A stretch of 38,618 nucleotides of DNA. It comes from Parvibaculaceae bacterium. GTDB lineage: Bacteria > Pseudomonadota > Alphaproteobacteria > Parvibaculales > Parvibaculaceae. The notes beneath the pieces were generated by a model, which ran no database searches, was not told where the DNA came from, and saw only the letters and a list, made by a program, of their open reading frames with translations. The position numbers and the translations under genes are program-made. The stretch covers positions 101,491-140,108 of the forward strand of contig JARGNZ010000006.1 in the NCBI GenBank assembly GCA_029209985.1, read 5' to 3'. This document shows, in pieces, positions 1 through 38,618 of the stretch (position 1 is its first letter; every line of letters starts with the position of its first letter).

Positions 1-302
1 AGTTCAAGCTGGCTGATATGGCAACCGAGTTGGAAGCCGCGCGTTTGTTGCTTTATCAGGCTGCGACCAAGGTGGATGCTAAGGCTCCCGATGCCACTAA
101 ACATGCAGCGATGGCAAAGCGTTTTGCCACCGATGTTGGGTTTCAAGTGGCGAACGATGCGTTGCAGCTTCATGGTGGCTATGGCTATTTGAAAGACTTC
201 CCGTTGGAGCGGCATGTGCGCGATTTGCGCGTGCATCAGATCCTTGAAGGTACAAATGAAATTATGCGCATGATTATCGCGCGTGAATTGCTGAAAGAGT
301 AG
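1..302 (+). CDS. acyl-CoA dehydrogenase, C-terminal part (5' truncated by window)
   Basis: Only about the last 100 residues are present; the frame is open from base 3 to the stop at 300-302, and the start lies outside the window. The segments LHGGYGYLKDFPLER and EGTNEIMRMIIAREL match the C-terminal helical domain of the acyl-CoA dehydrogenase family, FAD enzymes that make the alpha-beta double bond of acyl-CoAs and pass electrons to ETF. Only 8 bases separate it from a 3-hydroxyisobutyryl-CoA hydrolase, followed by 3-hydroxyisobutyrate dehydrogenase. From that context I infer isobutyryl-CoA (or a related branched-chain) dehydrogenase of valine breakdown. The substrate-determining residues are off the window, so the exact substrate is inference. 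Confidence 0.92.
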   Translation, partial: FKLADMATELEAARLLLYQAATKVDAKAPDATKHAAMAKRFATDVGFQVANDALQLHGGYGYLKDFPLERHVRDLRVHQILEGTNEIMRMIIARELLKE

Positions 303-310
303 AGAGACCC

Positions 311-1348
311 ATGTCCCAAGAGCCTGAAGTTTTGTTTGAACAGCGCGGTGTCGCTGGCATCATTACGCTTAATCGTCCCAAGGCGCTGAACGCCTTGACC
401 TTGGGCATGGTGCGTTTGATCCATCCGCAGTTGGACGCTTGGGCGCGTGACGATGTAATTTCATGTGTGATTATTCAAGGAGCCGGGGACCGCGCCTTTT
501 GTGCAGGGGGTGATATTCGCGCTTTGCATGACTGGGGTAAAGCGGGGGACCGTCAGCAGATTGATTTATTTGCGGAAGAGTACCGCATGAATACGGCGAT
601 CAAAGAATTCTCAAAGCCATTCGTGGCGTTGATGGACGGGATCAACATGGGTGGCGGTGTTGGACTTTCTGTGCACGGCAGTCACCGGATTGCGACGGAG
701 CGTTTGTTGTTTGCCATGCCTGAAACAGGCATTGGGCTTTTTCCTGATGTGGGCGGCACGTATTTTCTGCCGCGCTGTCCCGGAGAAGTGGGCATGTACT
801 TGGGCTTGACGGGCGCACGGATTAAGGCAGCAGACGCGATGTATGCGGGCATTGCGGATAGTTATGTGCCGTCGGAGAGGCTTGAAACATTGATTGCCGC
901 ATTATGCAGTGGAACCGACGTAGACGAGGCGATCGCTTCGGTACACGAAGAACCTGAGGTGGCCCCGTTAAGGGCGATACGCACAGAAATTGACACGCAT
1001 TTTGGGCTGGGGTCCGTTGAGGCGATTTTATCTTCCCTTGCGGCGGCTGGTTCGGAATGGTGCTTGAAAATGGTGTCAACGATTGAGAGCAAGTCGCCAT
1101 TATCAACCTTGGTGACGTTCGATCAAATTCGGGCGGGGGCTGACTTAGATTTCCGCGCGTGTATGGGGTTGGAGTTTCGCTTGACCAACCGCTTTATGGC
1201 GGCCCCTGATTTTTATGAGGGCGTGCGCGCCGTTGTGATTGAAAAAGACCAAGCGCCAAAATGGCAACCAGCATCCTTAGGCGCGGTTCGTGACGATCAG
1301 GTTGCGGCTTATTTTGCGTCGCTGGGTGATGACGAACTTACATTCTAA
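311..1348 (+). CDS. 3-hydroxyisobutyryl-CoA hydrolase (enoyl-CoA hydratase/isomerase superfamily)
   Basis: A 345-residue crotonase-fold protein, the usual length of the HIBCH subfamily and longer than simple enoyl-CoA hydratases (about 260). The oxyanion-hole segment FCAGGDIRALHDWG (about residues 65-78) and the HIBCH-type blocks MDGINMGGGVGLSVHG and PETGIGLFPDVGGTYFLPR are clear. The C-terminal half carries the family-specific extension (EFRLTNRFM, FYEGVRAVVIEKDQAPKW). It hydrolyses 3-hydroxyisobutyryl-CoA to free 3-hydroxyisobutyrate in valine catabolism. Flanking genes encode the step before (acyl-CoA dehydrogenase) and the step after (mmsB), so this is one operon. It could act on related hydroxyacyl-CoAs, but the context strongly supports the valine role. 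Confidence 0.9.
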   Translation: MSQEPEVLFEQRGVAGIITLNRPKALNALTLGMVRLIHPQLDAWARDDVISCVIIQGAGDRAFCAGGDIRALHDWGKAGDRQQIDLFAEEYRMNTAIKEFSKPFVALMDGINMGGGVGLSVHGSHRIATERLLFAMPETGIGLFPDVGGTYFLPRCPGEVGMYLGLTGARIKAADAMYAGIADSYVPSERLETLIAALCSGTDVDEAIASVHEEPEVAPLRAIRTEIDTHFGLGSVEAILSSLAAAGSEWCLKMVSTIESKSPLSTLVTFDQIRAGADLDFRACMGLEFRLTNRFMAAPDFYEGVRAVVIEKDQAPKWQPASLGAVRDDQVAAYFASLGDDELTF

Positions 1349-1402
1349 TTTTCAGATCAGCCCATTGCCCCTTGTAGGGTCTTGAGGCATTCGGAGGAAA
1401 TA

Positions 1403-2293
1403 ATGGCAAAACTTGGATTTATTGGTCTTGGTAATATGGGCGGCCCTATGGCCCGCAACCTGTTGAAGGCTGGCCATGAGGTGAAAGTTTTTGACCTGTC
1501 GGCTGATGCCATTGCGGCCTGTGTTGCGCTGGGTGCTGTGGGGGTTGAGCAAGCTGTTGATGCGGCGCGGGATGTTGAGTGCGTTGTGACCATGTTGCCA
1601 GCCGGGCCTCATGTCGCGGGTGTTTACGGGGGCGCTGATGGGCTGTTGGCGGCAGCGGAAAAGGGCACGCTCTTTATCGACTCCTCCACCATTGACGTGG
1701 AAACCGCGCGTAGCGTTGCGCGTGATGCAGAGACTGCGGGCATGGTGATGGTTGATGCGCCTGTCTCTGGCGGCGTTGGCGGTGCAGAAGGGGGCACGTT
1801 GACCTTTATGGTTGGCGGCACTGAAACAGGATTTGCGCAAGCCCAGCCATTTTTAGATGTGATGGGTAAAAATATTTTCCATGCAGGGGCGTCGGGCAAC
1901 GGACAGGTTGCTAAGGTTTGCAACAATATGCTGTTGGGCATTTCCATGATTGCGACCAGTGAGGCTTTTGTATTGGGCGAAAAACTGGGACTTGATGCCC
2001 AGACGCTCTTTGATATTTCCTCAACAGCCTCTGGTCAGTGCTGGTCTATGACCTCTTATTGTCCGGTGCCGGGGCCTGTTCCGACCTCTCCAGCCAACAA
2101 TGATTACGCGCCGGGCTTTTCTGCTGGGATGATGCTGAAAGACCTTCGTTTGGCCCAAGGGGCTGCTCAGTCCGCAAAGGCGTCTACGCCATTGGGTGCT
2201 ATGGCGGAATCCCTTTATGCGCTGATGGAGCAATCCGGCAATGACCAGATGGATTTCTCTGGCATTGTAAAATTGCTCAAGGGTGATTTGTAG
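1403..2293 (+). CDS. mmsB: 3-hydroxyisobutyrate dehydrogenase
   Basis: A 296-residue member of the beta-hydroxyacid dehydrogenase family. The N-terminal Rossmann signature FIGLGNMGGPMARNLLKAGH binds NAD, DAPVSGGVGGAEGGTLTFMVGG is the substrate-loop block, and the catalytic lysine is K171 in NGQVAKVCNNML. It oxidises 3-hydroxyisobutyrate to methylmalonate semialdehyde. I chose ATG 1403 because GGAGG at 1393-1397 sits just upstream; the frame is open back to a TTG at 1382, which would add seven residues and absorb the ribosome site. It is the last gene of the valine operon seen here, 54 bases after the hydrolase. A weak CCTCT/AGAGG palindrome follows the stop. Confidence 0.93.
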   Translation: MAKLGFIGLGNMGGPMARNLLKAGHEVKVFDLSADAIAACVALGAVGVEQAVDAARDVECVVTMLPAGPHVAGVYGGADGLLAAAEKGTLFIDSSTIDVETARSVARDAETAGMVMVDAPVSGGVGGAEGGTLTFMVGGTETGFAQAQPFLDVMGKNIFHAGASGNGQVAKVCNNMLLGISMIATSEAFVLGEKLGLDAQTLFDISSTASGQCWSMTSYCPVPGPVPTSPANNDYAPGFSAGMMLKDLRLAQGAAQSAKASTPLGAMAESLYALMEQSGNDQMDFSGIVKLLKGDL

Positions 2294-2641
2294 GACCTCT
2301 TTGAGAGGGGCGCCTACTTGCCTTTTTCCATAACTCGTTGGCGATCACGTGGTGTGTGCGTGCGCCAACGAGGTGGTGTGGATATTAACTAATCTTCTTA
2401 ATACGATCTTCAGTATAAATGCTCTTTAACTTTTCCAAGTTAACGGACCTATACCCTTGTTTTTGCTTGTTTCTTTTTTAGCTGTCTCATTTTGAGCCAA
2501 ATTTTTGGCAGTTTTCCGCCAATTTTGAGAAGCCTCTTAAGGAGTCGTTAGGGGGCGCTGGGTACCTTTTGCCTATCAAATTTTATGGGACGCGTGTTTT
2601 GGTCTCCAATAGTTTTGCGTGTGATATGTAAAGGAATGGCA
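2294..2641. other. intergenic region upstream of the MarR regulator
   Basis: This 348-base stretch separates mmsB from the MarR gene. It holds the 10-bp inverted repeat described separately, an AT-rich tract (about 2385-2500) with TTAA-containing segments that could carry promoter or operator sites, and no ORF with a convincing ribosome site. Confidence 0.5.
2334..2372. repeat. 10-bp perfect inverted repeat
   Basis: CTCGTTGGCG at 2334-2343 is mirrored exactly by CGCCAACGAG at 2363-2372 around a 19-base spacer that contains the palindrome CACGTG. No T-run follows on either side, so it does not look like a simple intrinsic terminator. It may be the mmsB 3' end structure or an operator for the MarR gene about 270 bases downstream. 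Confidence 0.6.
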
Positions 2642-3154
2642 ATGAGTGCGGTAGTAAGCGGTGCAATGATTTCGCAGGATGCGGAAGTTAGTCCTGAACT
2701 TAAAAGCTCTTATCTCGACTCCCTCACCTTGGTTGAACGGCTTCACCGCCGGTTGCTCGATGTGATCAAAGATGAGTTGGACCGGATGGGCAATACGGAA
2801 GTGAATAGTGTGCAAGCGCTGTTGATCTTTAATATTGGCGATCAGGAAATGACAGCGGGTGAGCTGCGGACACGCGGTCACTATTTAGGCTCCAATGTTT
2901 CTTACAATCTGAAGAAGCTGGTTGAGTCTGGCTATATCAATCATCAACGGTCCGATGCAGACCGACGCTCGGTGCGTGTGAAGTTGACGGAACAAGGCCG
3001 CGAAATTCGTGATGCTGTGGGCGGTGTTTACAACCGTCATACTGTGTTGCTGGAAAAAATGGCTGATATTCAACCTGAAGAGTTGGAAGCTTTGAACTCT
3101 GCTTTGTTTAAGCTAGAGCGCTTCTGGACAGACCAAATTCGGTTCCGTCTCTAA
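2642..3154 (+). CDS. MarR-family winged-helix regulator, LdtR-like
   Basis: A 170-residue MarR-type protein. The helix-turn-helix covers about residues 70-105 (TAGELRTRGHYLGSNVSYNL, then KKLVESGYI), and the wing has the family pattern SDADRRSVRVKLTEQG. N- and C-terminal helices would form the dimer interface. ATG 2642 is preferred because AAGGA at 2631-2635 lies six bases before it; ATG 2636 is too close and the longer frame from 2585 lacks a ribosome site. It resembles the alphaproteobacterial LdtR group, which controls an L,D-transpeptidase gene and cell-wall stress tolerance. An L,D-transpeptidase is encoded just beyond the next gene, which supports that role. The direct target is inferred. 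Confidence 0.82.
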   Translation: MSAVVSGAMISQDAEVSPELKSSYLDSLTLVERLHRRLLDVIKDELDRMGNTEVNSVQALLIFNIGDQEMTAGELRTRGHYLGSNVSYNLKKLVESGYINHQRSDADRRSVRVKLTEQGREIRDAVGGVYNRHTVLLEKMADIQPEELEALNSALFKLERFWTDQIRFRL

Positions 3155-3212
3155 TCCAGCTTGGGGTGGTTGATAGCGCTTTACAGGCGTCACTGCTCAA
3201 CAATTTTGGTAA

Positions 3213-4022
3213 TTATTTGTGCCGTTCTCGCTTTGGTGGGAGCGGCACAAATGCGCTTACCCGCTTGGCATAATCGCCATAGTGGGGGCGGGTTTTGTTT
3301 AGGCCGCGTTCTAACAACTTGACGCCAGAGATGTTGATGATGAGATAGGTCATTAAGAGGGGCGCAAAAACGGTGAACAAGGCGGCGTAGCTTGTCAGGC
3401 AGATGAAAAACAGTCCCCACCACAAAAGGGCGTTGCCAAAGTAGTTGGGATGTCTGCTCCAGCTCCACAGGCCCGTATCAAGCACTTTTCCTTTATTCTT
3501 CGGATCGGCTTTGAAAGCGGTCAATTGTGCGTCGGCGGTTGCTTCCATGAAGAAGCCGATGCCAAAACAAACAATGCCGAGATAGTCCAATATGCCAAAG
3601 GCGAGGGGCTTGTCGGTGAAAAGGGCGAGTTGCAAAGGCAGGGAAATGATCCATGCGAGCACGGCTTGGAACCCGAAGACTGTGAACAAGCTGCGCATTG
3701 GGAAATTGGCTGTTTTTCGGCGCATGGCTTGGTAGCGACGATCTTCTTCACCCTCCAAACGCCATCTGCGCCATAAATGCCCGCCCAATCGGGCAGCCCA
3801 AAGCGTGACTAATCCCAAAATAAGAAAGCTACGGGGTGTTTGGGGTGCGGTCAGAAAATAGGCAACCCATGCTATCCATGCAAAACACGGGGCCCAGAAC
3901 GCATCAATAAAGCTGACATCGTGTAGTCGGAGGCTGATGAGCCAAAGACCTGCCATCAAACCGAGTGTGGCGGCGAGGCAAATCAGCATTTGGGCTGAGA
4001 ACTCAAAGAATGGGCTAAACAT
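3213..4022 (-). CDS. DUF1295 integral membrane protein (steroid 5-alpha-reductase-like)
   Basis: A 269-residue polytopic membrane protein with about six or seven hydrophobic segments. The family hallmark near the C terminus is TGLWSWSRHPNYFGNALLWW, as in DUF1295 proteins, which are related to steroid 5-alpha reductases and isoprenylcysteine methyltransferases. The preceding block YLGIVCFGIGFFMEATAD is also typical. I set the start at ATG 4022 because the hydrophobic N terminus begins there; the frame stays open to 4181 but that extension has no membrane or family character. No strong ribosome site is visible, so the start is uncertain. It lies antisense between an LdtR-like regulator and an L,D-transpeptidase. 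Substrate unknown; NAD(P)H-linked lipid reduction is a family-level guess. Confidence 0.82.
   Translation of the reverse strand: MFSPFFEFSAQMLICLAATLGLMAGLWLISLRLHDVSFIDAFWAPCFAWIAWVAYFLTAPQTPRSFLILGLVTLWAARLGGHLWRRWRLEGEEDRRYQAMRRKTANFPMRSLFTVFGFQAVLAWIISLPLQLALFTDKPLAFGILDYLGIVCFGIGFFMEATADAQLTAFKADPKNKGKVLDTGLWSWSRHPNYFGNALLWWGLFFICLTSYAALFTVFAPLLMTYLIINISGVKLLERGLNKTRPHYGDYAKRVSAFVPLPPKRERHK
3215..3252 (+). repeat. long stem-loop after the MarR gene, inside the antisense DUF1295 3' end
   Basis: Bases 3215-3231 pair with 3236-3252 around a TTTG loop. The outer ten pairs (ATTTGTGCCG with CGGCACAAAT) are perfect, and three inner pairs are G-U in plus-strand RNA but would be mismatches in minus-strand RNA. 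That asymmetry suggests the structure works in the MarR transcript, about 60 bases past its stop. There is no T-run, so termination would not be classical. Confidence 0.5.
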
Positions 4023-4216
4023 AAAGAATTGTGCCTTAATCTGTGTAAACTGGCATTTGATTTGCTCTATTAGGCAGGAATGCTTTAAAAATGCCGCTTT
4101 GGCAGTTGTTTTGGGGCAGTGTGTTCTAATTCGATGCGTTTTGTAAATCTGTTTGACCAGTTTTCCTGACGAAGAGGCCATTTGGAGGCTTCGACACTAA
4201 TGTGAGAGGTGTATCT

Positions 4217-5518
4217 GTGAGGCAGGCAATAGCGTATCGCCACGACGACACGATGACCCGCGCGCGGCGTGTGGGCCTATTGGCGGCCTTTTGTCTTTTG
4301 AGCCTTTTGGGTGCCTCGTTGCTGCCTGTAAAAGCGGCCAAGGCCGAGCAGGTGTTCAATCCATGGGAGCAAAATTGGGTTGATCCATGGCAGTCTGATG
4401 TTGAGGCCCGGCCTGCAGAGCAGCCTGTTTCGCAATCGACGTTACCCACCCTTGGGGATTCTGGCTTTTGGCCCTTGCTGCGGGCCATGTCGATGTATGA
4501 GCAAATTGAAGAGTGGGGCGGTTGGGCGTCTGTTCCTGACGGTGAAAAAATTGAACCGGGTGACCGGGATACGCGTATTCCCCTTATTCGCCAGCGGCTT
4601 GTCGCGACCGGCGACCTTTCCATTTCGGACGGGGACCCGAATGTGTATGACGCACGACTTGAGAAGGCTGTGAAGCGGTTTCAAACTCGCCACGGGCTGG
4701 CACCAGACGGTATTGTCGGGCATCGTTCAATCAAAGCGATGAATGTGCCTGTGTCCCAGCGCATCAAACAAATTGCGATCAACATTAAGCGCCTCAATAA
4801 ATTGGCACCAAAGTTGGGACGCCGATATGTTTTTGTGAATATTGCCGGGCAAGAAGTTGAAGCAGTTTCAGATGGTAAGGTAGATTTGCGGCGTCGCGTG
4901 ATCGTGGGCAAACAAGATCGTCAGACCCCGGAATATACTTCTAAGATTACATTTGTTGCGCTGAACCCTTATTGGAATGTTCCTCAGAGCATTGCGCGCA
5001 GAGACCTTATTCCCAAGGCCGCTCGCGATCCGGGATATTTCAAGCGTATGGGGATCCGTGTTTTTAATGGGTATGGGGGGCGTGAGGTCAGCCCTTATTC
5101 AGTGGATTGGACGGCACCTTCCGCGACCCGTTATTTTTTACGCCAAGACCCGAGCCGGCGTAATTCATTGGGAACGGTGAAAATTCATTTCCCAAACCCT
5201 CATGCGGTTTATTTGCATGATACGCCGTCTAAAAGCCTGTTTTGGCGTTCTAGCCGGGCTTACAGCTCTGGGTGCGTGCGGGTTGAGCATGTGCATGACC
5301 TTTCTGCATGGCTGTTGTCAGAGACACCGGGTTGGGACCGCGCGCGGATTGATAACGTAATTGATAAGACGCATGAGCGCCTTGATGTGACCCTTCAAAA
5401 AAGCGTGCCGGTCTATATGCTTTATCTCACGTCATGGGTGGACGGTGACGGCTTGCTCAATTTCCGCGATGACATTTACAGCATTGATAAAAAGACGCGT
5501 ACGACCTCGCTTCGTTAG
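4217..5518 (+). CDS. L,D-transpeptidase with peptidoglycan-binding domain (LdtP-like)
   Basis: A periplasmic peptidoglycan cross-linking enzyme of about 433 residues. A basic N-region (TRARR) and hydrophobic stretch (VGLLAAFCLLSLLGASLL) ending near AKA form a signal peptide. A PG_binding_1 domain lies near residues 140-180 (LEKAVKRFQTRHGLAPDGIVG). The YkuD domain follows, with the catalytic motif HDTP...SSGCVR; the nucleophile is the cysteine encoded at 5273-5275 (about residue 353). GTG 4217 is chosen because AGAGG at 4205-4209 is well spaced; ATG 4253 would also keep the whole signal peptide. The enzyme makes 3-3 cross-links or attaches partners to meso-diaminopimelate. The nearby MarR gene is its probable regulator. 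Confidence 0.9.
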   Translation: MRQAIAYRHDDTMTRARRVGLLAAFCLLSLLGASLLPVKAAKAEQVFNPWEQNWVDPWQSDVEARPAEQPVSQSTLPTLGDSGFWPLLRAMSMYEQIEEWGGWASVPDGEKIEPGDRDTRIPLIRQRLVATGDLSISDGDPNVYDARLEKAVKRFQTRHGLAPDGIVGHRSIKAMNVPVSQRIKQIAINIKRLNKLAPKLGRRYVFVNIAGQEVEAVSDGKVDLRRRVIVGKQDRQTPEYTSKITFVALNPYWNVPQSIARRDLIPKAARDPGYFKRMGIRVFNGYGGREVSPYSVDWTAPSATRYFLRQDPSRRNSLGTVKIHFPNPHAVYLHDTPSKSLFWRSSRAYSSGCVRVEHVHDLSAWLLSETPGWDRARIDNVIDKTHERLDVTLQKSVPVYMLYLTSWVDGDGLLNFRDDIYSIDKKTRTTSLR

Positions 5519-5558
5519 AGGTATGCGCGATACTTGTATTGTCAGGCCAATTGCCGAT

Positions 5559-5584
5559 ACTCTCTTTCTCTAAAAAGGGAGAGT
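5559..5584 (+). promoter_or_regulatory. hairpin that would sequester the GDPD ribosome site
   Basis: ACTCTCTT at 5559-5566 can pair with GGGAGAGT at 5577-5584 (six Watson-Crick and two G-U pairs) around a ten-base loop. The right arm is the Shine-Dalgarno sequence of the ATG at 5587. It could hold back translation unless melted or disrupted by coupling to the upstream gene. It may be fortuitous. Confidence 0.35.
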
Positions 5585-5586
5585 AC

Positions 5587-6360
5587 ATGAGACCGGCGAA
5601 ATATAGCTACTTAGAATCAGACACTGTTTTGGCATTAGCGCACCGGGGCGGCGCAAGTGCCCACCCTGAAAATACTCTGCGTGCTTTTCAACACGCCGTG
5701 GATTTAGGGTATCGCTATGTGGAGACCGATGTTCACGCAACACGAGACGGCGTTCTCCTTGCCTTCCATGATGACAAACTTGACCGGGTGACGAATAAGT
5801 CTGGCGTGATTGCTGAGTTGGATTATGCGCAAATTAAAGACGCCTTGGTGGATGGGCGAGAGCCCATTCCGTTGTTTGATGAGTTGCTGTCTAGCTTTCC
5901 CGACCTAAAAATCAATATTGATCCTAAGCGGCAGAATGCGGTTGGCCCTTTGATTAGTGTTTTACAGGACCACAATGCTGTTGACCGGGTGTGTGTGAGT
6001 GCGTTTTCAGCCAGCCGTGTGGCGGCTGTAAAGGACGCGCTTGGGCCTCGGCTCTGCACGGGGATGGCGCCGATGTCGACAACACGGTTGCGTATGGCCA
6101 GTCTGTTCGGGCCTTTCGCAGGCATTTGGGGGCAGTTTTCTGAAGGGGTCGCGCAGGTGCCCGTTATTCAGTCGGGGATGAAAATCGTCGACCGTGCTTT
6201 TGTTGAGATGGCCCATCAGCATGATTTGCAAGTTCATGTTTGGACGATCGATGATCCTGCTGAAATGAATGAGTTGCTTGAGATCGGGGTGGACGGTTTG
6301 ATGACCGATGAGCCTGAAGTATTGCGAGACGTTCTTGATAAGCGCGGAGAGTGGCGTTGA
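5587..6360 (+). CDS. glycerophosphodiester phosphodiesterase family protein
   Basis: A 257-residue GDPD-fold (TIM barrel) enzyme. The signature HRGG starts at H19, followed by HPENT, the metal ligands in ETDVHATRDG (E46, D48), and H61 in AFHDD. Near the C terminus are VHVWTIDD and the closing GVDGLMTDEPEVL. Members hydrolyse glycerophosphodiesters such as glycerophosphocholine to glycerol-3-phosphate and an alcohol, using a divalent metal. No signal peptide is visible, so it is probably cytoplasmic, like UgpQ. ATG 5587 follows GGGAGAG; the frame is open to 5539 without a better start. It lies 68 bases after the L,D-transpeptidase and may be co-transcribed. The true substrate is not readable from sequence. 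Confidence 0.88.
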   Translation: MRPAKYSYLESDTVLALAHRGGASAHPENTLRAFQHAVDLGYRYVETDVHATRDGVLLAFHDDKLDRVTNKSGVIAELDYAQIKDALVDGREPIPLFDELLSSFPDLKINIDPKRQNAVGPLISVLQDHNAVDRVCVSAFSASRVAAVKDALGPRLCTGMAPMSTTRLRMASLFGPFAGIWGQFSEGVAQVPVIQSGMKIVDRAFVEMAHQHDLQVHVWTIDDPAEMNELLEIGVDGLMTDEPEVLRDVLDKRGEWR

Positions 6361-6630
6361 TTTTTGCTTGAAAACCGAATTTTCAAACAAAACAACAAGA
6401 TGCGACAATTCGCGAGCAGCATTTATGGGCCGACTGGCTCATATTTCGTTGCAATAAATGTCACACAACCTGTCCGGCTGCTGTTAAAATAATTTTTACC
6501 ATAGTTTTGGAGACTGGTCGGCACCATGTGCTTGAAGTGGCTCTGTCCCGTGAGGAAAGAGCGACGCTACCGGTGGGAACTTAGAAAATTGTTTTCATGG
6601 TCTGGTTCGTGAAAAAAAAGGATCCTGGGT
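6361..6630. other. hemA upstream region
   Basis: A 270-base gap before hemA without a credible ORF. It contains a short AT-rich element around 6485-6510 (TTAAAATAATTTTTAC) and a possible stem in the last 100 bases, GGCTCT near 6539 with AGAGC near 6557. These could belong to the hemA promoter and 5' leader. I see no sequence I can match to a known riboswitch or an Fnr-type half-site pair. Confidence 0.35.
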
Positions 6631-7842
6631 ATGGATTATGAAGCCAAGCTAGCTAACGCTGTTTCTGCGGTTCGTAGTGAAGGGCGTTACCGTGTCTTTG
6701 CTGATATCTTGCGTCATCGTGGTGCCTTTCCGCGTGCGACGTACCATGGGGCGCATGGTGAGCAACAAATTGTTGTTTGGTGTTCGAATGATTATTTGGG
6801 CATGGGGCAAAATACCGATGTTATTGCTGCGATGCGCGATGCAGCCGATGCTCATGGTGCTGGTTCCGGTGGAACTCGTAATATTTCGGGCACAACACAT
6901 CTCCATGTTGAACTTGAAGATGAGTTGGCTGACCTGCACCAAAAAGAAGCGGCGCTTTTGTTTACTTCTGGCTATGCGGCCAATGACGCCACGTTGAGCA
7001 CTCTCTCAAAAGTGTTGGGCGATTGTTTGATCATTTCTGATGAGCTCAATCATGCCTCTATGATTGAAGGTATTCGTCGGGGGCAGGGACCAAAGCGGGT
7101 CTGGAAGCATAATGACTTGGCTCACCTAGAGGAGCTACTTTCTAGCGCCGATCCTAATCAACCAAAAATGGTGGCTTTTGAATCCGTTTATTCAATGGAT
7201 GGGGACATTGCACCGATTGGGGAGATTTGTGATTTGGCGCGTAAGTACGGCGCCTTGACGTACCTCGATGAAGTACATGCTGTGGGTCTTTACGGACCAC
7301 GGGGCGGCGGTATTGCGGAGCGTGATGGTGTCTTGGATAAAGTTGACATCATCGAAGGCACACTTGCAAAAGGTTACGGCGTTATGGGTGGCTATATTGC
7401 TGCCAGCGCTAATGTTGTCGATGTTGTGCGTTCCTATGCGCCCGGTTTTATTTTCTCTACTTCGCTGTCGCCGGTTTTGGTTGCTGGTATTTTGGCAAGT
7501 GTGCGTCATCTAAAAACCAGCCAGTTGGAACGTGAACAGCATCAAGAACGTGCGGATACTTTGCGTAAGATGCTTGCAGACGCGGGGCTGCCGGTGTTGA
7601 TGGCGGAGAGCCACATCGTTCCGGTTATGGTTGGGGATCCGGTGGCGTGTAAACAAGTCTCGGATGATTTGCTGGAGCAACATAATATTTATGTGCAGCC
7701 GATCAACTATCCAACGGTTCCAAAAGGAACTGAGCGTTTGCGGTTTACTCCGTGTCCGTTGCATACAGATGAAATGATGGCGGATCTTGTGAAGGCGCTG
7801 GATACAGTTTGGACCCAAAGGAATATCAAGCGTGCCGCCTAA
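6631..7842 (+). CDS. hemA: 5-aminolevulinate synthase
   Basis: A 403-residue PLP enzyme of the alpha-oxoamine synthase family that condenses glycine and succinyl-CoA to 5-aminolevulinate, the first step of tetrapyrrole synthesis in Alphaproteobacteria (Shemin pathway). The N terminus [20 protein letters not shown] is typical of alphaproteobacterial ALAS. The blocks [22 protein letters not shown] and [12 protein letters not shown] bind cofactor and substrates. The PLP lysine is K247 in [13 protein letters not shown]. Length and motifs are complete. GGA at 6620-6622 lies upstream of ATG 6631. The next small gene begins inside its last codons, so the two are translationally coupled. Confidence 0.97.
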
Positions 7843-8104
7843 AGACATGCCCAATGCGACGTCGCCTGTGACAGCGGATGCGGTTCTACATCCCGAGGGG
7901 GTCATCTTTGAGATGATTGCTTCGGGTAATGCGACCAAAGTATCTGCCATTGATGGGGCGAGTGGATTTGAAGTGTGTATTGTGGGTAGTTCGAAAGAAA
8001 GCAAGGCGGCGCTTCAGCGTGTGGCTTTAGCAAAGCTTGATTTCGTGATGTCTAAACAGAATAAAACCGCGAGCCGTTCAACGGATCGCGGTTTTTATGC
8101 TTAG
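7832..8104 (+). CDS. small conserved protein overlapping hemA (possibly the DUF6898 family)
   Basis: A 90-residue protein whose GTG start at 7832 overlaps the hemA end by 11 bases; AAAGGA at 7817-7822 is spaced nine bases from it, and ATG 7847 is an alternative. The core, about residues 24-72 ([19 protein letters not shown], then FEVCIVG and [12 protein letters not shown]), resembles short alphaproteobacterial proteins that I remember as DUF6898, with the pattern KVSAID...G.EV.IVG. I cannot confirm that assignment here. No signal peptide, membrane span or catalytic motif is evident. The coupling to hemA suggests co-expression with heme synthesis, but no function is known to me. Its last dozen codons coincide with a terminator hairpin. 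Confidence 0.7.
8063..8096 (+). terminator. bidirectional intrinsic terminator between the hemA operon and mucR
   Basis: AAAACCGCGA (8063-8072) pairs with TCGCGGTTTT (8086-8095); after one G-A mismatch, CCGTT pairs with AACGG. T-runs on both strands make it work in both directions. It lies inside the last codons of the small hemA-overlapping gene, whose stop is at 8102-8104. Confidence 0.88.
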
Positions 8105-8135
8105 CTATCGCTAGGTATTATCGCGCCTTATAGGC

Positions 8136-8573
8136 TTAGCGGCGTGTTTGTTTTTGTGGTGTTGCTTGGCCGAGACCAATTTTCTTCGCAAGTTTAGAGC
8201 GCTGTTCTGCATAGTTGGGTGCCACCATTGGGTAGTCTGCTGGTAGGCCCCATTTTGCGCGATACTCTTCAGGCGTCATATCGTAGCGGGAGCGCAAATA
8301 GCGCTTCAACATTTTGAGTTTTTTGCCGTCTTCCAAGCAAATCAAATGATCGGGCGTAATGGATTTTTTAATCGCCACTGCGGGTTCTTGCGTGTTTGCA
8401 TTTGATGGTGTGTTGGAAGCTAGGTCGGTTAGAATCTGGTGAACCTCCCGGATCATGTCGGGGAGCTCATCTGATGAAATCGCATTATTACTCACATATG
8501 CCGAGACAATTCCTGACGCAAGCTGGAGCGCTTCACCACTAGAAATTGATTCGTCGTCGGAGTTTTCTACCAT
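8136..8573 (-). CDS. mucR: MucR/Ros family transcriptional regulator
   Basis: A 145-residue regulator of the alphaproteobacterial MucR/Ros family. The conserved C-terminal part is present: AVAIKKSITPDHLICLEDGKK, then LKMLKRYLRSRYDMTPEEYR and KWGLPADYPMVAPNYAEQRS. These proteins bind AT-rich, T-A-step targets and control envelope, motility and exopolysaccharide genes, often with autoregulation. Where zinc-binding members have C-x2-C and two histidines, this protein has C-x2-D and two tyrosines, so the finger is probably metal-free. ATG 8573 is preferred because GGA lies eight bases upstream; ATG 8579 is only two bases from it. It is convergent with hemA and divergent from glyA across a very AT-rich gap. 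Confidence 0.92.
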   Translation of the reverse strand: MVENSDDESISSGEALQLASGIVSAYVSNNAISSDELPDMIREVHQILTDLASNTPSNANTQEPAVAIKKSITPDHLICLEDGKKLKMLKRYLRSRYDMTPEEYRAKWGLPADYPMVAPNYAEQRSKLAKKIGLGQATPQKQTRR

Positions 8574-8579
8574 TCTCAT

Positions 8580-8996
8580 TGTCCACTTTTATACATGCAC
8601 GCGACAGATTTGTAATGGGTAGGATTTATGACGAAGTCTCGATGGAATAGCAAGTAGAACTACTGGTTTAGATTGAGAATTTTTCGCCTATTTAGTGGTT
8701 TGGTTAAATAGACTATGCATATTATGTTCTTACTTGAAATTTTGTAGTAAATAATTTTAATAAAAATAGTAAAAATAATTGTTATACTATTGTAGAGATC
8801 TGGTTGGTTTAAAGTAGAATATCTTTGATTTGCTGGTTTGAAAAGGGATCGCTTTGTCGGGCTTTCTAGCGCTTTCTAGCATTGTATTTATGTGCTATTC
8901 GGTGCCTGCTTATTCACTGACAGTTTCTGACGGTTCCCTCAATTTTGAAGCTGTTGAATAAGATGTGTGATTGGTCCCAAATGAAAAGGTAGACTC
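8580..8996. promoter_or_regulatory. AT-rich divergent control region between mucR and glyA
   Basis: A 417-base gap with no credible ORF. Bases about 8700-8800 are strikingly AT-rich compared with the rest of the window (runs such as TAAATAATTTTAATAAAAAT). This is the kind of DNA MucR/Ros proteins prefer, so autoregulation and control of glyA are plausible inferences. A 10-bp perfect tandem repeat lies at 8861-8880. I could not place confident -35/-10 boxes. Confidence 0.45.
8861..8880. repeat. perfect 10-bp tandem direct repeat upstream of glyA
   Basis: GCTTTCTAGC occurs twice back to back at 8861-8870 and 8871-8880. Each unit is itself a partial palindrome (GCT...AGC), and the period equals about one helical turn. 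It is 116 bases upstream of the glyA start, so it could be a binding site for a dimeric or cooperative regulator. Confidence 0.7.
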
Positions 8997-10301
8997 ATGA
9001 CAATCAGCGAGGCTGCAACCCGCGTTGCAAACCCTTCTTTCTTTGCAGATTCTGTTGCGAAAAAAGATCCTGAGTTGTTCAAAGCAATTGAGAACGAGCT
9101 GGATCGGCAGCAAAATCAGATTGAATTGATTGCTTCAGAAAACATTGTCTCTAAAGCGGTGCTTGAAGCACAAGGCTCTGTGCTGACAAACAAGTATGCC
9201 GAAGGATATCCTGGCCGTCGTTATTACGGTGGGTGTGAGTATGCTGATGTTGCCGAAGAACTGGCTATTGCACGTGCAAAAGAGCTCTTTGGGTGTGAAT
9301 ACGTCAATGTTCAACCGAACTCTGGGTCGCAAGCCAACCAAGGCGCGATGATGGCTTTGATCAAGCCGGGTGATACTATTTTGGGTATGAGCTTGGCTGC
9401 TGGTGGTCACTTGACGCACGGTGCGCCGCCGAACCAATCAGGTAAATGGTTCAAGGCCGTGCAATACGGAGTGCGTAAGCAAGATCACCGTATTGATATG
9501 GATGAAGTGGCTGCGCTGGCTCAGGAGCATAAACCTGCTCTTATTATTGCCGGTGCGTCTGCTTATCCACGGGAAATGGATTTTAAGGCCTTCCGCGAAA
9601 TTGCTGACTCTGTTGGTGCAAAGCTGATGGTTGATATGGCCCACTATGCTGGTTTGGTTGCGGCGGGTGTTTATCCTAGCCCGTTGCCATATGCAGATGT
9701 GGTGACAACGACAACACATAAAACATTGCGTGGCCCACGTGGGGGCATGATCCTTAGTAATGACCTTGCTTTGGGAAAAAAAATCAACTCAGCCATCTTC
9801 CCGGGTATTCAGGGTGGGCCGTTGATGCATGTGATTGCTGCGAAGGCTGTCGCTTTTGGTGAAGCTTTGACGCCTGAGTTTAAAACTTATCAGCAAACTG
9901 TTGTCGACAATGCACGCATGCTCGCACAAACCTTGGTTGAAGGCGGCTTGGATATTGTATCTGGTGGCACAGATTGCCATTTGATGTTGGTTGATTTGCG
10001 TCCGAAAGGTCTTACCGGGAATGTTGCGGAAGAGGGCATGGAACGTGCCTTCATTACTTGCAATAAAAACGGTGTACCATTTGACCCAGAAAAGCCGATG
10101 GTGACGTCTGGTGTTCGTTTGGGCACGCCGGCTGGCACCACACGCGGTTTCCAACCAGCAGAGTTCAAGCTTGTTGGGGAGTTGATTGTGGAAGTGCTTA
10201 ATGGCTTGGCGGCCAATGGGCCTGACAATAACCAAGAAGTTGAAGCATCCGTACGCGAGCGGGTGATTGCTTTGTGTAAGCGGTTCCCAATTTACGGGTA
10301 A
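8997..10301 (+). CDS. glyA: serine hydroxymethyltransferase
   Basis: A complete 434-residue PLP enzyme that interconverts serine and glycine while loading tetrahydrofolate with a one-carbon unit. Family blocks in order are [46 protein letters not shown], the PLP-lysine motif [15 protein letters not shown] (lysine K242) and [18 protein letters not shown]. The C-terminal domain has [20 protein letters not shown] precedes ATG 8997. It is the first gene of a likely glyA-nrdR run, and lies only about 900 bases from hemA, which consumes glycine. Confidence 0.98.
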
Positions 10302-10334
10302 CGTTTAAGCTTACGTTTTGACCTAGGGGGAAGC

Positions 10335-10805
10335 ATGCGCTGTCCTTACTGCAGCAACGAAGATACGCAAGTTAAAGACTCTCGGCCGACGGAGGACAAT
10401 ACGTCCATCCGCCGGCGTAGGGCTTGCCCGGCTTGTGGCGGACGCTTTACGACATTTGAACGTGTTCAATTGCGAGAGCTTACGATTGTTAAAGGCAGTG
10501 GGCGGCGCGTTCCTTTTGAGCGTGATAAATTGATGCGCTCAGTCCAGGTCGCCATGCGCAAACGGCCTGTTGAAGCTGAACGCACAGAACGCATGGTTAG
10601 CGGTATTGTGCGACGTTTAGAAAGCATGGGCGAAACAGAAATTCCGGCTCAAGTCGTTGGTGAGCTTGTTATGGAAGGTCTGCGGACATTAGATGATATT
10701 GCCTATGTTCGGTTTGCCTCTGTCTACAAAGATTTTCGCGAAGCCAAGGATTTTGAAAACGTCATTGGCGAGCTATCGAGCACAGATGACGAGTTAGACG
10801 ATTAA
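10335..10805 (+). CDS. nrdR: transcriptional repressor NrdR
   Basis: A complete 156-residue NrdR. The N-terminal zinc ribbon is MRCPYC...[10 protein letters not shown] (C3, C6, C31, C34), followed by the basic DNA-contact segment SIRRRRACP, then the ATP-cone domain ([15 protein letters not shown] through [11 protein letters not shown]). NrdR senses ATP/dATP and represses ribonucleotide reductase genes through NrdR boxes; none of those targets is in this window. It follows glyA by 33 bases, the common glyA-nrdR pairing of Alphaproteobacteria. A weak stem (GCGTCC with GGGCGC, 10809-10824) follows the stop and may end the transcript. Confidence 0.97.
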
Positions 10806-10976
10806 ATTTGCGTCCTTTCGGGCGCTCATTTTAAGACCCTGTGTGCCTCGTTTCTCGAATTAACCTTGAGACGGCGCTGATGTGTCTCGGTTTGCTCACC
10901 TATATCCTACCAGTATCTATTATAGTTGCACCAGCGGTTGGTATGCGAAGCTGGATCGGGGCGAGAGGAATGAGAG

Positions 10977-12137
10977 ATGTATAAAGAGTTTTTGTCGCCT
11001 ATCGAAGATGTGATTGAGGATGCGCGCAACGGTAAGATGTTTGTGCTGGTTGATACCGAAGACCGGGACAATGAAGGGGATCTTGTTATTCCCGCGCAAA
11101 TGGCGACCCCTGAGACGGTCAACTTCATGGCCAAATATGGACGGGGGTTGATCTGCCTCGCGTTGACCGGGGAACGCTCTAAGCAGCTTAACCTTGAGTT
11201 GATGTCGAGCACCAATCAATCACGTCATCAAACAGCCTTTACGGTTTCTATCGAAGCGCGGGAGGGTGTGACGACAGGTATTTCAGCCCACGACCGCTCG
11301 CGTACGATTTCAGTAGCGATTGATCCAACCAAAGGGTCAACGGATATTGTGTCACCGGGGCATGTGTTCCCGTTGGTCGCACGCGATGGCGGCGTCTTGA
11401 TGCGGGCAGGCCATACGGAAGCGGCCGTTGATATTGCGCGTCTGGCCGGGCTTTATCCGGCAGGGGTGGTGTGTCAGATCATGCATGATGATGGCACGAT
11501 GGCAAAATTACCGGATTTGGTGAGTTTTGCCCAATTGCACGGGCTGAAGATTGCCACAATTGCTGAATTGATTGCTTACCGCCGGCGGCATGACAATTTT
11601 ATTCATCGGGCGATTGAAACTGAATTGGATACGAAGTTCGGCGGCACCTTCAATATGAATGTGTATCTCAACACGGTTGAATATGCTGAGCACATTGCGC
11701 TTACAAAGGGGGATATTCATACCTCCGAGCCGGTGCTGGTGCGGATGCACGCGATCAATGTGTTTGAAGATTTGTTGGGGGCTGTGAGTGAAAAAGGGAA
11801 GGGCGGACGCACCGAAGCGCTTCACAATTCCATGCGGATTATTGAAGAGGAAGGCCGGGGCGTCATCGTGCTGATCCGGGATACGACGGCGACGGTCGTG
11901 TCTGATATGCTGCTCCACAAGGGCGAAAGTGGTGGCAGCCAAGGTCCGCGTCGATTGCGGGAATACGGTGTTGGGGCGCAAATCTTGTTGGATTTGGGCA
12001 TAAAAGACATGGTGTTGCTGTCTGATACAGAGCGGCAAATTGTCGGTTTGGACGGTTATGGGCTGAAAGTTGTGGCGCAAGAAGCAATAACAGGCAATAA
12101 ACGGCTGGAGAATACAGCGCCCACGCATACCGAGTGA
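10977..12137 (+). CDS. ribB: 3,4-dihydroxy-2-butanone-4-phosphate synthase with degenerate GTP cyclohydrolase II-like domain
   Basis: A 386-residue two-domain protein. Residues 1 to about 205 are a full DHBP synthase: [15 protein letters not shown] (acidic metal loop), [21 protein letters not shown] and [20 protein letters not shown]. It turns ribulose-5-phosphate into the four-carbon riboflavin precursor. The C-terminal half aligns with GTP cyclohydrolase II, but the zinc-cysteine segment (C-H-S-x-C...C-D-C) is replaced by a cysteine-free stretch around [15 protein letters not shown], so cyclohydrolase activity is unlikely. This matches the RibBX type known from Proteobacteria. The usual neighbours ribD, ribE and ribH are absent on both sides. 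No FMN riboswitch is recognisable in the 171-base upstream gap. Confidence 0.9.
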
Positions 12138-12208
12138 ATTTGGCACGCGTTGCTCTTTGAGAGCATTGAGTTTAGGGCCTTTGAAATTGACGAACAGGAG
12201 TCGGTCGC

Positions 12209-12691
12209 GTGAGTGCTACCCCGAGCAAAAAGAAGATGGCGAGAAATGCGAAAAGTGCGGCACGGTTGGGTGCTGTGCAGGCTCTTTATCAAATGGATAT
12301 GAGCCAGACGCCGCTTGAAACTGTCATCGAAGAATTTGCGCACCACCGGCTGGGCCATGAAATTGAAGGGGATCAATTTCATCAAGCCGACGAGCCGCAT
12401 TTCAATGATGTTGTGCGCGGTGTTGTGCGCGAACAAGTCAGCATTGATCAGAAAATTCATGGGGCGCTTGCTGAAGGGTGGGCGCTTGCCCGGATTGACA
12501 GCACCATGCGGGCGATCTTGCGCTCAGGGGTGTATGAGCTGCAGCGGTGTAAAGACGTGCCGGTAAAAGTGGTTATCAATGAGTATGTTGAAGTTGCCCG
12601 TGCCTTTTTTGAAGGTGATGAGCCGGGTGTTGTGAACGGTGTTATGGACAAGCTCGGGCACTCTTTGCGGCCAGATGAGTTTTCCAAATAG
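12209..12691 (+). CDS. nusB: transcription antitermination factor NusB
   Basis: A complete 160-residue all-helical NusB. The N-terminal block SAARLGAVQALYQMDMS and the C-terminal block IDSTMRAILRSGVYEL followed by VINEYVEVARAFFEGDEPG are typical. With NusE (S10) it binds boxA RNA for rRNA antitermination. The GTG start at 12209 follows CAGGAG (12195-12200) with eight bases of spacing. Between ribB and nusB one normally finds ribH in this class; here there are only 71 bases. Confidence 0.95.
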   Translation: MSATPSKKKMARNAKSAARLGAVQALYQMDMSQTPLETVIEEFAHHRLGHEIEGDQFHQADEPHFNDVVRGVVREQVSIDQKIHGALAEGWALARIDSTMRAILRSGVYELQRCKDVPVKVVINEYVEVARAFFEGDEPGVVNGVMDKLGHSLRPDEFSK

Positions 12692-12734
12692 ATTTTAACA
12701 CCTGTAGACCTGAGCCAATTGGACCAGACCAGAG

Positions 12735-13733
12735 ATGAGCGCAGATGACCAAAGCTCCGGGCACGAATTTGATTTGATTGCCACTCTGCTTGCGCCCCTC
12801 ACTGCCCACACCCCCGAAGCCTTAGGGTTGAAGGACGATGCAGCTGTATTGCAGCCGCCAGTGGGGCATGACCTTATTTTGACGAAAGACGCGATCGTGG
12901 AAGGTGTTCACTATTTGCGTTCTGACCCACCGGAGCAAATTGCCCAAAAACTGATGCGTGTCAACTTGTCTGATTTAGCGGCTAAAGGTGCTAAGCCTTT
13001 GGGATGTCTATTGGCGGCAGGATGGGCGCCAAAGACGACTCGCCCCTGGCAAGAGGCTTTTGTACGCGGACTTGCAGCCGATCAAGAGGCATTTGGCCTG
13101 CGTTTAATGGGCGGAGATACGGTTTCAGCTCCCGGGGGTGCGTTTTTTTCACTCAGTGCGTTTGGGGCAGTTCCTCACGGAGAAATGGTGCAGCGCACGG
13201 GCGCGCAGGTCGATGATGTCATCTTTGTCAGTGGGACCATTGGCGATGGCTTTGGTGGCCTACAAGTCGGGCTTCATAATGCGGATGGGTTGTCTGCGGA
13301 TGCCTGTGAGGCACTTCTTACGCGCTATCGTTTGCCATTGCCACGCCTGTCGCTTGGGCCGCTGTTGCGCCGTTTTGCCCATGCGGCGATTGATGTCTCA
13401 GACGGACTTATCGCAGATTTAGGCCACCTTTGTGCGACATCGGAGGTGGGGGCACGCGTGCGGGTTGAAGATGTTCCGTTTTCTGATGGGGTGTGTGAGG
13501 GCCTATCCAAAGGCTTGTGGTCTTGGCAAGATCTGGTCTCCGGCGGTGATGATTATGAAGTTTTGGCCGTCATTCCCCCAGACCGGGCGCTTTTGTTTCA
13601 GCAAGAGGCGTTGAGAGTAGGTCTGTCGGTGCATCCGGTTGGGACTATTGTTGCGGCGCAAGATGGATTTAATGTTCTTGACCCAGAGGGTCAGTATGCC
13701 GACATTCCTCATACGGGATATCAGCACTTCTAA
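12735..13733 (+). CDS. thiL: thiamine-monophosphate kinase
   Basis: A complete 332-residue ThiL of the PurM/ThiL ATP-binding fold, which phosphorylates thiamine monophosphate to the active diphosphate. Landmarks are the N-terminal LGLKDDAAVLQPP, the metal and substrate block VNLSDLAAKGAKPLGCLLAAGW, GLRLMGGDTVSAPGG, the AIDVSDGLIADLGHL motif, and the C-terminal SGGDDYEVLAVIP. It follows nusB by 43 bases, the conserved nusB-thiL pair, and probably shares its transcript. No terminator is obvious in the 168 bases before hppA. Confidence 0.96.
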   Translation: MSADDQSSGHEFDLIATLLAPLTAHTPEALGLKDDAAVLQPPVGHDLILTKDAIVEGVHYLRSDPPEQIAQKLMRVNLSDLAAKGAKPLGCLLAAGWAPKTTRPWQEAFVRGLAADQEAFGLRLMGGDTVSAPGGAFFSLSAFGAVPHGEMVQRTGAQVDDVIFVSGTIGDGFGGLQVGLHNADGLSADACEALLTRYRLPLPRLSLGPLLRRFAHAAIDVSDGLIADLGHLCATSEVGARVRVEDVPFSDGVCEGLSKGLWSWQDLVSGGDDYEVLAVIPPDRALLFQQEALRVGLSVHPVGTIVAAQDGFNVLDPEGQYADIPHTGYQHF

Positions 13734-13901
13734 AATTCCACGCCTTATAGGCCTTACGGCTGTTGCTTTGCTTGAACTTGTTTGGCAAGGTTTCAGCAGT
13801 ATTTGAGTGAGGAGGGGTTCGGGGAGCGAATCAATCATCAGTACAAGTCTTAAATAGCCCTCGTGTCCTTTTATGCGTAATGCGAAAATAAGGAAACGTT
13901 T

Positions 13902-16016
13902 ATGAGCACTGTTTTGATGGCGATCATCGGCTGTGGGGTTCTGGCTATTGTCTACGGACTTTTTGCTGCCCGATCCGTGATGGCAGCCGACGCGGGCAAC
14001 GCGCGGATGCAAGAAATAGCCAGCGCAATTCAGGAGGGCGCGAGCGCCTACCTCAATCGCCAATATACAACCATCGCGATCGTCGGGGTCGCAATTTTCA
14101 TTCTAGCATATTTTTTACTCGGTCTTGCCGTGGCTATTGGATTTGCCACCGGTGCCATTCTATCTGGTGCGGCGGGTTATATCGGCATGTTGGTTTCTGT
14201 GCGGGCAAATGTGCGCACGACGCAAGCTGCAAGCGTTAGCTTGGCAGGAGGCTTAACAATCGCGTTTCGCTCAGGAGCTGTCACAGGCATGTTGGTGGCC
14301 GGTCTCGCCTTATTATCTGTGGCTGTGTACTACGCTGTTTTGACAGGCCCTATGGGTCTTTCTTCTGATAGCCGTACCGTGATCGATGCATTGATTGCAT
14401 TGGGCTTTGGGGCGTCTTTAATTTCTATTTTTGCACGTCTTGGCGGCGGCATCTTTACAAAGGGTGCAGACGTCGGAGGGGACTTGGTTGGGAAGCTTGA
14501 AGCCGGTATTCCCGAAGATGATCCACGTAACCCGGCAACTATTGCTGATAATGTGGGCGACAATGTGGGCGACTGTGCGGGCATGGCTGCCGACTTGTTT
14601 GAAACCTATGCAGTGACCATTGTGGCGACCATGGTTTTGGCCTCTATCTTTTTTACGGGGGCAGCGGCGACGGACCTTATGATGTATCCGCTTGCGATTG
14701 GGGGGACGTGTATTCTTACCTCTATCATTGGTACGTTCTTCGTGCGGTTGGGTAAAAGCAACAACATCATGAATGCGCTGTATAAAGGTTTTATCGCTTC
14801 TGCGGTTCTCTCTTTGGTGGCGCTCTATTTTGTTACAGACCACATTGTTGGATTGAACACTAGCTTTACGGTTGGCACCCAAACGTTTACGGGGATGGCT
14901 CTTTATGAGTGTGGGGTCGCTGGGCTTGTGATTACGGGTTTGATCATTTGGGTGACTGAATATTATACCGGGGTCACTTATCGTCCTGTGCAATCTGTTG
15001 CACGGGCCTCGGTGACGGGGCACGGCACCAATGTCATCCAAGGGTTGGCTGTTTCATTGGAATCGACCGCACTGCCAGCGATCATCATTGTGGTCGGTAT
15101 CTTGGTGACGTATTCGCTTGCAGGTTTATTTGGTATCGCTATCGCTGTGAGCACCATGCTTGCACTTGCAGGAATGGTTGTCGCGCTTGATGCATTCGGT
15201 CCGGTTACGGATAATGCAGGCGGGATTGCTGAGATGGCCGATCTGCCTGAGGAGGTGCGCCAAACAACAGACGCATTGGACGCCGTTGGGAATACCACTA
15301 AGGCGGTGACCAAGGGCTATGCGATTGGGTCTGCCGGTCTGGGGGCATTAGTGTTGTTTGCAGCCTATACGCAAGACATCATGTATTTTGCCTCTAACGC
15401 TGACACCTATACCTATTTTGCAGGTGTGACCCCTGATTTCTCCTTGTCCAATCCCTTTGTGGTGGTTGGTTTGTTTGTGGGAGGCATGTTGCCGTATCTG
15501 TTTGGTGCCATGGGCATGACGGCGGTTGGCCGTGCGGCTGGTGCGATTGTGGAAGAGGTCCGTCGGCAATTTAAGGAGAAGCCGGGCATTATGGCGGGCA
15601 CTGAAAAGCCTGACTATAAAGCGGCGGTTGATTTGCTGACGCGTTCGGCTATTCGCGAAATGGTGGTGCCTTCTATGCTACCGGTTTTGTCTCCAATCGC
15701 CTTGTATTTCATCATCCTGCAAGTCTCAGACAAATCGTCTGCGTTTTCTGCACTGGGTGCCATGTTGCTTGGTGTGATTGTCACTGGCTTGTTTGTGGCT
15801 TTGTCCATGACGGCAGGTGGTGGCGCATGGGACAACGCCAAGAAGTTCATCGAAGATGGCAATCATGGGGGCAAAGGCTCGGATGCACATAAGGCGGCGA
15901 TCACTGGCGACACAGTCGGCGATCCTTATAAAGATACGGCTGGTCCCGCAGTGAACCCAATGATTAAAATCACAAACATTGTGGCATTGCTGTTGTTGGC
16001 CGTTCTCGCCCACTAA
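13902..16016 (+). CDS. hppA: membrane-bound proton-pumping pyrophosphatase, K+-independent type
   Basis: A complete 704-residue integral membrane H+-PPase with about 16 hydrophobic segments, which hydrolyses pyrophosphate and pumps protons across the cytoplasmic membrane. Catalytic loops are [59 protein letters not shown] and the C-terminal [18 protein letters not shown]. The potassium-dependence position is a lysine, K467 in GNTTKAV; K+-dependent enzymes have alanine there, so this is predicted to be K+-independent. AAGGA is spaced seven bases before ATG 13902. It follows thiL as in many Alphaproteobacteria. Confidence 0.98.
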
Positions 16017-16048
16017 ATAATGGGTGCGATCTTTGTGAGGTTAAAAGG

Positions 16049-16078
16049 AAAGCCCCGTGTGATGTCACGCGGGGCTTT
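16049..16078 (+). terminator. intrinsic terminator between hppA and bamE
   Basis: AAAGCCCCGTGTGA pairs with TCACGCGGGGCTTT with a single G-U pair, giving a stem of up to 14 bp with a minimal loop, then TTTAT. A-runs on the left arm let it also serve the convergent bamE transcript. Confidence 0.88.
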
Positions 16079-16115
16079 ATCTATTCGCTCTCTCGTAGAA
16101 CTTAGTCTGCGATTT

Positions 16116-16580
16116 TTATTTTCCGGGGCCTTTTGGGCCGCCTGCCGGTTTGTTGAATTTTCCGAGGTTCCCGAAAATTTCACCCAAAACGGAGAGGTCT
16201 TTACCTCTGGTTGGGGTTGTCCGATCAATGAAGTTGACGATCTGGCCATCTTCTAGCCCGTAGTGGCCAATCTTTTGGACGGCTTTCGTCTCGTCAAATT
16301 CCACAGCGATGACCCGGCGCTCTACTTCTTCTGGTTCGAAGAAGGTGACGGTTTCAACGCGACTGAAAATGTAATACCAGGCTTCATTGTCTACAGTGGA
16401 AGTGGTGGAAGGGGAGCCAAGCAGACCGCGCACTTGTTGGTGCGTCATACCATTTTCTAGGCGTTCCACAATCTTATCGTCAAATTTATAGCCTCGGTGC
16501 TCTTGCAACGGTGCACAGGCGGTTGTGGCCAAAGCAGCTGTTAGAGCGAGCCCTGCGGCCCATTTTGTCATTCGCTTCAT
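16116..16580 (-). CDS. bamE: outer-membrane assembly lipoprotein BamE (SmpA/OmlA family)
   Basis: A 154-residue lipoprotein. The signal peptide begins MKRMTKWAAGLALTAALATTAC and the acylated cysteine would be C22; the lipobox is slightly unusual, with threonine at -3. The BamE fold follows: GMTHQQVRGLLGSPSTTSTV, then EAWYYIFSRVE and the C-terminal strand RVIAVEFDE. BamE helps the Bam complex insert beta-barrel proteins. ATG 16580 is preferred because GGGAAG lies just before it and the signal peptide starts there, although the frame is open to 16673. The tail (about residues 125-154) is glycine/proline/lysine-rich. It is divergent from the cytochrome chaperone gene, a common alphaproteobacterial arrangement. 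Confidence 0.92.
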   Translation of the reverse strand: MKRMTKWAAGLALTAALATTACAPLQEHRGYKFDDKIVERLENGMTHQQVRGLLGSPSTTSTVDNEAWYYIFSRVETVTFFEPEEVERRVIAVEFDETKAVQKIGHYGLEDGQIVNFIDRTTPTRGKDLSVLGEIFGNLGKFNKPAGGPKGPGK

Positions 16581-16780
16581 ATCGCTTCCCGATAATTCCT
16601 CTGACCCGCCTTTTGAGCGGTTCACTCGACTAAAGCCCTCTGTTGACGTAGCCGGGTTCACGGTTAATTTCAACTAACTTGCGCAAATTCATTCATATAG
16701 CCGCTAAATCTGCCTCAAAATGCGAGGTGCGGCCTTTTTGAGCAGTTCCCTCATATGGGGGAATGGTGTAGATAACTGAC

Positions 16781-17359
16781 ATGATCCTAAAGAAATTACT
16801 CAGCCTCACAAAGCTTTTGACGCCCTCAAGCAATGAAACTGTCTATGCCGTCTATGGTAAGGCGGTTGCTCAAGCGCGTGAACCCGCCTTCTATCTGGAT
16901 GTGCCTGTGCCGGACACTGTGGATGGGCGATTTGAATTGATTATTCTGCATGTCTTCTTGCTGATTGACCGTTTGCGCGGGCAGGGAGAGGCGGCAACAG
17001 AGCTGTGCCAACGGCTGTTTGATACGTTGTTCGATGATATGGACCGCTCTCTACGGGAAATGGGTGTGGGTGATTTGTCCGTCGGCAAAAAAATCAACAC
17101 CATGGCGGAAGCGTTTTATGGCCGGGCTGGGGCCTATCAGGATGCGTTGGACGCGCAAGATCGCGCTGAGCTGATGGAGGCGTTGAGCCGTAATATATTC
17201 CCGGATGTGCCTGTCGAAGAGATTCCGCAAAACGGGGTGGCGATGCTGGCTGATTATTTGATCGCGAATCGCCGTGAGTTGGCCAATCAATCGGTGGAGG
17301 ACATCATTGTTGGCGATATGACATTTGTGTCCTTAGCGCCCGTGACAGAGAGTAAGTAA
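16781..17359 (+). CDS. ubiquinol-cytochrome c chaperone family protein (CBP3-like)
   Basis: A 192-residue protein with the Ubiq_cyt_C_chap pattern: YGKAVAQAREPAFYLDVPVP near residues 24-45, the helical block DGRFELIILHVFLLIDRL, DTLFDDMDRSLREMGVGDLS, and KINTMAEAFYGRAGAY. The family is related to mitochondrial CBP3, which assists cytochrome b and bc1 complex assembly. No signal peptide is visible, so it acts from the cytoplasm. One base separates its stop from the next start (17361), so translation is coupled to the DUF177 gene. Function is family-level knowledge; nothing here shows a direct partner. Confidence 0.88.
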   Translation: MILKKLLSLTKLLTPSSNETVYAVYGKAVAQAREPAFYLDVPVPDTVDGRFELIILHVFLLIDRLRGQGEAATELCQRLFDTLFDDMDRSLREMGVGDLSVGKKINTMAEAFYGRAGAYQDALDAQDRAELMEALSRNIFPDVPVEEIPQNGVAMLADYLIANRRELANQSVEDIIVGDMTFVSLAPVTESK

Positions 17360-17360
17360 G

Positions 17361-17960
17361 ATGGCGGATACTCCCCAAACTCCTTTAGAGCCTGCTTTTG
17401 ACGATGAGCCATTTTCGCGCATTGTTGAGCTTGATAATGTGCCGCCTACTGGGCGCAATATGGTTTTTGAGGCAGACGATTTGCAGAAAGCGGCCCTTGC
17501 GGAGCGGTTTAAGGTCGATGAAATTCATTTTCTGAAAGTCACTGCGTTGCTCAAGCCTTGGCGTAAAGCCGGTTTTAAGCTCACTGCGCAATTTGAGGCA
17601 GAAGTGACGCAAACCTGTGTTGTGACCTTGGAGCCTTTTACAGCACCCTTAAAGGGGTCTTTCTCAGAAACGTTTCTGCCAGAGGCCGCTTTAGAGAAAA
17701 CTGGGGTGGAAATTGAGCTGGATGCGGAGGGCATTGACCCGCCGGAAGGATTCGGGCCTGAGCGAAAATTGGATGTTGGGCGCTATGCGGCTGAGTATTT
17801 TGGGCTAAAACTGGACCCTTATCCACACGCCCCGGGTGTGGAATTTACAGACGTTATTGAAGATAGTGATGAAAAGACCGCAGAAAAGGGCGAGGGTGAC
17901 GTTGGGTCACGGCCAAACCCGTTTGCTGTCTTGAAAAAATTGCAATCCAACGACGATTGA
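17361..17960 (+). CDS. DUF177 / YceD family protein
   Basis: A 199-residue DUF177 protein. The first conserved core is TAQFEAEVTQTCVVTLEPF (about residues 73-92), with the single conserved cysteine; the second is DVGRYAAEYFGLKLDPYPHA with a following GVEF. The family is linked to 23S rRNA accumulation in bacteria and plants, and in many bacteria sits beside rpmF-plsX-fabH. Here it lies upstream of plsX-fabH, without rpmF, as is usual in Alphaproteobacteria. No membrane or export signal is seen. A 219-base gap separates it from plsX. Confidence 0.88.
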   Translation: MADTPQTPLEPAFDDEPFSRIVELDNVPPTGRNMVFEADDLQKAALAERFKVDEIHFLKVTALLKPWRKAGFKLTAQFEAEVTQTCVVTLEPFTAPLKGSFSETFLPEAALEKTGVEIELDAEGIDPPEGFGPERKLDVGRYAAEYFGLKLDPYPHAPGVEFTDVIEDSDEKTAEKGEGDVGSRPNPFAVLKKLQSNDD

Positions 17961-17986
17961 AACACTCCGCAAATTAGATAAAGCGG

Positions 17987-18014
17987 TTGAACCTCTGCCT
18001 TAAACGGGTATTTT
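17987..18014 (+). promoter_or_regulatory. possible sigma-70-type promoter for plsX
   Basis: TTGAAC at 17987-17992 is followed after 16 bases by TATTTT at 18009-18014, in the 219-base gap before plsX. The match is moderate and untested. Downstream, around 18119-18154, are two small stems (CCCTT/AAGGG and CCCC/GGGG) in what would be the 5' leader. Confidence 0.3.
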
Positions 18015-18179
18015 TCGCCTGCGCAGGGGACGGCTGCCCTGATATGGTCCCATTTGAACCGTATTTAGCGATTCTGCTCCCTTGTAGGAACAGAAGAATA
18101 CTGACGTGGGTAGTGAGACCCTTGGTTAAAAGGGCACCCCGAAATGGGGACTGTCTCGAATACGTAGATCGGAGAGCAA

Positions 18180-19256
18180 GTGGCGCGTGAATTGATTGTA
18201 GCTTTGGATGGTATGGGCGGCGACTTTGGACCCGAGGTGGTTGTTGCTGGCGCTGAGATAGCGCATGTCCGTCATCCTGAAGTTCGCTTTAAGATTTTCG
18301 GTGATGAAACCAAAATTAAAGCTGAGCTAGCCAAAAATCCACGGGTGGCAGGCGCTTGCGAAGTTGTGCACTCAGAGGTTTCCATCAGCATGGATGATAA
18401 ACCCAGCCAAGCTCTGCGGCGGGGTCGTAAGACCAGCAGCATGTGGATGGCTATTGAGGCGGTAAAAGAGGGCACAGCCCAAGTCGCTGTTTCTGCAGGA
18501 AACACCGGGGCCTTGATGGCCATGGCGACGCTTTGCCTGCGCACCATGCCAGCTATTCAGCGCCCTGCAATTGCCGCGCTTTGGCCCACCATGCGCGGTG
18601 AAAGCGTTGTGTTGGATATGGGGGCAACGATTGGCCCCGATGAAGAGCAGTTGGTGCAATTTGCTGTTATGGGCGAAGCCTATGCACGGGTACTTTACGG
18701 CATGGATAAACCAACAGTTGGGTTGCTCAACATTGGTGAAGAAGAAGTTAAAGGCACAGAGATTGTTAAAAATGCAGCGCAGATTTTGCGCTCCAATGCG
18801 ACTGAGCTCAACTTTTACGGATTTGTTGAAGGCGACGATATTGGTAAAGGCACCGTTGATGTTGTGGTGACGGACGGCTTTACGGGCAATGTGGCCTTGA
18901 AGACGGCTGAGGGAACGGCGCGGCAGATTGCGGAATATTTGCGGGCGGCCATTCAACGGTCTTTCTTTTCCAAAATTGGATATTTCTTCGCGCAAAGTGC
19001 GTTCCGTACTCTCCGCGACAAATTAGATCCTCGCTCGGCAAATGGTGGATTGTTCTTGGGGCTAAATGGTTTGGTTGTGAAAAGCCATGGGGGCACCGAT
19101 GCGGTTGGTTTTGCCTCGGCTATTGATGTTGCGGTCGATGTGGCGGCGGCTGATTTGGTCCGCAAAATTGGCACAGAGATGGAAGCATTCTCCAAGCGGG
19201 TAGATGAAAAAAGCGTTGAAAGTGAAAGCGCTGAAACTGAGGCGACTGTATCGTGA
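18180..19256 (+). CDS. plsX: phosphate acyltransferase PlsX
   Basis: A complete 358-residue PlsX, which converts acyl-ACP to acyl-phosphate for phospholipid synthesis. The N terminus [18 protein letters not shown] and the blocks [41 protein letters not shown] and [19 protein letters not shown] are all family signatures. The GTG start at 18180 follows GGAG with five bases of spacing. The C terminus (about residues 335-358) is a variable acidic tail. Its stop overlaps the fabH start by four bases, so the two are translationally coupled. Confidence 0.97.
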
Positions 19257-20230
19257 CTTGTATAAGATCTGTTGTAGCTGGCTGTGGTTCTTACCTGCCA
19301 GAACGTGTTGTGACGAATGATGACCTGTCTAAGTTTGTTGATACAACGGATGATTGGATTGTTGAGCGGTCGGGCATTCACCAGCGCCATTTAGCTGCAG
19401 ATGGTGAGCTGACCTCTGATCTGGGATTGGCGGCGGCTCAAGCAGCCTTGAAAAATGCCGGCATGACGGCAGATGACATTGATCTGATTGTGGTAGCCAC
19501 CACGACGCCAGATGATACGTTCCCTGCAACCGCCACTAAAATTCAAATGCGGTTGGGTATGCACCACGGGGCTGCTTTTGATATTCAAGCGGTTTGCTCT
19601 GGCTTTGTCTATGCGATGAGTGTTGCAGATAATTTTGTTAAAACCGGTCAAAGTAAAGGTGCCTTGGTTATTGGGGCGGAAACCTTTTCTCGGTTGTTGG
19701 ACTGGGAAGACCGGACGACGTGCGTTCTTTTTGGTGACGGGGCAGGTGCTGTAATCCTCAAGCCTGAAGAGGCTGCAGGAGAGCTGAGCGATCGCGGTAT
19801 GTTGACGGCGCATCTACACTCAGATGGGCGATACCGCGACAAGCTTTATGTTGATGGCGGGCCATCCTCTACGCAAACAGTTGGGCATGTGCGCATGATC
19901 GGGAAAGATGTTTTCCGTCATGCGGTTGTCAATATTGCTGATGTGATCAAAGAGGCTTTGGAAGCAACCGGGTACACCATCGATGATATTGATTGGTTTG
20001 TACCCCACCAAGCCAATCGCCGGATTTTGGAAGGGACAGCCAAACGAATTGGGCTGCCTCTCGAAAAAGTGGTGATGACAGTTGGCCAGCACGGCAACAC
20101 GTCTGCGGCTTCTGTGCCTTTGGCGTTGGACACCGCACTCAAAGATGGCCGCATCAAATCTGGCGACCTTGTCCTGCTGGAAGCGATGGGTGGCGGCTTT
20201 ACCTGGGCTTCTGCATTACTCCGTTGGTAG
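19253..20230 (+). CDS. fabH: beta-ketoacyl-ACP synthase III
   Basis: A complete 325-residue FabH, which condenses acetyl-CoA with malonyl-ACP to start fatty acid synthesis. The Cys-His-Asn triad is visible: C115 in [10 protein letters not shown], the histidine in [11 protein letters not shown] and the asparagine in [10 protein letters not shown]. The C terminus [18 protein letters not shown] is typical. The GTG start shares GTGA with the plsX stop. The gene order plsX-fabH-ihfA-merR is a stable alphaproteobacterial unit. Confidence 0.97.
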
Positions 20231-20349
20231 GAGTTGGCGGGGGTAAATAGCATTTTCTGAAATTTTTGTTTAAAGACAATGCGTTATCCCCTTGAAATCG
20301 ATAGGCTTTTGATGCTGAAATGGCTCAAATCCAATTGGGAGATTTGGCT

Positions 20350-20703
20350 ATGGGGCGAACGGTTACTCGGGCGCAGTTAAGTGAAGCGGTTTATCAAGAG
20401 GTGGGGTTGTCTCGCAATGAGTCAGCCGACCTTGTAGAAGCAGTGCTCAAAGAAATTTCTGATGATTTGATCGTGGGAAATACTGTGAAGCTTTCCTCGT
20501 TTGGTTCTTTTTCCGTTAGGGAAAAAGGCGGGCGCATGGGACGCAATCCCAAGACAGGGGAAGAAGTGCCCATTAAACCGCGTCGGGTTTTGGTGTTTCG
20601 TCCCAGTCATGTGCTTAAAGAGCAAATCAATGTATCTTTGTCAGACCTGAAAGCCGCCGGCAGTTTGCCAGATGGCGTTGTGCTGGATACTGACGAAAGC
20701 TAA
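20350..20703 (+). CDS. ihfA: integration host factor alpha subunit
   Basis: A 117-residue HU/IHF-family DNA-bending protein. The N-terminal [21 protein letters not shown] and the beta-arm region ([21 protein letters not shown]) with its proline match IhfA. It pairs with IhfB to bend DNA at specific sites. ATG 20350 is preferred because GGGAG (20337-20341) is well spaced; an in-frame ATG at 20320 would add ten residues but has no ribosome site. Its place after fabH and before a MerR gene is conserved in this class. Confidence 0.93.
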
Positions 20704-20765
20704 TTTTCAAATTGTGGCGTGCCTCCCACTTTGGGAGCGACGTTTGATGCGGGAGATCGACCTTC

Positions 20766-21263
20766 GTGGCAGAGAAATCGCCTGAAGCTTTTCGAACTAT
20801 TAGTGAAGTCGCTTCCGATTTGGATGTGCCCCAACATGTGCTGCGTTTTTGGGAGAGTAAGTTTTCTCAAATCAAGCCCCTAAAGCGGGGGGGTGGTCGG
20901 CGTTACTATCGCCCGGAAGATGTTGAGTTGTTACGTGGTGTGCGTACGCTGTTGTATCACGACGGCTATACGATCAAGGGCGTGCAAAAAGTTTTTCGGG
21001 AACAAGGGGCGCGTTTTATTGTTGAGACCGGGCGCGCTGGTGAAGGGGATACCGTGGCGGGTTTGGCGCGTGGTGTGGTTCACGGCGAGGCGCCGCTGGG
21101 GCAAAATACGCGTGAAGATGGAGAGGTTCCGTCTCCTCAATTTGGGCAGGCAGCTTTGCCCGAACAAGACCTCAGTGCTCTTTTGTCTCTTGCAAGCCGC
21201 CTTGAGGCCTTTCAGCGTGAGCTTGTTGCCTCACGCTTTACCGAAGACGAGACAGAGGAATAG
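20766..21263 (+). CDS. MerR-family transcriptional regulator
   Basis: A 165-residue protein with a MerR winged helix-turn-helix at residues 10-80: [41 protein letters not shown] and [22 protein letters not shown]. The rest is a low-conservation linker and a short C-terminal helix ([20 protein letters not shown]) without metal-binding cysteines, so it is not a classical metal sensor. The start is GTG 20766 after GGGAG. This ihfA-adjacent MerR is a regular alphaproteobacterial neighbour; its ligand and targets are unknown to me. Confidence 0.9.
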
Positions 21264-21303
21264 CGGTTCTTTTAGTTTTTCTACAATTACGTCACTCGAC
21301 TCA

Positions 21304-21332
21304 TTGCGCATTTGTGAGCGCATGATTATAGT
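21304..21332 (+). promoter_or_regulatory. promoter of tRNA-Pro
   Basis: TTGCGC at 21304-21309, a 17-base spacer, then TATAGT at 21327-21332. This fits a housekeeping sigma factor and places the transcription start near 21339, about 37 bases before the mature tRNA. Confidence 0.55.
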
Positions 21333-21375
21333 CCGCCAATCGGTGAGATGGGCCTATCTAAGGCCCCTCAAGTGG

Positions 21376-21452
21376 CGGAGCGTAGCGCAGCCCGGTAGCG
21401 CACTTGTCTGGGGGACAAGGGGTCGTCGGTTCAAATCCGGCCGCTCCGACCA
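21376..21452 (+). tRNA. tRNA-Pro (anticodon GGG)
   Basis: A 77-base tRNA that folds by eye. The acceptor arms are CGGAGCG and CGCTCCG, with discriminator A and an encoded CCA end at 21450-21452. The D-arm AGCGCAGCCCGGTAGCGC is normal. The anticodon stem CTTGT/ACAAG encloses the seven-base loop CTGGGGG, whose middle triplet is GGG. The T-arm has the GGTTCAAATCC pattern. It reads CCC and CCU proline codons. Its location after ihfA-merR is common in Alphaproteobacteria. Confidence 0.96.
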
Positions 21453-21478
21453 TTATCAAACTTCTAGCTATCAAGCTT

Positions 21479-21982
21479 TTAGCTGTGCAGGTATAGAGCC
21501 TGCAACAGAAGGCCAGCTCCGAACATTCCCAACCCGAAGACAGTATGACCGACAATGCTTTTGAAACGGGCAATGTTAGGTTTGGGAGTACGGCTCGCGG
21601 CAACTCCCAGACCCATGCCTGGCATCATCACAAAATAGGGCAGTACAAGAAGGGCAAGGGACACGATCAAAGGCGCCTCAAGACTAGGGGCGTGCACCCA
21701 CTCAATTCCCCAAAGGGCGATGAGCAGCAGACCATATCCGATGCCAATTGCATAATGGACAAGCCAGCCAAGCAGCAGTTCCCCTTTTACGGGCATTGCT
21801 CCAGCAGGGTTTGTTTGTATGAATTGACCCTGCCTCATCTTACCTACCCAGCGTCCAACCATTGCCCAATTAGTGGCAGGGACCTTGAAAACGCGCTGTA
21901 ACATGAATGCCCAAAGGTCAAGAATGACGGTGCCGCCAATGCCGATCAGTCCGGCAATGATGAGAATAGAGAGAATGCTCAT
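21479..21982 (-). CDS. DUF2938 family membrane protein
   Basis: A 167-residue hydrophobic protein with about four transmembrane segments: near the N terminus (ILSILIIAGLIGIGGTVILD), around HYAIGIGYGLLLIALWG, around LIVSLALLVLPYFVMMPGMG, and at the C terminus (GHTVFGLGMFGAGLLLQALY). NPAGAMPVKGELLLGWLVHY and FVMMPGMGLGVAASRTPKPN are the recognisable DUF2938 blocks. ATG 21982 follows GGGGAA; the frame is open to 22006. It lies downstream of the RimB-RimK gene on the same strand, separated by a perfect 16-bp inverted repeat. Function unknown. Confidence 0.8.
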   Translation of the reverse strand: MSILSILIIAGLIGIGGTVILDLWAFMLQRVFKVPATNWAMVGRWVGKMRQGQFIQTNPAGAMPVKGELLLGWLVHYAIGIGYGLLLIALWGIEWVHAPSLEAPLIVSLALLVLPYFVMMPGMGLGVAASRTPKPNIARFKSIVGHTVFGLGMFGAGLLLQALYLHS

Positions 21983-22083
21983 AGTTTCCCCAATATGCGT
22001 CTGCATGAAAGTTCTTTCGAGCGCTTTTATCCCCCAATGAGTACGTCAATTGGGGGAGGGGCGTTTGATAGATACTTTGGAAC

Positions 22084-22121
22084 AAGCGAACGTATTTAGA
22101 GGCTCCTAAATACGTTCGCTT
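22084..22121. repeat. 16-bp perfect inverted repeat between the rimK fusion and DUF2938 genes
   Basis: AAGCGAACGTATTTAG (22084-22099) is mirrored exactly by CTAAATACGTTCGCTT (22106-22121) around the six-base loop AGGCTC. It lies 50 bases past the rimK stop on the minus strand and about 100 bases before the DUF2938 start. No U-run follows on either strand, so it may be a stable 3' end or processing structure, or a protein-binding palindrome, rather than a textbook terminator. Confidence 0.85.
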
Positions 22122-22170
22122 CTGTGACCGATATATGGGGTAGGCCAAGCCGCTTACCAGAGGCTTTGGC

Positions 22171-23535
22171 TTAATTAGGTCTCAGGTTTTTCTCGATGCT
22201 TTCGATCATCATGCTTGCAACGTCTTTGCTGGTGATGTTCTCAATGCCCTCAAGGCCCGGTGAAGAATTGATTTCCAGCACCTTTGGACCGTCTTTAGAG
22301 CGAATGATATCGACGCCTGCTACTTTTAGGCCCATGGCCTTTGCCGCGTTAATGGCAATTTTGCGCTCTTGTGGCGTGATTTTGACTGTGCTGGCCACGC
22401 CGCCCAAATGTAGATTGGCGCGAAACTCTCCGGCAGCGGCTTCTCGTTGGATTGATCCAACCACTTTGCCGTCGATCACAAAACACCGAATGTCTTTACC
22501 TTGTGCTTCTTTGATAAACTCCTGCACAAGAATATTGGCTTGTAGGCTTTTAAAGGCATTGATTACACTTTCCGCAGCCTTGTTGGTTTCAGCAAGGACG
22601 ACACCTTTGCCCTGTGTGCCTTCAAGTAGCTTCACGACAAGCGGTGCCCCACCGACCATTTTGATAATCTCAGCAGTGTCTACAGGAGAGTTCGCAAAGC
22701 TGGTCGTTGGCATGGGAATGGCCTTGCTCGACAACATTTGTAATGAGCGCAATTTATCGCGGGATCGGGCAATAGAGACTGAATCGTTTAGGCAGAATGC
22801 GCCGATGGACTCAAACTGCCGTGTCACAGCGCACCCATAAAATGTCATGGAAGGTTTGATTCGTGGGATCACTGCATCCACGTTGAGCAACTCGCCGCCC
22901 CGGTAGTGAACTTCCGGGCTTGATGCGCTGATATTCATGTAGCACTGACGGATATTGATAAACCGCATTTCATGGCCACGCTCTTCGCCTGCTTCCATAA
23001 GTCGTTTATTTGAATAAAGTTCTGGATTGCTGGCAAGCAACATAATCTTCAGCCCATCTTTTCTGGGCTGCACAGTGTTGTAATGGGTTTCAACTTCGCG
23101 TTCATTACGGGTGCCAAGGCAAAAGGATGCTTCCGGGTCAATCAGGACACGCTCTTTCATCGCCTCTCGGCCAATGAGCATTCGGTAGCCCATTGTGTCG
23201 CGGTTCGTGAGGGTGACCTCAATATCCCAAGTTTCTTCTCCAAGGATAATCGGTGTTTTAATGACGTGGCGGGTTTCTTTTGCTCCGCTAGAGCTTTTGA
23301 CATTCCGACGATCTACCACCAAGCCACGGCAGCTCTGAATGATTTTGCGATTGTCTTGAATGGGATGAATGTCGAAGTGGACGTATTTCTTTCCGTCTTC
23401 TTCGAACGTGTGAATATTAAATGCATGCAAAGAGGATGTTTTTGCACCGGAATCAACACGTGCCTTAATCGCGGGAAGGCCGAGCTCAGGCAATCCACAC
23501 CATTCTTCTTTACCGATGACAATTTTCTCAGACAT
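22171..23535 (-). CDS. RimB-RimK fusion: retropepsin-like protease domain plus ATP-grasp alpha-L-glutamate ligase
   Basis: A 454-residue two-domain protein. Residues 1 to about 150 are the RimB / 'ATP-dependent zinc protease' family, an aspartic retropepsin-like fold with the signature [11 protein letters not shown] (D28) and the later block [11 protein letters not shown]. From about residue 165 comes a full RimK ATP-grasp ligase: [33 protein letters not shown] (nucleotide loop), [20 protein letters not shown], and the metal ligands in [14 protein letters not shown]. RimK adds glutamates to the C terminus of ribosomal protein S6 in other bacteria, and RimB modulates it. S6 is not in this window, so the substrate is inference. 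ATG 23535 is preferred over TTG/ATG codons six and four triplets upstream. Confidence 0.9.
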
Positions 23536-23889
23536 ATTTGCTCGCATTTTCAATTTGACTACGGAGGGTCATCCACTGGGACATGATACCATCCTTATCA
23601 TAGCCCCGTAATGTTACAAGGATTGATGGGGGGCAGAGCGCTAAGGAAGCCAATGTTTTGGCATGGCTTTCACTGTCTTGACTGTTGACAGAGATGAGGC
23701 ACTCTCACCCTGAAATGGGACATGCTGCGTGGGTTTGGTTGGCAAGAGAGGCTGGGCTGTTCCTTCGTCATCAGTTTAAATGACTTGCCGCTTTCTGGGT
23801 AAATCCGTGGACATATGGGGGCAATTGGGGCACTCTGCGCTCAGAATTTGAGTCTATAGGTAGATGAGAAAGTTTCGAGAGGACATAAC
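23536..23889. other. intergenic region before the 26-aa membrane peptide
   Basis: About 350 bases between the divergent rimK fusion and the small peptide gene. No ORF with a good ribosome site, no tRNA-like fold and no long repeat is visible. Promoters for both flanking genes must lie here; TCTATAGG near 23850-23860 could be a -10 element for the peptide gene, but no convincing -35 box accompanies it. Confidence 0.4.
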
Positions 23890-23970
23890 ATGGACGCGAT
23901 TTACGCAGTTTCAATCTTTCTGGGCGTGATTATTGCGCTAAACATCATGTCTTATGGTCGTGCTGACTAA
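23890..23970 (+). CDS. 26-residue single-span membrane peptide
   Basis: ATG 23890 opens a 26-codon frame ending in TAA at 23968-23970. The ribosome site GAGAGGA is perfectly spaced (six bases), and a strong intrinsic terminator follows 22 bases after the stop, so it looks like a complete monocistronic gene. The peptide is MDAIYAVSIFLGVIIALNIM followed by SYGRAD: one hydrophobic span (about residues 4-20) flanked by a short acidic N terminus and a polar C-terminal tail. This resembles small accessory subunits of membrane complexes, such as the oxidase subunit CydX, in size and shape only. Nearby genes concern heme A synthesis, so a respiratory partner is a guess. I do not recognise the family. 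Confidence 0.7.
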   Translation: MDAIYAVSIFLGVIIALNIMSYGRAD

Positions 23971-23992
23971 GCTTGAGACATGCAGACGATAT

Positions 23993-24019
23993 AAAGGCGG
24001 ATCATTGATCCGCCTTTTT
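23993..24019 (+). terminator. bidirectional intrinsic terminator after the 26-aa peptide
   Basis: AAAGGCGGATC (23993-24003) pairs with GATCCGCCTTT (24007-24017) around an ATT loop, followed by T-rich sequence. The leading A-run lets it also serve the convergent DUF2842 gene. Confidence 0.9.
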
Positions 24020-24042
24020 GTTTTTGGGTCTGTGAACTTACC

Positions 24043-24276
24043 TTACTCAGCGTCTGGTGCTTGCATCCAATTGAGGAGGTATTTTACGGGAATAACCCAT
24101 GCAAGCCCGGCGAGGATGTAACAGGCGAGTTGGAGCCAGAAGGAAATTGGCGGAATAAGGCTTAACAGTGCTGCAGCGATGAGCGTGTAAATGGTCATCC
24201 AAACAATCAGAACAATCATACCGATGAGTTTGCGCAACCGCATGGGCAGGCGTTTTTTGGTAGATGTGTCTGGCAT
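24043..24276 (-). CDS. DUF2842 domain protein
   Basis: A 77-residue membrane protein with a basic N terminus (STKKRLPMRLRKLIG) and two hydrophobic spans, IVLIVWMTIYTLIAAALL and WLQLACYILAGLAWVIPV, closing with KYLLNWM. This is the short alphaproteobacterial DUF2842 family. It is divergent from the heme A synthase gene, an arrangement that recurs in this class and suggests a link to oxidase assembly, though no function is established. Confidence 0.82.
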   Translation of the reverse strand: MPDTSTKKRLPMRLRKLIGMIVLIVWMTIYTLIAAALLSLIPPISFWLQLACYILAGLAWVIPVKYLLNWMQAPDAE

Positions 24277-24466
24277 TTTAGTCCTATCCGGTTTTCGGTT
24301 TGGGGTGGGCTTCGGGCTGCTGAGGCTTTATAGCGCAGCTTTTGGCGCGTGTAGGAATTGTCTCACCCTCAAAAGAGGTTTACTTATCTCAAGGTGAGTA
24401 GGGGAGATCAAGTGGCTCCCTTCTGTTTTACCGATTTTCCTGTAATTGCGACAATTTGGATATTCG

Positions 24467-25543
24467 ATGACTGATGTGACTGAGCAAAGTTTGATGAGCG
24501 ACCAGGCGGGGGGCAGTTCTGTGGCGCAAAAACCTATTGCTATTTGGTTGTTTTGCATCTGTGCGCTGGTGATGTTGATGGTCGTTGTCGGCGGTGCGAC
24601 GCGGCTCACGGATTCTGGTTTGTCGATCACAGAGTGGAAACCTGTGACCGGTGCCTTGCCGCCTTTGAGTGATGCGGCATGGCAAGAGGAACTTGCGAAA
24701 TACCAACAGACCCCCGAATACGAGCGGGTAAATCACGGCATGAGCCTGAGTGAGTTTAAGGCGATTTACTGGTGGGAGTGGGGGCATCGGTTGTTGGGCC
24801 GATTGATTGGCATTGCCTTTTTTGTACCTTTTATGTGGTTTTGGCTGCGCGGCAAAATTGCCCGACCCTTGATGCCGCATCTGCTGGGTCTGTTTGTTCT
24901 GGGCGGGCTACAGGGCTTTATGGGCTGGTATATGGTGATGAGCGGATTGGTGGACCGGGTTGATGTCTCCCAATATCGGTTGACGGCTCATTTAGGGCTG
25001 GCGATTGCGATTTTCTCCTACAGTTTTTGGCTTGCTCTTGGTTTGGTGTTTCCTCATGAGGGAAAAACCGGACGCAGTGGTGTTGGGTTTAAGCTTGCCG
25101 CCTTGGTGGCTGGCCTGAGCTTTTTCCAAATATTGTTGGGTGGCTTTGTCGCGGGCCTTCATGCAGGACGAATTTATACGACGTGGCCATTGATGGACGG
25201 GGCGTTTATTCCTGACTCACTTTTCTTTATGGAACCGTGGTGGCTTAACCTGTTTGAAAGTCGGCTCACGGTGCAATTTAATCACCGGATGGGCGCATAT
25301 CTCTTGTTGATTGCGGCCTTGGTGCAAGTTGGATGGGTGTTGCGATCGCACCGAAATATTAAGGCGCTGCGGATCACGTCCCTTCATGTCGCTGGTTTTG
25401 TTGTGCTGCAAGCGGGCTTAGGTATTTGGACCCTGCTCATGGCGGTGCCGATTGGTCTGGGTTTGATGCACCAATGTGGGGCGTTGTTAGTGTTAAGTGC
25501 TGCGATTGTTCATCTGCATCAGTGTTATAAGCGCGGACTTTAG
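24467..25543 (+). CDS. ctaA: heme A synthase (COX15/CtaA family)
   Basis: A 358-residue membrane enzyme with about eight spans that oxidises the methyl group of heme O to a formyl group, giving heme A for aa3 cytochrome oxidase. Family motifs are VVVGGATRLTDSGLSITEWK near the N terminus, YWWEWGHRLLGR (heme-ligand histidine), LTAHLGLAIAIFSY, QFNHRMGAYLLL and LMHQCGALLVLSAAIVHLHQ. ATG 24467 has GGA seven bases upstream; the frame extends to a TTG at 24446 without better support. No cytochrome oxidase subunit genes or ctaB are in this window. Confidence 0.95.
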   Translation: MTDVTEQSLMSDQAGGSSVAQKPIAIWLFCICALVMLMVVVGGATRLTDSGLSITEWKPVTGALPPLSDAAWQEELAKYQQTPEYERVNHGMSLSEFKAIYWWEWGHRLLGRLIGIAFFVPFMWFWLRGKIARPLMPHLLGLFVLGGLQGFMGWYMVMSGLVDRVDVSQYRLTAHLGLAIAIFSYSFWLALGLVFPHEGKTGRSGVGFKLAALVAGLSFFQILLGGFVAGLHAGRIYTTWPLMDGAFIPDSLFFMEPWWLNLFESRLTVQFNHRMGAYLLLIAALVQVGWVLRSHRNIKALRITSLHVAGFVVLQAGLGIWTLLMAVPIGLGLMHQCGALLVLSAAIVHLHQCYKRGL

Positions 25544-25557
25544 ACATATGATGGATC

Positions 25558-25591
25558 AAAGGCCCTCTCAGAAAATTCTGAGAGGGCCTTT
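25558..25591 (+). terminator. bidirectional intrinsic terminator between ctaA and metY
   Basis: AAAGGCCCTCTCAGAA (25558-25573) and TTCTGAGAGGGCCTTT (25576-25591) are exact complements, giving a stem of about 14 bp after allowing for the loop. A-runs and T-runs suit both convergent transcripts. Confidence 0.92.
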
Positions 25592-25604
25592 GCGTTGAGC
25601 ATAT

Positions 25605-26879
25605 TTAGCCTTTAAGAGCTTGTGCCAAGTCTGCAATGAGATCATCCGCATTTTCGATCCCAACGCTGATGCGCAGTACGTCTGGCCCCGCACCCGCCGA
25701 CTTTTGTTGCTCTTCATTGAGCTGGGCGTGGGTTGTGGATGATGGATGAATGATGAGGCTACGTGTGTCGCCTACATTGGCTAGGTGACTGAAGAGCTCA
25801 ACTTTGCTCACCAATGCGACGCCCGCGTCGTAGCCGCCTTTTACCCCGAAAGTGAAAACTGCGCCCGCACCATTGGGGGTGTAGGTCTTCATAAGCTCGT
25901 GGTGGGGGTCGGTTGGCAAGCCAGCATAAGTAACCCAGCTAATTGCCTCATGAGCATTCAAAAACTCAGCCACTTTTTGGGCGTTGGCGCAATGACGTTC
26001 CATACGCAAAGACAAGGTTTCAATGCCGGTCAGAATTTGAAAGGCGTTGAACGGAGAAATCGCTGGACCCAAATCACGCAAGCCTAATGTGCGGCAGGCG
26101 ATGGCGAAGGCGATGTTGCCAAATGTCTCGTGAATTTTGAGGCCGTTGTAGCTTTCGCATGGCTCAGACAGGGTTGGATATTTACCACCCGCTGACCAAT
26201 CAAATTTGCCGCCATCGGCGATGATGCCGCCCATGGAATTGCCGTGTCCGCCCAGAAACTTTGTCGCGGAATGAAGCACAATGTCGGCGCCGTGTTCGAT
26301 GGGGCGACACAGGGCCGGAGAGGCCAATGTATTGTCGACGATGAGAGGGATGCCCGCTTTATGTGCTTCGTCTGCAATGGCTGCAATGTCGATCACAACG
26401 CCGCCTGGGTTGGCGAGGCTTTCAATGAAAATCGCTTTTGTTTTGGGGGTGATGGCCCCTGCAATTGTTGTTGGATCTGTCGCGTCGAACCAATCTACTT
26501 CCCAGCCGAATTTTTTGAAGGCATGACCAAATTGATTGATGGAGCCGCCGTATAGTTGACGGGCCGCCAAAAAGTGATCGCCGGGAGCAAGCAATGTATG
26601 GAAGGTAAGTAGTTGGGCGGAGTGACCTGAGGCCACGGCAACTGCGGCGGTCGCGCCTTCAAGGGCGGCCACCCGTTCTTCAAGCACGGCAGTGGTGGGG
26701 TTGGTGATGCGTGTATAGATGTTGCCGAAGGCTTGCAGGCCAAACAGGCTGGCGGCATGTTCTGCATCATCGAATACGAAAGACGTCGTTTGATAGATAG
26801 GTGTTGCGCGTGCGCCCGTGGTTGGGTCTGGCTGCGCGCCTGCATGAACTGCAAGGGTTTCAAATTTGTGATCGCTCAT
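25605..26879 (-). CDS. metY: O-acetylhomoserine sulfhydrylase (O-acetylhomoserine aminocarboxypropyltransferase)
   Basis: A 424-residue Cys/Met-metabolism PLP enzyme. The N terminus FETLAVHAGAQPDPTTGARA and PIYQTTSFVFDDAEHAASLF are characteristic of the MetY branch, as is the length, which is longer than MetB/MetC. GNIYTRITNPTTAVLEERVA and VIVD-type strands follow; the PLP lysine is K207 in HSATKFLGGHGNSMGG. It makes homocysteine from O-acetylhomoserine and sulfide, bypassing cystathionine. It is the last gene of an enoyl-CoA hydratase - CoA-binding protein - metY operon. No SAM riboswitch is seen in the 36 bases before it. Confidence 0.94.
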   Translation of the reverse strand: MSDHKFETLAVHAGAQPDPTTGARATPIYQTTSFVFDDAEHAASLFGLQAFGNIYTRITNPTTAVLEERVAALEGATAAVAVASGHSAQLLTFHTLLAPGDHFLAARQLYGGSINQFGHAFKKFGWEVDWFDATDPTTIAGAITPKTKAIFIESLANPGGVVIDIAAIADEAHKAGIPLIVDNTLASPALCRPIEHGADIVLHSATKFLGGHGNSMGGIIADGGKFDWSAGGKYPTLSEPCESYNGLKIHETFGNIAFAIACRTLGLRDLGPAISPFNAFQILTGIETLSLRMERHCANAQKVAEFLNAHEAISWVTYAGLPTDPHHELMKTYTPNGAGAVFTFGVKGGYDAGVALVSKVELFSHLANVGDTRSLIIHPSSTTHAQLNEEQQKSAGAGPDVLRISVGIENADDLIADLAQALKG

Positions 26880-26915
26880 GTGCGGTTCCTTTAAGATGGA
26901 GGTTGGTTTTATTTG

Positions 26916-27347
26916 TTATGAGTTGTCGAGATTAAGACGGGGATATTCTATCTTGGGGCAGCGGTCCATGATCATAATCAATCCAGCTGCTTTTGCGCGA
27001 GCGGCGGCGGCGTGATCGATGACTTCCAGTTGCGTCCAAATGACTTTGTCACCTCGTGTGATGGCCTCGTCCACAATTGGGCCTACCGCGTCTGAGTTGC
27101 GAAAGACATCTACCATATCAACTGTGTGCGGTATGTCATTGAGAGACGCGTAAACGGTTTGCCCTAACAGCTCTTTGCCTGCAAGGCCGGGATTGACCGG
27201 AATGACGGTATATCCCTTGGTGAGAAGAAAATTCATGACCTCATTGCTGGCCCGGTCTGGGTTGGCAGAGGCGCCCACAAGCGCAATGGTTTTGGTTTGC
27301 TGCAAGATGGTTTGTAAAAGCTCGTCAGAATAGGGAATTGAATTCAT
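26916..27347 (-). CDS. CoA-binding domain protein (YccU-like)
   Basis: A 143-residue single Rossmann-fold CoA-binding protein. The N-terminal helix (SDELLQTILQQTKTIALVGA) leads into SANPDRASNEVMNFLLTKGY, VIPVNPGLAGKELLGQTVY and DMVDVFRNSDAVGPIVDEAI, closing with IMDRCPKIEYPRL. The cysteine in MDRCPKIE is the conserved one. These stand-alone domains resemble the CoA-binding half of succinyl-CoA synthetase but carry no ligase. Its ATG is three bases after the stop of the enoyl-CoA hydratase gene, and metY follows 36 bases later. Exact role unknown. Confidence 0.9.
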   Translation of the reverse strand: MNSIPYSDELLQTILQQTKTIALVGASANPDRASNEVMNFLLTKGYTVIPVNPGLAGKELLGQTVYASLNDIPHTVDMVDVFRNSDAVGPIVDEAITRGDKVIWTQLEVIDHAAAARAKAAGLIMIMDRCPKIEYPRLNLDNS

Positions 27348-27350
27348 GGG

Positions 27351-28169
27351 TTACCGATCTTTCCAAAGGGGGGTGCGTTTGGCTAGAAACGCCTCAATGC
27401 CTTCTTCACTGTCGTGGGTCAGCATGTTGTGCACCATCACGTCGCTTGCATGATGATAGGCGTCTGCCAGTTCCATATCGATTTGTGTGTAAAAAGCTTC
27501 TTTGCCCATTGCAAGAGTGAGGCTGGACTTGGAGGCGATCATCTGAGCCATTTCTTGGCTGGCTGTTTCTAGCTGGTCGTGCGTCACGGCCTTATTGATA
27601 AGGCCAATGTCACAAGCTTTCTGAGCGGAGATCATATCGCCTAACAATAGCATTTCCATAGCATGTTTACGGCTCACATTGCGGGTGAGAGCAACCATCG
27701 GCGTGGAGCAGAACAAACCGATGTTGACCCCCGGCGTTGCAAACTTGGCGGTGTCCGCAGCAATCGCGAGGTCGCAACTTGCCACCAATTGGCAACCAGC
27801 TGCCGTCGCTATGCCTTGAATTTGAGCGATAACCGGTTTGGGGCAGGAGACAATTTTCTGCATCATGGTGGCGCACCGGTTCATGATGTCAGTGTAATAG
27901 GCGCGGCCTTTATCTGCATCGCCTCGGTGTGCTTGAAGTTCTTTGAGGTCATGGCCAGCTGAAAAGGTGGGGCCATTTGCCGCCAGTATGACAACGCGTA
28001 CACTTTCGTCTTCTGCAATATTCTCAAATGCTGTGGTCAGTGCATCAAGCAAGGCTTCGCTTAAGCTGTTGCGTGCGCTGGCTCTGTTGAGGGTTAGGGT
28101 TGTTATGCCTTCATGGTCGGTGCGCAGTAGGGCGGGGGCCGGCGTGCTGGCGGATGGGGGGGATGTCAT
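27351..28169 (-). CDS. enoyl-CoA hydratase/isomerase family protein (ECHDC3-like)
   Basis: A 272-residue crotonase-fold protein. The oxyanion-hole blocks are TFSAGHDLKELQAHRGD (about residues 70-86) and QIQGIATAAGCQLVASCDLA. ATPGVNIGLFCSTPMVALTR follows; where classical hydratases carry the second catalytic glutamate, this protein has the GLFCSTPMVAL pattern of the ECHDC3 branch, so the reaction may not be ordinary hydration. The N terminus is proline/serine-rich (SPPSASTPAPALL). First gene of the operon that continues with the CoA-binding protein and metY. It diverges from the thioesterase gene across 99 bases. Confidence 0.88.
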   Translation of the reverse strand: MTSPPSASTPAPALLRTDHEGITTLTLNRASARNSLSEALLDALTTAFENIAEDESVRVVILAANGPTFSAGHDLKELQAHRGDADKGRAYYTDIMNRCATMMQKIVSCPKPVIAQIQGIATAAGCQLVASCDLAIAADTAKFATPGVNIGLFCSTPMVALTRNVSRKHAMEMLLLGDMISAQKACDIGLINKAVTHDQLETASQEMAQMIASKSSLTLAMGKEAFYTQIDMELADAYHHASDVMVHNMLTHDSEEGIEAFLAKRTPLWKDR

Positions 28170-28268
28170 GCTATGCCTCCTCTCAATCAGTGTTTATTTG
28201 TATCAGCATAACGCCGCTCAGGCAGGACACCAAGATGTGTTGTGACGTTGGCTGCGATTGAGGTGAAA

Positions 28269-28706
28269 ATGACAAGCTATCAACCGGTTATGGATGTTGC
28301 AGAGTTACAGGCTTTTCTGATTGCTGCTTTCCCAGAACATGGCAAAGGGGAAGGCGTTGGCGGCACACTTATTGAGGATGTGTCGCCGGGTGTCGTGCGG
28401 GCGCGGCTTATATATGGGGATCACCATTTGCGACCGGGGGGTACAATTTCTGGCCCCACCATGATGGGGCTTGCCGACCACGTTATGTACGCGTTGGTTT
28501 TGGCTCATATTGGTCCTGTGGCCTTGGCGGTGACCACAAATCTCAACATCAACTTTCTGCGAAAACCAGCACCCGCCGACCTTATTGCTGAAGCGCGGTT
28601 TGTAAAATTGGGTCGTCGTTTGGCCGTGGGAGAAGTGCATATCTTTGGAGGTGATGAAAAAATGGTGGCGCAAGTCAGTTGCACCTACTCGATTCCGCCC
28701 AAATAG
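28269..28706 (+). CDS. PaaI-type hotdog thioesterase
   Basis: A 145-residue single-hotdog-domain protein. HHLRPGGTISGPTMMGLADH contains the glycine-rich turn and the aspartate used by PaaI-like acyl-CoA thioesterases; TTNLNINFLRKPAPADLIAE is the second typical block. ATG 28269 has GAGG (28260-28263) five bases upstream; the frame is open to a GTG at 28242. It lies upstream of rplM-rpsI, an order I associate with Alphaproteobacteria. Substrate unknown. Confidence 0.88.
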   Translation: MTSYQPVMDVAELQAFLIAAFPEHGKGEGVGGTLIEDVSPGVVRARLIYGDHHLRPGGTISGPTMMGLADHVMYALVLAHIGPVALAVTTNLNINFLRKPAPADLIAEARFVKLGRRLAVGEVHIFGGDEKMVAQVSCTYSIPPK

Positions 28707-28780
28707 GATGATTTTATGGGGTACTTTAATACCGTAAATATAAGTCATTGAATTTGCTTATATTTTTCGCCCGAAACGCA

Positions 28781-28809
28781 TTGACAAAGAAATCTGAACC
28801 CCTTAGAAC
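28781..28809 (+). promoter_or_regulatory. promoter of rplM-rpsI
   Basis: A consensus TTGACA at 28781-28786, a 17-base spacer and TAGAAC at 28804-28809. The predicted start is near 28816, giving a leader of about 100 bases before the rplM ATG. Confidence 0.6.
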
Positions 28810-28824
28810 ACATCTCAATTCAAC

Positions 28825-28896
28825 GGCTGCTCTTAATTCGGGCAGCCTTTCTTATTGAGTGTTCTTTACACTCCTTTTTTCGAGTGTTTGACACTC
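28825..28896 (+). promoter_or_regulatory. rplM leader with three hairpins, possible attenuator
   Basis: Hairpin A: GGCTGCTC (28825-28832) with GGGCAGCC (28840-28847), one G-U pair, then TTTCTT. Hairpin B: GAGTGT (28857-28862) with ACACTC (28868-28873), followed by C and six T, a terminator layout. Hairpin C: GAGTGT (28882-28887) with ACACTC (28891-28896). The arms of B and C are identical, so B's right arm can also pair with C's left arm. All lie between the predicted promoter and the rplM start. Confidence 0.6.
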
Positions 28897-28918
28897 TGAT
28901 TTCTAGCAGGGACTAAGC

Positions 28919-29383
28919 ATGAAAACCTTTTCTGCAAAACCCGCCGAGGTCGAGAAAAAGTGGATCGTGATTGATGCAGAAGGCCTTATTGTTGGTCGTC
29001 TTGCTACTTTGATTGCTAACCGTTTGCGCGGTAAGCACAGAGCAATCTTCACGCCGCATATCGATACTGGTGATAATGTGATTGTTGTAAACGCCGACAA
29101 GGTTGTTTTCACAGGCAGTAAATTTGAAGACAAAACCTACTATCGCCACACGGGTCACCCCGGCGGTATCAAGGAAACAAACCCACGCAGAATTCTTGAA
29201 GGCAAGTTCCCAACACGCGTTTTGGAATTGGCAGTCAAACGGATGATGCCTGGTGGTCCTTTGAGCCGTGCTCAGCTCACTAAACTTCATCTCTATGCGG
29301 GTAGCGAACATCCACATGAGGCTCAGTCTCCTGAGACCCTCGATGTTGGTTCTCTCAACCCTAAGAATAAGCGGAGAGCGTAA
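28919..29383 (+). CDS. rplM: 50S ribosomal protein L13
   Basis: A complete 154-residue L13. Signatures are [54 protein letters not shown] and [18 protein letters not shown] precedes ATG 28919. It is followed after two bases by rpsI, the universal L13-S9 pair. In E. coli L13 represses its own operon through the mRNA leader; the hairpin-rich leader here invites the same question. Confidence 0.98.
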
Positions 29384-29385
29384 AC

Positions 29386-29889
29386 ATGGCTGAAGAACGT
29401 ACAGGCCTTGAGGGCTTGAAAGACGCTATTGAAGCAGCTCCAGCTGCTGGTGATGTTGCAGTGGAAGAAGTTGCTGCTCCAGTTGAACCAAAAATCGATG
29501 CGCAAGGTCGCTCATATGCGACAGGCAAACGTAAAGATGCGATGGCTCGGGTTTGGATCAAACCTGGTTCTGGCAAAATCTTGATCAATGGTCGTGAATT
29601 CGCCACTTACTTTGCGCGCCCCGTGCTGCGCATGGTGATCAGCCAGCCCATGCAAATCGCAGATCGCGAAAACCAGTTCGACATCGTTTGCACCGTTAAA
29701 GGTGGCGGTCTTTCTGGTCAAGCTGGTGCGGTTCGTCACGGTATTTCCAAAGCTCTTACATACTATGAGCCTGGTCTTCGTGGTGTGCTGAAAAAAGCTG
29801 GTTTCCTCACACGCGACAGCCGCGTTGTGGAACGGAAAAAATACGGTCGCGCGAAAGCTCGCCGGAGCTTCCAGTTCTCCAAGCGTTAA
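29386..29889 (+). CDS. rpsI: 30S ribosomal protein S9
   Basis: A 167-residue S9 with an N-terminal acidic and alanine-rich extension of about 37 residues ([20 protein letters not shown]) before the conserved core. Such extensions are common in Alphaproteobacteria. The core has [34 protein letters not shown] and the basic C terminus ending [17 protein letters not shown], whose last residues reach the P-site tRNA. Co-transcribed with rplM. Confidence 0.98.
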
Positions 29890-29911
29890 GTTTGGCTTTT
29901 TTATATTTTGG

Positions 29912-29942
29912 AAACGGGCTGCACCTTGTGCGGCCCGTTTTT
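29912..29942 (+). terminator. intrinsic terminator after rpsI
   Basis: AAACGGGCTGCAC pairs with GTGCGGCCCGTTT (one G-U pair, CTT loop), followed by TTG. The leading A residues allow use by the convergent epimerase-dehydratase gene as well. Confidence 0.9.
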
Positions 29943-29955
29943 GTTTGGGGGGGCG

Positions 29956-31149
29956 TCAAATGCTATTGAACAATGAAAGCTTTGACGCCTTATGTTTGAA
30001 CTCTGGCAAATTTGAAAAGAGGGTGCTAATCGGCTCCCATGTATCTTGTGCCGATAGCTTTGAAAGTGTTGCGTAGTCATAACCTGCTAACGGGGGCGGC
30101 AATTGAATGCGTTTCAGCTCTGCCATTGCCACGGCCTCGGCTTGTTCTGAAATAGATTCAAACACTTCGCTGGTTTTTTCTCCGGCGGTGTCCCCACCAG
30201 TCAAAATGATCGGAGTTTGATCTGCTGTGAGCGTGCTAGATTGTGCGCTTTCCATATCAGATACGTAATACGGTGTGAGGGCACGAGCGGCGCAAATGCT
30301 TTCTGTCAGGCTTTGGATCGAAATCTCTTCCTTAAAAACACTGCCAGCAGGAATAGAGATTGCATTGGCAAATTCTGGGCTAAGCGAGAGCAGAGAAATA
30401 TGGGCGGCCTCTTGGAGCGTGATAAAAAACCGATTGATGTTTTTTGGAATGCCGAACGGTTCTCTATTTTCTGTGTGGTGCCAAATCGATTCACTAATCG
30501 ACCCATTTGAAAACAACACATTGGCAAAGCGGGTTGAGGAAAAAACGGTTTCGGGATGGTTGTCCGCCAGTTCCCGCAGCAAGTATTCGCCCATTCGTTT
30601 TGTCGCGCCCATGTAGTTTGCAGGGTCTGCGGCTTTGTCTGTGGAAATTGTAAAAAAATTGGAGATAGTGCCAAGTGCACGCAGCTTATGAAACAGGGCA
30701 ATGGGGGCGAGGCAATTTGTGCGGAGCATATATTTAAGGCTCTCGCTGTTGGCTTCACTGCGCACATGTTTTAAGGCGGCGAAGTTCAGCACGATCAAAC
30801 TCTCATTTTGGAAGTGCGCTAAAAATTCATCGCCGATTGTGTTGATATCCGCACATACAAAAGAGATCTGTTTGGGCGTGGTGGCCGCGCGCGCACTCAA
30901 ACTATTGAGGCGGCGGGCGAGGCGGGTCAGTCCATTTTCATCCTTATCAACCAGTGTAAGGCGGGTCCATGGAAAGTCGGCTCGGATCAGTTCTTCCATG
31001 GTTGCGCCGCCAATAGAACCTGAGGCCCCGAGTACAAGCACGTGTTTTGCGGCGAAGAGGTTTTCTAAGGAGGCTTTGTGTGCATCGAATGGGGACTGAA
31101 ACCGGCTGTCGGGGAGGCTCAAAATTTGATTGGCAAGCTTGTCTAACAT
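29956..31149 (-). CDS. polysaccharide-biosynthesis nucleotide-sugar dehydratase/epimerase (CapD/FlaA1-like)
   Basis: A 397-residue extended short-chain dehydrogenase. The NAD(P) motif LGASGSIGGATMEELI starts near residue 40, preceded by a short helical N terminus rather than the membrane domain of long CapD proteins. STDKAADPANYMGATKRMGE carries the S...M-x3-K arrangement known for FlaA1/WbpM-type UDP-GlcNAc 4,6-dehydratases in place of the usual Tyr-Lys pair. STRFANVLFSNGS and NRFFITLQEAAHISLLSL follow. The C-terminal 120 residues are less familiar. GGAAGG is well spaced before ATG 31149. It is alone, with no sugar or glycosyltransferase genes nearby. Substrate unknown. Confidence 0.82.
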   Translation of the reverse strand: MLDKLANQILSLPDSRFQSPFDAHKASLENLFAAKHVLVLGASGSIGGATMEELIRADFPWTRLTLVDKDENGLTRLARRLNSLSARAATTPKQISFVCADINTIGDEFLAHFQNESLIVLNFAALKHVRSEANSESLKYMLRTNCLAPIALFHKLRALGTISNFFTISTDKAADPANYMGATKRMGEYLLRELADNHPETVFSSTRFANVLFSNGSISESIWHHTENREPFGIPKNINRFFITLQEAAHISLLSLSPEFANAISIPAGSVFKEEISIQSLTESICAARALTPYYVSDMESAQSSTLTADQTPIILTGGDTAGEKTSEVFESISEQAEAVAMAELKRIQLPPPLAGYDYATLSKLSAQDTWEPISTLFSNLPEFKHKASKLSLFNSI

Positions 31150-31236
31150 TGAGAGCCTTCCGGGCAGGGAGATGACATCGGGTGCGGATTGCTGTACCCA
31201 TAGCGCCTAGATTCAACCATACAAACAGGCATTGCA

Positions 31237-31623
31237 ATGACAAAACGACGTTTGATCTCTACTGGTTCTCCGATGGAAAAACTGGCGGGCTATTCACGGG
31301 CTGTGGTGCAAGGTGATTTTGTCCACGTATCGGGTACGACCGGGTTTGATTATAGCACCATGGTCATGCCAGAAGGTGCGGCCACGCAAACCCGCAATGC
31401 TTTGGAAACGATCAAAAAGGCATTGGGCGATGCAGACAGTTGTTTAGAAGATGTGGTGCGGGGGCGCTATTATTTGGCAAATTCTGACGATGTTGATGAG
31501 GTCTTTGCTGTTCTGGGAGAGTATTTTGGGGATATTCGACCCGCCGCTACGATGGTTATTTGCGGTCTTGTAAGCCCAGACATGCTTGTAGAAATAGAAG
31601 TTACTGCGCAAAAGCAATCGTAA
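31237..31623 (+). CDS. Rid (YjgF/YER057c/UK114) family protein
   Basis: A 128-residue Rid-family protein, probably a trimer. VQGDFVHVSGTTGFDYSTMV and ATQTRNALETIKKALGDADS are typical core segments, and the C terminus is LVEIEVTAQKQS. Where RidA enzymes that hydrolyse imines have the ARS motif with the catalytic arginine (just before the last strand pair), this protein reads AATMVICGL, so classical imine deaminase activity is doubtful and another Rid subfamily is more likely. It is divergent from the epimerase gene and 114 bases upstream of argC. Confidence 0.86.
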   Translation: MTKRRLISTGSPMEKLAGYSRAVVQGDFVHVSGTTGFDYSTMVMPEGAATQTRNALETIKKALGDADSCLEDVVRGRYYLANSDDVDEVFAVLGEYFGDIRPAATMVICGLVSPDMLVEIEVTAQKQS

Positions 31624-31737
31624 GGCGCTTAGGCATTTAGGTGTTTTCGTACTATTGGGTTTTCTGGACCTTTAATTTGGGTTACACCACAGCCAGTAAT
31701 TTGATGGCCGACTGGGCCTTTCACGTGGAGAATAGTT

Positions 31738-32682
31738 ATGAGCCGGGTTTATATCGATGGAGAAGCAGGAACGACGGGATTGCAAATCCTGGAGCGTTTG
31801 ACTGCGCGCACCGATATTGAGTTGTTGCGGATTGATGATGCGCGGCGCAAAGACCCTGCGGCTCGGGCTGAGTGCTTAAACGCGGCTGATTTTGTCATTC
31901 TGTGTTTGCCCGATGATGCTGCGCGTGAAGCTGTCGCGATGATTACCAATCCGGCTGTTCGGGTGATCGATGCGAGCACGGCGCATAGAGTAGCGGATGG
32001 TTGGGTATTTGGGATGCCAGAAATGGCGGCGGACCAACGCGAGACCATTGCGCAGGCTAAACGGGTGACCAATCCGGGGTGCTATTCAACGGGTGCGATC
32101 GCGCTTTTGCGGCCTCTTGTTTCTGCTGGTTTGGTGCCTGCTAGTTGGCCCGTCAGCTTTAATGCGGTGTCCGGCTACTCAGGTGGCGGCAAGGGCATGA
32201 TTGCGGAATTTGAGGACACAAGTCGGGCGGACCATTCTGCCCAGCCCTATAGGATTTATGGCATGGGGCTAACCCATAAGCACATTCCTGAGATGACGGC
32301 TTATATTGGGCTTGAAAATGAACCCATCTTTACGCCCGCAGTAGGGCGCTACCGGCAGGGTATGATTGTGGAAGCGCCGCTGCCTTTGTGGGCGATGCCG
32401 GGAAAACCAACTTTAGGTGCCGTGCGGGAAGCTTTGCAGTCATTTTATGCAGGACAGCGGTTTGTGTCTGTGGCGTCTGCGCAAGAATGTGCGGAGATTG
32501 GCAACTTGGACCCTGAGGGGCTGAATGGCACCAACGAGTTGAAATTATTCGTTTTTGGTAATGAAGAACGCGGGCAGGCTCGCTTGGTCGCTTTGCTCGA
32601 TAACTTGGGCAAAGGGGCTTCTGGCCAATCGGTTCAATGCCTTAATATTATGATGGGCATTGATGAAAGCACTGGGCTTTAG
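31738..32682 (+). CDS. argC: N-acetyl-gamma-glutamyl-phosphate reductase
   Basis: A 314-residue ArgC of the shorter type. The NADP-binding start is VYIDGEAGTTGLQILERL, the catalytic cysteine is C115 in TNPGCYSTGAIALLRPL, and YGMGLTHKHIPEM contains the substrate-binding histidines. It reduces N-acetylglutamyl phosphate to the semialdehyde, step three of arginine synthesis. A GGAGA ribosome site precedes ATG 31738. No other arg genes are in the window; proximity to rpsI is a common alphaproteobacterial arrangement. Confidence 0.95.
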   Translation: MSRVYIDGEAGTTGLQILERLTARTDIELLRIDDARRKDPAARAECLNAADFVILCLPDDAAREAVAMITNPAVRVIDASTAHRVADGWVFGMPEMAADQRETIAQAKRVTNPGCYSTGAIALLRPLVSAGLVPASWPVSFNAVSGYSGGGKGMIAEFEDTSRADHSAQPYRIYGMGLTHKHIPEMTAYIGLENEPIFTPAVGRYRQGMIVEAPLPLWAMPGKPTLGAVREALQSFYAGQRFVSVASAQECAEIGNLDPEGLNGTNELKLFVFGNEERGQARLVALLDNLGKGASGQSVQCLNIMMGIDESTGL

Positions 32683-32737
32683 CTCTTCGTTTTGCTTTAT
32701 GCACAATTGGTTAAGGTTTGTTAACCGTTATTGAGTT

Positions 32738-32766
32738 AAGGGCGTGCACATGGTGCACGCCCTTTT
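32738..32766 (+). terminator. bidirectional intrinsic terminator between argC and phaC
   Basis: AAGGGCGTGCAC (32738-32749) pairs perfectly with GTGCACGCCCTT (32753-32764) around an ATG loop, followed by TT. Its T-run touches the phaC stop codon, so the convergent genes share it. Confidence 0.92.
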
Positions 32767-34600
32767 ATATATTGGCCAACAATTTGACGTATGAGCCGGG
32801 GGCGTCTTCGAGTGGGGGCAAGGGACCGGTTTGCGGATCGAGGGCCGGGATTTTTTTGCCGGATTTTCGTCGAAGCCATTTTTCCCAATCAGGCCACCAG
32901 GAGCCTTTGTGTTCTTTGGCGCCGTCGAGCCATTGATCGGCGTCTTCTGGGAGTTCTTTGTTGAGCCAATGTTGGTATTTTTTGGCGGCTGGCGGGTTGA
33001 CCACACCGGCAATATGGCCAGACCCTGCCATGATGAAACGCACTGGCCCGCCGTAAAGGTGGGTTGAGCGATAAATCGAGCGGTAGGGCGCGATATGGTC
33101 GTTTCGGCTGGATTGAATGTAGACCGGTGTTTTGACCTTGGAGAGGTCAATTGGGGTGTCATTCAACACCATCTCGCCTTTGGAGAGGGCGTTTTTGACG
33201 TAACATTCCCGCAAATAGTAGAGGTGTAGCTTTTCCGGCATTCGGGTGGCGTCAGCGTTCCAGTAGAGTAAATCGAAGGGTGCTGGGTCTTGGCCGAGGA
33301 GATAGTTGCGGACGACGTAATTCCAGATTAGGTCATTTGAGCGCAAAAGATTGAAGACTTGGACCATAGAGGCGGCTCCCAAAATGCCGTTATGGCTCTT
33401 CATTTGCTGTTCAAGTGTGCTGATTTGGCGTTCATCTATGAACACTCTGAGATCGCCTGCTTCGGCAAAATCTGACTGTGCAGCAAAGAAAGTCGCCGAT
33501 TTTACACGCTTGTCCTTATGCGCAGCCATATAACCCAGAGTCGCAGACAAAAGTGTGCCGCCGATGCAGTAGCCAATTGTGTTGACCTGCGGAGCGCCGG
33601 TTTGCTTTTGAACCGCATCAAGGGCGGCAAGGATGCCTTCATCCATATAATCGGCAAATGACTTTTGGGCGAGCTTTTCGTCTGGGTTAACCCAGCTGAC
33701 CATGAAGACTGTGTAGCCTTTCTCAAGGCACCATTTAACGAAGGACTTTTCTTGTGTTAAATCAAGGATATAGAACTTGTTGATCCAAGGGGGGATGATG
33801 AGGAGGGGGATTTCATGCACTTCCTCAGTCGTGGGGCTGTATTGGATCAACTGAATGATATCGTTTTGATAAATCACTTTACCCGGTGTTACCGCGATAT
33901 TTCCCCCCACGGAAAAGGCAGAGGTGTCGGTCTGGGTGACATTCAATATGCCACCTTCTCGGCTCAAATCGTTTTTCAGATTCTTGAGTCCTGAAAGTAA
34001 ATTTGTTCCGTTATTCTCGATAGTTGAGCGAATTGCTTCAGGATTTGTCAGAAGAAAATTTGACGGCGATAGGGCGTCAGTTATCTGCTTGGCGTAGAAG
34101 CGCGCTAGATTGTATTGGTGTGGTTCGAGGCCGTCTGCCTCTTCTGCCAAGCGCAGGAGCCAGCGGCTAATGACTAAATAACCTTGCCGAATGGTGTCGA
34201 AAACGGGGCTTTCGCTCCAAAGCGGGTCTTTGAAACGGCGGTCAAAATCATTAGCGCTGATAACATCTGTCGTCGGCATGCCGAGTAGTTTCTCAAGGAA
34301 ATTCTTACCAACTTTCGATAACTCTTTGGAAAGTAAGGCTTGTTCGTCGTTCCACTTTTCTGATTGATTGGCGTAGAACTTGAGAAGGTCTGAGAGGGCT
34401 TCACTGGCGGGGCCCATCAGAGCGGTCAGAGAAAAGGGACTTTTCTCACCAGAGCTGGCGCTGCGAGATTGTTCTGCAAGGAGTTCTAGCGCTTCAGTTG
34501 CCGCTTTCAGCATGTTCTGAGATAGATCAGACGGCATAGCAGATGGCCCTCCGTTGGAGGGGTCTGAAGATGCATTATCTGTATGGTTGCTGCGGCTCAT
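32765..34600 (-). CDS. phaC: poly(3-hydroxyalkanoate) synthase, class I
   Basis: A 611-residue PhaC. The N-terminal domain includes RFKDPLWSESPVFDTIRQGY, the family's FxDPxW block. The alpha/beta-hydrolase catalytic core has the lipase-like box GYCIGGTLLSATLGY with nucleophile C345, the aspartate in SRNDHIAPYRSIY, and the histidine in MAGSGHIAGVVNPPA. FVVSWVNPDE-type text (FMVSWVNPDEKLAQKSFADY) is also typical. It polymerises hydroxyacyl-CoAs into storage granules. Length and a single-subunit layout indicate class I. No phaA, phaB, phasin or phaR gene lies nearby. The N-terminal 20 residues are polar and serine-rich. Confidence 0.96.
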   Translation of the reverse strand: MSRSNHTDNASSDPSNGGPSAMPSDLSQNMLKAATEALELLAEQSRSASSGEKSPFSLTALMGPASEALSDLLKFYANQSEKWNDEQALLSKELSKVGKNFLEKLLGMPTTDVISANDFDRRFKDPLWSESPVFDTIRQGYLVISRWLLRLAEEADGLEPHQYNLARFYAKQITDALSPSNFLLTNPEAIRSTIENNGTNLLSGLKNLKNDLSREGGILNVTQTDTSAFSVGGNIAVTPGKVIYQNDIIQLIQYSPTTEEVHEIPLLIIPPWINKFYILDLTQEKSFVKWCLEKGYTVFMVSWVNPDEKLAQKSFADYMDEGILAALDAVQKQTGAPQVNTIGYCIGGTLLSATLGYMAAHKDKRVKSATFFAAQSDFAEAGDLRVFIDERQISTLEQQMKSHNGILGAASMVQVFNLLRSNDLIWNYVVRNYLLGQDPAPFDLLYWNADATRMPEKLHLYYLRECYVKNALSKGEMVLNDTPIDLSKVKTPVYIQSSRNDHIAPYRSIYRSTHLYGGPVRFIMAGSGHIAGVVNPPAAKKYQHWLNKELPEDADQWLDGAKEHKGSWWPDWEKWLRRKSGKKIPALDPQTGPLPPLEDAPGSYVKLLANI

Positions 34601-34912
34601 AGGAACTCAATATCAGTAGAATAGGTGTTTGTCAGGGGCGAAATTTACTATACGGTGCGCTAAGCGATACTCGCCTTTCAGTGATTCTTTAAATGACGAT
34701 TTTCAGTGTGCCCGTGTTCCATGCGTTTGTTGGATAAATTGTGGTGCTTTCTGCTGGTTCAGATGGCTTTCTAACAGATTTTTCTTTTGAAAATATGTCC
34801 GTTAGTCAGAAAATCTACATAAATTTCGTTGAAGCTTTTCAGGAAATGACCTGTGCGGCTTTTCGGAGTGTCTCTGAGAAGAATGTCGAGGGAAATGAAG
34901 GAGTTAGTCTAG
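34601..34912. other. divergent intergenic region between phaC and the OmpA-like gene
   Basis: A 312-base gap carrying the promoters of both divergent genes. A short open frame from 34741 runs into the next gene but has no ribosome site or family character, so I do not call it. No convincing operator or structured RNA was seen. Confidence 0.4.
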
Positions 34913-36493
34913 ATGTCAGCCTCGTTGAATAATGGTAACTGCAGTTTTGAACCTCAAGCGCAGGCGTCTGCGATGGGGCACGCGACCGGGACGCTGATGC
35001 GTCGAGCGGCACGGGCAACTGCGGCAGCGTTATTGATGGCGAGTTTGGCTGCATGCTCCACAACGCCTGACTGGGCAAAACCAGATTTCATTTATGGGGA
35101 TGACCTGTCCCAATCTTCTAGCGCGGGTACAGAATTTCCGGCTCTCAATGATGTGCCAGAAACACCGGCCATGAGCACAACAGATGCTGAACGCACCGAG
35201 CTTGCAGAAAGCTTGGCGGCGGACCGCGTGCGTGCCCGTTATACGGATGAAGTGTTACGGGGTGGGGCGTCTGCTCCCGCAATTCCGCCTGTTGTTCCGG
35301 CTTCTGTCCCTGCACCGGCTTCTGTCCCTGCAAATGTGACGGATCAGCTTGATCAACAAAGCCAAGTCGTACCATCGGCTCGTATGGTGAGTGCGCAAGC
35401 GGCTGAAAAAGCCCAGCCGACTTTGGCTGAATTACGCGCGGCCAGCACTCGTTCTGAAGCTGTAAAGTCGGAACCTGCCAAAGCGGTTTCTGAGGTGGCT
35501 GCGGTTGCGCAGACCAAAGCAGCTAAGGAACCGATGAGCGCAGTTGAAAAATTACTCGGACTTCAAGGTGGTCACAGTAGTGCCGCTCAGAGCCGTAGCA
35601 TTACAAGCGATTCTGCGGGCTTGCCTGTTCTCGCCACTCAAGCTGCATCCTCTGCATCTGATCAAGTAACGACAGCTTCGAAAACAGTTACGCAACCAGT
35701 GATGGAAAAAGTGGCTGCGGCTAAAGCAGCGGTTCCGGCTGTACCGTCGTCCCGCATGACTAAAGCGATGGCTTATGAGACAGAAGAAGGCGTGGATGCC
35801 CGGATTTCTGCGGTTTCACCTGTTAGCTCTTCTTCAACCGCACGCACATCGGTGCAGCCTTCGGCTGTAACGTCTGCAACCTTCCAATCCTCTCAAGCAC
35901 CAGCTTTGACGCGGGAATCCTTGGAAATGGCGGGTAATGTGGCCAGCACGCGCTACCAGCAAACCCATCAGACTGTTTATGTGGGCGGGGATGCCAGCGA
36001 CAGCAGTAGCGATCATGGGGCTGTGACGATCAATATGGATGCGCTCAACTATCCTTCTCAAGCTGCGCGCACACCGCGCGAGGCGGTTGCCGCACCTGTT
36101 GGGTCGGTTGCCGTTTATGATGGGCAGGGCGGTCCGGGGAACATTCCTCCTTACGTGTTGCAGTTTGAATATGGTTCTGCTGCTTTGACGGCGGCTGACC
36201 GGACTGCATTGAAGGAAGTTTTACCAGCGGTTGGTGTTTACGGCGAAACTGTACGGGTTGTTGGGCATGCGTCTCATCAGTCAGGACAGAAGGACGATAG
36301 CAAACGCAAATGGGCAAACTTCTCATTGTCTATGCAACGGGCCGAAGCCGTTGCGATGGAGCTTGCCGCTCAAGGGGTTGCGGCGGACCGGATCATCGTT
36401 GAGGCGGCGGGTGACGCCGTACCTGTTTATTATCAATCAGCTATGCCAACAGGCGAACCGGGTGACCGACGCGTTGAAATTTTCATCGAGTAG
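34913..36493 (+). CDS. OmpA-family lipoprotein with long low-complexity linker
   Basis: A 526-residue envelope protein. A signal sequence with lipobox SLAAC (C48 from this start) implies an outer-membrane lipoprotein. About 350 residues of alanine/serine/valine/proline-rich, mostly disordered sequence follow, including a duplicated PASVPA. The C-terminal 120 residues are an OmpA peptidoglycan-binding domain: LQFEYGSAALTAADRTALKE, VVGHASHQSG, NFSLSMQRAEAVAMELAAQG and GEPGDRRVEIFIE. ATG 34913 has AAGGAG nine bases upstream; ATG 34997 would start directly at the signal peptide (MRRAARATAAALLMASLAAC). It probably tethers the outer membrane to the cell wall. Confidence 0.85.
   Translation: MSASLNNGNCSFEPQAQASAMGHATGTLMRRAARATAAALLMASLAACSTTPDWAKPDFIYGDDLSQSSSAGTEFPALNDVPETPAMSTTDAERTELAESLAADRVRARYTDEVLRGGASAPAIPPVVPASVPAPASVPANVTDQLDQQSQVVPSARMVSAQAAEKAQPTLAELRAASTRSEAVKSEPAKAVSEVAAVAQTKAAKEPMSAVEKLLGLQGGHSSAAQSRSITSDSAGLPVLATQAASSASDQVTTASKTVTQPVMEKVAAAKAAVPAVPSSRMTKAMAYETEEGVDARISAVSPVSSSSTARTSVQPSAVTSATFQSSQAPALTRESLEMAGNVASTRYQQTHQTVYVGGDASDSSSDHGAVTINMDALNYPSQAARTPREAVAAPVGSVAVYDGQGGPGNIPPYVLQFEYGSAALTAADRTALKEVLPAVGVYGETVRVVGHASHQSGQKDDSKRKWANFSLSMQRAEAVAMELAAQGVAADRIIVEAAGDAVPVYYQSAMPTGEPGDRRVEIFIE
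35297..35332 (+). repeat. 18-bp tandem duplication in the OmpA-like gene
   Basis: CCGGCTTCTGTCCCTGCA occurs twice in tandem (35297-35314, 35315-35332) and encodes two PASVPA units. Identical at the DNA level, so the duplication is recent or prone to slippage. Confidence 0.85.
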
Positions 36494-36513
36494 GTTTTCG
36501 TAAGATACGCTCC

Positions 36514-36535
36514 AAAGGAGCCGATTGGCTCTTTT
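36514..36535 (+). terminator. probable terminator after the OmpA-like gene
   Basis: AAAGGAGCC (36514-36522) pairs with GGCTCTTTT (36527-36535), with one G-U pair and a GATT loop. Stem short but GC-rich at the top and ending in T residues. Confidence 0.6.
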
Positions 36536-36686
36536 GCTCCGGCGAGGTCTTATTATTCAGTTCGAGGTCCCTAAAATTGTGCAAATCGCAATTAGCTTGT
36601 CGAGTTAGTCTTGGTTTTTGCGACAGACGGGGCTATTCCTATCCCTTATTGGTCTTTTGCGGTTTCTGCCGTAGAAGGCTTCAATT

Positions 36687-36704
36687 GGCCCTTTCGGGCT
36701 TTTT
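36687..36704 (+). terminator. small terminator-like hairpin upstream of the aminotransferase gene
   Basis: GCCC (36688-36691) pairs with GGGC (36696-36699) around TTTC, followed by five T. It lies 72 bases before ATG 36776, so it could be a weak terminator for upstream transcripts or an attenuator in the aminotransferase leader. Confidence 0.35.
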
Positions 36705-36775
36705 GTCCAAAACGCCGTGATCTTGGCTGCTGCTTTAGCGCGGGTAAGTAGGCGGTCGTTCGGAGATTCATCAAG

Positions 36776-38038
36776 ATGAGTGAAGAGTTTCATCGCATTA
36801 AGCGTTTGCCCCCCTATGTGCTTGAAGTTGTAAACAAGCAAAAGGCGCAAGCGCGCGCGGATGGTAAAGATATTATCGATTTCGGCATGGGCAATCCTGA
36901 TATGCCGACGCCACAGCACATTGTCGATAAATTGATTGAGACGGTACAAGATCCCAAAACCCACCGGTATTCTGCGTCTAAGGGCATTACGGGCCTGCGC
37001 AAAGCCCAAGCGGGTTATTATGAGCGCCGTTTTGGGGTAAAATTGAACCCTGAGACCCAAGTCGTGGCGACTTTGGGGTCTAAAGAAGGATTGGCCAACC
37101 TTGCCCAAGCGATTACCACGCCGGGCGATGTGATTTTGGTGCCAAACCCAACCTATCCGATCCATGCCTTTGGATTTATCCTGTCAGGCGGCGTTGTGCG
37201 CCACCTTCCGGCTGTGAAGCCGGGGGAGGAGTATCTGGCAGGTTTGGAACGGGCCTTGAAACATTCAGTGCCAGCACCTTCAGCACTTGTTTTAAATTAC
37301 CCAGCAAATCCAACTGCTTATGTGGCAGATTTGGACTTTTATGCTGAAGTCGTGGCTATTGCGAAAAAGCATGACCTGATCCTCATTTCTGATCTGGCCT
37401 ATGCTGAAATCTATTTTGATGAAGACAAGCCGACGCCTTCTTTATTGCAGGTGCCGGGGGCGATGGATTTGGCCGTGGAATTTACTTCCATGTCTAAAAC
37501 ATATTCGATGCCGGGCTGGCGCATGGGCTTTGCGGTTGGTAATGAGCGTTTGATCACTGCCTTGGCGCGGATGAAGTCTTATTTGGATTATGGGGCGTTT
37601 ACGCCGATTCAAGTGGCGGCGACGGCGGCCTTGAACGGTCCTGATGATTGCATCGAGGAAGCACGCCAGCTTTATAAAAGCCGCCGTGATGTGCTGGTGG
37701 AAAGCATGGGGCAGGCAGGATGGGACATTCCTCCGCCAGCAGCTACCATGTTTGCATGGGCACCGATCCCTGAGCCGTTTCAAGATATTGGCTCGCTCGC
37801 TTTTTCCATGTTGCTTATGGAACATGCGGATATGGCGGTTGCGCCGGGTATTGGGTTTGGTGAATATGGCGACGGTTTCGTGCGCATCGGCCTTGTTGAG
37901 AATGAACAACGGATCCGACAAGCTGCGCGAAATGTGAAGCGATTCATGAGTAATGCAACTGAGATTTTGGCTAAATATCACGCAGAACAGAATACGGTTG
38001 TTTCGCTTTCTGATGCTGGCCAAGTGAGGCAAAAGTGA
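36776..38038 (+). CDS. class I/II aminotransferase, AlaC-like
   Basis: A 420-residue fold-type I PLP aminotransferase. The N terminus EEFHRIKRLPPYVLEVVNKQ and DIIDFGMGNPDMPTPQHIVD match the AlaC/YfdZ group. LNYPANPTAYVADLDFY binds PLP, and the Schiff-base lysine is K241 in SMSKTYSMPGWRMGFAVG. AlaC-type enzymes make alanine from pyruvate and glutamate; related proteins act in diaminopimelate or homoserine-linked metabolism. Its stop overlaps the hom start by four bases, a pairing common in Alphaproteobacteria, so a role in aspartate-family amino acids is possible. Confidence 0.9.
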   Translation: MSEEFHRIKRLPPYVLEVVNKQKAQARADGKDIIDFGMGNPDMPTPQHIVDKLIETVQDPKTHRYSASKGITGLRKAQAGYYERRFGVKLNPETQVVATLGSKEGLANLAQAITTPGDVILVPNPTYPIHAFGFILSGGVVRHLPAVKPGEEYLAGLERALKHSVPAPSALVLNYPANPTAYVADLDFYAEVVAIAKKHDLILISDLAYAEIYFDEDKPTPSLLQVPGAMDLAVEFTSMSKTYSMPGWRMGFAVGNERLITALARMKSYLDYGAFTPIQVAATAALNGPDDCIEEARQLYKSRRDVLVESMGQAGWDIPPPAATMFAWAPIPEPFQDIGSLAFSMLLMEHADMAVAPGIGFGEYGDGFVRIGLVENEQRIRQAARNVKRFMSNATEILAKYHAEQNTVVSLSDAGQVRQK

Positions 38039-38618
38039 CAACACCATTGAGAATTGGCCTTGCAGGCTTGGGCACTGTTGGGGCGGGCGTGGCAAAAATA
38101 CTTGCCAATCAGGCAGAAGTAATCGGCAAACGGGCCGGGCGGCCTGTTGTTGTGACGGCTGTTTCCGCGCGATCTAAAAACAAGGATCGCGGCGTCGATT
38201 TGAGCACTTTTGAGTGGTTTGATGACCCGATTGCTTTGGCAACATCGGATGCAATTGATGTCTTTGTGGAGTTGGTTGGTGGGTCTGAAGGGCCTGCGTA
38301 TGATGCGGTTTTGGCTGCGCTGAAAGCTGGCAAGCATGTGGTGACAGCCAATAAGGCTTTGGTGGCCGTGCACGGGGCAACATTGGCACCGGTTGCGGAG
38401 CAGGCCGACGTTGCTTTGAACTATGAAGCAGCTGTTGCGGGCGGTATTCCGGTGATTAAAGCCATTCGCGAAGGCTTGGCAGGCAACGAGATTTCGCGGG
38501 TTTCGGGGATTTTGAACGGGACTTGCAATTATATCTTGAGCGAAATGGAAGCAACCGGCCGCGCCTTTGGCGATGTTTTGGCGGACGCGCAAAAGCTGGG
38601 ATATGCGGAAGCGGACCC
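38035..38618 (+). CDS. hom: homoserine dehydrogenase (3' truncated by window)
   Basis: The first 194 codons are present and the frame is open to the window end. The GTG start at 38035 shares GTGA with the aminotransferase stop. The NAD(P) motif GLAGLGTVGAGVAKIL opens the protein. VFVELVGGSEGPAYDAVLAA, KHVVTANKALVAVHG and the signature AAVAGGIPVIKAIREGLAGN with ILNGTCNYIL follow, all diagnostic. It reduces aspartate semialdehyde to homoserine, the precursor that feeds metY in this window (after acetylation) and threonine. Whether it has a C-terminal ACT domain lies outside the window. Confidence 0.96.
   Translation, partial: MTTPLRIGLAGLGTVGAGVAKILANQAEVIGKRAGRPVVVTAVSARSKNKDRGVDLSTFEWFDDPIALATSDAIDVFVELVGGSEGPAYDAVLAALKAGKHVVTANKALVAVHGATLAPVAEQADVALNYEAAVAGGIPVIKAIREGLAGNEISRVSGILNGTCNYILSEMEATGRAFGDVLADAQKLGYAEAD

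Follow-up and report, generated by a model that had tools for sequence, protein, structure and literature searches.

A 26-codon frame beside DUF2842 and ctaA as a probable gene for a one-helix membrane protein in Parvibaculaceae, Caulobacterales and relatives

The locus and its flanking genes

The window, by which we mean the whole 38,618-nucleotide stretch of a Parvibaculaceae genome that was analysed, carries at positions 23890-23970 of the forward strand a 26-codon open reading frame, running from ATG to TAA; it appears to be a gene, its product a single-span membrane protein (MDAIYAVSIFLGVIIALNIMSYGRAD), and its homologous frames are under purifying selection. The start codon is preceded by the Shine-Dalgarno sequence GAGAGGA (23877-23883, forward strand) and six bases (CATAAC), while an intrinsic-terminator-like hairpin on the same strand (23993-24017), comprising 11 perfect pairs, a 3-base loop and a T-rich tail, begins 22 nt past the stop codon. 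Both elements had been described with this spacing in the original prediction and both were recovered. The 17-residue hydropathy maximum of the peptide is 2.4, reached in one segment whose length is enough for a membrane span. The window contains 297 ATG-initiated frames of 20-40 codons, nested starts included. Three of them lie at or above the hydropathy threshold and two of these have a Shine-Dalgarno core, namely the frame at 23890 and one starting at 26425, which is antisense within a long gene.

Perfect stems of at least ten pairs followed by a T run occur at only two places in the whole window. A consensus terminator scan of positions 23540-24470 returned one site, no excess over shuffled sequence (mean 1.0, sd 1.1), and a consensus scan of the same interval for sigma-70-type promoters returned none (shuffle mean 0.9). 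Terminators were found at 4 of 162 family loci, that of the window included (shuffle expectation 0.3); the terminator is a feature of the genome from which the window derives and not a trait of the family. The second perfect hairpin with a T run in the window, of 12 pairs (32738-32764), is likely to be another terminator.

Downstream, the peptide gene faces a convergent DUF2842 gene (PF11003; 24043-24276, reverse strand), which is followed by the heme A synthase gene ctaA (PF02628; 24467-25543, forward strand); both neighbours had been predicted and are confirmed by their Pfam domains. Upstream lies a fusion of RimB-like and RimK-like domains (PF05618 and PF08443; 22171-23535, reverse strand), which yielded no blast match at 18 listed related loci. 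The gap in which the peptide gene sits, put at 460 bases beforehand, measures about 490-507 bases from the RimK-like gene to DUF2842. A tRNA-Pro(GGG) gene (21376-21452, forward strand), the tRNA being the only match returned by Rfam, lies 2.4 kb from the peptide gene and is separated from it by the RimB/RimK fusion and a DUF2938 gene.

Selection on the frame and distribution of its homologues

The family was assembled as 166 distinct loci encoding 146 distinct peptides, using a collecting motif (ATG, 25-29 residues, N18, [GK]23, [RS]24 and a small set of residues at positions 3, 4 and 26) that renders length and those residues constant partly by construction. Peptide lengths were 26 (150 loci), 27 (14) and 28 (2) within the 25-29 residues that the motif permitted. 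Substitutions across the family show a clear preference for synonymous change. The ratio pN/pS is 0.31 in frame for 46 pairs in which each sequence is used once, and 0.35 for 96 nearest-neighbour pairs, compared with 1.12 and 2.41 for the two remaining forward frames, and differences at codon positions 1, 2 and 3 number 104, 53 and 197. For pairs picked by similarity of the frame, identity is 0.90 within the frame versus 0.50-0.60 in the flanks. In genus g3 the peptide is identical in five genomes (L006-L010), any pair of which differs by 2-9 synonymous changes and no amino-acid change. A Shine-Dalgarno core, defined as GGAG, GAGG, AGGA or GGGG, precedes 138 of the 166 loci; for a control stretch the count is 21 of 166. 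The original prediction, that a gene for a single-span membrane peptide had been missed here, would have fallen had related genomes held no homologous frame or had substitutions shown no synonymous preference; both were looked for and the prediction stands, strongly supported at the level of sequence by homologous frames, synonymous bias and Shine-Dalgarno sites. These patterns indicate that the 26-codon frame is a functional gene in which selection acts on the protein, from which we infer that it is translated.

Homologues were sought with progressively broader searches. A search of 98 genomes with the single sequence returned full-length matches of 26 residues in Parvibaculaceae at 50-62% identity, and it overlooked most of genus g5, which a profile recovered, so that absence in a single-sequence search is not true absence; divergent members of the family may still be undetected. 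By profile match (E 0.01), 36 of 40 Parvibaculaceae genomes carry a homologue, as do all 27 of those with completeness of 90% or more and contamination of 5% or less. The weakest of these matches (G028, E 0.0066) nevertheless has a frame of the family form. Class-wide, full-length short frames were found in 30 of 387 genomes from 11 families, comprising 29 genomes at E 2.4e-8 or better with profile A3, some of whose E-values are partly by construction as A3 includes rows from matched genomes, and one (G005) at 9.4e-9 with profile A2. Two genomes of family f138 (G203 and G408), for example, reach just E 0.0015 with A2 and 3e-10 under A3, one row of which was typed from these genomes. Genome G259, whose two matches both lie at contig ends, was counted once. 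Below the counted set the next matches begin at E 0.0017, and 18 further genomes, with E from 0.0017 to 0.1, were excluded; among uncounted matches, inspection covered G280 and also G112, which scored with A2 only. These two candidates, the former with a 31-residue frame, were rejected as carriers (no start codon, no full-length match). Profile A1, with E values up to 1 allowed, matches 106 of the 387 genomes, mostly by fragments, many of which fall within long frames. In a phylum-wide sample of 299 genomes, whose composition is only partly listed and in which the known carrier G203 falls short of the threshold, ten genomes match A2 at E 0.001, every one belonging to the same class.

A degenerate DNA pattern, for which 100 shuffled versions of the window gave no match, matched at least 118 stretches in named records; since it fixes the length at 26 and several positions as well, the named carriers represent a lower bound. 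Among the pattern matches listed are mainly records of Caulobacter (C. vibrioides included), Brevundimonas, Phenylobacterium and Asticcacaulis, together with records of Hyphomonadaceae, Parvularculaceae and the PS1 and OCS116 clusters. Each of 15 named genomes (15/15) holds one full-length copy, three partial matches within frames of 386-447 residues not being counted as copies. One record titled Gammaproteobacteria (L080) shares its neighbour clusters, and has nearly the same peptide, with a record of the OCS116 cluster (L100); the title of L080 is probably wrong.

The peptide itself has no match in Pfam or NCBIfam, and a comparison of 44 members with these databases gave only weak matches by one or two members (best E 0.02 and 0.078, respectively). 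Solved chains in the PDB included none that matched the family profiles, and no description of a 26-residue family of this kind was recognised from titles or abstract openings in the literature. Gene callers usually apply a minimum of about 90 bases, and with its 81 bases the gene falls below this limit and is therefore probably unannotated in most carriers. Carriers include genomes labelled Caulobacter vibrioides, a bacterial cell-cycle model in which genes are routinely deleted or tagged and pull-downs are standard practice. The available part of a Caulobacter ribosome-profiling paper (PMC4117421) reports 94 new coding sequences, among which the peptide gene may be included.

Genomic settings across lineages

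Neighbours were compared across the family by Pfam scans at selected loci and elsewhere by a crude choice of frames that also picked up antisense frames. In 21 of 34 chosen carriers DUF2842 and the peptide gene are no more than 1.4 kb apart, convergent in 17 and on the same strand in four (G042, G170, G251 and G150, from two families). In these four, DUF2842 comes first, and the pair could possibly form a two-gene operon of tiny membrane proteins. One genome (G092) has the peptide gene directly upstream of ctaA. A tRNA-Pro(GGG) gene lies directly upstream on the same strand, at 29-214 nt, in 11 of 26 related loci scanned. Several families have the peptide gene beginning 29-72 nt past this tRNA on the same strand (L016, L012, L021, L031 and L023), which suggests that the two share a tRNA-mRNA transcript.

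The block from FabH to rplM that surrounds the locus is itself syntenic. A C. vibrioides record and one from an uncultured Caulobacterales (L243 and L244) keep the order FabH, IHF, MerR, tRNA-Pro, DUF2842, CtaA and rplM and hold no short frame with the motif at their ctaA/DUF2842 locus, while each of the two genomes has one full-length copy of the peptide on another contig. As a rule, a short-chain dehydrogenase and folB come after the gene in Caulobacteraceae (confirmed by Pfam at L078, with the same blast clusters in many others), exceptions including L102, L117, L171 and L177. Most simply, these patterns can be read as relocation of the gene between two conserved settings, its sequence being retained. 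Six non-carriers that possess DUF2842 have no short motif-bearing frame beside it, although in one of them (L240) the stretch stops at a contig end. The peptide gene behaves as an autonomous one, with no constant neighbour, and consequently no partner can be deduced from its context. At one Caulobacter locus (L102, 4113-4673) and at L209 (4885-5352), a gene for a NUDIX hydrolase is present upstream in the opposite orientation.

Peptide anatomy and candidate roles

Residue conservation was tabulated for 132 distinct peptides of 26 residues, in which several positions are fixed or narrowed by the pattern and the motif. Alanine at position 3 (123/132; narrowed by the motif), I7 (126/132), F10 (125/132) and leucine or isoleucine at 17 (119/132) are accompanied by N18 and G23 in all 132 peptides, F22 in 110, R24 in 124 and D26 in 131, positions 18, 23, 24 and 26 being motif-constrained. 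The C-terminal tail also recurs in 56 loci collected without the DNA pattern, which read GRxD (34), GRxG (14), GSxD (5), KRxD (2) and GSxF (1); in genus g5 it drifts, its last residue often being G, F or M rather than D. Lysine and arginine are absent from the first eight residues of all 146 distinct peptides and from residues 9-18 of the 132, and are present in the last eight residues of 141 of the 146. By the positive-inside rule, this asymmetry would place the C-terminus inside. The charged ends attributed to the peptide beforehand are widespread at the C-terminus (R24 and D26), but not at the N-terminus, where D2 occurs in just 3 of 132 distinct peptides.

When conservation is followed over residues 3-20, the dominant periodicity is the 100 degrees of an alpha helix, and the corresponding moment gives p 0.0065 for 33 profile-found peptides and 0.0027 for all 132. 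Over residues 3-17 the values are 0.018 (33 peptides) and 0.011 (132), and for the 33 profile-found peptides they are 0.018 over residues 5-17 and 0.045 over residues 5-16. The conserved residues A3, I7, F10, L17 and N18 share one face of the helix, and this one-sided conservation, together with a conserved asparagine, is what docking onto a partner helix would be expected to leave.

Taken as a whole, these features point to a functional gene whose product is probably a one-helix accessory subunit or modulator of the inner membrane, docking by its conserved face on a larger membrane protein. Such a protein, 26 residues long in the window, would have its N-terminus outside and its C-terminus, typically E/Q/T/S-F-G-R-x-D, at the cytoplasmic surface. 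The face formed by A3, I7, F10 and L17, with N18 lying within the membrane, may dock on a helix of a larger protein or complex, while the G-R-x-D tail would terminate the helix and make contacts at the membrane surface. The peptide could thereby work as a small accessory subunit or modulator. The in-helix asparagine, the conserved face and the G-[R/S]-x-D tail provide a ready set of point mutants for finding the partner.

The more specific suggestion that the peptide stabilises a respiratory or transport complex is only partly sustained: conservation on one face is compatible with it, but linkage to CtaA, occurrence of CydA and occurrence of a Na+/Ca2+ exchanger are all inconstant, and the neighbourhood gives a weak respiratory hint. 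On one rival reading, the peptide would be a small helper subunit acting with DUF2842, CtaA or both in the biogenesis of heme A or of the aa3-type cytochrome oxidase. CtaA is present in 34 of 34 carriers and DUF2842 in 31 of 34, versus 6 of 26 non-carriers (Fisher 7e-8), and to this may be added the proximity of DUF2842 in 21 of the 34 and the position of the gene ahead of ctaA in G092. The sets compared here and below (34 or 35 carriers, 25 or 26 non-carriers) were, however, chosen by hand and include near relatives, so the association with DUF2842 is confounded by kinship; the synteny of the surrounding FabH-rplM block likewise weighs against reading it as functional. The presence of CtaA, found also in 24 of the 26 non-carriers, does not discriminate, and constant linkage to ctaA fails in L243 and L244, which keep tRNA-Pro, DUF2842 and CtaA in place with the peptide gene on another contig. 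We regard a role in oxidase biogenesis as rather unlikely. A wider proposal, which we put forward tentatively and consider doubtful, is that the peptide founds an undescribed, vertically inherited family of about 26 residues and belongs to the core of a housekeeping membrane complex, as one of its subunits, in Caulobacterales, Parvibaculaceae and their relatives. It might there serve terminal-oxidase biogenesis jointly with DUF2842, and several lineages would express it from the transcript of a tRNA-Pro(GGG) gene. One-helix accessory proteins of the KdpF, AcrZ and MgtS type act on larger membrane proteins and are each tied to one transporter, whereas the present peptide has no constant neighbour, and the family gave no match to these types in Pfam or NCBIfam. 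The small subunits CydX, CydY and CydZ, described in the available part of PMC4325964 as very short, with one predicted transmembrane helix and few highly conserved residues, resemble the peptide in all three respects. As that source presents them, their genes sit in cydAB operons, whereas the peptide gene is never near CydA (PF01654): at E 1e-10, CydA was found in 17 of 34 carriers, in all 17 either on a different contig or at a distance of at least about 1 Mb. No CydX-type family is among the 12 Pfam families matched by any of the 44 members at E up to 10. A reading as a cytochrome bd subunit is disfavoured, with CydA not found in the other 17 of the 34 carriers.

Docking as an accessory helix, the reading that we prefer, can also be set against three further explanations. 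Modulation of a Na+/Ca2+ exchanger (PF01699) by a regulatory subunit, akin to the micropeptides that modulate ion transporters, draws on the exchanger being the next downstream gene on the same strand in four Pfam-confirmed lineages, namely Parvularculaceae (L097), Euryhalocaulis (L143, where it begins 19 nt past the peptide stop), G127 (L206) and G408 (L209). We nevertheless think it improbable, because at E 1e-10 the exchanger goes unmatched in 5 of 35 carriers, all Caulobacterales (G282, G348, G434, G435 and G440), which makes it untenable as an obligate partner. It is highly improbable, too, that the peptide is a small regulator of division or stress of the SidA type. The available part of PMC4211646 describes SidA as a 29-residue, inner-membrane, SOS-induced division inhibitor of Caulobacter under LexA control, and gives the Caulobacter LexA box as GTTCN7GTTC. 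By description, rather than by sequence, the two share a size class, a single helix, the inner membrane and an occurrence in Caulobacter, but, unlike the LexA-controlled SidA of that account, the peptide gene has such a box within 300 nt upstream at just 2 of 166 loci (L143 and L151). Finally, a short hydrophobic frame with a terminator-like hairpin next to it in the window might encode no trans-acting protein at all: it could represent a type I toxin or leader peptide, or be a frame that arose by chance next to a terminator. This appears extremely unlikely given purifying selection in one frame, the single full-length copy in each of the 15 named genomes and the rarity of the terminator across the family; downstream genes, moreover, vary by lineage or are convergent, so that a leader peptide would have nothing constant to control. 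Among the exchanger matches, those of one gene on contig C19 of G000 (62057-62996) fall in two overlapping frames, which reflects a frameshift or an assembly error.
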